Assembly (NCBI RefSeq): GCF_007954405.1
Contig: NZ_CP042344.1
Coordinates: 620,001 to 684,000, forward strand
DNA: 64,000 bases
Direction of reading: 5' to 3'
DNA from: Comamonas flocculans
Lineage (GTDB): Bacteria; Pseudomonadota; Gammaproteobacteria; Burkholderiales; Burkholderiaceae_C
Shown here: piece after piece, positions 1 to 64,000 of the stretch
Position numbering within the stretch: the first letter of the stretch is position 1
Layout of the letters: each line of letters begins with the position of its first letter
Notes under the pieces: generated by a model
What the model saw: the letters and a program-made list of their open reading frames with translations, nothing else
What the model was told of the DNA's origin: nothing
Databases searched by the model: none
Translations under genes and position numbers: made by a program

Positions 1-120
1 CGCCCAGGCCCGGCGTTCGGCTTCCTTGGTGCCAAGGCCGCGCTTTTCGTAGCCTTCCTCGATGTGCTCCGCCTGGCGTTTTTGCTTGTCGGTGTAGGCT
101 GATTTGTCGCCTCTGGGCAT
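1..120 (-). CDS. Small basic hypothetical protein, C-terminus cut by window edge
   Basis: The ATG is at 120 on the minus strand, preceded by a good AGGAGA ribosome binding site. The 40 visible codons give a very hydrophilic, Lys/Arg/Glu-rich protein starting MPRGDKSAYTDKQKR and continuing through AEHIEEGYEKRG. I recognise this as a short conserved protein of about 50-60 residues seen in many Burkholderiales and often labelled a plasmid-stabilisation or hypothetical protein; I know of no demonstrated function. It has no signal peptide or membrane segment. The stop codon lies outside the window. Confidence 0.7.
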   Translation of the reverse strand, partial: MPRGDKSAYTDKQKRQAEHIEEGYEKRGLGTKEAERRAWA

Positions 121-319
121 GGTGTTCTCCTGCAAGTGGTCAATGCCCCGCCGCCGTGCTCCCGACTGGCCCGAAACGGCGGGGGACCCGTGCTTTCCAT
201 TGTGGGCGCACCACCGGCGCGCGCCGTAGGTGGCCGGCGCGGGCAGGCGTAGGACAAACGCCCCCTTGCGCGCCGACACCGTTTCCGACCGGCGGGCGGC
301 AGGCGCCGGGCGCGCCGCC

Positions 320-1942
320 TCAGCCCGGCGCGTCGCCGTCGGGCTCAGCCAGAGCCGGGGCCGCCGCGTCAGGCGCGGGCAGCTCCTGCACGTGGCGCAG
401 CTTGCGCTGGATGGCGCGGGTGCGCACGCCGACCTGCTCGAACTTCTTGGCCGCCGCGTCGATGGACTTGCGCGTTTGCTCGACCACGTCGCCGAACTTG
501 GCGAACTCTGTCTTGACCTCGCCGAGCACGGCCCAGACTTCGGACGAGCGCTTCTCGATCGCCAGGGTCTTGAAGCCCATCTGCAGGCTCGAGAGCATCG
601 CCGCCAGGTTGGCCGGGCCGGTGATCATCACGCGGCACTCGTTCTGCACCGCCTCCACCAGGCCGGGGCGGCGCATGACTTCGGCAAACAGGCCTTCGGA
701 AGGCAGGTACAGCACGGCAAAGTCCGTGGTGTGCGGCGGTGAGACGTACTTGCTGAAGATCTTGCGCGCCTCCAGCCGGATGGACGCCTCGAAGGCGTTG
801 CCCGCCGACTGCAGCAGCGCCCGGTCGGCCGCGTCGTGCGCGTCCAGCAACCGCTGGTAGTGCTCGACCGGGTACTTGGAGTCGATCGGCAGCCACACCG
901 GGCGCTCGTCGCCGCGCCCGGGCAGCCGGATGGCGAACTCCACCAGGTCGTCGCTGCCCGGCATGGTCTTGACGTTCCTCGCGTACTGCTCGGGTGCAAG
1001 CACGTTGTCGATGATGGCGCCCAGCTGCAGCTCGCCCCAGGTGCCGCGTGCCTTGACGTTGGTCATCACGCGCTTGAGGTCGCCCACGCTGCCGGCCAGG
1101 GTCTGCATCTCGCCCAGGCCCTTGTGCACCTGCTCCAGGCGTTCGCTGACCAGCTTGAAGGATTCACCCAGGCGCTGCTCCAGCGTGGCGTGCAGTTTTT
1201 CGTCGACGGTGCGGCGCATTTCCTCCAGCCGCGCGGCGTTGTCGTTCTGTATCGCGGCCAGACGTTCATTGAGCGCGTTGCGCAGCGCCTCGCCGCCCTG
1301 CTGGTGGCTCGCCACCAGGCCCGAGAGCTGGCGCGCGAGCTCCTGCGTGGTGCTGCCCAGCTGGTCCTTGAGCGTGGCGGAGCTGGCGCCGAGCTGGGCA
1401 TGCAGGTCGCCCTTGAGCGAATCGAAGCTGCCGCGCAGCCCCTCGGCGAGCGCATCGAAGCGCTGCTGGATGCGCTGGGCCATGGCTTCGGTGCTGGCGG
1501 CCACGCCCTCGCGCGACTGGGCGCTGTCGCTCACCAGTTGCTGCACCGTGGCCGCCAGTTCGCCGCGAAACGCGGCCAGCGCCTGCGTCTGCTCGCCGCG
1601 CGCCTGCGCCAGCAACTGCTCCAGGTGCGAGCGCAGCGTGCCGAAGGCGGCCTGCAGCTCGCCGCGGCTGGCGCGGGCCTCGTCGCGCGCCTGGGCCAGG
1701 CGCTCGTCGAGCAGGCCGCGCGTGCCTTCGGTGAAGGCGCGCAGTTGCTCGCCCATGGCGCTCAGCGCCCCGTCGTTGCGCGCCACCGCCAGCTGCGTGC
1801 CCTGCGCGGCCGTCTCCAGCGCCTGCAGGCGTTCGGGCCATTCGGGCGGCAGCGCCACGCGCGGGCGGCGCAGCAGCAGCACGATCAGGAGCAACAGCGC
1901 CAGCGCCAGCAGCGCCAGGGCAAGGATCCACTCAAAGGCCAT
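320..1942 (-). CDS. rmuC: DNA recombination protein RmuC
   Basis: 540 residues from the ATG at 1942; a TTG two codons upstream is possible but has no better ribosome site. Residues about 4-25 form one hydrophobic N-terminal anchor. Residues about 30-240 are Ala/Gln/Glu/Arg-rich coiled coil. The conserved RmuC domain follows, with GTWGELQLGAIIDNVL, LPIDSKYPVEHY and YLPSEGLFAEV. RmuC is a membrane-anchored protein of the nuclease-like fold superfamily that limits recombination between inverted repeats in E. coli; its biochemical activity is poorly defined. The C-terminal tail is acidic and Ala/Pro-rich, and length is normal for the family. It lies downstream of a 2-hydroxyacid dehydrogenase on the same strand, with a dispersed-repeat copy between them. 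Confidence 0.93.
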   Translation of the reverse strand: MAFEWILALALLALALLLLIVLLLRRPRVALPPEWPERLQALETAAQGTQLAVARNDGALSAMGEQLRAFTEGTRGLLDERLAQARDEARASRGELQAAFGTLRSHLEQLLAQARGEQTQALAAFRGELAATVQQLVSDSAQSREGVAASTEAMAQRIQQRFDALAEGLRGSFDSLKGDLHAQLGASSATLKDQLGSTTQELARQLSGLVASHQQGGEALRNALNERLAAIQNDNAARLEEMRRTVDEKLHATLEQRLGESFKLVSERLEQVHKGLGEMQTLAGSVGDLKRVMTNVKARGTWGELQLGAIIDNVLAPEQYARNVKTMPGSDDLVEFAIRLPGRGDERPVWLPIDSKYPVEHYQRLLDAHDAADRALLQSAGNAFEASIRLEARKIFSKYVSPPHTTDFAVLYLPSEGLFAEVMRRPGLVEAVQNECRVMITGPANLAAMLSSLQMGFKTLAIEKRSSEVWAVLGEVKTEFAKFGDVVEQTRKSIDAAAKKFEQVGVRTRAIQRKLRHVQELPAPDAAAPALAEPDGDAPG

Positions 1943-1958
1943 GGTCAACTATTGCAAG

Positions 1959-2003
1959 GATAGCTGCGGGCGCTTGTGGGACAAGCGTTTGGGCCGTATT
2001 TCA
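1959..2003 (+). repeat. Dispersed ~45-bp repeat, copy A (intergenic)
   Basis: Begins GATAGCTG, has CGCTTG and CAAGCG arms that can form a short stem, and ends GGGCCGTATTTCA. It fills most of the gap between the 2-hydroxyacid dehydrogenase stop and the rmuC start. It is one of about ten related copies in the window. Confidence 0.8.
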
Positions 2004-2006
2004 TGC

Positions 2007-2972
2007 TCAATTCACCGGCGTCAGCGCGCCGCTGCCGGCGAAGAAGGAAATCAGGTTGTCGGCGGCCAGCCGCGCCATGGCCAGGCGCGTGGGCACGGTG
2101 GCGCTGGCGATGTGCGGGCTCAGGACCACGTTGGGCAGCGCGAGCAGTGCGGGGTTCACGCGCGGCTCGCCCTCGAACACGTCCAGCCCGGCGGCCGCCA
2201 GCCGGCCGTCGGCCAGCGCCTGCGCCAGCGCATCTTCATCCACCAGGCCGCCGCGGCCGATGTTCACCAGCGTGGCGGTGGGCTTCATGCGCGCCAGCTC
2301 TGGCGCACCGATGATGTGGTGCGCCTGCGGGGTATAGGGCAGCACCAGCACCAGGTGATCGGACTCGGCCAGCAGCTCGTGCATGCCGACGTAGCGCGCC
2401 TTGCACAGGTCTTCGGTACGCGCATCAAGCCGGTGGCGGTTGTGGTAGAGCACCTCCATGCCGAAGCCCCAGGCGCCACGCTGGGCCAGGGCCTGGCCTA
2501 TTCGGCCCATGCCGAGGATGCCCAGCGTGCTGCCGTGCACGTCGCGCCCGGCAAACATGTCGTAGCGCCAGCGCTGCCAGCGGCCGGCGCGCAGGAATTT
2601 TTCCGCCTCCAGCATGCGCCGGGCGGCGGCCATCAGCAGCGCGAAGCCGAAGTCGGCCGTGGTTTCGGTCAGCACGTCGGGCGTGTTGGTGCCCACCACG
2701 CCGGCGGCCGCCATCGCCGCCACGTCCAGGTTGTTGTAGCCCACCGACATGTTGGCGACGATCTTCAGCTCGGGCGCCGCGGCCAGCGCCTGCGCGTCGA
2801 TGCGGTGCGCGCCGGTGATGAAGGCGCCCTGCTTGCCCGCCAGGCGCTGCACGAAGTCCTGCTGGTGCCAGACCTCGCCTTCGGCGATCGCCTGCACCTC
2901 GAAGTGCCCGCGCAGCGCATCGAGCACCTCGGGAAAGACGACGCAGGCCACCAGCACTTGCGGTTTGGACAT
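2007..2972 (-). CDS. D-2-hydroxyacid dehydrogenase (glyoxylate/hydroxypyruvate reductase type)
   Basis: 321 residues, typical for the D-isomer-specific 2-hydroxyacid dehydrogenase family. The Rossmann motif LGILGMGRIGQALAQR is near residue 150. The substrate-binding arginine is in NIGRGGLVDEDAL, the acid in the FEGEPRVNP segment and the catalytic histidine in LSPHIASAT. The expected reaction is NAD(P)H-dependent reduction of a 2-keto acid such as glyoxylate or hydroxypyruvate in the cytosol. The closest named relatives I recognise are GhrB-type reductases, but substrate cannot be fixed from sequence. It is co-oriented with the antiporter gene upstream (19-bp gap) and with rmuC downstream. Confidence 0.88.
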   Translation of the reverse strand: MSKPQVLVACVVFPEVLDALRGHFEVQAIAEGEVWHQQDFVQRLAGKQGAFITGAHRIDAQALAAAPELKIVANMSVGYNNLDVAAMAAAGVVGTNTPDVLTETTADFGFALLMAAARRMLEAEKFLRAGRWQRWRYDMFAGRDVHGSTLGILGMGRIGQALAQRGAWGFGMEVLYHNRHRLDARTEDLCKARYVGMHELLAESDHLVLVLPYTPQAHHIIGAPELARMKPTATLVNIGRGGLVDEDALAQALADGRLAAAGLDVFEGEPRVNPALLALPNVVLSPHIASATVPTRLAMARLAADNLISFFAGSGALTPVN

Positions 2973-2991
2973 GGGCGTTTGCCTCTCTCGC

Positions 2992-4413
2992 TCAGAAGAA
3001 CATCCAGGTGATGGCGATGAACAGCGGCACCAGGATACCCACCGACCACAGCATGTAGCCGAAGAAGCTGGGCATCTTCACGCCGCGGTCTTCGGCGATG
3101 GCCTTGACCATGAGGTTGGGCGCGTTGCCGATGTAGGTGATCGCGCCCATGAAGACCGAACCGATGGACACGGCCGCCAGCGTCTGCGCATGCGTGCTCA
3201 TCAGCGTGGCGGCGTCGCCCCCCGCGGTGTTGAAGAACACCAGGTAGGTGGGCGCGTTGTCGAGCACCGACGAGAGCACGCCCGTGGCCCAGAAATACAT
3301 CGCAGGGATCGGCTGCCCGTCGGCGCCGGTGACGGCCGCGACGATGGGGCCGAAGGGGCCTTGAACACCGGCGCGCAGCATGGCGATCACCGGGATGATG
3401 GTCAGGAAGATGCCGGCGAACAGCTTGGCCACCTCCTGCATCGGGCCCCAGCTGAACTGGTTGGCCTCATGCACCGCGTGCGGCGTGAGCGCCAGCGACG
3501 CCAGCGTGACCGCCACCATGCCCAGGTCGCGCACCAGCGAGGGCAGGCCTACCGGCGTGCCGGCCACGTCCCATTGCAGGGGCGACTTCCAGATGCCGCT
3601 GAGCAGCACCAGCGCGACGATCACCAGCAGCAGCAGGAAGTTGACCTTGCCGTCGAAGCCCAGCGCCGGCGCGGCATCGTCGGGCGTCGGGTCGGGGCGG
3701 TCCACCTCGCCTGCGCGCGCAAACAACCAGCTGTCCAGCGCGAAGAACAGGACCAGCAGCACGCCCACGAGGAACAGGGTTTCGAAGATCACGTGCTCGG
3801 CGGTCCAGAAGAAGCTCACGCCCTTCAGGAAGCCGAGGAACAGCGGCGGGTCGCCCAGCGGCGTGAGCGAGCCGCCGGCGTTGGAGACGATGAAGATGAA
3901 GAACACCACCACATGCACCACGTGCCTGCGGTTGTCGTTGGCGCGGATCAGCGGGCGGATCAACAGCATGGAGGCGCCGGTGGTGCCCATGAAGCTCGCC
4001 AGCACCGCGCCCACCGCCAGGATGCCGGTGTTGAGCAGCGGCGTGCCACGCAGGTTGCCGCGGATGTAGATGCCGCCGGCCACGGTGAACAGGGCGGTCA
4101 GCAGGATCACGAAGGGGATGTATTCGGCCACCAGCGCATGCACCAGCCCCTGCCCCGCGCTGACCCAGCCGAAGCGCAGGGCAAACGGAATGAAGAAGGC
4201 CAGCGCCCAGGCCGCGGTGATCTTGCCGTAATGGTGGTGCCAGAGCGTGGGCGCCAGCAGCGGCAGCAGTGCGATCGACAAGAGCACGCCGGCAAACGGT
4301 ACGCCCCACCACACCGCCAGCTGGGCGCCGTCCACCTCGGCCGCCGCGCACACCATGGGCGCCAGCGCCAGCATGGCCAGCGCCGCCCCTCGTCCCGCCT
4401 TCATGGATCCCAT
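2992..4413 (-). CDS. CitMHS-like ion transporter / putative sodium:proton antiporter
   Basis: 473 residues with about eleven or twelve hydrophobic segments. The start at 4413 is supported by an AAGGAG nine nt upstream; residues about 8-25 look like a signal or first membrane segment. Internal signatures include FMGTTGASMLLIRPLIRAN, NAGGSLTPLGDPPLFLGFL and SSVLDNAPTYLVFFN, the duplicated polar re-entrant motifs of the ion-transporter superfamily (NhaD/CitM/ArsB-like). Burkholderiales homologues are usually annotated as sodium:proton antiporters on family membership. Cation versus organic-anion specificity is unknown. It is co-oriented with the downstream dehydrogenase and the upstream pncB. 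Confidence 0.82.
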   Translation of the reverse strand: MGSMKAGRGAALAMLALAPMVCAAAEVDGAQLAVWWGVPFAGVLLSIALLPLLAPTLWHHHYGKITAAWALAFFIPFALRFGWVSAGQGLVHALVAEYIPFVILLTALFTVAGGIYIRGNLRGTPLLNTGILAVGAVLASFMGTTGASMLLIRPLIRANDNRRHVVHVVVFFIFIVSNAGGSLTPLGDPPLFLGFLKGVSFFWTAEHVIFETLFLVGVLLVLFFALDSWLFARAGEVDRPDPTPDDAAPALGFDGKVNFLLLLVIVALVLLSGIWKSPLQWDVAGTPVGLPSLVRDLGMVAVTLASLALTPHAVHEANQFSWGPMQEVAKLFAGIFLTIIPVIAMLRAGVQGPFGPIVAAVTGADGQPIPAMYFWATGVLSSVLDNAPTYLVFFNTAGGDAATLMSTHAQTLAAVSIGSVFMGAITYIGNAPNLMVKAIAEDRGVKMPSFFGYMLWSVGILVPLFIAITWMFF

Positions 4414-4452
4414 CCTCTGTCTCTCCTTGTCTTGCCGCCCGCTCGCACTGCT

Positions 4453-5655
4453 TCAGGCCGGGGGGGCGGGAATATTGAATACCTGGCGCAGGTAGGCGAG
4501 GTATTTTTCGTCGTCGCACATGTTCTTGCCGGGTGCATCCGACAGCTTGGCCACCGGCTGGCCGTTGCAGCGCGTCATCTTGATGACGATCTGCAGCGGC
4601 TCGTAGCCCAGGTCGTTGGTCAGGTTGGTGCCGATGCCGAAGGCCAGCTGGCAGCGCCCGTGAAAGCGCCGGTACAGCTCGATGATGCGCGGCACCGTCA
4701 GGCCATCGCTGAAGATCAGCACCTTGGACAGCGGATCGACCCGGTTCTCGCGGTAGTGCTGCAGCATGCGCTCGCCCCAGGCAAAAGGGTCGCCACTGTC
4801 ATGGCGCGCGCCATCGAACAGCTTGCAGAAATACAGATCGAAGTCGCGCAGGAAGGCGTTCATGCCGTACACGTCGGACAGCGCGATGCCCAGGTCGCCC
4901 CGGTACTCCTTGGCCCACACTTCAAAACCATAGACCTGGGTGTCACGCAACCGCGGGCCCAGCGCCTGGCAGGCCTGCAGGTATTCGTGCGCCATGGTGC
5001 CCAGCGGCGTGACGTCCAGCTTCATCGCGTGCAGCACGTTGCTGGTGCCGGCAAACTTGCCGCTGAGGCCGCGGCGCTTGTCTTCCACGCCGAGCTTCTC
5101 GGTCAGCAGGCGCAGCAGCTCTTCGTGCCACACGCGCGAAAAGCGCCGGCGCGTGCCGTAGTCGGCAATCTTCAGCGCCTCCAGGCCCGGGCCGTGCAGC
5201 TGCTGCACCTTGGTGGCCAGGCGCCGACGCCCCTCCGGGTAATCAGGCTCGGGATACTGGTTGCGGAAATACACCTCGTTGACGATGGAGAGCACCGGAA
5301 TCTCGAACAGGATGGTGTGCAACCAGGGGCCCACGATGCTGATGTCGATCTCTCCCGTGGGCAGGGGCGTGACCTCGATGTATTTTTCGTTGAGCCGGAA
5401 CAGCCCGAGAAAGTCCACGAAGTCGCTCTTGATGAAGCGCATCGAGGCCAGGTAGGCCAGTTCCTCCTCAGTAAAGCGCAGGCTGCACAGCGCGCGGATC
5501 TCCTCGCGGATTTCGTCCACGCAGGGCGCCAGGTTCACCCCCGGCGTGCGGCACTTGAAGCGGTACTCCACCTGCGCGCCGGGGAAGTGGTGCAGCACCA
5601 CCTGCATCATGGTGAACTTGTACAGGTCGGTATCCAGCAGGCTGTGGATGATCAT
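4453..5655 (-). CDS. pncB: Nicotinate phosphoribosyltransferase
   Basis: 400 residues from ATG 5655, the length of E. coli PncB; the longer in-frame ORF upstream encodes unrelated low-complexity sequence and was excluded. It begins [16 protein letters not shown], the nicotinate-binding N-terminus of the family. It also carries [16 protein letters not shown] and the phosphate-binding segment [12 protein letters not shown]. It makes nicotinate mononucleotide from nicotinate and PRPP with ATP hydrolysis (Preiss-Handler NAD salvage). A thioesterase gene lies 10 bp upstream on the same strand, suggesting co-transcription. Confidence 0.95.
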
Positions 5656-5665
5656 GCTTGTTCCA

Positions 5666-6133
5666 TCAATGCGGCACGCACAGGTCTTGCAAGGCCTGGC
5701 GCAGCTTCTGCGGCAAGGGCCGCGGGCGCTGGTCGCCGCGGCCCACATAGACATGGACGAAATGCCCGCAGGCCGCCGCCATGGACGCCCCCTGGGCAAA
5801 CAACGCCAGCTCGTAGCGCACGCTGCTGCGCCCGACATGCGCCACGCGCAATCCGGCCTCCACCGTCTGTGGAAAGGCCAGCGGCGCAAAATAGTGGCAC
5901 TGCGTCTGCACGACGAGGCCCACGGTGTCACCGCCATGGATGTCCAGCGCGCCCTGCTCTATCAACCAGGCGTTCACCGCCGTGTCGAACCAGCTGTAGT
6001 AAACGACGTTGTTCACGTGCCCGTAGACGTCGTTGTCCGACCAGCGCGTGGGGATGGAGCGAAAGACGCGATAGGCACCGCGCGCAGGCGGTACGGGGCG
6101 CTCGGGCGCCGGTGAAGTCAGGGACGCTGCCAT
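5666..6133 (-). CDS. Acyl-CoA thioesterase, 4HBT hotdog family
   Basis: 155 residues from ATG 6133. The hotdog signature [20 protein letters not shown] is near residues 35-55: the Asp before VYGHVNN is the usual catalytic carboxylate, and the loop-helix binds CoA. FcbC/YbgC-type members hydrolyse acyl-CoA esters; substrate range is not predictable here. The start was chosen because the longer ORF runs into the phasin promoter region. It is probably translated with pncB, 10 bp downstream. Confidence 0.85.
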
Positions 6134-6212
6134 GGGTGGTTCATTGTGCCAGCAGCCCGCGGCCCTCCGGCGCCCGGGCGGCGTGGCAGGAAAACATCTT
6201 GGTACAAATAAA

Positions 6213-6227
6213 TGTTGCACTGCAACA
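6213..6227. promoter_or_regulatory. PhaR-like palindrome, upstream site
   Basis: TGTTGCA-C-TGCAACA, perfect 7-bp arms around one base, ending nine bases before the -35 element of the phasin promoter. PhaR repressors of polyhydroxybutyrate granules bind TGC/GCA dyads at phaP in relatives. The assignment is by resemblance and context. Confidence 0.6.
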
Positions 6228-6235
6228 AAAAAGCC

Positions 6236-6263
6236 TTGCAATCGCGGCCCGCATCCTTATAAT
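6236..6263 (+). promoter_or_regulatory. Phasin promoter (sigma-70 type)
   Basis: TTGCAA at 6236-6241, a 16-bp spacer, and a perfect TATAAT at 6258-6263. The predicted transcription start near 6270 falls at the second PhaR-like palindrome. This is one of the best sigma-70 matches in the window, fitting an abundant granule protein. Confidence 0.75.
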
Positions 6264-6271
6264 TCGGGTCA

Positions 6272-6286
6272 TGCTGCACTGCAACA
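6272..6286. promoter_or_regulatory. PhaR-like palindrome, start-site proximal
   Basis: TGCTGCA-C-TGCAACA, the same dyad as the site at 6213 with one arm mismatch, 59 bp away centre to centre. It covers the predicted +1, where bound protein would block initiation. Paired sites, one upstream of -35 and one at the start, are the arrangement I recall for phaP1 of Ralstonia eutropha. Confidence 0.6.
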
Positions 6287-6352
6287 TAAGTTGATCAGAG
6301 CAGTTCCATGAACCCCCGCCCACAAGGCGGATCTTTGATCAGGAGTATCACC

Positions 6353-6895
6353 ATGTCTTTGCCGCAAGAACAAATTCTGGCCGCCCAAAAGGCCAACCTC
6401 GAAACCCTGTTCGGCCTGACCAGCAAGGCCTTCGAAGGCGTTGAACGGCTCATCGAGCTGAACGTGACCGCTTCGCGCGCCGCGCTCTCGGAAGCCAACA
6501 CCCACGCCCAGGCCGTGTTGTCCGCCAAGGACGCGCAAGAGCTGCTGACGCTGCAAGCCAGCCTGTTCCAGCCCCTGGCCGAAAAGACCCTGGCCTACAG
6601 CCGTCACCTGTACGACATCGCCGCCGGCACCAGCTCGGCCTTTGGCAAGGCTTTCGAAGCCCAGGCCACCGAAGCCCAGCGCACCTTCAGCAATTTCGTG
6701 GACAGCACCGCCAAGAACGCTCCCGCCGGCACCGAAACCTCGGTGGCCGTGTTCAAGAGCGCCGTGTCGGCTGCCAACAACGCTTTCGAGTCAGTGCAAA
6801 AGGCCGTCAAGCAAGCCACCGACATGGCCGAAGCCAACTTCAACGCCGTGAGCACCAGCGCCAGCAAGGTGGCTGCTGCCGGCCGCAAGCGTTGA
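6353..6895 (+). CDS. phaP: Phasin, polyhydroxyalkanoate granule-associated protein
   Basis: 180 residues. ATG 6353 has AGGAG seven nt upstream; an earlier in-frame ATG at 6308 lacks a ribosome site. The protein is an almost continuous amphipathic, Ala-rich helix starting [21 protein letters not shown], with few aromatics or cysteines and a basic tail AAGRKR, all typical of the PhaP/TIGR01841 phasin family. Phasins coat polyhydroxybutyrate granules and control their size and number. The palindromes around its promoter suggest PhaR repression that lifts when granules sequester PhaR. A 3-hydroxybutyrate dehydrogenase lies elsewhere in the window, consistent with polyhydroxybutyrate use. Confidence 0.92.
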
Positions 6896-6917
6896 TCGCA
6901 CAAATACAACAGGGCGA

Positions 6918-6947
6918 TTGAAAGAGACAAGGGTTTACCCTTAAAAT
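6918..6947 (+). promoter_or_regulatory. Promoter within an inverted repeat, upstream of candidate sRNA
   Basis: TTGAAA at 6918-6923, an 18-bp spacer, then TAAAAT at 6942-6947. The same stretch forms a two-part dyad: GGCGATT (6913) with AATCGCC (ending 6951), and AAGGGT with ACCCTT around a TT loop. The dyad could be an operator over the promoter or a 3' structure in the phasin mRNA; sequence alone does not decide. Confidence 0.5.
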
Positions 6948-6953
6948 CGCCAC

Positions 6954-7056
6954 CATGGCTCGGCAACGAGCCGCCTGTTTCGGTTGTCTCCTTGGATCCT
7001 CACGAAATGTCAATTTCTGGATCCCTTCAAGCCCGGCTTCATGCCGGGCTTTTTTT
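6954..7056 (+). ncRNA. Candidate structured small RNA, ~100 nt
   Basis: From the predicted +1 near 6954 the sequence forms three consecutive hairpins. The first is GGCTCG-GCAA-CGAGCC (6957-6972), a perfect 6-bp stem with a GNRA tetraloop. The second runs 6994-7024, with GGATCC arms enclosing GAAAT/ATTTC. The third is a strong Rho-independent terminator (AAGCCCGGC/GCCGGGCTT, 7029-7051, then seven T). Between the first two lies single-stranded TGTCTCCTTGG, whose CTCCTT is complementary to a Shine-Dalgarno sequence. No convincing protein is encoded. This is an inference from signals; I do not recognise a named family. Confidence 0.5.
7029..7056 (+). terminator. Intrinsic terminator of the sRNA candidate / phasin region
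   Basis: Perfect 9-bp stem AAGCCCGGC-TTCAT-GCCGGGCTT followed by a T tract. It ends plus-strand transcription before the iron-binding protein gene. Confidence 0.85.
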
Positions 7057-7086
7057 GCTCCCGATCAAACAGGGTGCGAATGCACT

Positions 7087-7105
7087 GATAACTATTCTCA
7101 TTTGA
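7087..7105. promoter_or_regulatory. Fur-box-like sequence
   Basis: GATAACTATTCTCATTTGA matches the 19-bp Fur consensus at about 12 positions, including the GATAA and TCATT cores, 45 bp before an iron-binding protein gene. Position and target gene fit iron repression. Confidence 0.6.
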
Positions 7106-7149
7106 ACTATGATCCGGGGCTTTACCCAACCCACGCTGATCCCAAGTTC

Positions 7150-8217
7150 ATGATTGCTTCCTTCAAGACCCTTCTGGCGGCCTGTCTCATTGCCGTAACC
7201 GGCACGGCCGGCGCGGCGGATGCGGCTGACGCATCGCAGCAGGTGCTCAACCTGTATTCGGCGCGCCACTACCCCTCCGATGAAATCCTCTACGAGGGCT
7301 TCACCAAGGCCACCGGCATCAAGATCAACCGCGTCGATGCGGACGACGCCGGCATCATGGCGCGCCTGAAGGCCGAGGGCAGCGCATCGCCCGCCGACGT
7401 GATCCTGCTGGTCGATGCCGCGCGTTTTTACCGCGGCGAGCAGGACGGCGTGTTCAAGCCGGTGCGCTCCAAGGTGCTCGAAGAGCTCATCCCCGCCAAC
7501 CTGCGCGCCGCGCCCGACGCCGACGGCGGCATACAGTGGTTCGGCCTGTCCACGCGCGCGCGCATCATCGTCTACGCCAAGGACAAGGTGAAGGTGCAGG
7601 ACGTGGACAGCTACGAGAAGCTGGCCGACCCCGTCAACAAGGGCAAGGTCTGCATCCGCTCGGGCTCGCACCCCTACAACCTGAGCCTGTTCGGCACGCT
7701 GGCCGAGCACATGGGCGAAGCGAAGACCGAAGCCTGGCTCAAGGGCGTGGTGGCCAACATGGCACGCGCACCCAAGGGCGGCGACACCGACCAGATCCGG
7801 GCGGTGGCCGCGGGCGAGTGCGAAATCGCGGTCAGCAACAGCTACTACCTGGCGCGCCTGATGCGCTCGGACAAGCCGGCGGACCAGGCCGTGGCCGCCA
7901 AGGTGGCCGCGGTCTTTCCCAACCAGGATTCCTGGGGCACGCACGTGAACATCGCCGGCGGCGCAGTGGCGCGCCACGCGCCGCACCCCGAGAACGCGAT
8001 CAAGTTCCTCGAATACCTCGCCAGCCCCGAGGCACAGAACTACTTTGCCAACGGCAACAACGAATGGCCCGCGGCCAAGGGCGTGAAATTCGACAATACC
8101 GCGCTGCAAGAGATGACCGGCGGCAAACCCTTCAAGACCGAAACCATCCATATCTCGGTCGTCGGCAAGAACATGGCACGCGTGCAGCAGATGCTCGACC
8201 GCGCGGGTTTTCGCTGA
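7150..8217 (+). CDS. Periplasmic Fe(3+)-binding protein of an ABC transporter (FbpA/FutA type)
   Basis: 355 residues from ATG 7150. A signal peptide occupies residues 1 to about 23, ending in TAGAADA. The mature protein starts QVLNLYSARHYPSDEILYEGF, the opening strand of FbpA/FutA/IdiA-type ferric-binding proteins. Tyr-rich SNSYYLARL near residue 230 supplies the paired iron-coordinating tyrosines, and NEWPAAKGV is also conserved. No permease or ATPase gene is adjacent, so it must work with components encoded elsewhere. A Fur-like box upstream implies induction under iron limitation, and a terminator follows directly. Confidence 0.9.
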   Translation: MIASFKTLLAACLIAVTGTAGAADAADASQQVLNLYSARHYPSDEILYEGFTKATGIKINRVDADDAGIMARLKAEGSASPADVILLVDAARFYRGEQDGVFKPVRSKVLEELIPANLRAAPDADGGIQWFGLSTRARIIVYAKDKVKVQDVDSYEKLADPVNKGKVCIRSGSHPYNLSLFGTLAEHMGEAKTEAWLKGVVANMARAPKGGDTDQIRAVAAGECEIAVSNSYYLARLMRSDKPADQAVAAKVAAVFPNQDSWGTHVNIAGGAVARHAPHPENAIKFLEYLASPEAQNYFANGNNEWPAAKGVKFDNTALQEMTGGKPFKTETIHISVVGKNMARVQQMLDRAGFR

Positions 8218-8251
8218 AGCCGCAGCAGAGGCTCTGCCTTCCAAGACTTTG

Positions 8252-8276
8252 CAGCCCGGCCTGGCCGGGCTTTTTT
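8252..8276 (+). terminator. Intrinsic terminator after the iron-binding protein gene
   Basis: AGCCCGGC/GCCGGGCT stem with a short CTG loop followed by six T, 35 nt after the stop codon. Confidence 0.85.
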
Positions 8277-8292
8277 CATTGCGCGGCGATAA

Positions 8293-8308
8293 TTGACGTG
8301 AACGTCAA
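8293..8308. promoter_or_regulatory. Perfect palindromic operator candidate
   Basis: TTGACGT-GA-ACGTCAA: perfect 7-bp arms, 16 bp upstream of the SDR dehydrogenase start and overlapping the likely 5' end of its mRNA. It resembles ACGT-centred operators described for regulators of fatty-acid and branched-chain acyl-CoA catabolism in Proteobacteria. The regulator is not in the window. Confidence 0.55.
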
Positions 8309-8323
8309 CTACACGAGGACCCC

Positions 8324-9082
8324 ATGGACATCAAAGGCAAGGTATTCATCGTCACGGGCGGCGCTTCCGGGCTGGGCGAAGGCACGGCGCGCATGCTGGC
8401 CGCACGCGGAGCCACGGTGGTGATCGCGGACATGCAGGCCGACAAGGGCGAAGCGGTGGCGCGCGAGATCGAGGGCCATTTCGTGCGCTGCGACGTCAGC
8501 AGCGAAGCCGATGGCCAGGCGGTAGTGGCCAAGGCCACGGCGCTGGGCAAGCTCATGGGGCTGGTCAACTGCGCCGGCATCGCCCCCGCCGAGAGGACCG
8601 TGGGCAAGAACGGCGCGCACCAGCTCGCCACCTTCACCAAGACCATCACGGTCAACCTGGTGGGCAGCTTCAACATGATTCGCCTGGCGGCCGAAGCCAT
8701 GGCCAGGAACGAGGCCGAGCCCACGGGCGAGCGCGGCGCCATCGTCTCCACCGCCAGTGTCGCGGCCTACGACGGGCAGATCGGCCAGGCGGCCTATTCC
8801 GCATCCAAGGGCGGGGTCGTCGGCATGACGCTGCCGATCGCGCGCGATCTGGCAAGGAGCGGCATACGCAACATGACGATCGCTCCGGGCATCTTCGGCA
8901 CGCCCATGCTGTTTGGCATGCCCAAGGAGGTGCAGGACGCGCTGGCGGCCGGCGTGCCCTTCCCGAGTCGGCTTGGCACGCCCGAGGACTACGCCAGGCT
9001 GGTCTGCCACATCTTTGAAAACGACATGCTCAATGGCGAGGTGATACGCCTGGACGGCGCGATACGCCTGGCCCCGAAATGA
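8324..9082 (+). CDS. SDR dehydrogenase, 3-hydroxyacyl-CoA dehydrogenase type
   Basis: 252 residues. N-terminal cofactor motif [20 protein letters not shown] at residues 86-90, catalytic Ser in [10 protein letters not shown] and Tyr-x-x-x-Lys in YSASKGG. The insertion with [25 protein letters not shown] is the pattern of the HSD17B10-like type II 3-hydroxyacyl-CoA dehydrogenases, which oxidise short and branched 3-hydroxyacyl-CoAs with NAD+. The dyad directly upstream fits control by an acyl-CoA-responsive repressor. No beta-oxidation partners are adjacent, so substrate remains inferred. Confidence 0.85.
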
Positions 9083-9106
9083 CGCATGGCCCTTCGGGGC
9101 CATGCG
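9083..9106. terminator. UUCG-capped hairpin between convergent genes
   Basis: CGCATGGCCC-TTCG-GGGCCATGCG: a perfect 10-bp stem with a UUCG tetraloop starting one base after the SDR stop. There is no T tract, so it is an mRNA 3' end or bidirectional terminator by position only. Confidence 0.55.
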
Positions 9107-9131
9107 CCTGGGCGAGCGGCTTCAACCGCGC

Positions 9132-10229
<1,098 letters not shown>

Positions 10230-10275
10230 CAAATACTCCAGAAATCGAGAAAACTGCGCGCAAGTGTACATACGC

Positions 10276-10309
10276 AAAAAAAAGCGCGCAAGAACAATAT
10301 CTTGCGCGC
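10276..10309 (-). terminator. Intrinsic terminator of leuA
   Basis: On the minus strand a perfect 10-bp stem (GCGCGCAAGA/TCTTGCGCGC, six-base loop) is followed by eight T, 85 nt after the leuA stop. It insulates leuA from pbpG downstream on the same strand. Confidence 0.9.
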
Positions 10310-10393
10310 CCTTCTTAAAAATATTCTAGGAACGTTCGGGGTAGCCGGCGAACGTTGGATCGGGGCCAGGCCGTGCCGCGCCCGCTGTCCTCT

Positions 10394-11932
10394 TCACCCT
10401 TGCGCGGCCACCCTGTCGCTGCCGTGGTGCAGCCGGTTGAGGGCGCTCAGATAGGCCTTGGCCGAGGCGACGATGATGTCCGGGTCGGCCCCCGAGCCAT
10501 TGACCACGTGCCCGCCGCTTTGCAGCCGCACCGTGACTTCGCCCTGCGCATCGGTCGAGCCATTGATCGCATTCACCGAGTACAGCGTCATCTCCGCCCC
10601 GCTCTTGACGTGCGCCTCGATCGCGCGCAGCGACGCGTCGACCGGGCCGTTGCCCTCGGCGCTGCTGCGTACCTCCTTGCCGCCCGCGGTGAAGACGATG
10701 TCGGCCTTGGGCCGCTCGCCGGTCTCGCTGTGCTGCGACAGCGACACGAAGCCGTACTGCTCATGCTCGGCCAGACCCACGCCGCTGCTGACCAGCGCCA
10801 GGATGTCCTCATCGAAGATTTCGCTCTTGCGGTCGGCCAGTTCCTTGAAGCGCGAGAACGCAGCCAGCGTCTCCGCCTCGGACTCGAGCTCCACGCCCAG
10901 TTCCTGCAGGCGCTGCTTGAAGGCGTTGCGCCCGCTGAGCTTGCCCAGCACGATCTTGTTGGCCGACCAGCCCACGTCTTCCGCGCGCATGATCTCGTAG
11001 GTGTCGCGCGCCTTGAGCACACCGTCCTGGTGGATGCCGCTGGCGTGGGCGAAGGCATTGGCGCCGACCACCGCCTTGTTCGGCTGCACCACGAAGCCGG
11101 TGGTCGAGCTCACGAGCTTGCTCGCCGCCAGGATCTGCGTGGTGTCTATGCCCACCTGCAGGCCGAAGTAGTCCTTGCGCGTCTTGACGGCCATGACGAC
11201 CTCTTCGAGCGAGCAGTTGCCCGCGCGCTCGCCCAGGCCGTTGATGGTGCATTCCACCTGGCGCGCGCCGCCCACCTTCACGCCCGCCAGGCTGTTGGCC
11301 ACCGCCATGCCCAGGTCGTTGTGGCAGTGCACGCTCCAGACGGCCTTGTCGCTGTCCGGCACTTTTTCACGCAGCGTCTTGATGAAATTGCCATAGAGCT
11401 CGGGGATGCCGTAACCCACGGTGTCGGGGATGTTGATCGTCGTCGCGCCTTCCTTGATCACCGCTTCGCACACGCGCGCCAGGAAGTCGATGTCGCTGCG
11501 GTAGCCGTCCTCGGCGCTGAATTCGATGTCGTCACGCAGATTGCGCGCAAAGCGGGTGGAAAGGCGCGCCTGCTCGAACACCTCCTCGGGCGTCATGCGC
11601 AGCTTCTTTTCCATGTGCAGCGGGCTGGTGGCGATGAACAGATGGATGCGCGCGTTCTGGCTGTCCGCCAGCGCCTCGGCCGCGCGCGCGATGTCGCGGT
11701 CGTTGGCGCGCGCCAGCGAGCAGACGGTGGAGTCCTTCACCGTGCGCGCAATCGCCTGGATGCATTCGAAGTCGCCATTGCTGCTGGCGGCAAAACCGGC
11801 CTCGATCACGTCCACTTTCAGGCGTTCGAGCTGGCGCGCGATGCGCAGCTTCTCGTCGCGCGTCATGGAAGCGCCGGGCGACTGCTCGCCGTCGCGCAGG
11901 GTGGTGTCGAAGATGATGAGTTTGTCGGTCAT
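10394..11932 (-). CDS. leuA: 2-isopropylmalate synthase
   Basis: 512 residues from ATG 11932, with AAGGAG ten nt upstream. It begins [19 protein letters not shown], the HMGL-like catalytic signature with the metal-binding Asp. HCHNDLG supplies the metal histidines, GLGERAGN is also present, and a LeuA dimer (feedback) domain occupies about residues 370-510. It condenses acetyl-CoA with 2-oxoisovalerate at the first committed step of leucine synthesis. Transcription is evidently controlled by the attenuator in the 199 bases upstream. ilvD lies in the same window but not adjacent. Confidence 0.96.
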
Positions 11933-11970
11933 GGTTTTCTTGCTCCTTGCCACCAGCAACACGAATGAAA

Positions 11971-11999
11971 ACGGCCCGCTGCTGGAGCATGCGGGCCGT
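11971..11999 (-). terminator. leuA attenuator terminator
   Basis: On the minus strand, ACGGCCCGC-(11 nt)-GCGGGCCGT followed by TTTT. The same 9-mer arm also recurs just after the leader-peptide stop (12037-12045), where AGCGGGCCG can pair with the terminator's first arm to form an antiterminator. This is the standard mutually exclusive attenuator arrangement. Confidence 0.8.
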
Positions 12000-12047
12000 C
12001 GGAAATTCGAATCGATGGAAAAAACAGTGAACGCGTCGGCCCGCTAC

Positions 12048-12131
12048 CTATGGCAGTAGCGCCAGTAGTGCCAGCAGCAGCGCCGCAGCGGCTGCGGCGG
12101 CGCGGATCGGCAGGGTGGCGGGCGAATTCAT
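12048..12131 (-). CDS. leuL: leu operon leader peptide
   Basis: 27 residues: a start of MNSPATLPIR, seven alanines, then LLLALLALLP and TAG. Seven of the last ten codons are leucine, two of them the rare CTA, so leucyl-tRNA shortage would stall a ribosome exactly before the antiterminator arm at 12045-12037. It lies 26 bp after dsbB on the same strand. No Shine-Dalgarno is visible, and the ATG sits eight nt after a candidate -10, so it may be translated from a leaderless mRNA. Stalling control is inferred from the architecture. Confidence 0.8.
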   Translation of the reverse strand: MNSPATLPIRAAAAAAALLLALLALLP

Positions 12132-12138
12132 GCGCGCA

Positions 12139-12147
12139 AATGTAGCA
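12139..12147 (-). promoter_or_regulatory. Candidate extended -10 promoter of leuL-leuA
   Basis: On the minus strand TGC-TACATT, an extended -10 element with no clear -35. It places +1 at or next to the leader ATG (12131). Confidence 0.45.
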
Positions 12148-12156
12148 CAGGCGCGG

Positions 12157-12669
12157 TCATGGGGTGCGCCGCAGGGCGGCGCGCACCAGCATCGCGATCA
12201 GCAGCAGGCCAAAGAGCGTGAAGCAGACGAAGGACCAGTTGGCGATGGAGCCGCCGAGAAAACGCCAGTCCACCACGGTGCAGTCGCCCGAGCCGCGAAA
12301 GATCATCGGGATGGCGCGGCTGAGCGCGTAGTTCTCGATGATGCCGTAGAAGTCGCGCCCGCAGGTGGCGACCTCGGGCGGATACCACTGCAGCCAGCTC
12401 TGGCGCGCCGCGACGAAGGCGCCAAAGCCCGCGCCCAGCAGGGCCAGCAAGCTCCAGGCCATGCGCCAGGGCGCGCCGCCGCGGGCCGCCCCAAGACCGG
12501 TGAAGACCGCCACCGCGATCAAGGCGTAGCGCTGCACGATGCACATCGGGCAGGGCTCCAGCCCCTGGCCATACTGCAGGTACATGCCGAAGGCCAGCAT
12601 GGCCACGCAGGCGGCGCTGATGAGCGCCAGCAGGCGGCGCGGGGTCTGGGCTATGAGGCTTGGGAGCAC
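12157..12669 (-). CDS. dsbB: Disulfide bond formation protein B
   Basis: 170 residues from a GTG at 12669; an upstream in-frame ATG at 12717 would add a poorly conserved 16-residue extension. Four membrane segments. The first periplasmic loop has EPCPMC (CxxC), which passes electrons to quinone, and the second has TCGRD and GDCTVVDW, the pair that reoxidises DsbA. Length matches the family (176 in E. coli). It acts in the inner membrane to keep the disulfide-forming system oxidised. The leuA leader starts 26 bp downstream. Confidence 0.93.
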   Translation of the reverse strand: MLPSLIAQTPRRLLALISAACVAMLAFGMYLQYGQGLEPCPMCIVQRYALIAVAVFTGLGAARGGAPWRMAWSLLALLGAGFGAFVAARQSWLQWYPPEVATCGRDFYGIIENYALSRAIPMIFRGSGDCTVVDWRFLGGSIANWSFVCFTLFGLLLIAMLVRAALRRTP

Positions 12670-12817
12670 GTTTTTCTTTCTTTGGCAAAAGCCGCGGGCA
12701 TGAAAAGGCGGTGGCAAGCCACCGGCCGGCCCGCGGTGTGGGTATTCTCGGGCACCGCCGGCGCCCGGCCTGTAGTGAGCGGCACGGCGCCCGAGAGTTC
12801 AACCCGGAGCACTGTCC

Positions 12818-13261
12818 ATGTACAAACGCATCCTGATTGCCACCGATGGCTCGCCCCTGTCCGACAAGGCCGTGCAACACGGTCTGCGCCTGGCAGCCCT
12901 CACGCGGGCACGCGTGCTGGCGCTGCGCGTATTGCCGCGCTATCCGCGCAAGTTCTTCGATGGCGGCCTGAGCCTGGACGAGCAGCAGATCCGCCAGATC
13001 GAGGAACAGTGGCGCGATGAAGTCCGGGCGACGCTGGCCAGCGTCAAGGACCGCGGCAGCGAGGAAGGCGTGATGGTCAAGACCCTGACGCCGCGCTCCG
13101 ATCAGGTGGCGGAGGCGATTCTCGCGGCCGCGCGCAAGCATGGGTGCGATCTGATCGTCATGGCCTCGCATGGACGGCGCGGCGTCAAGCGCCTGCTGCT
13201 GGGCAGCGAGACGCAGAACGTGCTCACGCATGCCGAGATTCCGGTGCTGGTTCTGAGATGA
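12818..13261 (+). CDS. Universal stress protein (UspA family)
   Basis: 147 residues, one Usp domain. It starts MYKRILIATDGSPLSDKAV and has the ATP-binding signature MASHGRRGVKRLLLGSET near residues 112-130, so it belongs to the nucleotide-binding branch. The client process is unknown. Upstream, arms TCTCGGGC (12746) and GCCCGAGA (12789) can form a leader hairpin. The 3' end abuts a dispersed repeat that separates it from the convergent malonyl-CoA synthetase gene. Confidence 0.92.
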   Translation: MYKRILIATDGSPLSDKAVQHGLRLAALTRARVLALRVLPRYPRKFFDGGLSLDEQQIRQIEEQWRDEVRATLASVKDRGSEEGVMVKTLTPRSDQVAEAILAAARKHGCDLIVMASHGRRGVKRLLLGSETQNVLTHAEIPVLVLR

Positions 13262-13302
13262 AATCGACCTGAAACGCTTGCCCCTCCTTCGCTGACAGCT
13301 AC
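13258..13302 (-). repeat. Dispersed ~45-bp repeat, copy B (between convergent genes)
   Basis: Read on the minus strand: TAGCTGTCAGCG, then GGCAAGCGTTT, ending TCGATTTCA. It fills the entire gap between the Usp and malonyl-CoA synthetase stops, and its first TAG is the stop codon of the latter. Confidence 0.7.
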
Positions 13303-14864
13303 TTTTTCAGGAACAAATCCCGATACTGCTCGCGCAGCAGGTTCTTTTGCACCTTGCCCATGCTGTTGCGTGGCAGCTGTGCAGCGATGAAGCAGCGCCT
13401 GGGCACCTTGAAGTGCGCCAGCTGCGCGCGCAGCGTGGTGATGACGGCTTCGGTATCCGGCCTGGCTCCCGCGCGCGGCACGATGACGGCCACGCCCACC
13501 TCGCCAAAATCGGCATGCGGCACGCCGACGACCGCGCTCTCGGCTACACCGGGCAGCTCGTTGATGAAGCCCTCGATCTCGGCCGGATAGACGTTGAAGC
13601 CGCCGCTGATGAAAAGGTCCTTGCTGCGCCCGACGATGCTGACGTAGCCGCGCGCATCCTGCTGGCCCACGTCGCCGGTCTTGAACCAGCCGCCTGCGGC
13701 GAACTCCTGCGCGGTCTTTTCCGGCATCTGCCAGTAGCCCTTGAAGACGTTGGGCCCGCGCACCTCGATGTTGCCGATCTCGCCGGCGGGCAGCGGCTTG
13801 CCGTCGTCGTCCACCACGCGCAGCTCGGTGCCGGGCAGGGGAAAACCGACGGTGCCGCCGCGCCGCTCGCTCTGGCCGTCGTGGCGTGCGTCGGCACCGC
13901 AGGGGTTGGAGCAGAGCATCACGGTCTCGCTCATGCCGTAGCGTTCCAGGATGGTGTGGCCGGTGCGCTCCTGCCAGGCGGCGAAGGTATCGACCAAGAG
14001 CGGCGCCGAGCCGGAGATGAACAGGCGCATGTGCGCCGCCGCCTCGCGCGTCAAGCTTGTTTCCGCCAGCATGCGCACATAGAGCGTGGGCACGCCCATG
14101 AAGACGGTGGCACGCGCGAAGGCGGCGATCGTCGCCCTGGCGTCGAACTTGTTGAACCAGACCATGGGGCTGCCGTTGATCAACGCGCCGTGCACGCCGA
14201 CGAACAGGCCGTGCGCGTGGTAGATCGGCAGCGCGTGGATCAGCACATCACCGGGCTGCCAGCCCCAGTAGTCCTTGAGCACCAGGGCGTTGGAGAGCAG
14301 GTTGCCGTGCGTGAGCATCGCGCCCTTGCTGCGCCCCGTCGTGCCGCTGGTGTAGAGGATGGCGGCCATGTCGTCCCTGCCGCACGCCACCGGCGTGTGC
14401 CGGTCGCCGCACTGCGCGGCGCGCTCGAGCAGGCTGCCGCTGCGGTCCTGCCCCAGCGTGAAGACGCTGTGCGTGCCGGCCTTGAACGCCGTTTTTGACA
14501 CCCAGCCGAAGTTCTGCGGCGTGCAGACCACGACGGCCGGTTCGGCGTTGCCGATGAAGTATTCGATCTCGGCCTGCTGGTACGCCGTGTTCAGCGGCAG
14601 GAACACATGCCCGGCGCGCAGCACCGCCAGGTACAGCAGCATGGCCTCGACCGATTTTTCGACCTGCACCGCGATGCGGCTGAATGCGGGCAGATCGAGC
14701 GATGCAAGCAGGTTGGCGATGCGCGCGCTGGCGTGCTCCAGGTCGGCCCAGGAGTAGTTCAGCGGCGCGCCCTCGGGCGTGCTGGCAAAGACCGCTGTCG
14801 CGTCCAGGTTCTTCGGAAAGGCGGCGCGCAGGGCGCTGTAGAGGTTTTGCGAAGGCAACTGCAT
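13299..14864 (-). CDS. matB: Malonyl-CoA synthetase (acyl-CoA synthetase, ANL superfamily)
   Basis: 521 residues from ATG 14864, with AGGAG six nt upstream. ANL motifs in order: P-loop YTSGTTGRSKGAMLTH near residue 170, ALPIYHAHGLFVGVHGAL, RYGMSETVMLCSNP near residue 310, WFKTGDVG and GRSKDLFISGGFNVYP, and a C-terminal PRNSMGKVQKNLLR lysine. The segments around HAHGLF and the SETVM motif match MatB/ACSF3-type malonyl-CoA synthetases, which make malonyl-CoA from malonate, CoA and ATP. An enoyl-CoA hydratase follows upstream on the same strand after a long hairpin. Other short dicarboxylates are possible substrates. Confidence 0.85.
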   Translation of the reverse strand: MQLPSQNLYSALRAAFPKNLDATAVFASTPEGAPLNYSWADLEHASARIANLLASLDLPAFSRIAVQVEKSVEAMLLYLAVLRAGHVFLPLNTAYQQAEIEYFIGNAEPAVVVCTPQNFGWVSKTAFKAGTHSVFTLGQDRSGSLLERAAQCGDRHTPVACGRDDMAAILYTSGTTGRSKGAMLTHGNLLSNALVLKDYWGWQPGDVLIHALPIYHAHGLFVGVHGALINGSPMVWFNKFDARATIAAFARATVFMGVPTLYVRMLAETSLTREAAAHMRLFISGSAPLLVDTFAAWQERTGHTILERYGMSETVMLCSNPCGADARHDGQSERRGGTVGFPLPGTELRVVDDDGKPLPAGEIGNIEVRGPNVFKGYWQMPEKTAQEFAAGGWFKTGDVGQQDARGYVSIVGRSKDLFISGGFNVYPAEIEGFINELPGVAESAVVGVPHADFGEVGVAVIVPRAGARPDTEAVITTLRAQLAHFKVPRRCFIAAQLPRNSMGKVQKNLLREQYRDLFLKK

Positions 14865-14898
14865 CAAAGGCTCCTGTGGATCCAGCCCCTTGAAGCTT

Positions 14899-14964
14899 GC
14901 ATTCGCGGGGGCGGCTCCGGCCGCGAAGGGCCTTTGCGGCCGGAGGCGCCCCCATGGCGAATGC
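14899..14964. repeat. Long imperfect inverted repeat (hairpin)
   Basis: Arms GCATTCGC-GGGGGCGGCTCCGGCCGC and its complement, broken only by a 3-base bulge and one mismatch, around a GAAGGGCCTTT loop: about a 26-bp stem. It lies between the enoyl-CoA hydratase stop and matB start on the minus strand. With no T tract it is more likely an mRNA-stabilising or attenuating hairpin or a mobile palindromic element than a simple terminator. Confidence 0.75.
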
Positions 14965-14969
14965 GGACT

Positions 14970-15791
14970 TCAGTGGGCGTCATCCGTAAAACGCGGCTTG
15001 CGCTTGGCGAGGAAGGCCTCTATGCCTTCATGGTGCTCGCGGCTGTCGGCGTAGGCGTAAGGGTCTTCAAGTCCTGAAACCATAGCTGTTGGCGCTTGTC
15101 CATCAAGCGTTTGGGCCGTATTTCTTTCAAATAACGAACGCAGCACGCGCTTGTTCAGCCGGGCGGCCTGCGGCGACAGCGCGGCGATGTGGCGGGCCAG
15201 CTTCTCGGCCCTGTCCTGCAGCTCTGGCGGGGCCAGCACCTCGGCCAGGAAACCGCTGGCCTGCAGCGCGCGCGCGTCGAAGGTGGCGGCGGCCAGCAGC
15301 ATCTGCCGCGCCAGCGCGTCGCCCACGCTCCTCGCGACAAGCAGCGCCTCGCGCGGCGCCATCGGGAAACCCAGGCGCGCGATCGGCGCGCCAAAGCGCG
15401 CGCCCTCCTCGGCCAGGCGGATGTCGCAGCAACTGGCGATCTCCACGCCCGCGCCCATGCAGGCGCCGCGGATCGCGGCAACGATGGGCACCTCGCACTC
15501 CAGCATGGCCGACAGGCCTCCCCAGACCTCGATCTCGTGAAAGTCGCGCAGCTTTTGCGCATCGAAGCGAAACGCCGGGTATTCGGAAATATCGCCGCCG
15601 GCGCAGAAGGCCTCACCCTCGCCTTGCACCAGCACGCAGCGCGCGCCGGCGTCGGCCTGGATGCCCTCGAACACCGTGCGCAGCTCGCGCCACATGGCGC
15701 GCGCCATCGCGTTCAGGCGCCCGGGGTGGCGCAGCGTGACGCGCACGATGCCCAGCGCATCGGCCGCTTCCAGCACGATCTCACCGGCCAT
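14970..15791 (-). CDS. Enoyl-CoA hydratase/isomerase family protein with in-frame repeat
   Basis: 273 residues of the crotonase fold. The oxyanion-hole segments are [16 protein letters not shown] near residue 60 and [15 protein letters not shown] near residue 108. The usual catalytic Glu of hydratases is not obvious, so an isomerase or hydrolase role is possible. Residues about 223-236 ([14 protein letters not shown]) come from a dispersed-repeat copy at 15082-15123 and do not look like family sequence; the conserved tail [18 protein letters not shown] resumes afterwards, so the frame is intact. The start overlaps the end of lgt by 11 bp, implying coupling. Confidence 0.85.
15082..15123 (+). 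repeat. Dispersed ~45-bp repeat, copy C (inside enoyl-CoA hydratase gene)
   Basis: ATAGCTGTTGGCGCTTG, CATCAAGCG and TTTGGGCCGTATTT lie entirely within the hydratase coding sequence, antisense to it and without breaking its frame. Confidence 0.8.
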
Positions 15792-16602
15792 GCGCCGCCC
15801 CCTGCCGCTGCGCCCACAGCCACAGCAGCACGCCCGCGAGCACCATGGGAATGCACAGCCACTGGCCCATGCTCAGGCCCAGCGACAGCAGGCCGAGGTA
15901 GTCGTCGGGCTCGCGGAAATACTCGGCCGTAAAGCGCAGCACGCCGTAGCCGACGAGGAAGGCCGCCGTCACTTCGCCCCTCTTGCGCGGACGCCGGGCA
16001 TAGAGCCACAGCAGCACGAAGAGCAGCAGCCCTTCGAGCAGGAACTGGTAGATCTGCGATGGATGGCGCGGCTGCATAGCGCCGCTTTGCGGAAACACCA
16101 TGGCCCAGGGCAGCTCGGGCGAGGCAAAGCGCCCCCACAGCTCGCCATTGATGAAATTGCCGACGCGCCCGGCCGCCAGGCCCGTGGGCACGCAGGGCGC
16201 GACGAAGTCGACCACCTGCAGCCAGGGGCGCCGGCGCGAATGCGCGTACCACAGCATGGCCAGCGCCACGCCCAGCATGCCGCCGTGAAAGCTCATGCCG
16301 CCCTTCCAGACGGCAAAAATCTCCAGCGGGTGGCCGGCGTAGTAGCCGGGCTTGTAGAACAGGCAGTAGCCCAGGCGCCCGCCGACGATCACGCCGAGCA
16401 CCCCAAGGAAGAGGATGTCTTCCACGTCCTTGCGCGTCCAGGCCGCGTCGCCCCGCATCGAGGCATAGGGCTGGTGCTTCAGGCGCAAGTTGCCCAGCCA
16501 CAGGAACAGACCGAAGGCGGCCAGATAGGTCAGGCCATACCAGTGGATCGCCAGCGGCCCGACCTGCAGGGCCACCGGATCGATGCGGGGGTACATCAGC
16601 AT
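15781..16602 (-). CDS. lgt: Prolipoprotein diacylglyceryl transferase
   Basis: 273 residues, about seven membrane segments. The Lgt signature [14 protein letters not shown] is near residue 145, with the conserved arginine and the essential histidine in SFHGGMLG near residue 105; YFREPDD is a further conserved element. It transfers diacylglycerol from phosphatidylglycerol to the lipobox cysteine of prolipoproteins, such as the lipoprotein at 30767-31243. No clear Shine-Dalgarno is seen; a second ATG at 16596 is an alternative. Its end overlaps the hydratase start by 11 bp. Confidence 0.96.
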
Positions 16603-16671
16603 GGCGGCGATTGTGCAGCAGCGCGCCCGCCGCGCGCCCCGCCCCGCCGCCCGCCCGGCGGCGCAGCCGGC

Positions 16672-17490
16672 TTACTGCATGAACCAGCCGTGGCTCACCA
16701 CCAGCGACTGGCCGGTCAGCGCATTGCTCGGCCAGCTCGCGAAGGTGAGCGCGGCCTGCGCGACGTCGTCCACGGTAGTGAATTCGCCATCGACCGTTTC
16801 CTTGAGCATCACGTTCTTGATCACCTCTTCCTCGCTGATGCCCAGCTCCTGCGCCTGTTCGGGGATCTGTTTTTCAACGAGCGGCGTGCGCACGAAGCCG
16901 GGGCAGATCACGTTGCTGCGGATGTTGTGCTGCGCGCCCTCCTTGGCGATGACCTTGGCCAGGCCTTCCAGGCCGTGCTTGGCCGTGACGTAGGGGCTCT
17001 TGAGCTTGGACGCCTCCTTGGAGTGCACCGAACCCATGAAGATGATGCTGCCGCCGCGCCCCGAGGCGATCATCTGGCGCACCGCGGCGCGCGAGGTGAG
17101 GAAACCGCCGTCGAGGTGCACCGCGAGCAGCTTCTTCCAGTCCGAGAATTTGAAGTCCTGGATCGGCGCGACGATCTGGATGCCGGCGTTGCTCACCAGG
17201 ATGTCCACCGCGCCGAGCTCTTTTTGCACCCGCGCAAAACCCTCGTCCACCGCCTGCTCGCTGGTCACGTCCATGGCGATGCCCATGGTCTTGACGCCCT
17301 TGCTGGCGATGGCGTCTGCGGCGGCCTGGGCATCGGCCTGCTTGAGGTCGGCCACCACGACCTGGGCTCCGGCATCGGCGAAGACTTCGGCGATGCGCTT
17401 TCCCAGACCGCTGGCGGCGCCCGTGACGAGGGCGGTCTTGCCCTTGAGGCTCAGCGTGGTGGTGGCTTGGATGGATTGTTTTTCGCTCAT
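16672..17490 (-). CDS. bdhA: 3-hydroxybutyrate dehydrogenase (SDR)
   Basis: 272 residues from ATG 17490, with AGGAG six nt upstream. Cofactor motif [21 protein letters not shown], Ser in [13 protein letters not shown], Tyr-x-x-x-Lys in YVTAKHGL, and the family segment [19 protein letters not shown] that closes over 3-hydroxybutyrate. The C-terminus [12 protein letters not shown] is typical of the family. It converts (R)-3-hydroxybutyrate to acetoacetate with NAD+ when stored polyhydroxybutyrate is broken down, complementing the phasin gene at 6353. Confidence 0.92.
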
Positions 17491-17569
17491 GGTTTGCTCC
17501 TGATCAACACGCCATGAGATGGGGGCGGATGCGGGCTTTGTCAAGCGCCGCGTCCTGAAGGCCGGCGCT

Positions 17570-17992
17570 TCAGGGCCGCACGAAGACCATGGTGGCCTGC
17601 ATCAGCGCGACCACCTTGCAATCCTGCGCGCCCTCGGCATAGGCGCGCACCTCGCCGGTGCACACGCCCATGCTCTTGCCCGCATTGACCACCCGCCCGA
17701 CGGCAAGGAAGCGCTGCCCCAGCGCGGGGCGCAGGAAGTTGACCTTGAACTCGGCCGTGACCACGTCGCAGCCCTCGGGCGCGCGGGTCAGCGCCGCGTA
17801 GCCGCAGGCGCTGTCCACGATGCTGGTCACCGCGCCCGCATGCACGTAACCATGCTGCTGGCTGAGCGCGGCGCTTGCGGGCATCTCGATTTCCACCACG
17901 CCATCCTCCACGCGCGCCAGCCGCGCGCCCAGCGTTTTCATCAAGCCCTGGGCCGCGAAACTGCGCGCCACCCTGTCGTGCACATCTGTCAT
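17570..17992 (-). CDS. PaaI-type thioesterase (hotdog fold)
   Basis: 140 residues from ATG 17992, with AGGAG four nt upstream; the ORF extends 36 codons further into the repeat and was trimmed. The hotdog core [23 protein letters not shown] near residues 50-72 carries the HAG motif and the acid used by PaaI/YdiI-type acyl-CoA thioesterases. It lacks a signal peptide. The natural acyl-CoA substrate is unknown. It is divergent from ilvD, with a repeat copy in the shared upstream region. Confidence 0.85.
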
Positions 17993-18019
17993 GTTTCTCC
18001 TGGCTACCGCCCTTGTTTT

Positions 18020-18063
18020 GATAACTGGTGGCGCTTGCCGGGCAAGCGTTTGCACCTGTTTTT
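18020..18063 (+). repeat. Dispersed ~45-bp repeat, copy D (divergent intergenic)
   Basis: GATAACTGGTGG, then CGCTTGCC-GG-GCAAGCG, then a diverged tail TTTGCACCTGTTTTT. It is the copy with the clearest central stem, in the region upstream of both the PaaI-type gene and ilvD. Confidence 0.7.
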
Positions 18064-18158
18064 CCTTGAATTCCTGCAGTGCGGCCGGGCAAATCGGCAC
18101 GCACTACACTCGAACCACTCTCCTGCAACCCCTGGCCCGCGCGCCAGCACACCCCGCC

Positions 18159-19853
<1,695 letters not shown>

Positions 19854-19874
19854 AGCGGCCTGCAGCGCGGGCGC

Positions 19875-20117
19875 TCAGCGCCTGCGCCGGGGCGCCATGC
19901 CCAGCGACTCCTTCTGCCGCTGCACGCGTTCACGCTTGCGCCGGTCCATTTTTTCCATGGCCTTGCGCTTGGTGAAACCCGTGGAATCGGCCCACACCCA
20001 CCAGGCGAAGGTGAGCGCAAAAGGCGCCAGCACCCACCACCACGACCAGGCGGCCACCGGGGCGACCTCCAGGTATTTCAGGAGCACCAGCAGCACGCCC
20101 AGAATCAGTGTGTACAC
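19875..20117 (-). CDS. Small Trp-rich membrane protein (TIGR04438 type)
   Basis: 80 residues: a hydrophobic segment MYTLILGVLLVLLKYLEV, a second segment rich in tryptophan (AAWSWWWVLAPFALTFAWWVW), then a strongly basic tail with KRKAMEKMDRRKRERVQRQ. This combination is the TIGR04438 Trp-rich protein of Burkholderiales, function unknown. Two helices with a positively charged cytoplasmic tail are likely. It ends 21 bp from ilvD, convergently. Confidence 0.8.
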   Translation of the reverse strand: MYTLILGVLLVLLKYLEVAPVAAWSWWWVLAPFALTFAWWVWADSTGFTKRKAMEKMDRRKRERVQRQKESLGMAPRRRR

Positions 20118-20150
20118 AAGTCACCTCGGGTCAAAGATGGGTAAATGGAC

Positions 20151-20178
20151 TGGTCAAGTCAACTTCGGTCACTAGAAT
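20151..20178 (+). promoter_or_regulatory. Candidate cytochrome c promoter
   Basis: TGGTCA at 20151-20156, a 16-bp spacer and TAGAAT at 20173-20178, giving a start about 40 nt before the cytochrome ATG. Confidence 0.45.
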
Positions 20179-20225
20179 AGCGTTATCCACTCCGTATTTC
20201 CACCAACCTTCTGAAGGGAAACACC

Positions 20226-20537
20226 ATGAAAGCCGCCCTGATCGCCCTCACCGTCGCATTCGCCGCATCGGCGCCCGCTTTTGCGCAGGATGCCGCCGCG
20301 CTGGCCAAGTCCAAGAACTGCATGTCCTGCCATGCGGTGGACAAGAAGGTGGTGGGTCCGGCCTACAAGGAAGTGGCCAAGAAGTTCGCCGGCCAGAAGG
20401 ACGCCGAGGCGCAGCTCATCAAGGCCGTGCTCGAAGGCAGCAAGGGCGTGTGGGGCCCGATCCCCATGCCCGCCAACAAGAACGTGAGCCAGGCCGAAGC
20501 CAAGCAGCTGGTGGACTGGATTCTCTCGATGAAGTGA
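20226..20537 (+). CDS. Periplasmic class I cytochrome c (c551/c552 type)
   Basis: 103 residues. Signal peptide 1-20 ending PAFAQ, a single haem motif CMSCH at about residues 32-36 and the methionine ligand in the GPIPMPANKNVS segment near residue 75. The mature size of about 83 residues and the VGPAYKEVAKKFAG stretch match small c551-type electron carriers. It shuttles electrons in the periplasm; the redox partner cannot be deduced. It is monocistronic, with a terminator directly after the stop. Confidence 0.92.
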   Translation: MKAALIALTVAFAASAPAFAQDAAALAKSKNCMSCHAVDKKVVGPAYKEVAKKFAGQKDAEAQLIKAVLEGSKGVWGPIPMPANKNVSQAEAKQLVDWILSMK

Positions 20538-20556
20538 TCCGGCCCGCGCCGGCGCA

Positions 20557-20590
20557 AGGGCTGCCAGGTTTTAGCCTGGCGGCCCTTTTT
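20557..20590 (+). terminator. Intrinsic terminator of the cytochrome c gene
   Basis: AGGGCTGCCAGG/CCTGGCGGCCCT stem (one bulge) with a TTTTAG loop and five T, 20 nt after the stop. Confidence 0.85.
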
Positions 20591-20679
20591 CGTTTGCGCC
20601 GCCCGGTGGCCGGCGCACGGGCCTTGCACGCAAGTGCCTGCATGCCTTTATATTTGCGAGTGGCAAGGCGGCAATGCTC

Positions 20680-20741
20680 GGGAGGGTTTGCATGACTCCC
20701 TGCAGTTGCTGCCAACGCGCGAGGGTCATGCAAACCCTCCC
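20680..20741. repeat. Perfect 17-bp inverted repeat upstream of the cfa-like gene
   Basis: GGGAGGGTTTGCATGAC at 20680-20696 and its exact complement at 20725-20741, separated by 28 nt. It ends 35 bp before the cfa-like start. There is no U tract, so it is either a large 5' leader hairpin or a pair of half-sites for a regulator. Confidence 0.75.
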
Positions 20742-20776
20742 TCGGTTTTGTGCTCGCATTTAAGGAGGACTGCGCC

Positions 20777-22078
20777 ATGAGGCCGCCCTACGGCTCGCTT
20801 GAGGCCAGGCTGGAAAAGTCGCCCGTTCCCATCGCCATCGTGCTGCCAGACGGTGACCGCATCGGCCCCGCCGATGCTTCGCTGCGCCTGACGCTGCACG
20901 ACCCCGCCGCGGTGGCGGCGCTCGCTACGGGCGCGATCGGCACCGTGGGCGCGGAGATCGTCGAAGGGCGGGTGCGGTTCGAGGGCAGCGTGCGCGAGCT
21001 GATGCTCGCGGCCCAGGCGCTGCTGCAGGCCGACCCGGTGCATGACGAGCACACCACCTGGTGGCGCCAGGCCCTGGTGTGGTACGTCTCGCGCGCACGC
21101 CACACCACGGCCAGGGACGCGGAGAACATCCAGTTCCACTACGACGTCTCGGACGACTTCTACGCGCTCTGGCTCGACCCCTGGCGCGTGTATTCCTGCG
21201 CCTACTACCGCACGCCGGACATGGCGCTCGCGCAGGCCCAGGAAGCCAAGCTCGACCACATCTGCCGCAAGCTGCGCCTGCAGCCGGGCGAGCGCTTCCT
21301 GGATGTGGGCTCGGGCTGGGGCGGCATGCTGCTGTGGGCGGCCGAGCACTACGGCGTGCAGGGCACCGGCATCACGCTGTCCAGGAACCAGTACGCCTAT
21401 GTGCAAAAGTGCATAGAAGAGCGCGGCCTTGGCGGGCGCGTACAGGTGCTGCTGCAGGACTACCGCGAGCTGCAGGTGAGCGAGCCCTTCGACAAGATCT
21501 CCTCCATCGGCATGTTCGAGCATGTGGGCCGCGCGCAGATGCCCACCTACTTTTCCACGCTGCAGCGCCTGCTCAAGCCCGGCGGCCTGGCGATGAACCA
21601 TGGCATCACCGCCGGCGGCGTGGACAACACCGGGCTGGGCGCGGGCCTGGGCGAATTCATCGACCGCTACATCTTTCCCGGCGGCGAGCTGCTGCACGTG
21701 AGCGTGGCGCTGCAGGAGATCGCCCGCGCCGGGCTGGAGATGGTGGACACCGAAAACATCCGCCCGCACTACGCGCGCACGCTCTGGGCCTGGTCGGACG
21801 CGCTGGAGGCGCAGCTGCCGCGCGCGCGGGAGATCCTGGTGGCGCAGCACGGCGAAGACCGCGGCGACAAGGTGCTGCGCGCCTACCGCCTGTATCTGGC
21901 GGGCTGCGCGCTGGGCTTCGAGCAGGGCTGGGTGGCGCTGCACCAGATTCTCATGACCCGCCCCGACGGCCTGCCCGACAGCGGGCCCATGGCCGGCGCG
22001 CAGAGCGAATACCCGTTCAACCGCGAATACATCTACACCCCGCCCCAAGCGGGCGCCACACCGCGAAGGCAGCCATGA
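20777..22078 (+). CDS. SAM-dependent methyltransferase, cyclopropane-fatty-acid synthase family
   Basis: 433 residues from ATG 20777, with AAGGAGG eight nt upstream; a GTG 27 bp earlier is unlikely. Residues about 1-100 form the N-terminal lipid-binding region; then the methyltransferase core with DVGSGWGGMLLWAAE (SAM motif I, near residue 180). QFHYDVSDDFYALWLD and SIGMFEHVGR carry residues of the Cfa bicarbonate and active site. It should add a methylene from S-adenosylmethionine to unsaturated phospholipid acyl chains in the inner leaflet. It overlaps the next gene by 4 bp (ATGA). Confidence 0.88.
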   Translation: MRPPYGSLEARLEKSPVPIAIVLPDGDRIGPADASLRLTLHDPAAVAALATGAIGTVGAEIVEGRVRFEGSVRELMLAAQALLQADPVHDEHTTWWRQALVWYVSRARHTTARDAENIQFHYDVSDDFYALWLDPWRVYSCAYYRTPDMALAQAQEAKLDHICRKLRLQPGERFLDVGSGWGGMLLWAAEHYGVQGTGITLSRNQYAYVQKCIEERGLGGRVQVLLQDYRELQVSEPFDKISSIGMFEHVGRAQMPTYFSTLQRLLKPGGLAMNHGITAGGVDNTGLGAGLGEFIDRYIFPGGELLHVSVALQEIARAGLEMVDTENIRPHYARTLWAWSDALEAQLPRAREILVAQHGEDRGDKVLRAYRLYLAGCALGFEQGWVALHQILMTRPDGLPDSGPMAGAQSEYPFNREYIYTPPQAGATPRRQP

Positions 22079-22656
22079 CACAACGCTACCCCGTGCCCGA
22101 ACTGGCCAGCCTGCCCGAGGACGTCCGCGCGCGCATCCTCGAAGTGCAGGAAAAGGCCGGCTTCATCCCCAACGTCTTCCTCGCCTTCGCGCGCCGCCCG
22201 GCCGAATGGCGCGCCTTCTTCGCCTACCACGACGCGCTCATGCTCAAGGAGGAAGGCAGCCTTAGCAAGGGCGAGCGCGAGATGATCGTCGTCGCCACGA
22301 GCAGCGCCAACGGCTGCCTGTACTGCGTGGTGGCGCACGGCGCGCTGCTGCGCATCTACGAAAAGCAGCCGCTGGTGAGCGACCAGGTGGCGGTCAACTA
22401 CCGCAAGGCCGACATCACGCCGCGCCAGCGCGCCATGCTGGACTTCGCGCTCAAGGTCAGCCAGCGCTCCGCCGAGATCGAGGAGGCCGACTTCGAGCAG
22501 CTGCATGCGCACGGTTTCGACGACGAGGACATCTGGGACATCGCCGCGATCAGCGCCTTCTTCGGCCTGTCCAACCGCATGGCAAGTTTTGCCAGCATGC
22601 TGCCCAACCCCGAGTTCTACCTGATGGGCCGCCTGCCGCGCGAGAAGAAGGCCTGA
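22075..22656 (+). CDS. AhpD-like alkylhydroperoxidase / peroxidase-related protein
   Basis: 193 residues starting in the ATGA overlap with the cfa-like gene. The carboxymuconolactone-decarboxylase/AhpD fold is identified by SKGEREMIVVATSSANGCLY, with the CxxC...H motif CLYCVVAH near residues 80-87, and by the family segment FGLSNRMASFASMLPNPEFY. Such proteins reduce peroxides through the cysteine pair. Coupling to a lipid-modifying methyltransferase hints at a joint envelope-stress role, which is inference only. Confidence 0.85.
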   Translation: MTQRYPVPELASLPEDVRARILEVQEKAGFIPNVFLAFARRPAEWRAFFAYHDALMLKEEGSLSKGEREMIVVATSSANGCLYCVVAHGALLRIYEKQPLVSDQVAVNYRKADITPRQRAMLDFALKVSQRSAEIEEADFEQLHAHGFDDEDIWDIAAISAFFGLSNRMASFASMLPNPEFYLMGRLPREKKA

Positions 22657-22679
22657 GCCTCTCTTGTGCTTCTGCATTC

Positions 22680-22722
22680 ATAGCTGCTTGCACTTGCCCA
22701 GCAAGCGTTTGGGCCGTATTTG
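22680..22722 (+). repeat. Dispersed ~45-bp repeat, copy E (intergenic)
   Basis: ATAGCTGCTTGCACTTG, CCAGCAAGCG and TTTGGGCCGTATTT, 23 bp after the AhpD-like stop. It is very close to copies A and C. Confidence 0.82.
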
Positions 22723-22748
22723 ACCTGACATCCCCGTGCGCCCTGACT

Positions 22749-22860
22749 CCCTCCCCCTCTGGGGGAGGGCCGGGGTGGGGGCCAGCAAGCTCGCGCTGCA
22801 GCGCAGCCAATAGATCAGCATCGGGCCGCCCCCATCCCGCCTTCCCCCAGAGGGGGAAGG
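22749..22860. repeat. REP/BIME-like pair of inverted palindromic arms
   Basis: Two arms of about 34-36 bp face each other across about 42 bp. Each contains the palindrome CCCCCTCTGGGGG followed by a G-rich tail (GGGGTGGGGGC or its complement). They match with only a few differences. This is the layout of REP-type bacterial interspersed mosaic elements, here between convergent genes. No transposase is nearby. Confidence 0.7.
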
Positions 22861-22903
22861 AGCCGCGTGCGCACCGCTTACGCTGCGGCGCAAGGCCAGC
22901 GCA

Positions 22904-24598
22904 TCAAGGCTTGCGGCACGGCGCCAGCACATCGAGCGCACGCTGGTAGCTGGGCGAGTGCAGATCCAGCGCCCCGAGCATGCTGGAATAGAGATGGTCG
23001 TGCGTCAGGCGCTGGTCCAGGCCGGCGCGCAGGCAATCGGTGGACAGGCTCAGACGCGCGCGCAAAGGGGCGCTGAACCAGCCGATCATGGGCACGTGCT
23101 TTTGCGCATCCGGCGCAATGCCGTAGGGCATGCCGTGCAGGAACAGCCCGTATTCGCCCAGCGATTCGCCGTGGTCGCTGAGGTAGAGCATGCCGGTGTC
23201 CTGCTCGCCCGCGCGCGCCTGCAGCCAGTCGAGGGTGCGCGCGAGGAAGGCGTCGGTCGCGACGATGGAGTTGTCGTAGGTGTTGATCAGCGCCTGATGG
23301 TCGCAGTCGGAGAGCACCTCGGTGCGGCATTCGGGCGCAAAGCGCTTTTGTTCGGGGCGCGAACGCTTGTAGTAGGCGGGACCATGGCTGCCCATCTGGT
23401 GCAGCACCAGCAGCACGCCGCGCGCACGCTGCGCCTCGGGCAGCGCGGCGATGCGGGCGTCCAGCCCCGCCAGCATGGCTTCATCGCTGCATTCACCGCC
23501 CTGGCACAGGCGTGCGCGCTGCTGCGCATCCAGGCCGTCGATCGCGTCGGCAAAGGGCACGCGCTCGCACACGCCCTTGCAGCCGCCCTGGTTGTCCAGC
23601 CACAGCACCGCCAGGCCCGCGGCCTGGACCACGTCCAGCAGGTTTTCGTAGTCCTGGGTGCGCGCGATGAAGGCCTCGCGTCCCAGCGGCGAGAACATGC
23701 ACGGCAGCGAGGCATAGGTGCTGGTGCCGCAGGCAAACACCTGGCGCCAGCTCAGCACGTCGCGGCGCTCCAGCTCGGGGTTGGTGTCGCGTGCATAGCC
23801 GTTGAGCGCAAAGTGGTCGGCGCGCGCCGTCTCGCCCACCACCAGCACGAAGAGCAGCGGCCGCTGCGCCGGCGCGTAGCTGGCGCCCAGGCCCGCGCCC
23901 TCGGTCATGCGCACCAGGGTGCGCGGGCGGCTGAACCAGCGCTCATGGATGGCCACGCCGGTGGAAAACAGCGGCGCCGCCGGGTTGATCAGATAGCGCA
24001 GCGCCGGGTGGTTGCGCATCAGCGGCGCCAGATCGCGTGAACCCAGGGCCACGCTGAGCGCGGCCAGCACCAGCGCCAGCGCCAGCAGCAAGCCGTTGCC
24101 CAGCCACTGGCGCCACCAGGGCGCGGGCGCAAGGCGCAGGCGCGCGAGCCACCAGCTGGGCACCAGCATGACCAGCCCCAGCGCTGCCAGCATGCGCCAG
24201 GAGAGCAGGTCGCGCGCCTCGCGCACATCGGTCTGCAACACGTTGGCCAGCATGCCTGGGTCCATCGCCACCTTGTAGACCAGCATGTAGTACTGCGCCA
24301 GCGCCGCCACCAGCAGCACCGCCACCCACAGCCAGCGCGCCGCGCGCGTCCAGGCCAGCGGCGCGAGCACCAGCAGCGTGGCCGCCATGCTCAGGCCGGC
24401 CATGCCGAGCGCCAGGCGCGCGAGCTCCGCCGGCGCGCCGGCAATGCGCGCCAGCTCCAGCCACAGCGGCCAGTTCGCGGCCGCGAGCAGGTACAGGCTC
24501 AGGTACAGCGCCGCGCGCTGGGCGGACATCGGGCCGACGAGCCAGCGGCGCGCGCCGGGCAATGGCCGGGCCCCGCGCTCAGCAGGATCGGTCTGCAT
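22904..24598 (-). CDS. Phosphoethanolamine transferase (EptA/sulfatase family)
   Basis: 564 residues from ATG 24598; upstream in-frame extension belongs to other genes' shadows. An N-terminal half with about five membrane segments (residues 25-200) precedes a periplasmic alkaline-phosphatase-fold domain. That domain starts LFVLVVGETARADHFALNGY, which holds the metal-binding Glu and the nucleophile region. It continues with CGTSTYASLPCMFS (nucleophile Thr region), HQMGSHGPAYYKR and SDHGESLGEYGLFLHG (metal ligands). It should add phosphoethanolamine to lipid A, lowering envelope charge and possibly susceptibility to cationic peptides. Paired cysteines suit periplasmic disulfides. A flavodoxin-like gene precedes it by 17 bp. 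Confidence 0.88.
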   Translation of the reverse strand: MQTDPAERGARPLPGARRWLVGPMSAQRAALYLSLYLLAAANWPLWLELARIAGAPAELARLALGMAGLSMAATLLVLAPLAWTRAARWLWVAVLLVAALAQYYMLVYKVAMDPGMLANVLQTDVREARDLLSWRMLAALGLVMLVPSWWLARLRLAPAPWWRQWLGNGLLLALALVLAALSVALGSRDLAPLMRNHPALRYLINPAAPLFSTGVAIHERWFSRPRTLVRMTEGAGLGASYAPAQRPLLFVLVVGETARADHFALNGYARDTNPELERRDVLSWRQVFACGTSTYASLPCMFSPLGREAFIARTQDYENLLDVVQAAGLAVLWLDNQGGCKGVCERVPFADAIDGLDAQQRARLCQGGECSDEAMLAGLDARIAALPEAQRARGVLLVLHQMGSHGPAYYKRSRPEQKRFAPECRTEVLSDCDHQALINTYDNSIVATDAFLARTLDWLQARAGEQDTGMLYLSDHGESLGEYGLFLHGMPYGIAPDAQKHVPMIGWFSAPLRARLSLSTDCLRAGLDQRLTHDHLYSSMLGALDLHSPSYQRALDVLAPCRKP

Positions 24599-24615
24599 GG
24601 GCGGGCGCGGGCGGC

Positions 24616-25110
24616 TCAAAACACGCCCAGCGCCAGCCCGCTGGCCAGCGCCTCGCCCAGGGCCGCGCAGCGCGCGCGTTCCGGCGGCGCGATCTGCTTG
24701 GGCGCCAGAATCGCCTCGGGACTTTGCGCGTGCGTGCAGACGATGAGCGGCTCGGCCACCGGTTTCAGGCGCCAGCCGGTGGCAATGCGCGCGACCTGCC
24801 GCGCCGCGCCCGCGCCGTCGCTGCCGGCGCAGACCATGGCCGCATAGGGGCGCCCGGCAATGCGCTCGAGCGCGCCGTAGTAGGTCCGGTCGAAAAAGTC
24901 TTTCATCATGCCGCTCATGCTCGCCAGGTTTTCCGGCGTGGCAAACAGATAGCCGTCGGCCGCCAGCACCTCGTCCACGCCGGTCTGCGCCGCCTGCAGC
25001 ACGTGCACCCGCACCCCGGCTTCGGCCTCGGCGCCGGCGCATGCGGCCTGCACCATCTGCAGCGTGCCGCCGGTGAGCGTGTGATAGACCATGAGCAGGC
25101 ATTTGCGCAT
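24616..25110 (-). CDS. Flavodoxin-like / NAD(P)H-dependent FMN reductase family protein
   Basis: 164 residues from ATG 25110. The first strand and phosphate loop are LLMVYHTLTGGTLQMVQA (FMN phosphate contacts) and the isoalloxazine loop is ATPENLASMSGMMKDFFDR near residues 62-80, as in flavodoxin-like reductases. There is no membrane segment or signal. The reaction is unknown. It lies 17 bp before the phosphoethanolamine transferase gene and may be co-transcribed. Confidence 0.78.
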   Translation of the reverse strand: MRKCLLMVYHTLTGGTLQMVQAACAGAEAEAGVRVHVLQAAQTGVDEVLAADGYLFATPENLASMSGMMKDFFDRTYYGALERIAGRPYAAMVCAGSDGAGAARQVARIATGWRLKPVAEPLIVCTHAQSPEAILAPKQIAPPERARCAALGEALASGLALGVF

Positions 25111-25172
25111 GCGCCGATTGTGCCGGCATTGCCCGCCTTGAACCCGGTGCACGCATCTGCTAAACACGGGCC

Positions 25173-25658
25173 ATGAACCACACATCCACGCACACCGATA
25201 CCGACGTCGTCCTGCTGCGCCGTGCCGTGGAGCTGGCGCGGCGCAACCGCCGCGAGGGCGGGCAGCCCTTTGGCGCCGTGATCGCACGCGGCGGCCAGAC
25301 GCTGGCCACCGGCGTGAACGAGATCCACCGCACGCACGACCCCAGCACCCATGCCGAAATGCAGGCGCTGCGCGCCGCCACCCGCGCGCTGGGCGAGCCG
25401 CAGCTGCAGGACTGCGACGTCTACGCCAGCGGCCACCCCTGCCCGATGTGTCTGGCCGCCATCGTCATGGCTGGCGCACGGCAGGTGTTCTTCGCCTTCG
25501 ACAATGCCGACGCCGCACCCTGGCAGCTCTCCAGCGAAGCGAGCTACCGACGCCTGAGCCTGCCGCTGCAGCCCCCGCCGCTGCCGCTCACGCGCCTGCA
25601 CACCGGCATCCGCGCGGCGCAACTCTACGGCGACGAGTCCTGGCCGGCGCAAGGCTGA
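25173..25658 (+). CDS. Nucleoside/guanine deaminase, cytidine-deaminase superfamily
   Basis: 161 residues. Zinc-binding motifs HAEMQAL near residue 61 and PCPMCLAA near residue 89 supply His, the catalytic Glu and two Cys. REGGQPFGAVIARGG and TGVNEIHRTHDPSTHAE resemble GuaD-type guanine deaminases and related nucleoside deaminases more than the tRNA deaminase TadA. It deaminates a purine or pyrimidine base or nucleoside; exact substrate is undetermined. It is divergent from the flavodoxin-like gene. Confidence 0.82.
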   Translation: MNHTSTHTDTDVVLLRRAVELARRNRREGGQPFGAVIARGGQTLATGVNEIHRTHDPSTHAEMQALRAATRALGEPQLQDCDVYASGHPCPMCLAAIVMAGARQVFFAFDNADAAPWQLSSEASYRRLSLPLQPPPLPLTRLHTGIRAAQLYGDESWPAQG

Positions 25659-25738
25659 GCGGGCATAGTCGCGCCCGTCATTACCCCATGGTCACACGGG
25701 TTGCGCCGGCGCCGCACAATGGCGCAAAGGAGACCGCC

Positions 25739-26572
25739 ATGACCACCCCCACCGCCGAGCAAATCCGGCACCGGCGCAGCGCATTTCGCCAGCTGCACGC
25801 TTCAGGCTGCTTCGTCCTGCCCAACCCCTGGGACCCGGGTTCGGCGCGCTACCTGGCCCACCTGGGCTTCAAGGCGCTGGCCACGACGAGCTCGGGCTGG
25901 GCCTGGTCGCGCGGCAGCTTCGACGGGGGCATGCCGCTCGACGCCGTGCTCGATCACCTGCGCGACATGGTCGCGGCAACCGCGCTGCCGGTGAATGCCG
26001 ACTTCGAAAAGGGCTTTGCCGACACGCCCGAGGAGGTGGCGCGCCATGTGCGTCTGGCGATCGATACCGGCGTGGCCGGCATCTCGATCGAAGACTCCAG
26101 CGGCGACCCCGATGCGCCGCTCTTCGACATCGCGCTCGGGGCCGAGCGCATCCGCGCGGCGCGCGAAGCCATGGACGCGAGCGGGCAGGACGTGATGCTG
26201 ATCGGCCGCGCAGAGAATTTCTTCGCCGGCCGCCCCGACATCGACGACGCCATCGCGCGCCTGCGCGCCTATTCCGAGGCCGGGGCCGACTGCCTCTACG
26301 CTCCGGCCCTGCACACGCGCGAGCAGATCGCCGCCGTGGTCGCGGCCTGCGCGCCCAAGCCGGTGAACGTGCTGATCGGCGGCACCAGCGACTTCACCAT
26401 GGCCGACATGGCCGAGCTGGGCGTGCGCCGCGTGAGCGTGGGCGGGGGCCTGGCGCGCGCCGCCTGGGGCGGCTTCATGCGGGCGGCGCAGGAGCTGGCC
26501 GGGCACGGGCGCTTCGACGGCTTTGCCGGTGCGGCATCGGGGCGTGAGCTCAACCAGCTGTTTCGCAGCTGA
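25739..26572 (+). CDS. Isocitrate lyase / PEP mutase family protein
   Basis: 277 residues from ATG 25739, with AAAGGAG upstream. Beta/alpha barrel of the PEP mutase/isocitrate lyase superfamily: LPNPWDPGSARYLAHLGF, the metal-binding VNADFEKGF segment near residue 85, and IEDSSGDPDAPLFD near residue 120. The motif set matches short carboxyvinyl-carboxyphosphonate mutase or oxaloacetate-hydrolase-like members, whose substrates vary. No phosphonate genes are nearby, so a C-C lyase role is only a guess. Confidence 0.8.
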   Translation: MTTPTAEQIRHRRSAFRQLHASGCFVLPNPWDPGSARYLAHLGFKALATTSSGWAWSRGSFDGGMPLDAVLDHLRDMVAATALPVNADFEKGFADTPEEVARHVRLAIDTGVAGISIEDSSGDPDAPLFDIALGAERIRAAREAMDASGQDVMLIGRAENFFAGRPDIDDAIARLRAYSEAGADCLYAPALHTREQIAAVVAACAPKPVNVLIGGTSDFTMADMAELGVRRVSVGGGLARAAWGGFMRAAQELAGHGRFDGFAGAASGRELNQLFRS

Positions 26573-26655
26573 GGCGCCGGCGGCCCGGCGCGATCGGACC
26601 GGGCGCGCGGTTGGCATAACATGCGCGCTTCGCCTGCAACGACGAGCCGCGCCCC

Positions 26656-27600
26656 ATGCCCACTCCACGAGTCGCCGCCCCGCAAAGCGGCATTGCCCGC
26701 CTGATCGCCCATGTACGCGGCAAGCCGCCGGTGCGCATGGCGGTGGTGCACCCCTGCGATCCGCTGAGCCTGAGCGGCGCGATGGACGCCTGCCAGGCCG
26801 GGCTCATCACCCCGGTGCTGGTCGCCCCGCGGGCCAAGCTGCGCGCCGCCGCGCGCAAGGCGGGCGTGGACCTGGCCGGCTGCGAAGTCATCGACGTGCC
26901 GCACAGCCACGCGGCCGCGGCGCGTGCGGCGCAACTCGCTGGCAAGGGCGAGGTGCAGGCGCTGATGAAAGGCAGCCTGCACACCGACGAATACCTGAGC
27001 GCGATCCTGGCGAGCGAGGCCGGGCTGCGCACCAAGCGGCGCCTGTCGCATTGCTACGTGATGCAGATCGCCAGCTACCCGCGCCCCTTCATCATCACCG
27101 ACGCGGCGATCAACATTGCGCCCACGCTCGACGACAAGGCCGACATCGTGCGCAACGCCATCGCGCTGGCGCAGGTGATCGGCGTGAACAAGCCCAAGGT
27201 GGCGATCCTTGCGGCGGTGGAGACGGTGAACCCGCGCATGCCCTCGACGCTGGATGCGGCCGCGCTGTGCAAGATGGCCGATCGCGGGCAGATCAGCGGC
27301 GGCGTGCTCGACGGGCCGCTGGCTTTCGACAACGCCGTCTCGCCGCAAGCCGCGAAGGTCAAGGGCATTGCCTCGCGCGTGGCCGGGCAGGCCGACGTGC
27401 TGGTGGTGCCCGACCTGGAGAGCGGCAACATGCTGGCCAAGCAACTCGAGTTCCTCGGCGGTGCAGAGAGCGCGGGCATCGTCATGGGCGCGCGCGTGCC
27501 GGTGGTGCTCACCAGCCGGGCCGACTCGCGCGCCACGCGCCTGGCCTCCTGCGCCATCGCGCTGCTGCTGGCCGAGCGCTGGCGCAGCGCCCCGCCCTGA
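26656..27600 (+). CDS. pta: Phosphate acetyltransferase (short form)
   Basis: 314 residues consisting only of the PTA_PTB catalytic domain, unlike the 700-residue E. coli Pta. SHCYVMQIASYPRPFIITDAA and VLVVPDLESGNMLAKQLEFLG are the family signatures for CoA and phosphate binding. It interconverts acetyl-CoA and acetyl phosphate. Acetate kinase follows after 31 bp, so the pair forms the acetate overflow/assimilation pathway; butyryl-type substrates are possible for short members. Confidence 0.9.
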   Translation: MPTPRVAAPQSGIARLIAHVRGKPPVRMAVVHPCDPLSLSGAMDACQAGLITPVLVAPRAKLRAAARKAGVDLAGCEVIDVPHSHAAAARAAQLAGKGEVQALMKGSLHTDEYLSAILASEAGLRTKRRLSHCYVMQIASYPRPFIITDAAINIAPTLDDKADIVRNAIALAQVIGVNKPKVAILAAVETVNPRMPSTLDAAALCKMADRGQISGGVLDGPLAFDNAVSPQAAKVKGIASRVAGQADVLVVPDLESGNMLAKQLEFLGGAESAGIVMGARVPVVLTSRADSRATRLASCAIALLLAERWRSAPP

Positions 27601-27631
27601 ACCAGCGGCCTGCATGCCAAGGGAGATACCG

Positions 27632-28819
27632 ATGAACACCGCCTGGATCCTGGCCCTGAACTGCGGCTCCTCCAGCATCAAGTTCGCGCTGTTCCAGGCC
27701 GGCCAGGGCAGGCTCCCGCGCCAGCCCGCCTGGGGCGGCAAGGTGCAGGGCATAGGGCAGGCGCAGGCCATGCTCGACCTGAGCGACGCGCCGTCGCAGC
27801 CCGTGGCGCTGGACGCCACGCATCCCAACACGACGGCGCTGGAGCTCATCCTGGAGCGCGTCCACCGCCGCATCGCCGGCCAGGGCCGGCTCGCAGCCGT
27901 GGTGCACCGCGTGGTGCATGGCGGCCAGCACCACTTTGCGCCCACGTGCGTGAGCCCGGCGCTCATCGACGCGCTGCGCGCGCTGATTCCGCTGGCGCCG
28001 CTGCATCAGCCCTTCCCGCTCAAGGCCATGAGCCTGATCCTGGCGCAGCACCCCAAGGTGGCGCAGGTGGCCTGCTTTGACACCGCCTTCCACCAGAGCA
28101 CGGCGCAGGTGGAGCAGATGTTCGCCCTGCCCTGGTCGGCCTGGGAGGCGGGCGTGCGCCGCTACGGTTTTCACGGCCTGTCCTACGACTACATGACCCA
28201 CGCGCTGCCGCAGCGCCACGGCGAGGCCGCGCGCGGGCGCACCATCGTCGCACACCTGGGCAGCGGCGCCAGCCTGTGCGCCATGCGCGACCTCAAAAGC
28301 GTGGCCACCACCATGGGTTTTTCCGCGCTCGACGGCCTGATGATGGGCACGCGCTGCGGCGCGATCGACCCCGGCGCGGTGATCTATCTGATGCAGGAGC
28401 AGGGCCTGGGCACCGAGGCGGTGGCGCGGATGCTCTACCACGACAGCGGGCTGCTGGGCGTCTCCGGCGTGTCGCCCGATCCGCGCGAGCTGCTGCCGCT
28501 GGAAGCGACGAACGAGCGCGTGCGCGTGGCGCTTGCGCTTTACGTACACCGCATCGTGCGCGAAATCGGCGCACTCACCGCAGTGCTCGGCGGCCTGGAC
28601 ATGCTGGTCTTCACGGCCGGCATAGGTGAGCACCACGCGCTGCTGCGCGCACGCATCTGCGCGCCTCTGGCGTGGCTGGGCGTGGAGCTGGACGCGGCCG
28701 CCAATGCGGCGCACGCAGGCGTCATCTCAAGCAAGGCAAGCCGCGTGATCGTCGGCGTGGAAAAGACCAACGAGGAATGGATGGCCGCGACGCAGGCGGC
28801 CGAGCTGCTCGGGATCTAG
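27632..28819 (+). CDS. ackA: Acetate kinase
   Basis: 395 residues from ATG 27632, with a GGGAG ribosome site. ASKHA-fold motifs in order: LNCGSSSIKFALF, HRVVHGG, CFDTAFHQS, RRYGFHGLSYDY, AHLGSGASLCA, MGFSALDGLMMGTRCGAIDPG and FTAGIGEH. It makes acetate and ATP from acetyl phosphate, working with pta upstream. Length is normal. It ends 8 bp from the convergent dadA stop. Confidence 0.96.
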   Translation: MNTAWILALNCGSSSIKFALFQAGQGRLPRQPAWGGKVQGIGQAQAMLDLSDAPSQPVALDATHPNTTALELILERVHRRIAGQGRLAAVVHRVVHGGQHHFAPTCVSPALIDALRALIPLAPLHQPFPLKAMSLILAQHPKVAQVACFDTAFHQSTAQVEQMFALPWSAWEAGVRRYGFHGLSYDYMTHALPQRHGEAARGRTIVAHLGSGASLCAMRDLKSVATTMGFSALDGLMMGTRCGAIDPGAVIYLMQEQGLGTEAVARMLYHDSGLLGVSGVSPDPRELLPLEATNERVRVALALYVHRIVREIGALTAVLGGLDMLVFTAGIGEHHALLRARICAPLAWLGVELDAAANAAHAGVISSKASRVIVGVEKTNEEWMAATQAAELLGI

Positions 28820-28827
28820 CCGCGGAA

Positions 28828-30141
28828 TCAGGCGTGGACAGGCTTGTGGCCCACGCCGGACCTGCGCTGGCCGCTCTCCTTGCCGTAGCGATCCACGCCC
28901 AGGCCCGAGGTGGAGATGTCGGGCCTGTGGCCCAGCGTGAGGTCGGCCACCAGCTTGCCCGAGCCCGCCGCCATGGTCCAGCCCAGCGTGCCGTGGCCGG
29001 TGTTCAGCAGCAGGTTGGACAGGTGCGTGGCGCCGACGATGGGCGTGCCGTCCGGCGTCATCGGGCGCAGGCCGGTCCAGAAGGTGGCCGCCGGCACGTC
29101 GCCGCCACCGGCAAACAGCCCGTTGGTCACCATCTCCAGCGTGGCGCGACGCCGCGGGTTCAGGCGCAGGTCGAAGCCGCCGAGCTCGGCCATGCCGCCG
29201 ACGCGGATGCGCTGGTCGAAGCGGGTGATGGCCACCTTGTAGGTTTCGTCCATCACGGTGGAGACCGGCGCGCGGCTCTCGTCCACCAGCGGGATGGTGA
29301 GCGAATAGCCCTTGACCGGATAGACCGGCAGGTCCAGCCCCAGCCCGGCGGCCATGGCGCGGCTATAGCTGCCCAGGGCCAGCACGTAGCGGTCGGCGGT
29401 GAGCACTTCAGCCGCCTCGCCCGCCAGGCGCACGCCGCTCACCTGGCCGCCGCGCTGCTGCAGCTCGGCGATCTGCACGCCGAAGCGGAACTTCACGCCC
29501 AGCGCGCGGGCCTTTTCGGCCAGCGCGGCGGTAAAGCGCTGGCAGTCGCCGGTTTCGTCACCGGGCAGCTGCAGGCCGCCGACCAGCCCCCGGGCATGCG
29601 CCAGCGCCGGCTCGTATTCGACGAGGTCGGCCGGGTTGGTCATCATGCGGTAGGGCACGCCGCATTCGTCGAGCACCTCGGTGTCGCGGTGCGCCGCCGC
29701 CAGCTGCTTGTGCGTGCGAAACACCTGCAGCGTGCCGCGGGTGCGCTGCTCGTAGGCGATGCCGGTGTCCTCGCGCAGCTGGCGCAGGCAGTCGCGGCTG
29801 TATTCGGCGATGCGCGTCATGCGCTCCTTGTTCACCGCGTAGCGCGCGCTGGTGCAGTTGCGCAGCATCATGGCCATCCAGCGCAGCTGGAACATCGAGC
29901 CGTCCAGGCGCAGGGCCAGCGGCGCATGCTTCTGGAACATCCACTTGAGCGCCTTCAGCGGAATGCCGGGCGCCGCCCAGGGTGTGCTGTAGCCGGGCGA
30001 GACCTGGCCGGCATTGGCAAAGCTGGTTTCCAGCGCCACGCCGCCTTCGCGCTCGAGCACCGTCACATCCGCTCCCGCACGCGCCAGGTAGTAGGCCGTG
30101 CTGACACCGATCACGCCGCCGCCAAGAACCAGAACTTTCAT
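28828..30141 (-). CDS. dadA: D-amino acid dehydrogenase, small subunit
   Basis: 437 residues. FAD-binding N-terminus [21 protein letters not shown], then [19 protein letters not shown], and the C-terminal FAD motif [14 protein letters not shown] with [12 protein letters not shown], all diagnostic of DadA. It oxidatively deaminates D-amino acids (D-alanine preferred) and passes electrons to the respiratory chain at the membrane. It is transcribed divergently from an Lrp-family regulator gene, the usual arrangement for a self-contained dad control unit; the alanine racemase partner is not next to it. Confidence 0.94.
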
Positions 30142-30212
30142 GTTTGCCCCCGAGATGCGTCACACCCGTTGATGTGCTGAAAGTTTAGGCAAATCGGCGC
30201 AGCAAGACTCAC

Positions 30213-30242
30213 TGAAATGCCTGGCCAGGCACCGCGATTTCA
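30213..30242. promoter_or_regulatory. Dyads in the dadA-lrp divergent region
   Basis: TGCCTGGCCAGGCA is a perfect 14-bp palindrome (30218-30231), flanked by TGAAAT (30213) and ATTTCA (30237). Lrp-family proteins bind loose A/T-flanked dyads, so this is the best operator candidate in the 139-bp intergenic region. Confidence 0.45.
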
Positions 30243-30280
30243 GCAAAAATCACTGAATCCTCGCCAACAGGGCAGCGAAT

Positions 30281-30748
30281 ATGATTGAGCTTGATCGCAT
30301 CGACCGGAAAATTCTCGAAGCCTTGCAGCGCGAAGGCCGCCTGCCCATGACCGAGCTGGCGCAGCGCATAGGCCTGAGCGCATCGCCCTGCACCGAACGT
30401 GTCAAGCGCCTGGAGCGCAGCGGCGTGATCCAGGGCTACCAGGCCCGCGTCAACCCCGAGGCGCTGGGGCGCGGCCTGGTGGTCTTCGTGGAGCTGACGC
30501 TGTCGGCCAAGTCCGCCCAGATCTTCGAAGCGGTGCGCCAGGCGCTGCTGCTGGAGCCGCGCGTGCTCGAATGCCACCTGATTTCGGGCAGCTTCGACTA
30601 CCTGCTGAAGGTGCGTCTGTCGGCCATGCGCGAATACCGCGAGCTGCTGGGCCACATCCTGCGCCAGATTCCGGTGCCGGCGCAAAGCAACAGCTATGTG
30701 GTGATGGAGGAAATCCAGGAAAACGGGCCGCTGCCGGTGGGCCTGTAG
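30281..30748 (+). CDS. Lrp/AsnC family transcriptional regulator
   Basis: 155 residues. N-terminal helix-turn-helix (LDRIDRKILEALQREGRLPMTELAQRIGLS, about residues 4-35), then the RAM effector domain with ECHLISGSFDYLLKVR near residue 105. Closest in pattern to DadR/BkdR-type activators. Divergence from dadA suggests it controls dadA in response to alanine or another amino acid. It probably autoregulates through the shared region. Confidence 0.9.
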   Translation: MIELDRIDRKILEALQREGRLPMTELAQRIGLSASPCTERVKRLERSGVIQGYQARVNPEALGRGLVVFVELTLSAKSAQIFEAVRQALLLEPRVLECHLISGSFDYLLKVRLSAMREYRELLGHILRQIPVPAQSNSYVVMEEIQENGPLPVGL

Positions 30749-30766
30749 GCCGTCCGGCGTGCGCGC

Positions 30767-31243
30767 CTACCAGCCCGGCGCCGCGCCCTGGCGGCGCAGC
30801 ACGAAGCGGCTTTCGCGCCCCGGCCTGCCCGGGCGGTCGAGCTGCTGCATCTGCCCGCGGATCTCGCGCCCGCAGGCTTCGGGCACGAGGCGCCCGCTCC
30901 AGAAGGCGAACAGGCTCTTGCCGTCGCGCGACTCGTCCAGGTTGAATTCGCCCTCTTCGAGATCGCCCGAAGCGATGGAGCGCAGACCGGCAATCTCGAA
31001 CTCGCCGCGCAGGCTGGCGCCGAATTCGGGATGGCGGCGCAACACCAGCGTGCCCTGCTGGCCCAGATCGGGCAGTTGCAGCTGCCAGCGGCCGTAGAGC
31101 TCGGGCGCGCCCCAGCGCAGCAGATCGGGGCAGGCAGCCGGCGCGGCGACGGGCCGCACCACCGCAGTATCTGGATGTTTTTGGCCGCTGGCGCAGGCGG
31201 CAAGCGCGCCAGCAGCTATCAAACAAAGAGCAATTCGCACCAT
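30767..31243 (-). CDS. Putative lipoprotein, function unknown
   Basis: 158 residues from ATG 31243. Signal peptide with lipobox LAAC, cysteine near residue 17 (LIAAGALAACASGQ), so lipidated via Lgt. The mature part has LLRWGAPELYGRWQLQLPDLG and alternating strand-like segments with GEFEIAGLRS and GEFNLDESRDGKSLFAFWSG, suggesting a small beta-rich domain. I do not recognise a family. The signal-peptide DNA resembles the dispersed repeat. It is 28 bp after the CsaA-like gene on the same strand and may be its operon partner. Confidence 0.75.
   Translation of the reverse strand: MVRIALCLIAAGALAACASGQKHPDTAVVRPVAAPAACPDLLRWGAPELYGRWQLQLPDLGQQGTLVLRRHPEFGASLRGEFEIAGLRSIASGDLEEGEFNLDESRDGKSLFAFWSGRLVPEACGREIRGQMQQLDRPGRPGRESRFVLRRQGAAPGW
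31176..31220 (-). repeat. Repeat-like sequence in a lipoprotein signal peptide (possible copy)
   Basis: On the minus strand GATAGCTGCTGGCGC, then GCTTGCC and GGCCAAAAA, resembling the dispersed family. It encodes the hydrophobic core and lipobox. The match is looser than in other copies and could be convergence. Confidence 0.45.
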
Positions 31244-31271
31244 GTTCAGGCAGTTTGCAGCGGCGCGGTGC

Positions 31272-31610
31272 TCAGAGCAGGCGCGTGCCCAGCGGCACAT
31301 CGCCATCGGGCACGCACAGCAGCACCTGGCCGGCCGCGTCGTGAAAGCCCGTCACCAGGCATTCGGAGCGCATCGGCCCGATCTGCTTGGGCGGGAAGTT
31401 CACCACCGCCACCACCAGGCGCCCGAGCAGCGCCTCGGGCGTGTAGTGCGCGGTGATCTGGGCGCTGGACTTCTTCACGCCGATCTCGGCGCCAAAGTCC
31501 ACCTGCAGCTTGTAGGCGGGCTTGCGCGCTTCCTTGAACACCTCGGCGGCGACGATGCGGCCCACGCGCAGCTCGACCTTGGTGAAGTCGTCCCAGCCGA
31601 TCTCGGCCAT
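31272..31610 (-). CDS. tRNA-binding domain protein (CsaA/YgjH type)
   Basis: 112 residues: a free-standing OB-fold tRNA-binding domain. The signature [27 protein letters not shown] is near the N-terminus, with [24 protein letters not shown] in the middle. CsaA-type proteins bind tRNA or act as export chaperones. It starts 2 bp after the alaS stop, so it is almost certainly co-transcribed with alaS, which fits a tRNA-related role. Confidence 0.88.
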
Positions 31611-31612
31611 GG

Positions 31613-34243
<2,631 letters not shown>

Positions 34244-34246
34244 TGC

Positions 34247-34291
34247 GATTTATGCCTCTGGCGCCCGTGCTGCATGCGCGAGCAGCTCATC
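34247..34291 (-). repeat. Dispersed repeat, copy F (alaS 5' leader)
   Basis: On the minus strand GATGAGCTGCTCGCGC, then GGGCGCCAGAGGC and AAATCG. Its AGAGG is the only plausible ribosome site for alaS, three bases before the gene begins. Confidence 0.6.
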
Positions 34292-34315
34292 AATCGATAG
34301 CGAATGGCACCAATG

Positions 34316-34342
34316 AAAAAGGCGCCCGTGAAAAGCGCCTTG
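34316..34342 (-). terminator. Intrinsic terminator of tRNA-Gly
   Basis: On the minus strand AAGGCGC-(9 nt)-GCGCCTT followed by T's, six bases after the tRNA 3' end. Confidence 0.8.
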
Positions 34343-34347
34343 TTCGG

Positions 34348-34421
34348 TGGAGCGGGTGAAGGGAATCGAACCCTCGTATGAAGCTTGGGAAGCTGCCGTT
34401 CTACCATTGAACTACACCCGC
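34348..34421 (-). tRNA. tRNA-Gly (anticodon CCC)
   Basis: 74 nt including encoded CCA. Acceptor GCGGGTG pairs with CACCCGC, the D arm is GTTC-AATGGTA-GAAC, the anticodon loop is TTCCCAA with CCC, and the T arm is GAGGG-TTCGATT-CCCTT. The anticodon stem GCAGC/GCTTC has one C-T mismatch at its second pair, otherwise as in E. coli tRNA-Gly(CCC). It has its own terminator and lies just before alaS. Confidence 0.95.
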
Positions 34422-34513
34422 GCAAGACCGCAGATTCTAAGGCACGGCGAACGCCGTGGTGTGCGCCGCGTCTCTGCGCGGCCGCGGCGGCAGGCCAGCG
34501 CGGCGGCGTGCGG

Positions 34514-34852
34514 CTAGATCAGGGCCTTGAACGCGTCGTGCACCGCGCTGGCCGCCTGCATGCGACTGGCGATGCTGCCGCAGACCAGTTCGCACAGCTC
34601 GTCCACGCGTTCGTCGGCAATGCGGAAATAGACGCTGGTGCCGCGTTCCTCGCGCGCGACGATGCCGTGCTTGGTCATGAGCGAGAGGTGGCGCGAGACG
34701 TTGGCCGAGGTGTAGCCGCAGGCCTGCGCCAGCTCGCCGACGTTGTATTCACGCTCGCGCAGCAGGTTGAGCAGGCGCAGCCGCGTGGGCTCGGCCAGCA
34801 CCTGAAAGTAGGCGGCCACCTGATCGATGACCTCGGCGGGCATGTGCTTCAT
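34514..34852 (-). CDS. ArsR/SmtB family transcriptional regulator
   Basis: 112 residues from ATG 34852, with GGAG eight nt upstream. Winged helix-turn-helix: YFQVLAEPTRLRLLNLL, then recognition region GELAQACGYTSANVSRHLSLM (about residues 39-59), and wing EERGTSVYFRI. Cysteines are at 45, 87 and 91. There is no classical ELCVCDL metal motif, so a thiol-based (SqrR/BigR/YgaV-like persulfide) sensor is plausible given the SQR-like gene it faces. It is divergent from the RND pump operon and probably represses both promoters. Confidence 0.88.
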   Translation of the reverse strand: MKHMPAEVIDQVAAYFQVLAEPTRLRLLNLLREREYNVGELAQACGYTSANVSRHLSLMTKHGIVAREERGTSVYFRIADERVDELCELVCGSIASRMQAASAVHDAFKALI

Positions 34853-34872
34853 GACGCAATCTCCATGGCTGC

Positions 34873-34913
34873 ATTATACTTTCGTTGACTAATTGAGTGA
34901 ATGCGTAAATAAT
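34873..34913. promoter_or_regulatory. Divergent promoters and ArsR operator candidate
   Basis: Plus strand: TTGACT at 34885-34890, 17-bp spacer, AATAAT at 34908-34913, reading into the pump operon. Minus strand: TATAAT at 34878-34873, reading into the regulator. An imperfect palindrome centred on 34893 (TTGACTAATTGAGTGAA, six of eight arm positions matching) overlaps both promoters, a natural site for ArsR repression of the operon and itself. Confidence 0.6.
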
Positions 34914-34936
34914 CAATTACGAACCGAACTGAAGCC

Positions 34937-35992
34937 ATGGACATGTTTCTCCGCCTCGAGCGTATCGCCCTTCTTGCCGCCGCCCTGGCCCTGGCCCCCG
35001 CCAGCCCTGCCGCCGATGCCGCGGCGCTGGGCTGGACGCCCGTGCAGACCAGCACCGCCGCGCCCCTGCAAAGCAGCGACGCCAGGGTCGAGGCGGTGCG
35101 CGAGGCCGTCCTCGCCGCGCAGGTGGCGGGCAGCATCACCGCGCTGCAGGTGCATGCGGGCGCCTCCGTCAAGGCCGGGCAGGAGCTGCTGCGCATCGAC
35201 GCGCGCATGGCCAGCCAGGGCGCGGCGGCCAGCAGCGCGCAGGTGGTCGCCGCGCAGGCCCAGGCCAGCGTGGCGGCCAGGGACTACGAGCGCCAGCAGC
35301 AGCTTTTTGCCAGGCACTACATCAGCCAGGCCGCGCTGGAGCAGGCGCGCGCCCGGTGGCAGGCCAGCCAGGCGCAGGTGAAGGCGCTGCAGGCGCAGGC
35401 GGCGGTGGCGGGCACGCAAACCGGCCTGCACGTGCTGCGCGCGCCGTTCGACGGCGTGGTGGCCAGCGTGCCGGTGACGCTGGGCGACATGGCGCTGCCG
35501 GGCAAGCCGCTGCTCACGCTGGTCGACCCCGGTGCCTTGCGCATCACCGCAGCGCTCAGCCAGGCGCAGACCGCCCGGCTGCGCGGCGCCCCGCAGGTGA
35601 TGGTGGAGCTGCCCGGTGCGGGCACACCACCCACCACCATCGCCATGGCGCAGGTGCAAGTCCTGCCCACGGCCGACGCCCAAAGCCACACGAGCACGGT
35701 GCGCGTGCTGCTGCCCGCCGGTCTGGCTGGCGCGGTTCCGGGTGCGTTCGCACGGCTGTGGTTCGAGGGCGCGGGCGCGGCGGGCAACCCGACGCGCCTT
35801 TTCGTGCCTGCCGCCAGCGTGGTGCGCCGCGCCGAGATGAGCGGCGTCTACGTGCGCGCTGGCGACGGCAAGCCACGGCTGCGCCAGGTGCGGCTGGGCC
35901 CGGCGGCGGGCGAGCAGATCGAAGTCCTCAGCGGCCTGAGCGCCGGTGAGCAGGTGGCCACCGACCCCCAGGCGGCGGCTCGGGAGCGCTGA
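34937..35992 (+). CDS. RND efflux periplasmic adaptor (membrane fusion protein)
   Basis: 351 residues. Signal peptide ends near SPAADA. The lipoyl/barrel-sandwich halves are VAGSITALQVHAGASVKAGQELLRID and LRAPFDGVVASVPVTLGD, flanking an Ala/Gln-rich alpha-hairpin (about residues 95-160). Beta-barrel and membrane-proximal domains follow. It links the inner-membrane pump to the TolC-type channel. It lacks a lipobox, unlike AcrA. The RND gene starts 1 bp after its stop, so it heads the operon. Confidence 0.9.
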   Translation: MDMFLRLERIALLAAALALAPASPAADAAALGWTPVQTSTAAPLQSSDARVEAVREAVLAAQVAGSITALQVHAGASVKAGQELLRIDARMASQGAAASSAQVVAAQAQASVAARDYERQQQLFARHYISQAALEQARARWQASQAQVKALQAQAAVAGTQTGLHVLRAPFDGVVASVPVTLGDMALPGKPLLTLVDPGALRITAALSQAQTARLRGAPQVMVELPGAGTPPTTIAMAQVQVLPTADAQSHTSTVRVLLPAGLAGAVPGAFARLWFEGAGAAGNPTRLFVPAASVVRRAEMSGVYVRAGDGKPRLRQVRLGPAAGEQIEVLSGLSAGEQVATDPQAAARER

Positions 35993-35993
35993 G

Positions 35994-42008
<6,015 letters not shown>

Positions 42009-42105
42009 ACGCCCCGGGGCACGCCTCGGAATCGACGCGCCTGAAAGGGTCAGGCTGCCAGGTTCATGATGCGCCATGCCCTCGCGGGCAAGGAGGCCGA
42101 GCACT

Positions 42106-43242
42106 ATGAGCAGTCCCGGAATCACCGTCCTCGGCAGCGGCTTCGGCGCGCTGAGCACCGTGCGCGAGCTGCGGGCGCGCCTGTGCACCGCCCCCATCAC
42201 CCTCATATCGCCGCGTGCCGAACTGCACTACCTGCCCGGCAGCATCTGGATACCGAGCGGCCGGCGCCGACGCGAAGACCTGGTCGTGCCGCTTGCGCCC
42301 TTCTTCGAGCGCATGAAGGTGCGCCACGTTCAGGCCGAGGTGACGGGGCTGGAGGACGCCGGCCGCACGGTGCTGATCCGCGGCGCAGAAAGAATTGCCA
42401 ACGACGCCCTGGTGATCGCCACCGGCGGGCGCTTCATCAGGAAGCTGCCCGGCATCGAACACGCCATCACGCCCTGCGAAGGCATTTCCGCGGCCGAAGA
42501 GATACGCGAGCGGCTCGGGGCCATGGCGGGCGGCGCGATCGCCATCGGCTTCTCGGGCAACCCCAAGGAGCCTGCGGCGGTACGCGGCGGGCCGATGTTC
42601 GAATTTCTCTTCGCGATCGACACGCAGCTGCGCCGCGAGGGCCGGCGCGGGCAATTCACGCTCACCTTCTTTCACCCCAAGGCCGAGCCGGGCAAGCGCC
42701 TGGGCGAGCAGGCCGTACAGGGCATTCTTGCCGAGATGCGGCGCCGGGGCATCCAGACCCACCTGGGCCACAAGCCGCTGCGCTTCGAGGAGGACAAGGT
42801 GGTGACCGAAGGCGGTGAAATCCCCGCCGACCTCATCCTCTTCATGAGCGGCATGACGGGCAACGCCTGGCTGGACGCGACCGCCCTGCCGCGCTCGCCC
42901 GGCGGCCTGGTCGCGGCCGATGCCCAATGCCGCGTGCGCGGCTGGCCCAGGACTTACGTCGTGGGCGATGCCGGCAGCTTTCCCGGCCCCGACTGGGCGC
43001 CCAAGCAGGCGCACATGGCCGACCTGCAGGCGAGGGCAGCCGCGCAAAACCTGATCGACGCGCTGGCCGGCCGCCCCGAAACCGCGGGCTTCAAGACCGA
43101 GCTGCTGTGCATCATCGACACGCTCGAGCAAGGCAAGCTCGTCTGGCGCACCGATGCGCGCACCATCGCGCTGCCCTGGCTGCGTCCGCTGCACTGGGCC
43201 AAGGCGCATTTCGAGCGGCGCTACCTCAAGCGCTATCGCTGA
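42106..43242 (+). CDS. Second FAD/NAD(P)-binding oxidoreductase, SQR-related
   Basis: 378 residues from ATG 42106, with AAGGAGG nine nt upstream; 97 bp after the SQR-like gene. FAD motif GITVLGSGFGALSTVREL, and the C-terminal FAD contact TYVVGDAGSFPGPDWAPKQAHMAD. It is built like SQR or flavocytochrome-c sulfide dehydrogenase, but where SQR has its active cysteine this protein reads GFSGNPKEPAAVRGGPMFEF, without Cys. It may therefore pass electrons or use another substrate rather than oxidise sulfide. C-terminal RPLHWAKAHFERRYLKRYR is basic and amphipathic, suggesting membrane contact. Confidence 0.85.
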   Translation: MSSPGITVLGSGFGALSTVRELRARLCTAPITLISPRAELHYLPGSIWIPSGRRRREDLVVPLAPFFERMKVRHVQAEVTGLEDAGRTVLIRGAERIANDALVIATGGRFIRKLPGIEHAITPCEGISAAEEIRERLGAMAGGAIAIGFSGNPKEPAAVRGGPMFEFLFAIDTQLRREGRRGQFTLTFFHPKAEPGKRLGEQAVQGILAEMRRRGIQTHLGHKPLRFEEDKVVTEGGEIPADLILFMSGMTGNAWLDATALPRSPGGLVAADAQCRVRGWPRTYVVGDAGSFPGPDWAPKQAHMADLQARAAAQNLIDALAGRPETAGFKTELLCIIDTLEQGKLVWRTDARTIALPWLRPLHWAKAHFERRYLKRYR

Positions 43243-43302
43243 GCGGCCCGCTCAAGACCACATTCCCGTTGTCCATTGCGTTTTTTGTTGAAGGAGCACA
43301 CC

Positions 43303-43512
43303 ATGACCACTTGGAGAGTCACCCGCGCCGTTGCCGGATTTTTCATTCTGCTTACGCTCGCCCTGGGCATCCCGGGCAGCCCCGTCTTCGTGAGCCAGTG
43401 GTGGCTCGCGTTCACCGCATTTGTTGGCCTGAACCTGCTGCAGAGCGCCTTCACGCAGTGGTGCCTGATGGCCAACATGCTCAAGAAGCTGGGCATCCAG
43501 CCCGGCTGCTGA
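43303..43512 (+). CDS. DUF2892-family small membrane protein
   Basis: 69 residues with AAGGAG upstream. Two hydrophobic helices (VAGFFILLTLALG and WWLAFTAFVGLNLLQSAF), the two-helix DUF2892 domain that in E. coli YgaP follows a rhodanese. TQWCLMANMLKKLG carries one Cys on the cytoplasmic side. In YgaP the fold is a membrane sulfurtransferase module, so a role holding or passing sulfur is plausible but unproven. A second member follows after 16 bp. Confidence 0.82.
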   Translation: MTTWRVTRAVAGFFILLTLALGIPGSPVFVSQWWLAFTAFVGLNLLQSAFTQWCLMANMLKKLGIQPGC

Positions 43513-43528
43513 ACCGAAAGGAAGAACC

Positions 43529-43726
43529 ATGTTGAACAATGTCGGCGGCATCGACCGCGTCCTGCGCATCCTCGTGGGCATCGTGCTGATCGCCCTGGCC
43601 GCCACCGGCGTCGTGGGCTGGTGGGGCTATCTTGGCGTACTGCCGCTGGCCACCGGCCTGTTTCGCTTCTGCCCGGCCTATGGTCTGCTGGGCATACGCA
43701 CCTGTCCGATGAAAAAGCCCGAGTGA
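43529..43726 (+). CDS. Second DUF2892-family small membrane protein
   Basis: 65 residues with an AGGAAGAA ribosome site. Begins MLNNVGGIDRVLRILVG, the DUF2892 entry helix, then GYLGVLPLATGLFRFCPAY and LLGIRTCPMKK with two cysteines near the membrane face. It is a tandem relative of the preceding gene with a different N-terminus, and the last gene of the operon. Confidence 0.85.
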   Translation: MLNNVGGIDRVLRILVGIVLIALAATGVVGWWGYLGVLPLATGLFRFCPAYGLLGIRTCPMKKPE

Positions 43727-43737
43727 GAGACGAGAAC

Positions 43738-43761
43738 GCCGCGGCGGCCCAGGGCCGCGGC
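43738..43761. terminator. GC-rich hairpin at the end of the pump-SQR operon
   Basis: GCCGCGGC-(8 nt)-GCCGCGGC, a perfect 8-bp stem, 11 nt after the last DUF2892 stop and between convergent genes. There is no T tract. Confidence 0.5.
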
Positions 43762-43787
43762 GGCGCAGAGCTGGGGCGCGGGGCGGC

Positions 43788-44387
43788 TCAGAAACGGTAG
43801 GCCAGACCGACGCGCACCACGGGGAACCACTTGTACTTGCTGGCCTTGTCGTCCAGCGCCTGGCGTTCCTGGTCCAGCCGCCCCTGGGTCCAGCCCATGC
43901 CGGGAGAGGCCTGCAGGCTGGTGCGCACCGCACCGTAGCTCGCGCCCAGGTCGGCCGCAAAGGACAGGCCGCTGGCCTTGGGCGAATATCCCCAGCCTAT
44001 GCCCAGATAAGGGCGCAGGTTGCGCGTGTGGATGTCGCCGCGCACCCATTCGCCCGGCAGGATGGATTCGGCCTTGGCATCCACCACGATCTTGTCGCGC
44101 CCGAGGAAAACCCCGCCGGTCAGGCGAAACTGCCCGGCCAGGAAATAGTCGCCGAACAGCCCGATCGAGCCCAGCTTGAGCTTGCCGTCATAGTCGATGT
44201 TGCGCGTGTGCAGGTTGCGGCCATAGCTCAAAAAATTCAGGTCGGCGCGCAGGTTGAAGCGTTCGAAATGCTGCGCATACCCCAGGGTGGCACCGGTGGT
44301 GCCGAGCTGGGCATAGACCGTCTGCGCTCCCGCCGAACCCGCGCCCGCCAGCGCCGCCAAGACCACGATGCCCATCAACCGCCGCAT
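43788..44387 (-). CDS. Outer-membrane beta-barrel protein
   Basis: 199 residues from ATG 44387, with GAGAGG six nt upstream. Signal peptide MGIVVLAALAGAGSAGAQ, then alternating amphipathic strands (TVYAQLGTTGATLGYAQHF, NLRADLNFLSYG, LGSIGLFGDYFLAGQFRLTGGVFLG) and a C-terminal WFPVVRVGLAYRF ending in Phe, the outer-membrane insertion signal. Likely an eight-stranded OmpW/OmpA-barrel-like porin; function unknown. It is convergent with the operon above. Confidence 0.8.
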   Translation of the reverse strand: MRRLMGIVVLAALAGAGSAGAQTVYAQLGTTGATLGYAQHFERFNLRADLNFLSYGRNLHTRNIDYDGKLKLGSIGLFGDYFLAGQFRLTGGVFLGRDKIVVDAKAESILPGEWVRGDIHTRNLRPYLGIGWGYSPKASGLSFAADLGASYGAVRTSLQASPGMGWTQGRLDQERQALDDKASKYKWFPVVRVGLAYRF

Positions 44388-44508
44388 GCCAGACCTCTCG
44401 AAAAATTGCATTTGTTTCAAAACGTCTGCAGTATAGGGGCAGCGCGTTCTGGCACCGGCCCTCGCGCGGGCCTGTTGTCTTTTTGCGAAAGCCGTCCTGC
44501 TCCCCATG

Positions 44509-44538
44509 TTGCAGTGCAAAAACCGCTTGGCCTAAAAT
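44509..44538 (+). promoter_or_regulatory. asd leader promoter
   Basis: TTGCAG at 44509-44514, an 18-bp spacer, and TAAAAT at 44533-44538. The predicted start near 44545 is only about two bases before the leader-peptide ATG at 44547. Confidence 0.55.
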
Positions 44539-44546
44539 ACCGCTCC

Positions 44547-44642
44547 ATGGATGCCACGCTGCCAAACCGGCTGTACCCCGTCGCCATGCACGGCGAGCGG
44601 GCATGCGCGTTCACCACCAAAACCACGACCATCAAGAGCTGA
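44547..44642 (+). CDS. asd leader peptide, Thr/Lys/Ile-rich
   Basis: 31 residues: MDATLPNRLYPVAMHGERA then CAFTTKTTTIKS and TGA. Five Thr, two Lys and one Ile codon are clustered at the end, matching end-products of the aspartate pathway that asd feeds, so stalling on scarce aminoacyl-tRNAs is expected. It lies in the otherwise gene-free 352 bases between the barrel protein and asd. Hairpin GAGCTG-AA-CAGCTC (44636-44649) covers the stop, and a terminator follows at 44700. No Shine-Dalgarno is seen; an internal ATG at 44586 is an alternative start. Confidence 0.65.
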   Translation: MDATLPNRLYPVAMHGERACAFTTKTTTIKS

Positions 44643-44699
44643 ACAGCTCCGGCATCGTCGTGCGCCCTCCTCCGGCCAGACGAGCCGGGGCAAGAAAGC

Positions 44700-44725
44700 A
44701 GCGCCGGATGGTGCTTCGATTTTTT
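44700..44725 (+). terminator. Candidate asd attenuator terminator
   Basis: AGCGCC-GGAT-GGTGCT, a 6-bp stem with one G-U pair, then TCGA and six T, 14 bases before the asd ATG. Confidence 0.5.
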
Positions 44726-44739
44726 GAAAGGGCAGAGCA

Positions 44740-45852
44740 ATGGGCAAGCAACTGGTAGGTCTCGTCGGCTGGCGCGGCATGGTCGGCTCGGTGCTGATGC
44801 AGCGCATGCAGGCCGAAGGCGATTTCGAGCTGATCGAGCCGGTCTTCTTCTCCACTTCCAACGCCGGCGGCAAGGCGCCCGCCATGGCGCGCACGCACAC
44901 CACGCTGCAGGACGCGGGCGACGTCGCCGCGCTCGGCCGCTGCGACATCGTCATTTCCTGCCAGGGCGGCGACTACACCAAGGAAGTCTTCCCCAAGCTG
45001 CGCGCCGCCGGCTGGCAAGGACACTGGATCGATGCCGCCAGCGCGCTGCGCATGGAGTCCGACGCAGTCATCGTGCTCGACCCGGTGAACGAAGAGCTGA
45101 TCCGCCAGCGCCTGGCCGCGGGCGGCAGGAACTGGATAGGCGGCAACTGCACCAATTCCATCCTGCTCATGGGCATGGTCGGGCTGTTCAAGGCAGGTCT
45201 GGTCGAATGGGTCAGCTCCATGACCTACCAGGCGGCGTCGGGCGGCGGCGCCAACCACATGCGCGAGCTGCTCAAGGGCATGAGCGTGATCCACGCCGCG
45301 GTGGAAGACGACCTGGCCACGCCGGCCTCGGCCATCCTGGAGATCGACCGCAAGGTTGCGCAGACCATACGGGAAGACGTGCCGCGCGAGTTCTTCGGCT
45401 CGCCCCTGGCCGGCGGTCTGATTCCCTGGATCGACTCGCAACTGGACAACGGCCAGTCCAAGGAAGAATGGAAGGGCCAGGCAGAGGTCAACAAGATTCT
45501 GGGCACTGCCACGCCGATTCCGGTGGACGGCCTGTGCGTGCGCATCGGCGCAATGCGCTGCCATTCGCTGGCGCTCACGCTCAAGCTCAGGAAGGACCTG
45601 CCGTTGGCGGAAATCGAATCGCTGATCCAGGGCGGCAACCCCTGGGTGCGCTTCGTGCCCAACGAACGCGAGCGCAGCGTCCATGAACTCACGCCCGCTG
45701 CAGTCACGGGCGGCCTGGACATCGCGGTCGGGCGCGTGCGCAAGCTCAACCTCGGACCCGAGTACGTCTCGGCCTTCGTGGTCGGCGACCAGCTGCTCTG
45801 GGGCGCGGCCGAGCCGCTGCGGCGCATGCTGCGCATCCTGCTGGCCGCCTGA
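44740..45852 (+). CDS. asd: Aspartate-semialdehyde dehydrogenase
   Basis: 370 residues. NADP motif [18 protein letters not shown], active-site Cys in [12 protein letters not shown] near residue 135 and the acid/base His in [18 protein letters not shown] near residue 274. It makes aspartate 4-semialdehyde, the branch point for lysine/diaminopimelate, threonine, methionine and isoleucine. A GAAAGGGCAGAG ribosome site precedes the ATG. The upstream leader suggests attenuation by end products. It is followed by fimV, as in many gamma- and betaproteobacteria. Confidence 0.97.
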
Positions 45853-46099
45853 GCGCGCCGGCGCTCTCCGAACGACGGCGGTGCGCGGCCTGGAAGCGCC
45901 GCGCCCGCTTGTTGCCAGTTGCCAACAGGGGATGCGACAAAATGGCACAAAAGGTCTGAAAAAAAGCTGAACCGCATCCTCAGCTTGTCAGTGCAACACA
46001 TTGATGCTAAGGTGCTTTCAACCGTCATCAGGGGCTTTTGCGCTCCTGTTTTCAAAGCGCAAGGCAACCAACAGACACACAACGCAGACTGCCGCACCC

Positions 46100-48775
46100 A
46101 TGCATCGCTGGAACCTTTCCCTCCTGGCCACTGCGGCCGCCCTCTCCACGGGCCTGTACGTCTCCACCGCCAGCGCGCTGACCCTGGGCAAGGTCACGGT
46201 TCAGTCTGCCCTGGGTGAACCTCTGCGCGCCGAAGTCGCGCTGCCGCGCATCACGCCCGCCGAAGCCGAATCGCTGCGCGTGCGCATGGCCAGCCCCGAG
46301 GTCTTCCGCGCCCAGGGGCTGGAGTTTTCACCGGCGGTCAACGGCATCCGCCTCGAGCTCAAGCAGCAAGCCCGAGGCGGCATGGTGCTGCAGATGAGCA
46401 GCGACCGGGCGGTGAGCGACCCCTTCATCGACCTGGTGATCGATGCCGCCTGGAACGCCGGCCACATCGTGCGCAGCTATACCCTGCTGTTCGACCCGCC
46501 GGCCCTGCGCCGCCCGTCCGCGCCCGCGCCGCTGGCAGCCCAGACGGGCGAGGCCGGTGCAAGCGGCGCGCAGGCCACCGCCGTGCCCAGTCCGAGCGCG
46601 CCGCCCGCGCCCAGAGCCCAGACCGCAGCGCCGGCGCCCGCGCCCGCGCGCGCGCCCGCACCACCCAGCGAGAACGCGGCGCGCGAGGTCACGGTCCACG
46701 CCGGTGACACCGCCGGCGCCATCGCCAGCGCCCACCGGCCCGGCGGCGTATCGCTCGACCAGATGCTGCTGGCCATGCTGCGCGCGAACCCCGAGGCCTT
46801 CATCGACGGCAACGTCAACCGCCTGCGCGCGGGCGCGGTGCTGCAGCTGCCCGGCAAGGAAGCGGCCCAGGCCACCTCCGCCGCCCAGGCACGCAAGATC
46901 ATCGCGGCGCAGATCCACGACTTCAACGCCTTCCGCCAGCGCCTGGCAGGGGCCGCCCCCAGCGCCGGCGTGCAGTCGGCCACGCGCGCCGACAGGGGCA
47001 AGGTGCAGACCGAAGTGGCCGAAAGCAAACCGGAAGCGGCCCAGACCGACAAGCTGACCCTGAGCAAGGGCGAGGCCGCGGCCAAGGCGGCGGACGACGC
47101 CAAGACCGCCGAGAGCCGCCAGGCGCAGGAGACCTCGGCGCGTCTGGCCGAGCTCTCGCGCAACGTCGCCGAATTGCAGAAGATAGGCGACGGCGCCGAC
47201 GCGGCCCCCGCCGATTCCGCAGCCCCCGCCGAGCCCGCGGCCGCAGCACCGGCCGCAGACAGCACCTCCTCGGCCAGCGCTCCGCCGGCCGATGCCCCCG
47301 CCACGCCGGCGGCAGATTCGAACGCCGCCGCACCGACCGCCGACAGCGCCGCCGAGCTCACCGCGCCGCCGGCCCTGGCCGCCGCGGCCACCGAGCCGGT
47401 CGCCGCACCGGAGCCTGCACCCGCACCCGAAGCGGCCCAGCCTGCGGCTGCGCCCGCGCCGCCACCGGCGCCACCGGCGGCCGAGCCCAGCCTGCTCGAC
47501 GAACTCACCCAAGACCCGCTGAAGGCGGGCGGCGCCTTGGCGCTGCTGGTCTTGCTGCTGGGCTGGGCCGGCTACCGCTGGCAGCAGAGCCGGCGCAACC
47601 AGCATGGCCCCGAGACCACCTTCGCCGACGACGCCGACCACCCCGACTCCTTCTTTGCCGAAAGTGGCGGCCAGGAGGTGGACACCACCAGCAGCGATCT
47701 GAACACCGGCTCCACCTCGACCCTCTATTCTCCGAGCCAGCTCGATCAGATTGGCGACGTGGACCCGGTCGCCGAGGCCGACGTCTACCTCGCCTACGGC
47801 AAGGACCCCGAAGCCGAAGCCATCCTCAAGGAGGCTGCGCTGCTGCACCCGCAACAGGTGGCCATCCCGGCCAAGCTGGCCGAGATCTACGCCAAGCGCC
47901 AGGACCGCGTGGGCCTGGAAGCGGCCGCGCGCCAGGTACGTGAGCTCAGCCAGGGCCAGGGCCCCGAGTGGGAGCGCGTGCAGCGCCTGGGCGCGGAGCT
48001 CGACGGCGACAACCCGCTCTACCGCGCGCTGCCCGCTGCCGCCGGCGCCGCTGCGGCCGGCATCGCTGCCGCGCAGGCACCGGTCGCCAGCCCCCCGCAG
48101 ACCCGCGAACCGACGCCGGGCGGCATCGATGCGCCCGAGCTGAGTCCGCCGCCCGCCGCCCCGGTGGCGCCCGCGCCCGACTCGGTGCTGCCCGAAATCG
48201 GGCTGGATCTGGATCTGGACAGCGGCGCCTCCACGCCCGCGCCCCTGCAGGCCACGACCACGGCCGCGGCCGCGGCTGGCACAGCCTCGAGCTTCGCTGC
48301 CGCTGCCGAAGCGGCGCGTGCCCGCGACGAGGAGAGGGCTGCCGACACCGCTCCCCAGGCGCTGCCCACCGTGCCGGCCGCGCTGGCGCCAGCGCCCGCC
48401 CCTGCGGCGGACGATCTCGCGCACACGCTGGATTTCCCGGCCGACGACCTGGTGCTGGCCGATTCCGGCCCCATGCCGCTTTCCAAGCGCGAAGACGCAG
48501 GCACCGAGCCGGCCGCACTGGAATTCGACCTTGGCGACCTGTCGCTGGACCTGAGCCAGCCGGCCAGCCCGGCCATCGACGTCAGCGCCGCCGCCCCGGC
48601 CGCTCCCGCACAGCCGCTGCCCAGCGACCCCCTGGCCACCAAGCTCGCCCTGGCCGAGGAGTTCAAGGCCATAGGCGACAGTGAAGGCGCGCGCGCGCTG
48701 GTCGAGGAAGTCCTCGCCCAGGCCGACGGCGAGCTCAAGGCCAGGGCCGAGCGCATGCTCGGCGCGCTGGACTGA
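46100..48775 (+). CDS. fimV: FimV/HubP-type polar landmark protein
   Basis: 891 residues from ATG 46100; the ORF's upstream extension lacks a signal peptide. N-terminal signal LSTGLYVSTASALTLGKVTV, then the periplasmic FimV domain (ALGEPLRAEVALPRITPAEA). A LysM-like segment (REVTVHAGDTAGAIASAHR, near residues 194-212) is followed by a long Ala/Pro linker. A membrane segment ALALLVLLLGWAGYRW is near residue 478; a cytoplasmic region follows, ending in the FimV C-terminal helix pair DPLATKLALAEEFKAIGDSEG near residue 850. It binds peptidoglycan and organises polar proteins, notably type IV pili. Extreme Ala/Pro content explains the many long shadow ORFs. Confidence 0.92.
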   Translation: MHRWNLSLLATAAALSTGLYVSTASALTLGKVTVQSALGEPLRAEVALPRITPAEAESLRVRMASPEVFRAQGLEFSPAVNGIRLELKQQARGGMVLQMSSDRAVSDPFIDLVIDAAWNAGHIVRSYTLLFDPPALRRPSAPAPLAAQTGEAGASGAQATAVPSPSAPPAPRAQTAAPAPAPARAPAPPSENAAREVTVHAGDTAGAIASAHRPGGVSLDQMLLAMLRANPEAFIDGNVNRLRAGAVLQLPGKEAAQATSAAQARKIIAAQIHDFNAFRQRLAGAAPSAGVQSATRADRGKVQTEVAESKPEAAQTDKLTLSKGEAAAKAADDAKTAESRQAQETSARLAELSRNVAELQKIGDGADAAPADSAAPAEPAAAAPAADSTSSASAPPADAPATPAADSNAAAPTADSAAELTAPPALAAAATEPVAAPEPAPAPEAAQPAAAPAPPPAPPAAEPSLLDELTQDPLKAGGALALLVLLLGWAGYRWQQSRRNQHGPETTFADDADHPDSFFAESGGQEVDTTSSDLNTGSTSTLYSPSQLDQIGDVDPVAEADVYLAYGKDPEAEAILKEAALLHPQQVAIPAKLAEIYAKRQDRVGLEAAARQVRELSQGQGPEWERVQRLGAELDGDNPLYRALPAAAGAAAAGIAAAQAPVASPPQTREPTPGGIDAPELSPPPAAPVAPAPDSVLPEIGLDLDLDSGASTPAPLQATTTAAAAAGTASSFAAAAEAARARDEERAADTAPQALPTVPAALAPAPAPAADDLAHTLDFPADDLVLADSGPMPLSKREDAGTEPAALEFDLGDLSLDLSQPASPAIDVSAAAPAAPAQPLPSDPLATKLALAEEFKAIGDSEGARALVEEVLAQADGELKARAERMLGALD

Positions 48776-48844
48776 GCGCGGCGCGGCGCCGCAGCGGGCA
48801 GCGCACCGCGCGCGGCGCCAGTCGGGCACCGTGGGCCAGCAGGC

Positions 48845-49669
48845 ATGCGCATCGCTCTGGGCGTAAGTTACAACGGCCAAGCCTACCAGGGCTGGCAGAG
48901 CCAGCCTTCGGGGCGCACCGTGCAGGACCGCCTGGAGGCGGCACTCACCCGCTTCGCCACCGTGCCCATCGCCACGCTGTGCGCCGGGCGCACCGATGCC
49001 GGCGTGCATGCGCTGATGCAGGTGGTGCACTTCGACACCGGCATCGAGCGCCCCGAATTCGCCTGGGTGCGCGGCCCCAACAGCTTTCTGCCGCCCGACG
49101 TGGCCGTGCAATGGGCGCGGCGCGTGCCCGATGCCTTCCATGCGCGCGCCTGCGCCGTCGCGCGCCGCTATGCCTACGTGCTGCTGCAGTCGCCCGTGCG
49201 CCCGAGCGTGGAGGCGGGGCGCGTCGGCTGGGTATTCCAGCCGCTGGCGCTTGCGGCCATGCAGGAAGCCGCCGGCTACCTGATCGGCGAGCACGACTTC
49301 AGCTCGTTTCGCGCTGCGGGCTGCCAGGCCAGGAGCCCGGTCAAGCGCCTCATGCGCATCGACATCTCCCGGCGCGCCAGCCTGCAGCCGGCGGACACCG
49401 GCACCCAGGGCTGCCCCACGGGCTACTGGCGTTTCGAGTTCGAAGGCAGCGCCTTCCTGCACCACATGGTGCGCAACATCATGGGCTGCCTCATCACCAT
49501 AGGCCAGGGCGCGCGGCCCGCGCAGTGGATGCAGGAGGTGCTGCAGGCGCGCTCGCGCAGCATGGCGGCGCCGACCTTCATGGCCGAGGGTCTGTACTTC
49601 CTCGGCCCCGTGTACGAAGGCGTCTGGGGCCTGCCCGATCGCACGCCTGCGTATGATTGGCTGCCATGA
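48845..49669 (+). CDS. truA: tRNA pseudouridine synthase A
   Basis: 274 residues. Catalytic Asp in CAGRTDAGVHALMQV near residue 52, RRYAYVLLQSP, and FRAAGCQARSPVKRLMRI with the conserved Arg/Lys. It modifies U38-40 in the anticodon arm of many tRNAs. The stop overlaps trpF by 4 bp, implying coupling. The order fimV-truA-trpF matches other Pseudomonadota. Confidence 0.95.
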   Translation: MRIALGVSYNGQAYQGWQSQPSGRTVQDRLEAALTRFATVPIATLCAGRTDAGVHALMQVVHFDTGIERPEFAWVRGPNSFLPPDVAVQWARRVPDAFHARACAVARRYAYVLLQSPVRPSVEAGRVGWVFQPLALAAMQEAAGYLIGEHDFSSFRAAGCQARSPVKRLMRIDISRRASLQPADTGTQGCPTGYWRFEFEGSAFLHHMVRNIMGCLITIGQGARPAQWMQEVLQARSRSMAAPTFMAEGLYFLGPVYEGVWGLPDRTPAYDWLP

Positions 49670-50379
49670 GCGCCAGCCCGACGCATGCCAAGACGACGCG
49701 CACCCGCATCAAGATCTGCGGCCTGACCCGCGAAGCCGATGTGGACGCCGCCGTGGCCCTGGGGGTGGATGCGATCGGCTTCGTGCTCTACCGCGGCAGC
49801 CGGCGCTGCGTCTTGCCCCAGCGAGCCGCCGAGCTGGCTGCGCGGCTGCCGCCCTTCGTCACGCCGGTACTGCTCTTCGTCAATGCACCCGCTTCTGAAA
49901 CCATAGCTGCTTGCGCTCTCGTACCGGGCGCTACGGCCCAATTTCATGGTGATGAATCACCCGAAGACTGCTGGCACGCCAGCGATCGCGGGCGCATTGC
50001 CTACCTGCGCGCTGCGCGCATTCCGGAGGACGCCGGCGCGGGGCACTTCGACCTCGTAAAATACGCCCACGATCACTCCCGCGCCCGCGCCATCCTGCTG
50101 GATGCACAGACTCCAGGCTATGGCGGGGGCGGCAAGACATTCCCTTGGTCACTGCTGCCACCCAACGTCGATGCTCACCTCGTTTTGTCTGGTGGACTCA
50201 CACCTGCCAACGTGGGCGATGGCATCAGGGCGCTGCGGCAGCGTTGCAGGACGCTGGCCGTTGACGTGAGCTCCGGCGTGGAGCTTGAAGGCCCTGACGG
50301 CAAGCCCGTACACGGCCTCAAGGACGCCGGCAAGATGGCCCGCTTCGTCGCCGCCGTGCGTGCGGCAGACGCAGCCTGA
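49666..50379 (+). CDS. trpF: Phosphoribosylanthranilate isomerase
   Basis: 237 residues from the ATGA overlap with truA. TIM-barrel motifs RIKICGLTREADVDAAVALG, the QFHGDESPEDC phosphate loop, LLDAQTPGYGGGGKTFPW and LSGGLTPANV, with acid-base Cys in KICG and the Asp in LLDAQ. It isomerises PRA to CdRP in tryptophan synthesis. Residues around TIAACALVPGATAQFHG (80-96) are encoded by sequence that matches the dispersed repeat yet still contains the conserved QFHG, so the gene appears functional. Confidence 0.95.
   Translation: MSASPTHAKTTRTRIKICGLTREADVDAAVALGVDAIGFVLYRGSRRCVLPQRAAELAARLPPFVTPVLLFVNAPASETIAACALVPGATAQFHGDESPEDCWHASDRGRIAYLRAARIPEDAGAGHFDLVKYAHDHSRARAILLDAQTPGYGGGGKTFPWSLLPPNVDAHLVLSGGLTPANVGDGIRALRQRCRTLAVDVSSGVELEGPDGKPVHGLKDAGKMARFVAAVRAADAA
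49903..49946 (+). repeat. Dispersed repeat, copy H (inside trpF)
   Basis: ATAGCTGCTTGCGCT at 49903, then GGGCGCTACGGCC and AATTTCA by 49946, in sense orientation within the trpF frame. The first 15 bases equal those of copy E but for one base. Confidence 0.65.
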
Positions 50380-50394
50380 CTCCCCAAGAATCAA

Positions 50395-51648
50395 ATGTTG
50401 CAATACGACCAACCCGATACCCGTGGCCACTTCGGCCCCTATGGCGGCAGTTTCGTCAGCGAGACCCTGACGCACGCCATCGACGAGCTGCGCGCCGCCT
50501 ACGCGCGCTATCAGAACGACCCCGACTTCATCGCGGAATTCCGCAGCGAACTCGCGCACTACGTCGGGCGCCCCTCGCCGGTCTACCATGCGGCGCGCAT
50601 GAGCCGCGAGCTCGGCGGTGCGCAGATCTACCTCAAGCGCGAAGACCTCAACCACACCGGAGCGCACAAGATCAACAACGTGATCGGCCAGGCGATGCTC
50701 GCGCGGCGCATGGGCAAGCCGCGCATCATCGCCGAGACCGGGGCCGGCCAACACGGCGTGGCCACGGCCACCATCTGCGCGCGCTACGGCCTGGAGTGCG
50801 TGGTCTACATGGGCGCGGAAGACGTCAAGCGCCAGAGTCCCAACGTCTATCGCATGCAGCTCCTGGGCGCGCGCGTGGTGCCGGTGGAAAGCGGCAGCCG
50901 CACGCTCAAGGACGCGCTCAACGAGGCCATGCGCGACTGGGTGGCCAACGTGGACAACACCTTCTACATCATCGGCACCGTGGCCGGCCCCCACCCCTAT
51001 CCGATGATGGTGCGCGACTTTCAGAGCGTGATCGGCACCGAGTGCCTCACGCAGATGCCCGAGCTGCTGGGCCCGGGGCGCCAGCCCGATGCCGTCGTCG
51101 CCTGCGTCGGCGGAGGCAGCAATGCCATGGGCATCTTCTACCCTTACATCGCGCACGAGGCGGTGCAGCTGATCGGCGTCGAGGCCGCGGGCCAGGGGCT
51201 GGATTCGGGCAAGCACTCCGCGAGCCTGGAGCGCGGCAGCCCCGGCGTGCTGCACGGCAACCGCACCTACATCCTGCAGGACGAGAACGGCCAGATCACC
51301 GAGACGCACTCGATCAGCGCGGGGCTCGATTACCCCGGCGTCGGCCCCGAGCATGCCTGGCTGCAGGACACCGGCCGCGCGCGCTATGTGGGCATCACCG
51401 ACGATGAGGCGCTGGCGGCCTTTCACCATCTGTGCCGCACCGAAGGCATCATCCCGGCGCTGGAGTCGAGCCACGCGGTGGCCTACGCGATGCAGCTGGC
51501 CCCGACCATGGCGCCCGGGCAGGCCATCCTCGTGAACCTTTCGGGCCGCGGCGACAAGGACATAGGCACGGTGGCCGACCTGGCCGGCGGCGAATACTTC
51601 GACCGCCCGAGCCAGCAGGGCGCCACCGTCAAGGGGGCCCGCGCATGA
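50395..51648 (+). CDS. trpB: Tryptophan synthase beta subunit
   Basis: 417 residues. PLP lysine in [17 protein letters not shown] (the second Lys, near residue 87), [11 protein letters not shown], and the phosphate cup [13 protein letters not shown] near residue 235. It condenses indole with serine to tryptophan. It ends in an ATGA overlap with trpA. No strong Shine-Dalgarno is visible (CCAAGAATCAA precedes the ATG). Confidence 0.98.
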
Positions 51649-52454
51649 GCCGCATTGCCGACACCTTCGAGGCCCTGCAGGCCAGGGGCCGCAAGGCGCT
51701 GATTCCGTATGTCACGGCCGGCTTTCCGTTTGCCGACATCACGCCCGCGCTGATGCACGGCATGGTCGAGGCGGGCGCCGACGTGATCGAGCTGGGCGTA
51801 CCGTTTTCCGACCCGATGGCCGACGGCCCGGTGATCCAGAAAGCCGGGGAAAAGGCCTTGCAGCTCGGCATAGGCCTGGCCGAGGTGCTGGAGATGGTGC
51901 GGGTCTTTCGCCAGCGCAACAGCGCGACGCCGGTGGTGCTCATGGGCTACGCCAACCCGGTCGAGCGCTACGAGCAGCAGCGCGGCCCGGGCAGCTTTGC
52001 GCGCGACTGCGCCGCCTGCGGCGTGGACGGCGTGCTCGTCGTCGATTACCCGCCCGAGGAATGCGAGCAGTTCGGCGCCGAGCTGCGCGGCAGCGGCATT
52101 GACCTGATCTTCCTGCTCGCGCCCACCTCCACAACCGAGCGCATGCAGCAGGTGGCGCGCGTGGCGCGCGGCTATGTGTACTACGTCTCGCTCAAGGGGG
52201 TGACCGGCTCGGGCGCGCTCAAGACCGAGGAGGTGGCGGCCATGCTGCCGCGCATCCGCGAGCACGTGAAGATTCCGGTGGGCGTGGGCTTTGGCATACG
52301 CGACGCGCAAACCGCCCGGGCCATCGCCAGCACGGCCGACGCGGTGGTCATGGGCAGCCGCATCATCGAGCTGATCGAAGACCAGCCGCACGAGCGCGTC
52401 GTCGGGGTCACCATCGACTTCCTGCGCCAGATCCGCAAGGCACTGGACGCCTGA
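51645..52454 (+). CDS. trpA: Tryptophan synthase alpha subunit
   Basis: 269 residues. Catalytic Glu in [21 protein letters not shown] near residue 50 and Asp in [12 protein letters not shown] near residue 61; phosphate-binding GVTGSGAL and GVGFGIRDA. It splits indole-3-glycerol phosphate and hands indole to TrpB through the tunnel. It is coupled to trpB by the ATGA overlap and followed by accD after 40 bp. Confidence 0.97.
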
Positions 52455-52494
52455 ATACCTGGGCCGCCCGCGGCCCACACCGAAGGAAACCACC

Positions 52495-53367
52495 ATGTCC
52501 TGGCTTGAAAAACTCCTGCCTTCCAAGATCCAGCCCACCGACCCGGCCGAACGCCGGCAGATGCCCGAGGGGCTGTGGATCAAGTGCCCGAGCTGCGACA
52601 CCGTGCTCTACAAGACCGACCTGGAGCACAACCAGAACGTCTGCCCCAACTGCGGCCACCACCACCGCATCGGCGCGCGCGCACGGCTCGACGCCTTCCT
52701 CGACGCCGAAGGGCGCTACGAGATCGGCCAGGAAGTCATACCGGTGGACGCGCTCAAGTTCAAGGACAGCCGCAAGTACCCCGAGCGCCTGAAAGAGGCG
52801 CTGGAGAACACCGGCGAGACCGACGCGCTCGTGGTCATGGGCGGCGCGGTCAAGAGCATCAGCATCGTCGCCGCGGCCTTCGAATTCGACTTCATGGGCG
52901 GCTCCATGGGCTCGGTCGTCGGAGAACGCTTTGCCCGCGGGGTGGAAAACGCCATCGAGCAGAAAGTGCCCTTCATCTGCTTTACCGCCACGGGCGGCGC
53001 GCGCATGCAGGAGGGCCTGCTGTCGCTGATGCAGATGGCCAAGACCAATGCCGCGCTCACCCGCCTGGCCAAGAAGGGCCTGCCCTACATCAGCGTACTG
53101 ACGGACCCGACCATGGGCGGCGTCTCGGCCGGCTTTGCCTTCATGGGCGACATCGTGATCGCCGAACCCGGCGCGCTGATCGGTTTTGCCGGGCCGCGCG
53201 TGATCGAATCGACCGTGCGCGTCACCCTGCCCGAAGGCTTTCAGCGCGCCGAATTCCTGCAGAGCAAGGGCGCGGTGGACATGATCGTCGACCGCCGGCA
53301 GCTGCCGGGCACCGTCGCCCGGCTGCTGGCGACGCTGCAGCGCCTGCCCGTGGACGCCATCGCCTGA
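52495..53367 (+). CDS. accD: Acetyl-CoA carboxylase carboxyltransferase subunit beta
   Basis: 290 residues. N-terminal Cys4 zinc ribbon ([20 protein letters not shown] then PNC, about residues 27-49). The crotonase-like carboxyltransferase core has [39 protein letters not shown] and [12 protein letters not shown]. With AccA it transfers carboxyl from biotin to acetyl-CoA for fatty-acid synthesis. It is the last gene of the truA-accD run and is followed by a dispersed repeat. Confidence 0.97.
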
Positions 53368-53378
53368 CCTCGAAAACA

Positions 53379-53422
53379 ATAGCTGCCAGCGCTTGGCTGG
53401 CGGGCGTTAGAGCCGTATTTCA
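53379..53422 (+). repeat. Dispersed ~45-bp repeat, copy I (between convergent genes)
   Basis: ATAGCTGCCAGCGCTTGGCTGG, then GGGCGTTAGAGCCGTATTTCA. It ends against the yggT stop codon (53423-53425) and fills nearly the whole gap to accD. Confidence 0.82.
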
Positions 53423-53965
53423 TTACAAAAATGAAGCGGCCTGCAGATTCCCCAGAACGATCAGGAGCACCTGCAGAATCAGCAACGCCACCAGCGGCGA
53501 GAAATCCAGACCCTGGGGCTGGGGCAGCACGCGCCGCAGCGGCGCGAGCAAGGGCTCCGCGAGGCGCGCGACCATGCCGGCAATCGGCGAATGGTTGGGC
53601 ACCCAGCTCAGCACCGCATGCAGGATGATGAGGCCGATCAGTCCGAGGATGGCCACGCGCACCGTGCTGAACAGCACCAGAAACACCAGGCCGCCCAGGC
53701 CCGCGCCCAGCCAGAGCATCAGCACCAGGTATTCCACCGCCTGCGCCAGTACTGCCGCCAGCAGGCTGGCAAGGTCCCAGCGACCGCGCGGCGCCAGCAG
53801 CCGACGCAGAGGCAGCACCAGCCAGTCGCTGAGCGCCAGCACCGCCTGCCCGACCGGGTTGCCAAACGGCAGCTGCAGACGCTGCATGTACACGCGCAGC
53901 AGACAGGCGCCGGCGACCACGCTGGCGGCAACGTCCAGCAGGAAAGAAATGATCTGGTAGAGCAT
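53423..53965 (-). CDS. YggT family membrane protein
   Basis: 180 residues from ATG 53965. Two YggT units, each a helix pair: LYQIISFLLDVAASVVAGACLLRVYMQ with GNPVGQAVLALSDWLVLPLRRLL, then ILGLIGLIILHAVLSWVPNHSP with LAEPLLAPLRRVLPQ. YggT proteins are linked by family context to cell-division and ion-related functions, but none is established. The charge pattern RR after each helix favours a cytoplasmic face. Confidence 0.88.
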   Translation of the reverse strand: MLYQIISFLLDVAASVVAGACLLRVYMQRLQLPFGNPVGQAVLALSDWLVLPLRRLLAPRGRWDLASLLAAVLAQAVEYLVLMLWLGAGLGGLVFLVLFSTVRVAILGLIGLIILHAVLSWVPNHSPIAGMVARLAEPLLAPLRRVLPQPQGLDFSPLVALLILQVLLIVLGNLQAASFL

Positions 53966-54193
53966 GGGGCGGTGCAGCGGGGGGCGGTGCAAGGGGCACA
54001 CCATCATGCCACGGGGCGCCCGGGTCGCGCTGGCGACTGCGCCGGCGGCTGCGGACCCGCGCCGCGGCAGAGAAAGGCCCCGCGCCGCAGGTTAACCCTC
54101 TTGCCAAAGCCCGGCCAGCGATTAATCTTGTCCGACTTGCCGGCCCACAAGGGTGCCCGGCACCCTCAATTCAACCTGTCCGAGAAGGTTTAC

Positions 54194-55306
54194 ATGAAGC
54201 TTCGCACGCGCATATGCACGGCGTTGTCGGCCCTCGCCGCAACCGCCCTTACGCTCACGGCCCATGCACAGATCAGGATCGGCCTGATGATTCCGGCAAG
54301 CGGGCCGCTGACGCAATACGCAACCATGGTCAAGGACGGCGTGAACACGGCCGTCGAAGGCGTCAACGCAAGTGGCGGCATCAACGGCCAGCAGGTGCAA
54401 ACGGTGGTGTTCGACGATGCCTGCGACCCCAAGAAGGCACCCGCCACCGCCAACCAGCTGCTGGACAACAAGATCCGCTACGTCGTGGGGCCGGTGTGCT
54501 CCGGAGCCGCGATCGCGGCCGCACCGATCTACAACAGCCAGCACGTGGTCGTGGTCACGCCCTCGGCGACCTCCCCCTCGCTCACCGACGGCACCGACTA
54601 CCACTACATCTTTCGCACCATAGGCCCCGACAACGAGCAAGGCGCGGTCGCCGCCCAGTTCATCGTCGAAAAGATCAAGCCGCGCAGGGTTGCGATCCTG
54701 CACGACAAGCAGGCTTACGGCCGTGGCATTGCCAATACCGCACGCAAGATCCTCGGTCGCGAGGGAGTGGAAGTGGTGATGTACGAAGGCATCACGGCCG
54801 GACAGAAGGACTACGCCAGCGTTGTCGAGCGGCTCAAGGCGGCGGCCGTCGATTTCGTCTATTTCGGCGGCTACCACAGCGAAATGGGTGTGCTGCTGCG
54901 CGACGCACGGGCGCAGGGGCTGGGCGCCCGCATGATGGGCCCGGAAGGCGTGGCCAACGAGGAAATCAACACGATAGGCGGGGACGCGGTCGAGGGCATG
55001 CTGGTCACGCTGCCGGCCGACTTTTCCGCCGTGGCGCGCAACGCGCCCATCGTCAAGGCATTCAAGGACAAGAAGCGCGACCCCTCGGGGGCCTTCCAGC
55101 TCACCTCCTACGCCGCCGCGCAGGTCATCATGGACAGCATCAAGGCCGTGGGCGACGACCCCAGACTCGTGGCCGAGCACATGCACAAGACCACCTTCCA
55201 GACCCCGCTGGGCCCGACCAGCTGGAAGCCCAACGGCGACCTGAAATCCTTCGAGTTCCAGGTCTTCGAATGGCACAAGGACGGCAGCAAGACGCTGGTC
55301 AAGTAA
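54194..55306 (+). CDS. livK: Branched-chain amino acid ABC transporter substrate-binding protein (first copy)
   Basis: 370 residues from ATG 54194. Signal peptide ends LTAHAQ, then IRIGLMIPASGPLTQYATMVKDG, the first lobe of LivJ/LivK-type type I periplasmic binding proteins; cysteines in DDACDPKK and GPVCSGAA form the conserved disulfide. Same length as the copy at 57792 and highly similar throughout (shared AFKDKKRDxSGAFQLTSYA). It stands alone, without permease genes, so it probably serves the LivHMGF transporter encoded 4 kb downstream. Confidence 0.93.
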   Translation: MKLRTRICTALSALAATALTLTAHAQIRIGLMIPASGPLTQYATMVKDGVNTAVEGVNASGGINGQQVQTVVFDDACDPKKAPATANQLLDNKIRYVVGPVCSGAAIAAAPIYNSQHVVVVTPSATSPSLTDGTDYHYIFRTIGPDNEQGAVAAQFIVEKIKPRRVAILHDKQAYGRGIANTARKILGREGVEVVMYEGITAGQKDYASVVERLKAAAVDFVYFGGYHSEMGVLLRDARAQGLGARMMGPEGVANEEINTIGGDAVEGMLVTLPADFSAVARNAPIVKAFKDKKRDPSGAFQLTSYAAAQVIMDSIKAVGDDPRLVAEHMHKTTFQTPLGPTSWKPNGDLKSFEFQVFEWHKDGSKTLVK

Positions 55307-55317
55307 AGCAGCGCACT

Positions 55318-55333
55318 CCCCGGCACGCCGGGG
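55318..55333 (+). terminator. Hairpin after first livK
   Basis: CCCCGGC-AC-GCCGGGG, extended by GCAG/CTGC, then GGGATTTT. It is probably the terminator of the monocistronic livK copy. Confidence 0.5.
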
Positions 55334-55464
55334 CTGCGGGATTTTCGGCAGGCCGGCAGCAAACGCGCCCTCCTGGCCTCCTAGAATCGGCGGTTTTCAT
55401 CACCGCAGGCCCGCGCCTGCCCTGAACCGGCGCTCCGCCCCGCGCGGCAACGCCCCATTTCGCC

Positions 55465-57015
55465 ATGCAAACCATCGATTCCGCCGCTGTCCCCACCGGG
55501 TCTGACGAAAGCCAGCTGATTGCCGAGCGCAAGGACAAGCTGCGGCTGCTGCGCGAGCGCCAGGCGCAGGGGCTGGGCGTGGCCTTTCCCAACGACTTCA
55601 AGCCCGCCCGGCATGCGGCCGAGCTGCAGGCGCGCTATGGCGAGGTGGACGACGCCGAGCTGCAGGCGCAGGCGGTGCAGGTGAGCGTGGCCGGGCGCAT
55701 GATGCTCAAGCGCGTGATGGGCAAGGCCAGCTTCGCCACGCTGCAGGACGGCTCGCTCGGCGCCACCGGCGGGCGCATCCAGCTGTACATCACGCGCGAC
55801 GCGCTGGGTGAAGAGCTCTACGCTGACTTCAAGCGCTGGGACCTGGGCGACATCCTCGGCGCCAGCGGCACGCTGATGAAGACGCGCACCGGCGAGCTGT
55901 CCATCAAGGTCGGCGCGCTGCGCCTGCTGACCAAGAGCCTGCGCCCGCTGCCGGACAAGTTCCATGGCATGCAGGACCAGGAGATGAAGTACCGCCAGCG
56001 CTACCTCGACCTGATGACGGACGAGGCCGCGCGCCGGCGCTTCATCGCGCGCAGCCAGGCGGTCTCGGGCATCCGCGCCTTCATGGTCGAGCACGGCTTT
56101 CTGGAGGTGGAAACGCCCATGCTGCACCCGATACCCGGGGGTGCCAACGCCAAGCCCTTCGTCACGCACCACAACGCGCTGGATCAGGAGATGTACCTGC
56201 GCATCGCGCCCGAGCTCTACCTCAAGCGCCTGGTGGTCGGCGGCTTCGAGCGCGTCTTCGAGATCAACCGCAACTTCAGGAACGAAGGCATCTCGGTGCG
56301 CCACAACCCCGAGTTCACCATGATGGAGTTCTATGCCGCCTACTGGAACTACCGCGACCTGATGGACTACACCGAGCAGTTGCTGCGCGACGCCGCGCTC
56401 AAGGCCAGCGGCACGCTGCAGCTCACCTATGGCGGGCGGGCGGTGGACCTGGCGGCGCCGTTTGCGCGCATGACGATACGCGAAGCCATCCTGGCGCACA
56501 CCGATGCGGGTGCGGGCGTGGACGACGCCCGGTGGCTGACCGCGGCGCTGCGCAAGCTGGGCCTGAAGGAAGAGAAGGACCAGCTGTCACGCCGCTCGCT
56601 GGCCAGCCTGCAGGTGCTGTACTTCGAGGAGACGGTGGAGGAAAAGCTCTGGCAGCCGACCTTCATCATGGAGCACCCGACCGAGATCTCGCCGCTGGCG
56701 CGCGCCAACGACGAGCGCCCCGAGGTGACCGAGCGCTTCGAGCTCTACATTACCGGGCGCGAGATGGCCAACGGCTTCTCCGAGCTCAACGACGCGCAGG
56801 ACCAGGCGGCGCGCTTTGCAGCGCAGGTGCAGGCCAAGGATGCCGGCGACGAGGAAGCCATGTACTACGACCACGACTTCGTGCGTGCGCTGGAGTACGG
56901 CCTGCCGCCCACCGGCGGCTGCGGCATAGGCATAGACCGCCTGATGATGCTGCTCACCGACAGCCCCAGCATCCGCGACGTGATCCTGTTTCCGGCCCTG
57001 CGCCGAGAGCAGTAG
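55465..57015 (+). CDS. lysS: Lysyl-tRNA synthetase, class II
   Basis: 516 residues. N-terminal OB-fold anticodon domain (about residues 70-170), then motif 2 [20 protein letters not shown] near residue 265 and motif 3 [18 protein letters not shown] near residue 480. It charges tRNA-Lys. It lies between the two livK genes and is followed after 12 bp by the MscS-type gene. Confidence 0.97.
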
Positions 57016-57027
57016 GAGGCCGCGCCC

Positions 57028-57648
57028 ATGCTGGCACGCCTGAAGACCGGGTTGCCGCCGTGGATGCACGACTGGCTGGAGTTCATCGTGCCCACGGTGC
57101 AGATCCTGCTGATCGTGCTGGTCGCGCTGGCGCTGCACCATGCGCTGCGCCGGCTGATCCTGCGCGCGGGTGACCACTACCAGTTCCCGCACGAACTCGT
57201 CAAGCCGATCAACGCGCTGCTGCGCCTGCTGATCCTGGGCGGCGCCTTCCTGCTGGTGCTCGAGCGCCTAGGGGTGTCTGCCGGCGTGCTCTGGAGCGCC
57301 CTCACCGGCTTCGCGGCGGTCGGCGCCGTGGCCTTTTTCGCCGCCTGGAGCGTGCTGTCCAACATCTTCTGCGCCTTCCTGATCTTCATGGTCGGGCCGT
57401 TTCGCGTCGGCGACCACGTGGAGCTGCTCGACACCAACACGGAAAAACCCGGCCCCCTCGGGAAGGTGGTGGACATCAATCTGCTCTACACCACGCTGCA
57501 GGACGCCAGTGCCGGCCAGGAGCCGCGCCTGCTGCAGATTCCGAATGCGCTGATCTTCCAGCGGGTGCTCAGGCGCTGGCCGGCCGGCGGCCCCGAGCCG
57601 CAGCCCGCACAGGCACCGGAGCCGCCAGCGGGCCAGGACCCTCTTTAA
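57028..57648 (+). CDS. Small MscS-type mechanosensitive channel family protein
   Basis: 206 residues with AGGAGG upstream. Two N-terminal membrane helices, then the MscS pore-helix region TGFAAVGAVAFFAAWSVLSNIFCAFLI and the start of the beta domain PFRVGDHVELLDTNTEKPGPLGKVVDI. The C-terminal alpha/beta cage domain is missing, replaced by a Pro-rich tail. Short MscS-like proteins exist, so this is not clearly truncated; gating function is uncertain. Twelve bp after lysS. Confidence 0.82.
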   Translation: MLARLKTGLPPWMHDWLEFIVPTVQILLIVLVALALHHALRRLILRAGDHYQFPHELVKPINALLRLLILGGAFLLVLERLGVSAGVLWSALTGFAAVGAVAFFAAWSVLSNIFCAFLIFMVGPFRVGDHVELLDTNTEKPGPLGKVVDINLLYTTLQDASAGQEPRLLQIPNALIFQRVLRRWPAGGPEPQPAQAPEPPAGQDPL

Positions 57649-57791
57649 CAGAAAATTTCGCGCAAAACCCGCGGCCGGCATCAGGTTTTCCCGATGGTCA
57701 AACGGTCGCAAACGGTTAACCTTGTCACTCTCGCAGGCGCTTACCGGCGTCGCAGAGGTTTTTCACTTCTACCAATTTGAAAAGAGACTCC

Positions 57792-58904
57792 ATGAAATTC
57801 CGCTTGCATACCTTGGTGGGTGCGATTGGCCTGGCCAGTGCATCGTTGATGTTTCCCGCGCACGCGCAGGTCAAGATCGCCATGGTGATCCCCGCCACCG
57901 GCCCGCTCACCCAGTACGGTGACATGATCAAGGAAGGCGTGCTCACCGCCGTGGAAATGGTGAACGCTGCCGGCGGCATCAATGGCAAGAAGGTCGAAAC
58001 CGTGGTGGTTGACGACGCCTGCGAACCCAAGCAGGGCCCGGTCGCCGCCAACCGCGTGGTCAACGACAAGATCCACTACGTCGTCGGCCCGGTCTGCTCG
58101 GGCGCCTCGATTGCGGCCGCGCCCATCTACAACAACGAAGGCGTGGTCGTGGTCACGCCCTCGGCCACCTCGCCCGCGCTGACGGACGGCAAGAACTTCC
58201 ACTACATCTTCCGCACCATCGGCCGCGATGACCAGCAGGGTCCGTCCGCCGCCAAGTTCATCATCGAGAAGATCAAGCCGACCAAGGTCGCGGTGCTGCA
58301 CGACAAGCAGTCCTATGGCCAGGGCATCGCCTCCGCAGTGCGCGACGACCTGAAGAAGGCCGGCGTGGACGTGGTGCTGTTCGAAGGCATCAACGCCGGC
58401 GACAGCGACTACTCCGCCGTCATCACCAAGCTCAAGAGCGCAGGTGTGGACTTCGTCTACTACGGCGGCTACCACCCCGAGATGGGTCTGCTGCTGCGCC
58501 AGGCGGGCGAGCAGGGCCTGAAGGTCAAGCTCATGGGCCCCGAGGGCGTGGGCAACCCCGAGATCAACGCGATTGCCGGCCCGGCCGTCGAAGGCATGCT
58601 GCTGACGCTGCCGGCCGACTTCGCCTCCAACCCCAAGAACGCCGCCGTGGTCAAGGCCTTCAAGGACAAGAAGCGCGACGCTTCGGGCGCCTTCCAGCTG
58701 ACCTCCTACGCCGCCGCCCAGGTCATCCTGGACAGCGTCAAGGCCGTGGGCGACGATGCCAAGAAGGTCGCCGACCACATGCATGCCACCACCTTCGAAA
58801 CGCCGCTGGGCGCCACCAGCTGGGACGCCAAGGGCGACCTGAAGGCTTTCGAGTTCCAGGTCTTCGAGTGGCACAAGGACGGCTCCAAGTCCCTCGTGAA
58901 GTAA
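57792..58904 (+). CDS. livK: Branched-chain amino acid ABC transporter substrate-binding protein (second copy, operon head)
   Basis: 370 residues from ATG 57792. Signal peptide ends FPAHAQ, then VKIAMVIPATGPLTQYGDMIKEG. Same disulfide cysteines and C-terminal FEVFEWHKDGSKSLVK-type ending as the copy at 54194; the two differ mostly in the first lobe. It heads livHMGF, with a large hairpin between it and livH. Binds Leu/Ile/Val or related aliphatic amino acids in the periplasm. Confidence 0.95.
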   Translation: MKFRLHTLVGAIGLASASLMFPAHAQVKIAMVIPATGPLTQYGDMIKEGVLTAVEMVNAAGGINGKKVETVVVDDACEPKQGPVAANRVVNDKIHYVVGPVCSGASIAAAPIYNNEGVVVVTPSATSPALTDGKNFHYIFRTIGRDDQQGPSAAKFIIEKIKPTKVAVLHDKQSYGQGIASAVRDDLKKAGVDVVLFEGINAGDSDYSAVITKLKSAGVDFVYYGGYHPEMGLLLRQAGEQGLKVKLMGPEGVGNPEINAIAGPAVEGMLLTLPADFASNPKNAAVVKAFKDKKRDASGAFQLTSYAAAQVILDSVKAVGDDAKKVADHMHATTFETPLGATSWDAKGDLKAFEFQVFEWHKDGSKSLVK

Positions 58905-58920
58905 GCCCGGCCACAGGCTG

Positions 58921-58973
58921 AGCGCCGCCGCCGTGCTGCAGTGCATACCGCTGCAGCTCGCGCTGGCGGCGCT
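58921..58973 (+). terminator. Intercistronic hairpin between livK and livH
   Basis: AGCGCCGCC (58921) pairs with GGCGGCGCT (58965-58973), and inside it CTGCAG pairs with CTGCAG. No T tract follows. It could partly terminate or protect the livK mRNA 3' end. Confidence 0.55.
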
Positions 58974-59032
58974 GTCGTATTTGCTCCCTAGAGCGCGCAC
59001 CGTGGCTGTGCGCGCTTTGCCCGAGGGCCCCC

Positions 59033-61211
<2,179 letters not shown>

Positions 61212-61215
<4 letters not shown>

Positions 61216-61979
61216 GCGCGCCCATACTCACCGTCAAGGACCTGAGCATGCGCTTTGGCGGCCTGCTGGCGGTCGACGGCATCAGCTTCGACGTGAGCCC
61301 CAAGGAGATCTTCGCCATCATCGGGCCCAACGGCGCGGGCAAGACGACGGTGTTCAACTGCATCAGCGGCTTCTACAAGCCCACCACCGGCGCCATCGCG
61401 CTCAACGGCAAGAGCATTGCCGGGCACCCCAGCCACCACGTGGCCAACGAAGGCGTGGTGCGCACCTTTCAGAACGTGCGCCTGTTCAAGAGCATGACGG
61501 TGCTGGAAAACCTGCTCGTGGCCCAGCACCGCCAGCACCGGCCACCGCCGCTGTCGGGCCTGTTCAACACCCGGGGCTATCGCGAGAGCGAACAGCTCAA
61601 GATCCACAACGCGCTCAAATGGCTCGACGTGATGGAGCTGCGCCAGTACGCCAACCGCGAGGCGGGCAACCTGGCCTATGGCCACCAGCGGCGCCTGGAG
61701 ATCGCGCGCTGCATGATCACCGGGCCGCGCCTGCTGATGCTCGACGAGCCGGCGGCAGGCCTGAACCCGCAGGAAAAGAAGGATCTGCAGCAGCTGATCG
61801 ACCGCCTGCGCCGCGAGTACGGCGTGACGGTGCTCCTGATCGAACACGACATGGGACTGGTGATGGGCGTCTCCGAGCGCATTCTGGTAATGGAATACGG
61901 GCGCCCGATCGCCCTGGGCACGCCCGAGGCGGTGCGCAACGACGAGCGGGTCATCAAGGCCTACCTGGGAGAAGCCTGA
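61212..61979 (+). CDS. livG: Branched-chain amino acid ABC transporter ATPase LivG
   Basis: 255 residues. Walker [10 protein letters not shown] near residue 38, degenerate signature [14 protein letters not shown] (LivG type rather than LSGGQ), Walker [14 protein letters not shown], and H-loop IEHDMGLV. It powers LivHM with LivF. Stop and livF start share one base. Confidence 0.96.
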
Positions 61980-62698
61980 TGAGCCAGCCCACCCCCATGC
62001 TTCAGCTCGAAAGGCTGTCCACGCACTACGGCGCGATCTGCGCCGTCAATGAAGTCTCGCTGCACGTCAACCAGGGCGAGATCGTCTCCCTGATCGGCGC
62101 CAACGGCGCGGGCAAGACCTCGCTCCTGATGACCATCTGCGGCACGCCGCGCGCCAGCGGCGGCAAGGTGACCCTGGAAGGCCGCGACATCACCCATGTG
62201 CCCACGCACGAGATCATGCGCATGGGCCTTGCGGTCTCGCCCGAGGGGCGGCGCGTGTTCCCGCAGCTCACGGTGCTGGAAAACCTCAAGATGGGCGGCT
62301 TCTTTCAGGACAAGGACGCGATCGACAAGGGCGTGACCCACGTCTTCGAGCTGTTCCCGCGCCTGAAGGACCGCGCCAACCAGCGCGCCGGCACCATGAG
62401 CGGCGGCGAGCAGCAGATGCTGGCCATAGGCCGCGCGCTGATGAGCGAGCCGCACCTGTTGCTGCTCGACGAGCCCACGCTCGGGCTGGCGCCGCTCATC
62501 ATCGCGCAGATCTTCGAGATCATCGAAACCGTGCGCGCCGACGGCGTGACGGTATTCCTGGTCGAGCAGAACGCCAACCGCGCGCTGTCGATTGCCGATC
62601 GCGGCTACGTGCTGGAAAACGGCCACCTGGTGATGGAAGACACCGGCGCCAACCTGCTGGCCAACCCCGACATCCGCAAGGCCTACCTCGGCGGCTGA
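61979..62698 (+). CDS. livF: Branched-chain amino acid ABC transporter ATPase LivF
   Basis: 239 residues. Walker A GANGAGKTS near residue 40, signature MSGGEQQMLAIGRAL, Walker B LLLLDEPTLGLAP and switch VEQNANRAL. It is the last gene of the liv operon, convergent with the phosphofructokinase gene 45 bp away. Confidence 0.96.
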   Translation: MSQPTPMLQLERLSTHYGAICAVNEVSLHVNQGEIVSLIGANGAGKTSLLMTICGTPRASGGKVTLEGRDITHVPTHEIMRMGLAVSPEGRRVFPQLTVLENLKMGGFFQDKDAIDKGVTHVFELFPRLKDRANQRAGTMSGGEQQMLAIGRALMSEPHLLLLDEPTLGLAPLIIAQIFEIIETVRADGVTVFLVEQNANRALSIADRGYVLENGHLVMEDTGANLLANPDIRKAYLGG

Positions 62699-62743
62699 GC
62701 GCCCGCCTTGCGCGCTGCCGCCCGCCGGCGGCCGCGCTTGCGT

Positions 62744-63805
62744 TCAGTCGCCCAGGCAGACGCCGATGTCGCGCGCCATGGTGACAAGCTCATGCCCGCG
62801 CGCCACGGTGCGCTGCACGTTGGCCACCTCTGCCATGGGCACGCTGCCTATGCGCCCGTGCTGCAGCGTCGCCATCTGGCCGAAGCGCCGCTGCACCACG
62901 AGCTGGGCCGCATGGTGGCCGAAGCGCGTGGCCAGCACGCGGTCGAACGGCGTGGGGTCGCCGCCGCGCTGCAGATGGCCGAGTACCGTGGTGCGCACCT
63001 CGCTTGCCAGCAAGGGCTGCAGCTGCATGCGCAGCACATGCCCGACGCCACCCAGGCGCACCGGGTCCGGGCTGCCCGCGACCTGCTCGCGCACCGTCAG
63101 CGCCGCGCCCCTGGCCTTGGCGCCCTCGCCCATGCAGATGATGGTGTAGCGCTGGCGCTGCTCGCGCGCGCGGCAGTGCGCGGCCACGGCCTCGATGTCG
63201 TAGTCGATCTCGGGCAGCAGGATGACGTCGGCGGCACCCGCCAGGCCCGCTTCCAGCGCCAGCCAGCCGGCATGGCGCCCCATGGTTTCGACGATCATCA
63301 CGCGGTGGTGGCTGCTGGCCGTGCTCTCCAGGCGGCGCAGCGCCTCGGCTGCGGTGGTGACGGCGGTATCGAAGCCGAAGCTGCGCTCGCAGTGGGCAAT
63401 GTCGTTGTCTATGGTCTTGGGCACGCCCACGCAGTGCACGCCGGTGGCCTGCGCCACGCCGTGCGCCAGGCTCATGGTGCCGTCGCCGCCTATGACCACC
63501 ACCACGTCCAGGTTCAGCGCCGCCAGGTTGCGCCCCACCTGCGCGAGCGTGGCCGCGTCGCGCAGCGGGTTGGCGCTGTTGCTCGTGCCCAGGATGGTGC
63601 CGCCGACATGCAGGATGCCGCTCACGCGCTGCCAGTCGAGTGCCTGCACGCGGGGCAGCGGCTCCATCAATCCCTGAAAGCCGTCCTCGATGCCCAGCAC
63701 CTCGCACTGGCCGTGGCGGATCAGCGACTTGGTCACCGCGCGGATGACGGCGTTCAACCCCGGGCAGTCGCCGCCGCCGGTGAGGATGCCCACGCGCAGG
63801 GTCAC
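62744..63805 (-). CDS. 6-phosphofructokinase, group-III-like
   Basis: 353 residues from GTG 63805, in a 3-bp overlap with the upstream gene's stop. GGGDCPGLNAVIRAV at the start, phosphoryl-donor loop VVVIGGDGTMSLAHG near residue 100, and GVPKTIDNDI near residue 125, with the fructose-6-phosphate site ETMGRHAGWLAL. GGDG keeps the Gly typical of ATP enzymes, while PKTIDND has the Lys of pyrophosphate and group-III enzymes; this pairing predicts an ATP-using group-III PFK. The catalytic Asp in TIDND is present. It phosphorylates fructose 6-phosphate. Confidence 0.87.
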   Translation of the reverse strand: MTLRVGILTGGGDCPGLNAVIRAVTKSLIRHGQCEVLGIEDGFQGLMEPLPRVQALDWQRVSGILHVGGTILGTSNSANPLRDAATLAQVGRNLAALNLDVVVVIGGDGTMSLAHGVAQATGVHCVGVPKTIDNDIAHCERSFGFDTAVTTAAEALRRLESTASSHHRVMIVETMGRHAGWLALEAGLAGAADVILLPEIDYDIEAVAAHCRAREQRQRYTIICMGEGAKARGAALTVREQVAGSPDPVRLGGVGHVLRMQLQPLLASEVRTTVLGHLQRGGDPTPFDRVLATRFGHHAAQLVVQRRFGQMATLQHGRIGSVPMAEVANVQRTVARGHELVTMARDIGVCLGD

Positions 63806-64000
63806 GCCAGCTGCTCCAGCGCCGCCACGTAGGCCGGGTGCAGCATGAGCTCGTCCCAGGGCAGCGGCGGCGTCTGCGGCAGCAGCGCCAGGCGCCGCTG
63901 CTCGCCCGCGCCGTCGGGCTGCCAGCGCCCCTGCTCCAGCGCCCGCTCAAGACCGTCGATCAGCTCGTCCACCGCCCTGCCCTCGCCCAGGCTCTGGTTG
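63802..64000 (-). CDS. Unrecognised protein, C-terminal fragment
   Basis: Sixty-five codons enter from the right edge and end with TGA at 63804-63802, overlapping the phosphofructokinase GTG. The fragment begins NQSLGEGRAVDELIDGLERA, runs through EQRRLALLPQTPPLPWDELM, and ends LHPAYVAALEQLA. It is acidic, Leu/Glu-rich and soluble-looking. I recognise no family; too little is visible to name it. The overlap suggests translational coupling with the phosphofructokinase. Confidence 0.6.
   Translation of the reverse strand, partial: NQSLGEGRAVDELIDGLERALEQGRWQPDGAGEQRRLALLPQTPPLPWDELMLHPAYVAALEQLA

Follow-up and report, generated by a model that had tools for sequence, protein, structure and literature searches.

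The window analysed here, a stretch of 64,000 nucleotides from Comamonas flocculans (contig NZ_CP042344.1, positions 620,001 to 684,000), carries a regulator gene facing an array of genes for a tripartite efflux pump, two flavoproteins and two small membrane proteins. In window coordinates, the features are as follows.

34514..34852, minus strand: ArsR-family regulator, 112 aa (HTH_5, 45.7 bits; NF033788, 82.9 bits)
34885..34916, plus strand: candidate operator, a 32-bp imperfect dyad over a sigma-70-like promoter, based on sequence conservation
34937..35992, plus strand: RND periplasmic adaptor (MFP), 351 aa (TIGR01730, 179 bits against a cut-off of 94.9)
35994..39236, plus strand: RND permease, 1080 aa, without cysteine (PF00873, 480.9 bits)
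39233..40672, plus strand: TolC-family outer membrane channel (OMF), 479 aa (PF02321, 142.9 bits; TIGR01844, 186.5 bits, below the cut-off of 225)
40722..42008, plus strand: sulfide:quinone oxidoreductase (SQR1), 428 aa, A. ferrooxidans type (PDB 3sz0, E 6.2e-186)
42106..43242, plus strand: second SQR-like flavoprotein (FP2), 378 aa (PF07992, 63 bits; PDB SQR chains, E 2e-20)
43303..43512, plus strand: DUFa, 69-aa YgaP-like/DUF2892 membrane protein (PF11127, 36 bits)
43529..43726, plus strand: DUFb, 65-aa YgaP-like/DUF2892 membrane protein (PF11127, 80 bits)

The seven genes from the adaptor to DUFb are co-directional, with gaps of 1, -4, 49, 97, 60 and 16 bp, and the ArsR gene diverges from them; the coordinates thus bear out the gene order given in an earlier, sequence-only reading of this DNA. 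That reading had placed overlaps of 1-4 bp in the pump part, which holds for the 4-bp overlap between RND and OMF, whereas the other tight pump junction, between adaptor and RND, is a 1-bp gap. It had also called the pump fused with the flavoproteins and DUF2892 proteins, a term we drop, as the genes are merely adjacent. An origin from a mobile element was considered and set aside, the GC content of the region being unremarkable with no sign of recent transfer here. Relatives of the RND permease are carried on 31 plasmid records, three of which were inspected, at below 60% identity.

SQR1 aligns over its full length (425 residues) to the crystallised SQR of A. ferrooxidans, and retains Cys128, Cys160 and Cys356, which we take to be the catalytic residues; their columns are conserved in 24/24, 23/24 and 24/24 sequences across loci. 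The full-length match and the three active-site cysteines uphold the earlier description of the first flavoprotein as SQR-like, and homology to this enzyme predicts that SQR1 delivers electrons to quinone. Set beside its A. ferrooxidans counterpart, SQR1 is an ordinary SQR, and the novelty of the locus lies in its neighbours. FP2 had been described as lacking cysteines, which proved wrong: Cys125, Cys276 and Cys336 (numbering of a 379-residue query) are kept in 121/121 and 14/14 rows. Cys336 aligns with SQR Cys356 and Cys125 lies near the SQR 128 loop, with no cysteine at the position of Cys160. Kinship to SQR is evident from the matches to PDB chains, but FP2 lacks the SQR cysteine pair (160 and 356, next to the FAD) and is therefore classed as SQR-like rather than as an SQR. 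Matches to FP2 occur in 16 of 250 genomes of the order, its own included; in the 12 inspected among the other 15, the gene's surroundings differ from one genome to the next and at times include a rhodanese-like gene or an SQR. We do not count FP2 among the regular genes of the pump cluster, since among the loci inspected it lies beside a window-type RND only in the window's genus; relatives of FP2 and ArsR also occur in Alicycliphilus and Simplicispira. The tandem DUF2892 pair reported earlier is confirmed, as both DUFb and DUFa (the latter in a genome search) pass the PF11127 cut-off of 25.3; two DUFa orthologues score 38 and 41 bits, and Cys54 of DUFa is invariant (62/62 rows).

The permease is a member of the RND superfamily by a wide score (PF00873 gathering score, 28), and misses the cut-offs of the HAE and HME models alike, scoring 442 bits against 1250 (NF033617) and 258 against 940 (TIGR00915) for HAE multidrug pumps and 248 against 701 (TIGR00914) for HME metal pumps such as CusA and CzcA. 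With relay sites presumed to correspond to D407, D408, K940 and T978 of AcrB, the Asp-Asp pair of TM4 is found in 80/80 rows and the Thr of TM11 in 77/80 (three gaps), and the Lys of TM10 is replaced by Arg (residue 982 in the window's permease) in 80/80, the window being counted twice in these rows. The Lys is present in 30/30 control RND proteins, which come from loci in genomes related to the window and represent mostly other HAE branches. Owing to the Arg, the permease does not have the HAE-type proton relay of Asp-Asp, Lys and Thr. Metal RND pumps have a single Asp in TM4, and this together with the model scores led us to reject a classification as a metal pump. The permease is free of cysteine in 71/79 rows compared with 1/30 of the same controls, a trait that weakens in distant members (12/20) and may reflect one inherited loss. 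Like the HAE pumps MdtB, OqxB and AcrB, it shares the sequence family, the adaptor and TolC partners and the TM4 Asp-Asp pair; unlike them, its branch has Arg at the TM10 position and usually no cysteine. Against 20 other RND loci, taken from related genomes, its identity is 22-30%. On these sequence criteria the permease is a distinct RND branch in which Arg replaces the proton-relay Lys. The branch occurs in 159/398 genomes of the phylum at E 1e-180, a threshold that includes relatives of about 40% identity.

The regulator had been compared with YgaV of E. coli, a parallel that its cysteines do not sustain. Regulators of the BigR/SqrR/YgaV type have two conserved cysteines, corresponding to window position 29 and to a site near 91-95. 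Position 29 (Cys30 in BigR chain 3pqj) is Asn in the window and in 117/121 aligned rows, and Cys in none; depending on the alignment, Cys91 either coincides with the second BigR position or is up to four residues away from it. The BigR model NF040642 is also missed (43.4 bits, cut-off 155). On the position of the first cysteine we rejected a BigR/YgaV-like class for the regulator. What is conserved is a different set, with Cys87 and Cys91 in 121/121 rows and Cys45 in 119/121. Upstream of the adaptor, a promoter-like sequence (TTGACT-17-AATAAT, 34885-34913) is overlapped by the 32-bp dyad, which is found at the same place in 8/8 sequences of the genus; promoter-like sites number 3 against 0.5 expected. 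Farther afield, the best match to the genus consensus outscores every one of 200 local dinucleotide shuffles at 15 of 20 loci, and a cruder control of 100 mononucleotide shuffles, drawn on coding and intergenic DNA together, gave the same proportion. At p 0.05, 19/20 pass (L024 fails), including a GC-rich and doubtful match at L027. The symmetry of the window's own dyad is no better than that of shuffles (p 0.29). In our reading, ArsR would silence the predicted operon from the conserved dyad at its promoter, and would come off the DNA once a thiophilic signal has reacted with Cys87, Cys91 and Cys45.

A neighbourhood confined to this genome had been named beforehand as grounds for abandoning the idea of a functional unit; instead, the arrangement recurs across genus, order and phylum. 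The locus is present in at least 7/8 same-genus genomes, with SQR present in four of the seven and SQR1 missing from three; the eighth genome gave no match to SQR1 or FP2 (G253). Among 250 genomes of the order, an RND of at least 57% identity occurs in 84 and an SQR match at E 1e-100 in 78, and both occur in 55 (Fisher p 2e-16, uncorrected for kinship). RND and SQR lie within 10 kb in 23/250 genomes, including the window's own, and 22/24 such pairs are on one strand. The association is not strict, with no window-type SQR in 29/84 RND genomes and no such RND in 23/78 SQR genomes.

A wider sample of 20 loci from 17 families of the phylum, hand-picked among the matches listed and including two from the window's own family, shares no locus with the first set, and was searched with the queries of that set plus Paracoccus proteins. 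DUF2892, SQR, rhodanese, YeeE/DUF6691, OsmC or CsoR neighbours are found at 13/20 of these loci and none of the sought neighbours at 7/20, compared with sulfur-handling neighbours at 1/20 control RND loci (from nine genomes related to the window, mostly other HAE branches). The count of 52/58 from our neighbour survey is not independent, the query set having been drawn partly from the same 80 loci. An RND tree was built with fasttree from 112 loci, of which 86 remained once loci with a flank below 3 kb, or whose RND frame was short or weak, had been dropped; L079 was left out for lying on the same contig as L198, and the tree has two long branches. DUFa-type genes stand beside 70 of the 86 loci and SQR beside 32, in several gene orders, and the SQR state changes at least 22 times. 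Adaptor, RND and DUFa are thus a stable core, beside which SQR has been gained and lost repeatedly.

The closest published counterpart is the operon Dsui_3440-3443 of Azospira suillum PS, which comprises an RND adaptor, an SQR, an RND pump and an unknown protein (PMC5358917). According to that report, the operon is highly expressed with sulfide and was flagged by Bar-seq transposon fitness, deletion of all four genes left the sulfide oxidation rate unchanged, and the authors suggested metal-sulfide efflux. We liken it to the window by description and gene order, not by sequence; by locus number its SQR lies between adaptor and RND, whereas SQR1 follows the OMF, and its description names no ArsR, OMF, FP2 or second DUF2892 gene. 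The order adaptor-SQR-RND-DUFa is found at L035, L038 and L042 of our set, and no Azospira name appears among the matches listed (120 proteins, only part of them named). The earlier statement that no system of this exact composition has been described therefore stands for the eight-gene set, seen, among the loci placed, only in the window's genus, and falls for the four-gene form. The regulons of BigR, SqrR and YgaV, as far as the available accounts describe them, resemble the window in that their ArsR-type regulators adjoin sqr, PDO, rhodanese or transport genes, and such regulators may, according to part of one such account, also act on RND pumps (PMC12423496). A cluster in Paracoccus denitrificans combines a BigR-type ArsR, a persulfide-dioxygenase-like MBL protein, YeeE, a sulfurtransferase, DUF2892, adaptor, RND and a flavoprotein; there and at several other loci the pump-adjacent regulator has the BigR cysteine pair, in contrast to the window's ArsR with its Asn at position 29. 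Pumps of A. vinosum and P. putida were not retained as parallels, as the available accounts do not establish their membership in this RND branch.

The sulfide or persulfide theme of the sequence-only reading is well supported by the conserved neighbourhoods and the published Azospira operon, and its delivery of electrons to quinone by SQR1 homology only. Our preferred reading, which we hold tentatively and at slightly less than even confidence, is that the genes form an operon against sulfide stress, with sulfane sulfur as the most likely cargo of the pump. SQR1, given its close homology and conserved active-site cysteines, would oxidise sulfide at the membrane and pass electrons to quinone; its product, be it polysulfide, persulfide or zero-valent sulfur, would leave the envelope through the adaptor-RND-TolC pump. 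At the membrane, DUFa and DUFb may pass sulfane sulfur on or buffer it, and FP2 would be a second SQR-type flavoprotein acting on a related sulfur substrate. Besides the neighbourhoods and the Azospira operon, this reading is favoured by the mostly cysteine-free permeases and by SoxB and a PDO-like protein, both encoded in the window's genome. It is weakened by the unchanged oxidation rate after the Azospira deletion, by the genomes that have only one of RND and SQR, by the phylum loci without the neighbours sought, by the same-genus loci without SQR1, and by the missing persulfide-sensing cysteine pair of the ArsR. A rival reading is a broad-range HAE-type pump brought into the sulfide response to clear organic molecules (organic polysulfides, electrophiles, quinones) that arise from, or are damaged by, sulfide or polysulfide, with sulfur itself not the substrate. 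The best-scoring models being HAE multidrug rather than metal-pump models, and the TM4 Asp-Asp pair, favour such an exporter, which would also explain the unslowed sulfide oxidation in the Azospira deletion as far as that report describes it, and sulfane sulfur is reported, in the part of the source available, to induce a multidrug regulator of E. coli (PMC8614764). All curated multidrug cut-offs are missed by far, though, and the Arg-for-Lys change with the repeated SQR/DUF2892 link argues for a specialised role, so that we regard this alternative as rather unlikely.

An exporter of metals, metalloids or metal sulfides, in which ArsR uses its three cysteines to sense a thiophilic metal and SQR clears sulfide that would precipitate with it, appears less probable still. 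It accords with the ArsR/SmtB kinship of the regulator (NF033788), with Cys45, Cys87 and Cys91 as possible ligands of a soft metal, with the Azospira authors' proposal in the text cited above, and with CsoR-type regulators near 5/58 loci, and is opposed by the HME model score, by the Asp-Asp pair where metal pumps have one Asp, and by the 31 recurrent neighbour families (representatives judged by eye, five against Pfam), among which neither a metal chaperone nor a P-type ATPase could be discerned. That the genes were assembled by chance or hitchhiking, without joint function, is highly improbable: SQR is absent from 3/7 same-genus loci and its state changes often on the RND tree, but the association recurs in several gene orders and classes, compared with 1/20 controls.

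To our knowledge, how oxidised sulfur exits the cell after SQR is an open question, and our searches of the open-licence literature turned up no paper suggesting that this pump branch exports sulfur. Within the sulfide-stress reading, a stronger form, which we consider doubtful, is that the RND branch, with its Arg relay and mostly without cysteine, has sulfane or zero-valent sulfur as its dedicated cargo and, as a tripartite exporter, takes this product of SQR from the periplasmic membrane face to the outside, under a new ArsR-type sulfur sensor in the branch represented here. If true, the RND branch would fill the place of the missing transporter by which sulfide-oxidising Proteobacteria deposit sulfur outside the cell. 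With a widespread pump branch tied to sulfide enzymes, the question of sulfur exit can be tested directly by deleting single genes; for RND specialists, the exchange of Lys for Arg in the relay is a specific puzzle.

A divergent ArsR gene and seven co-directional genes, encoding an adaptor, an RND permease, a TolC-type outer membrane channel (OMF), a sulfide:quinone oxidoreductase (SQR1), a second flavoprotein (FP2) and two small DUF2892 (PF11127) membrane proteins (DUFa and DUFb), lie as follows in the single 3.33-Mb contig of Comamonas flocculans (window coordinates):

31613-34243, minus strand: alaS (named by eye from sequence)
34351-34421, minus strand: tRNA gene
34514-34852, minus strand: ArsR gene, divergent from the seven-gene run
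34937-43726, plus strand: seven co-directional genes
44740-45852, plus strand: aspartate-semialdehyde dehydrogenase gene, asd (named by eye from sequence)

Spacing within the run (1, -4, 49, 97, 60 and 16 bp) fits a predicted single operon, and the terminator-like sites on the plus strand within 34937-43726, which are consensus matches only, all fall in coding sequence; the scanned region holds 10 such sites on both strands against 5.2 expected. Another locus, L199, is likewise bordered by alaS and asd homologues.

Profile searches bore out the gene families proposed in the sequence-only reading, except that FP2, described there as cysteine-less, carries three cysteines invariant in 121/121 rows (its own and 120 among the matches listed, one of which is the window's FP2 again) and in 14/14 rows comprising its own sequence and 13 from a 250-genome sample of the order. 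SQR1 matches the structurally solved A. ferrooxidans SQR across 425 residues (E 6e-186) and retains its three active-site cysteines in 24, 23 and 24 of 24 rows, which we take to be the catalytic cysteines of SQR. The kinship of FP2 to SQR is distant (E 2e-20): one FP2 cysteine aligns with the third SQR cysteine and another lies near the first, the second SQR position is not cysteine in FP2, and the C-terminal tails align, which together identify FP2, as judged by alignment, as an SQR-like flavoprotein. In other genera (L255, L259 and L262) FP2 occurs near a globin-like gene and, in two of these loci, also near a DUF302-like gene (both named by eye from sequence), neighbours that suggest a redox function for it beyond the pump operon.

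The gene association is real and extends more widely than could be known from the window. Seven of eight other genomes of the genus hold ArsR, adaptor, RND, OMF, FP2, DUFa and DUFb in the same order; SQR1 lies between OMF and FP2 in four of these seven loci and is absent from three, one of which (L195, genome G252) carries an SQR-like frame of more distant kinship (9950-10945) after FP2 and before DUFa. The eighth genome had neither an SQR1 nor an FP2 match. A scan of named genomes found at least 80 loci carrying the RND (57-83% identity); the record titles place most of the 80 listed in Betaproteobacteria and some in Gammaproteobacteria, with Thiobacillus, Sulfurimicrobium, Halothiobacillaceae and Thiohalophilus among them. 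The adaptor lies ahead of RND, and behind RND there is usually a DUFa homologue. Within 6 kb at the 58 listed loci having at least 3 kb on both sides, we counted DUFa-type genes (49/58) and SQR (20/58), together with rhodanese (15/58), thioredoxin (12/58), persulfide dioxygenase (PDO)-like proteins (10/58), OsmC (8/58) and CsoR (5/58), the last five using queries drawn from the counted loci themselves.

Across the order sample, RND at 57% identity or above occurs in 84 genomes and an SQR match in 78 (both in 55, RND alone in 29, SQR alone in 23); the two lie within 10 kb in 23/250 genomes, C. flocculans included, and 22/24 close pairs share one strand. A tree of 86 RND loci requires at least 22 changes of SQR state, and DUFa-type genes adjoin 70/86. 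In a hand-chosen sample from a phylum-wide search (20 loci, 17 families, none overlapping the first locus set), sulfur-handling neighbours occur at 13/20 loci (DUF2892 at 12/20, SQR and rhodanese at 5/20 each), with ArsR/BigR matches at nine loci, all within these 13; seven of the 20 lacked any sulfur-handling neighbour sought. The control set of 20 different RND loci, taken from nine related genomes, gave one such neighbour (1/20, a rhodanese). An RND relative (43% identity) on Paracoccus denitrificans plasmid 1 neighbours a BigR-type ArsR, YeeE, DUF6691, a sulfurtransferase, two DUF2892 genes, a flavoprotein and an MBL enzyme that shares 55% identity with the PDO-like query. Aeromonas caviae groups SQR (60%), a DUFa-like stretch, adaptor and RND (57%), and a Vibrio plasmid holds DUF2892, adaptor and RND only. 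The A. caviae record (L210, NZ_AP026896.1) is labelled a plasmid but, at 4.9 Mb, is chromosome-sized and probably a mislabelled chromosome.

The permease keeps the TM4 Asp-Asp and TM11 Thr of the proton relay, whereas the TM10 relay position is Arg in 80/80 rows of this branch (the window's RND present twice) versus Lys in 30/30 control pumps. Arg also occurs in all 19 phylum-sample loci readable by pattern, of 20, in 118/120 relatives of L038 among the matches listed (two unread), and in the Paracoccus relative. Cysteine is absent from the permease in 71/79 rows and 109/120 of the matches listed, versus 1/30 controls, and less commonly in the distant sample (12/20). A pump free of thiols would be well suited to reactive sulfur; a single ancient loss of cysteine, however, would leave a similar pattern. 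The window's RND also has, at about residues 879-895, a segment with FFAPPEDPW at its end; most of the 30 controls lack it.

In ArsR, Cys87 and Cys91 are kept in 121/121 rows and Cys45 in 119/121. The first BigR cysteine (3pqj chain position 30, with an offset of one in a second alignment) falls on ArsR position 29, which is Asn in 117/121 rows and Cys in none; Cys91 coincides with the second BigR cysteine or lies up to four residues away, depending on the alignment. PMC12423496 gives known sulfane-sulfur sensors two conserved cysteines in common, and adds that ArsR regulators of this kind may target RND pumps as well. By its cysteines, the window's ArsR therefore falls outside this group. Regulators with the cysteine pair adjoin the pump elsewhere (L017, L034, L035, L061 and L062). 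A 32-bp imperfect dyad across the promoter is a candidate operator by virtue of its conservation: it is kept in 8/8 genus sequences and its match exceeds all 200 local shuffles in 15/20 further loci, although the symmetry of the window's dyad is not itself significant (p 0.29).

The analysis demonstrates gene content, spacing, conservation, and cysteine and relay residues. Mechanistically, SQR1 would oxidise sulfide and pass electrons to quinone, as homology supports, DUFa and DUFb may hand over sulfane sulfur, the pump would export it, and ArsR may repress the operon through the dyad. The sulfide theme is already partly in print. Mehta-Kolte et al. 2017 (PMC5358917) describe an operon in Azospira suillum, resembling ours by description, that encodes an unknown protein, an RND pump, an SQR and an adaptor; it is strongly expressed in the presence of sulfide and was also picked out by Bar-seq, and a separate DUF2892 gene rises about 10-fold. 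Deletion of the SQR or the operon there left the rate of sulfide oxidation unchanged, which is consistent with a pump working downstream of oxidation or alongside it and is silent on cargo. The strongest rival to sulfane sulfur export is a broad pump clearing organic by-products of sulfide stress; a metal exporter is weaker on sequence, although metal-sulfide efflux is what the Azospira authors suggest. What is new beside that account is a pump branch with a relay change and a likely sulfur substrate.

Elsewhere in the genome, SoxB (G000:C1:359457-361148; 866 bits, above cut-off) and a PDO-like MBL protein (G000:C1:3254074-3254910; 57% identical to the L017 protein) indicate that C. flocculans probably oxidises reduced sulfur. 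A third PF11127 match (G000:C1:186738-186929) falls within an open frame of 238 aa that may join it to another domain in a YgaP-type fusion.
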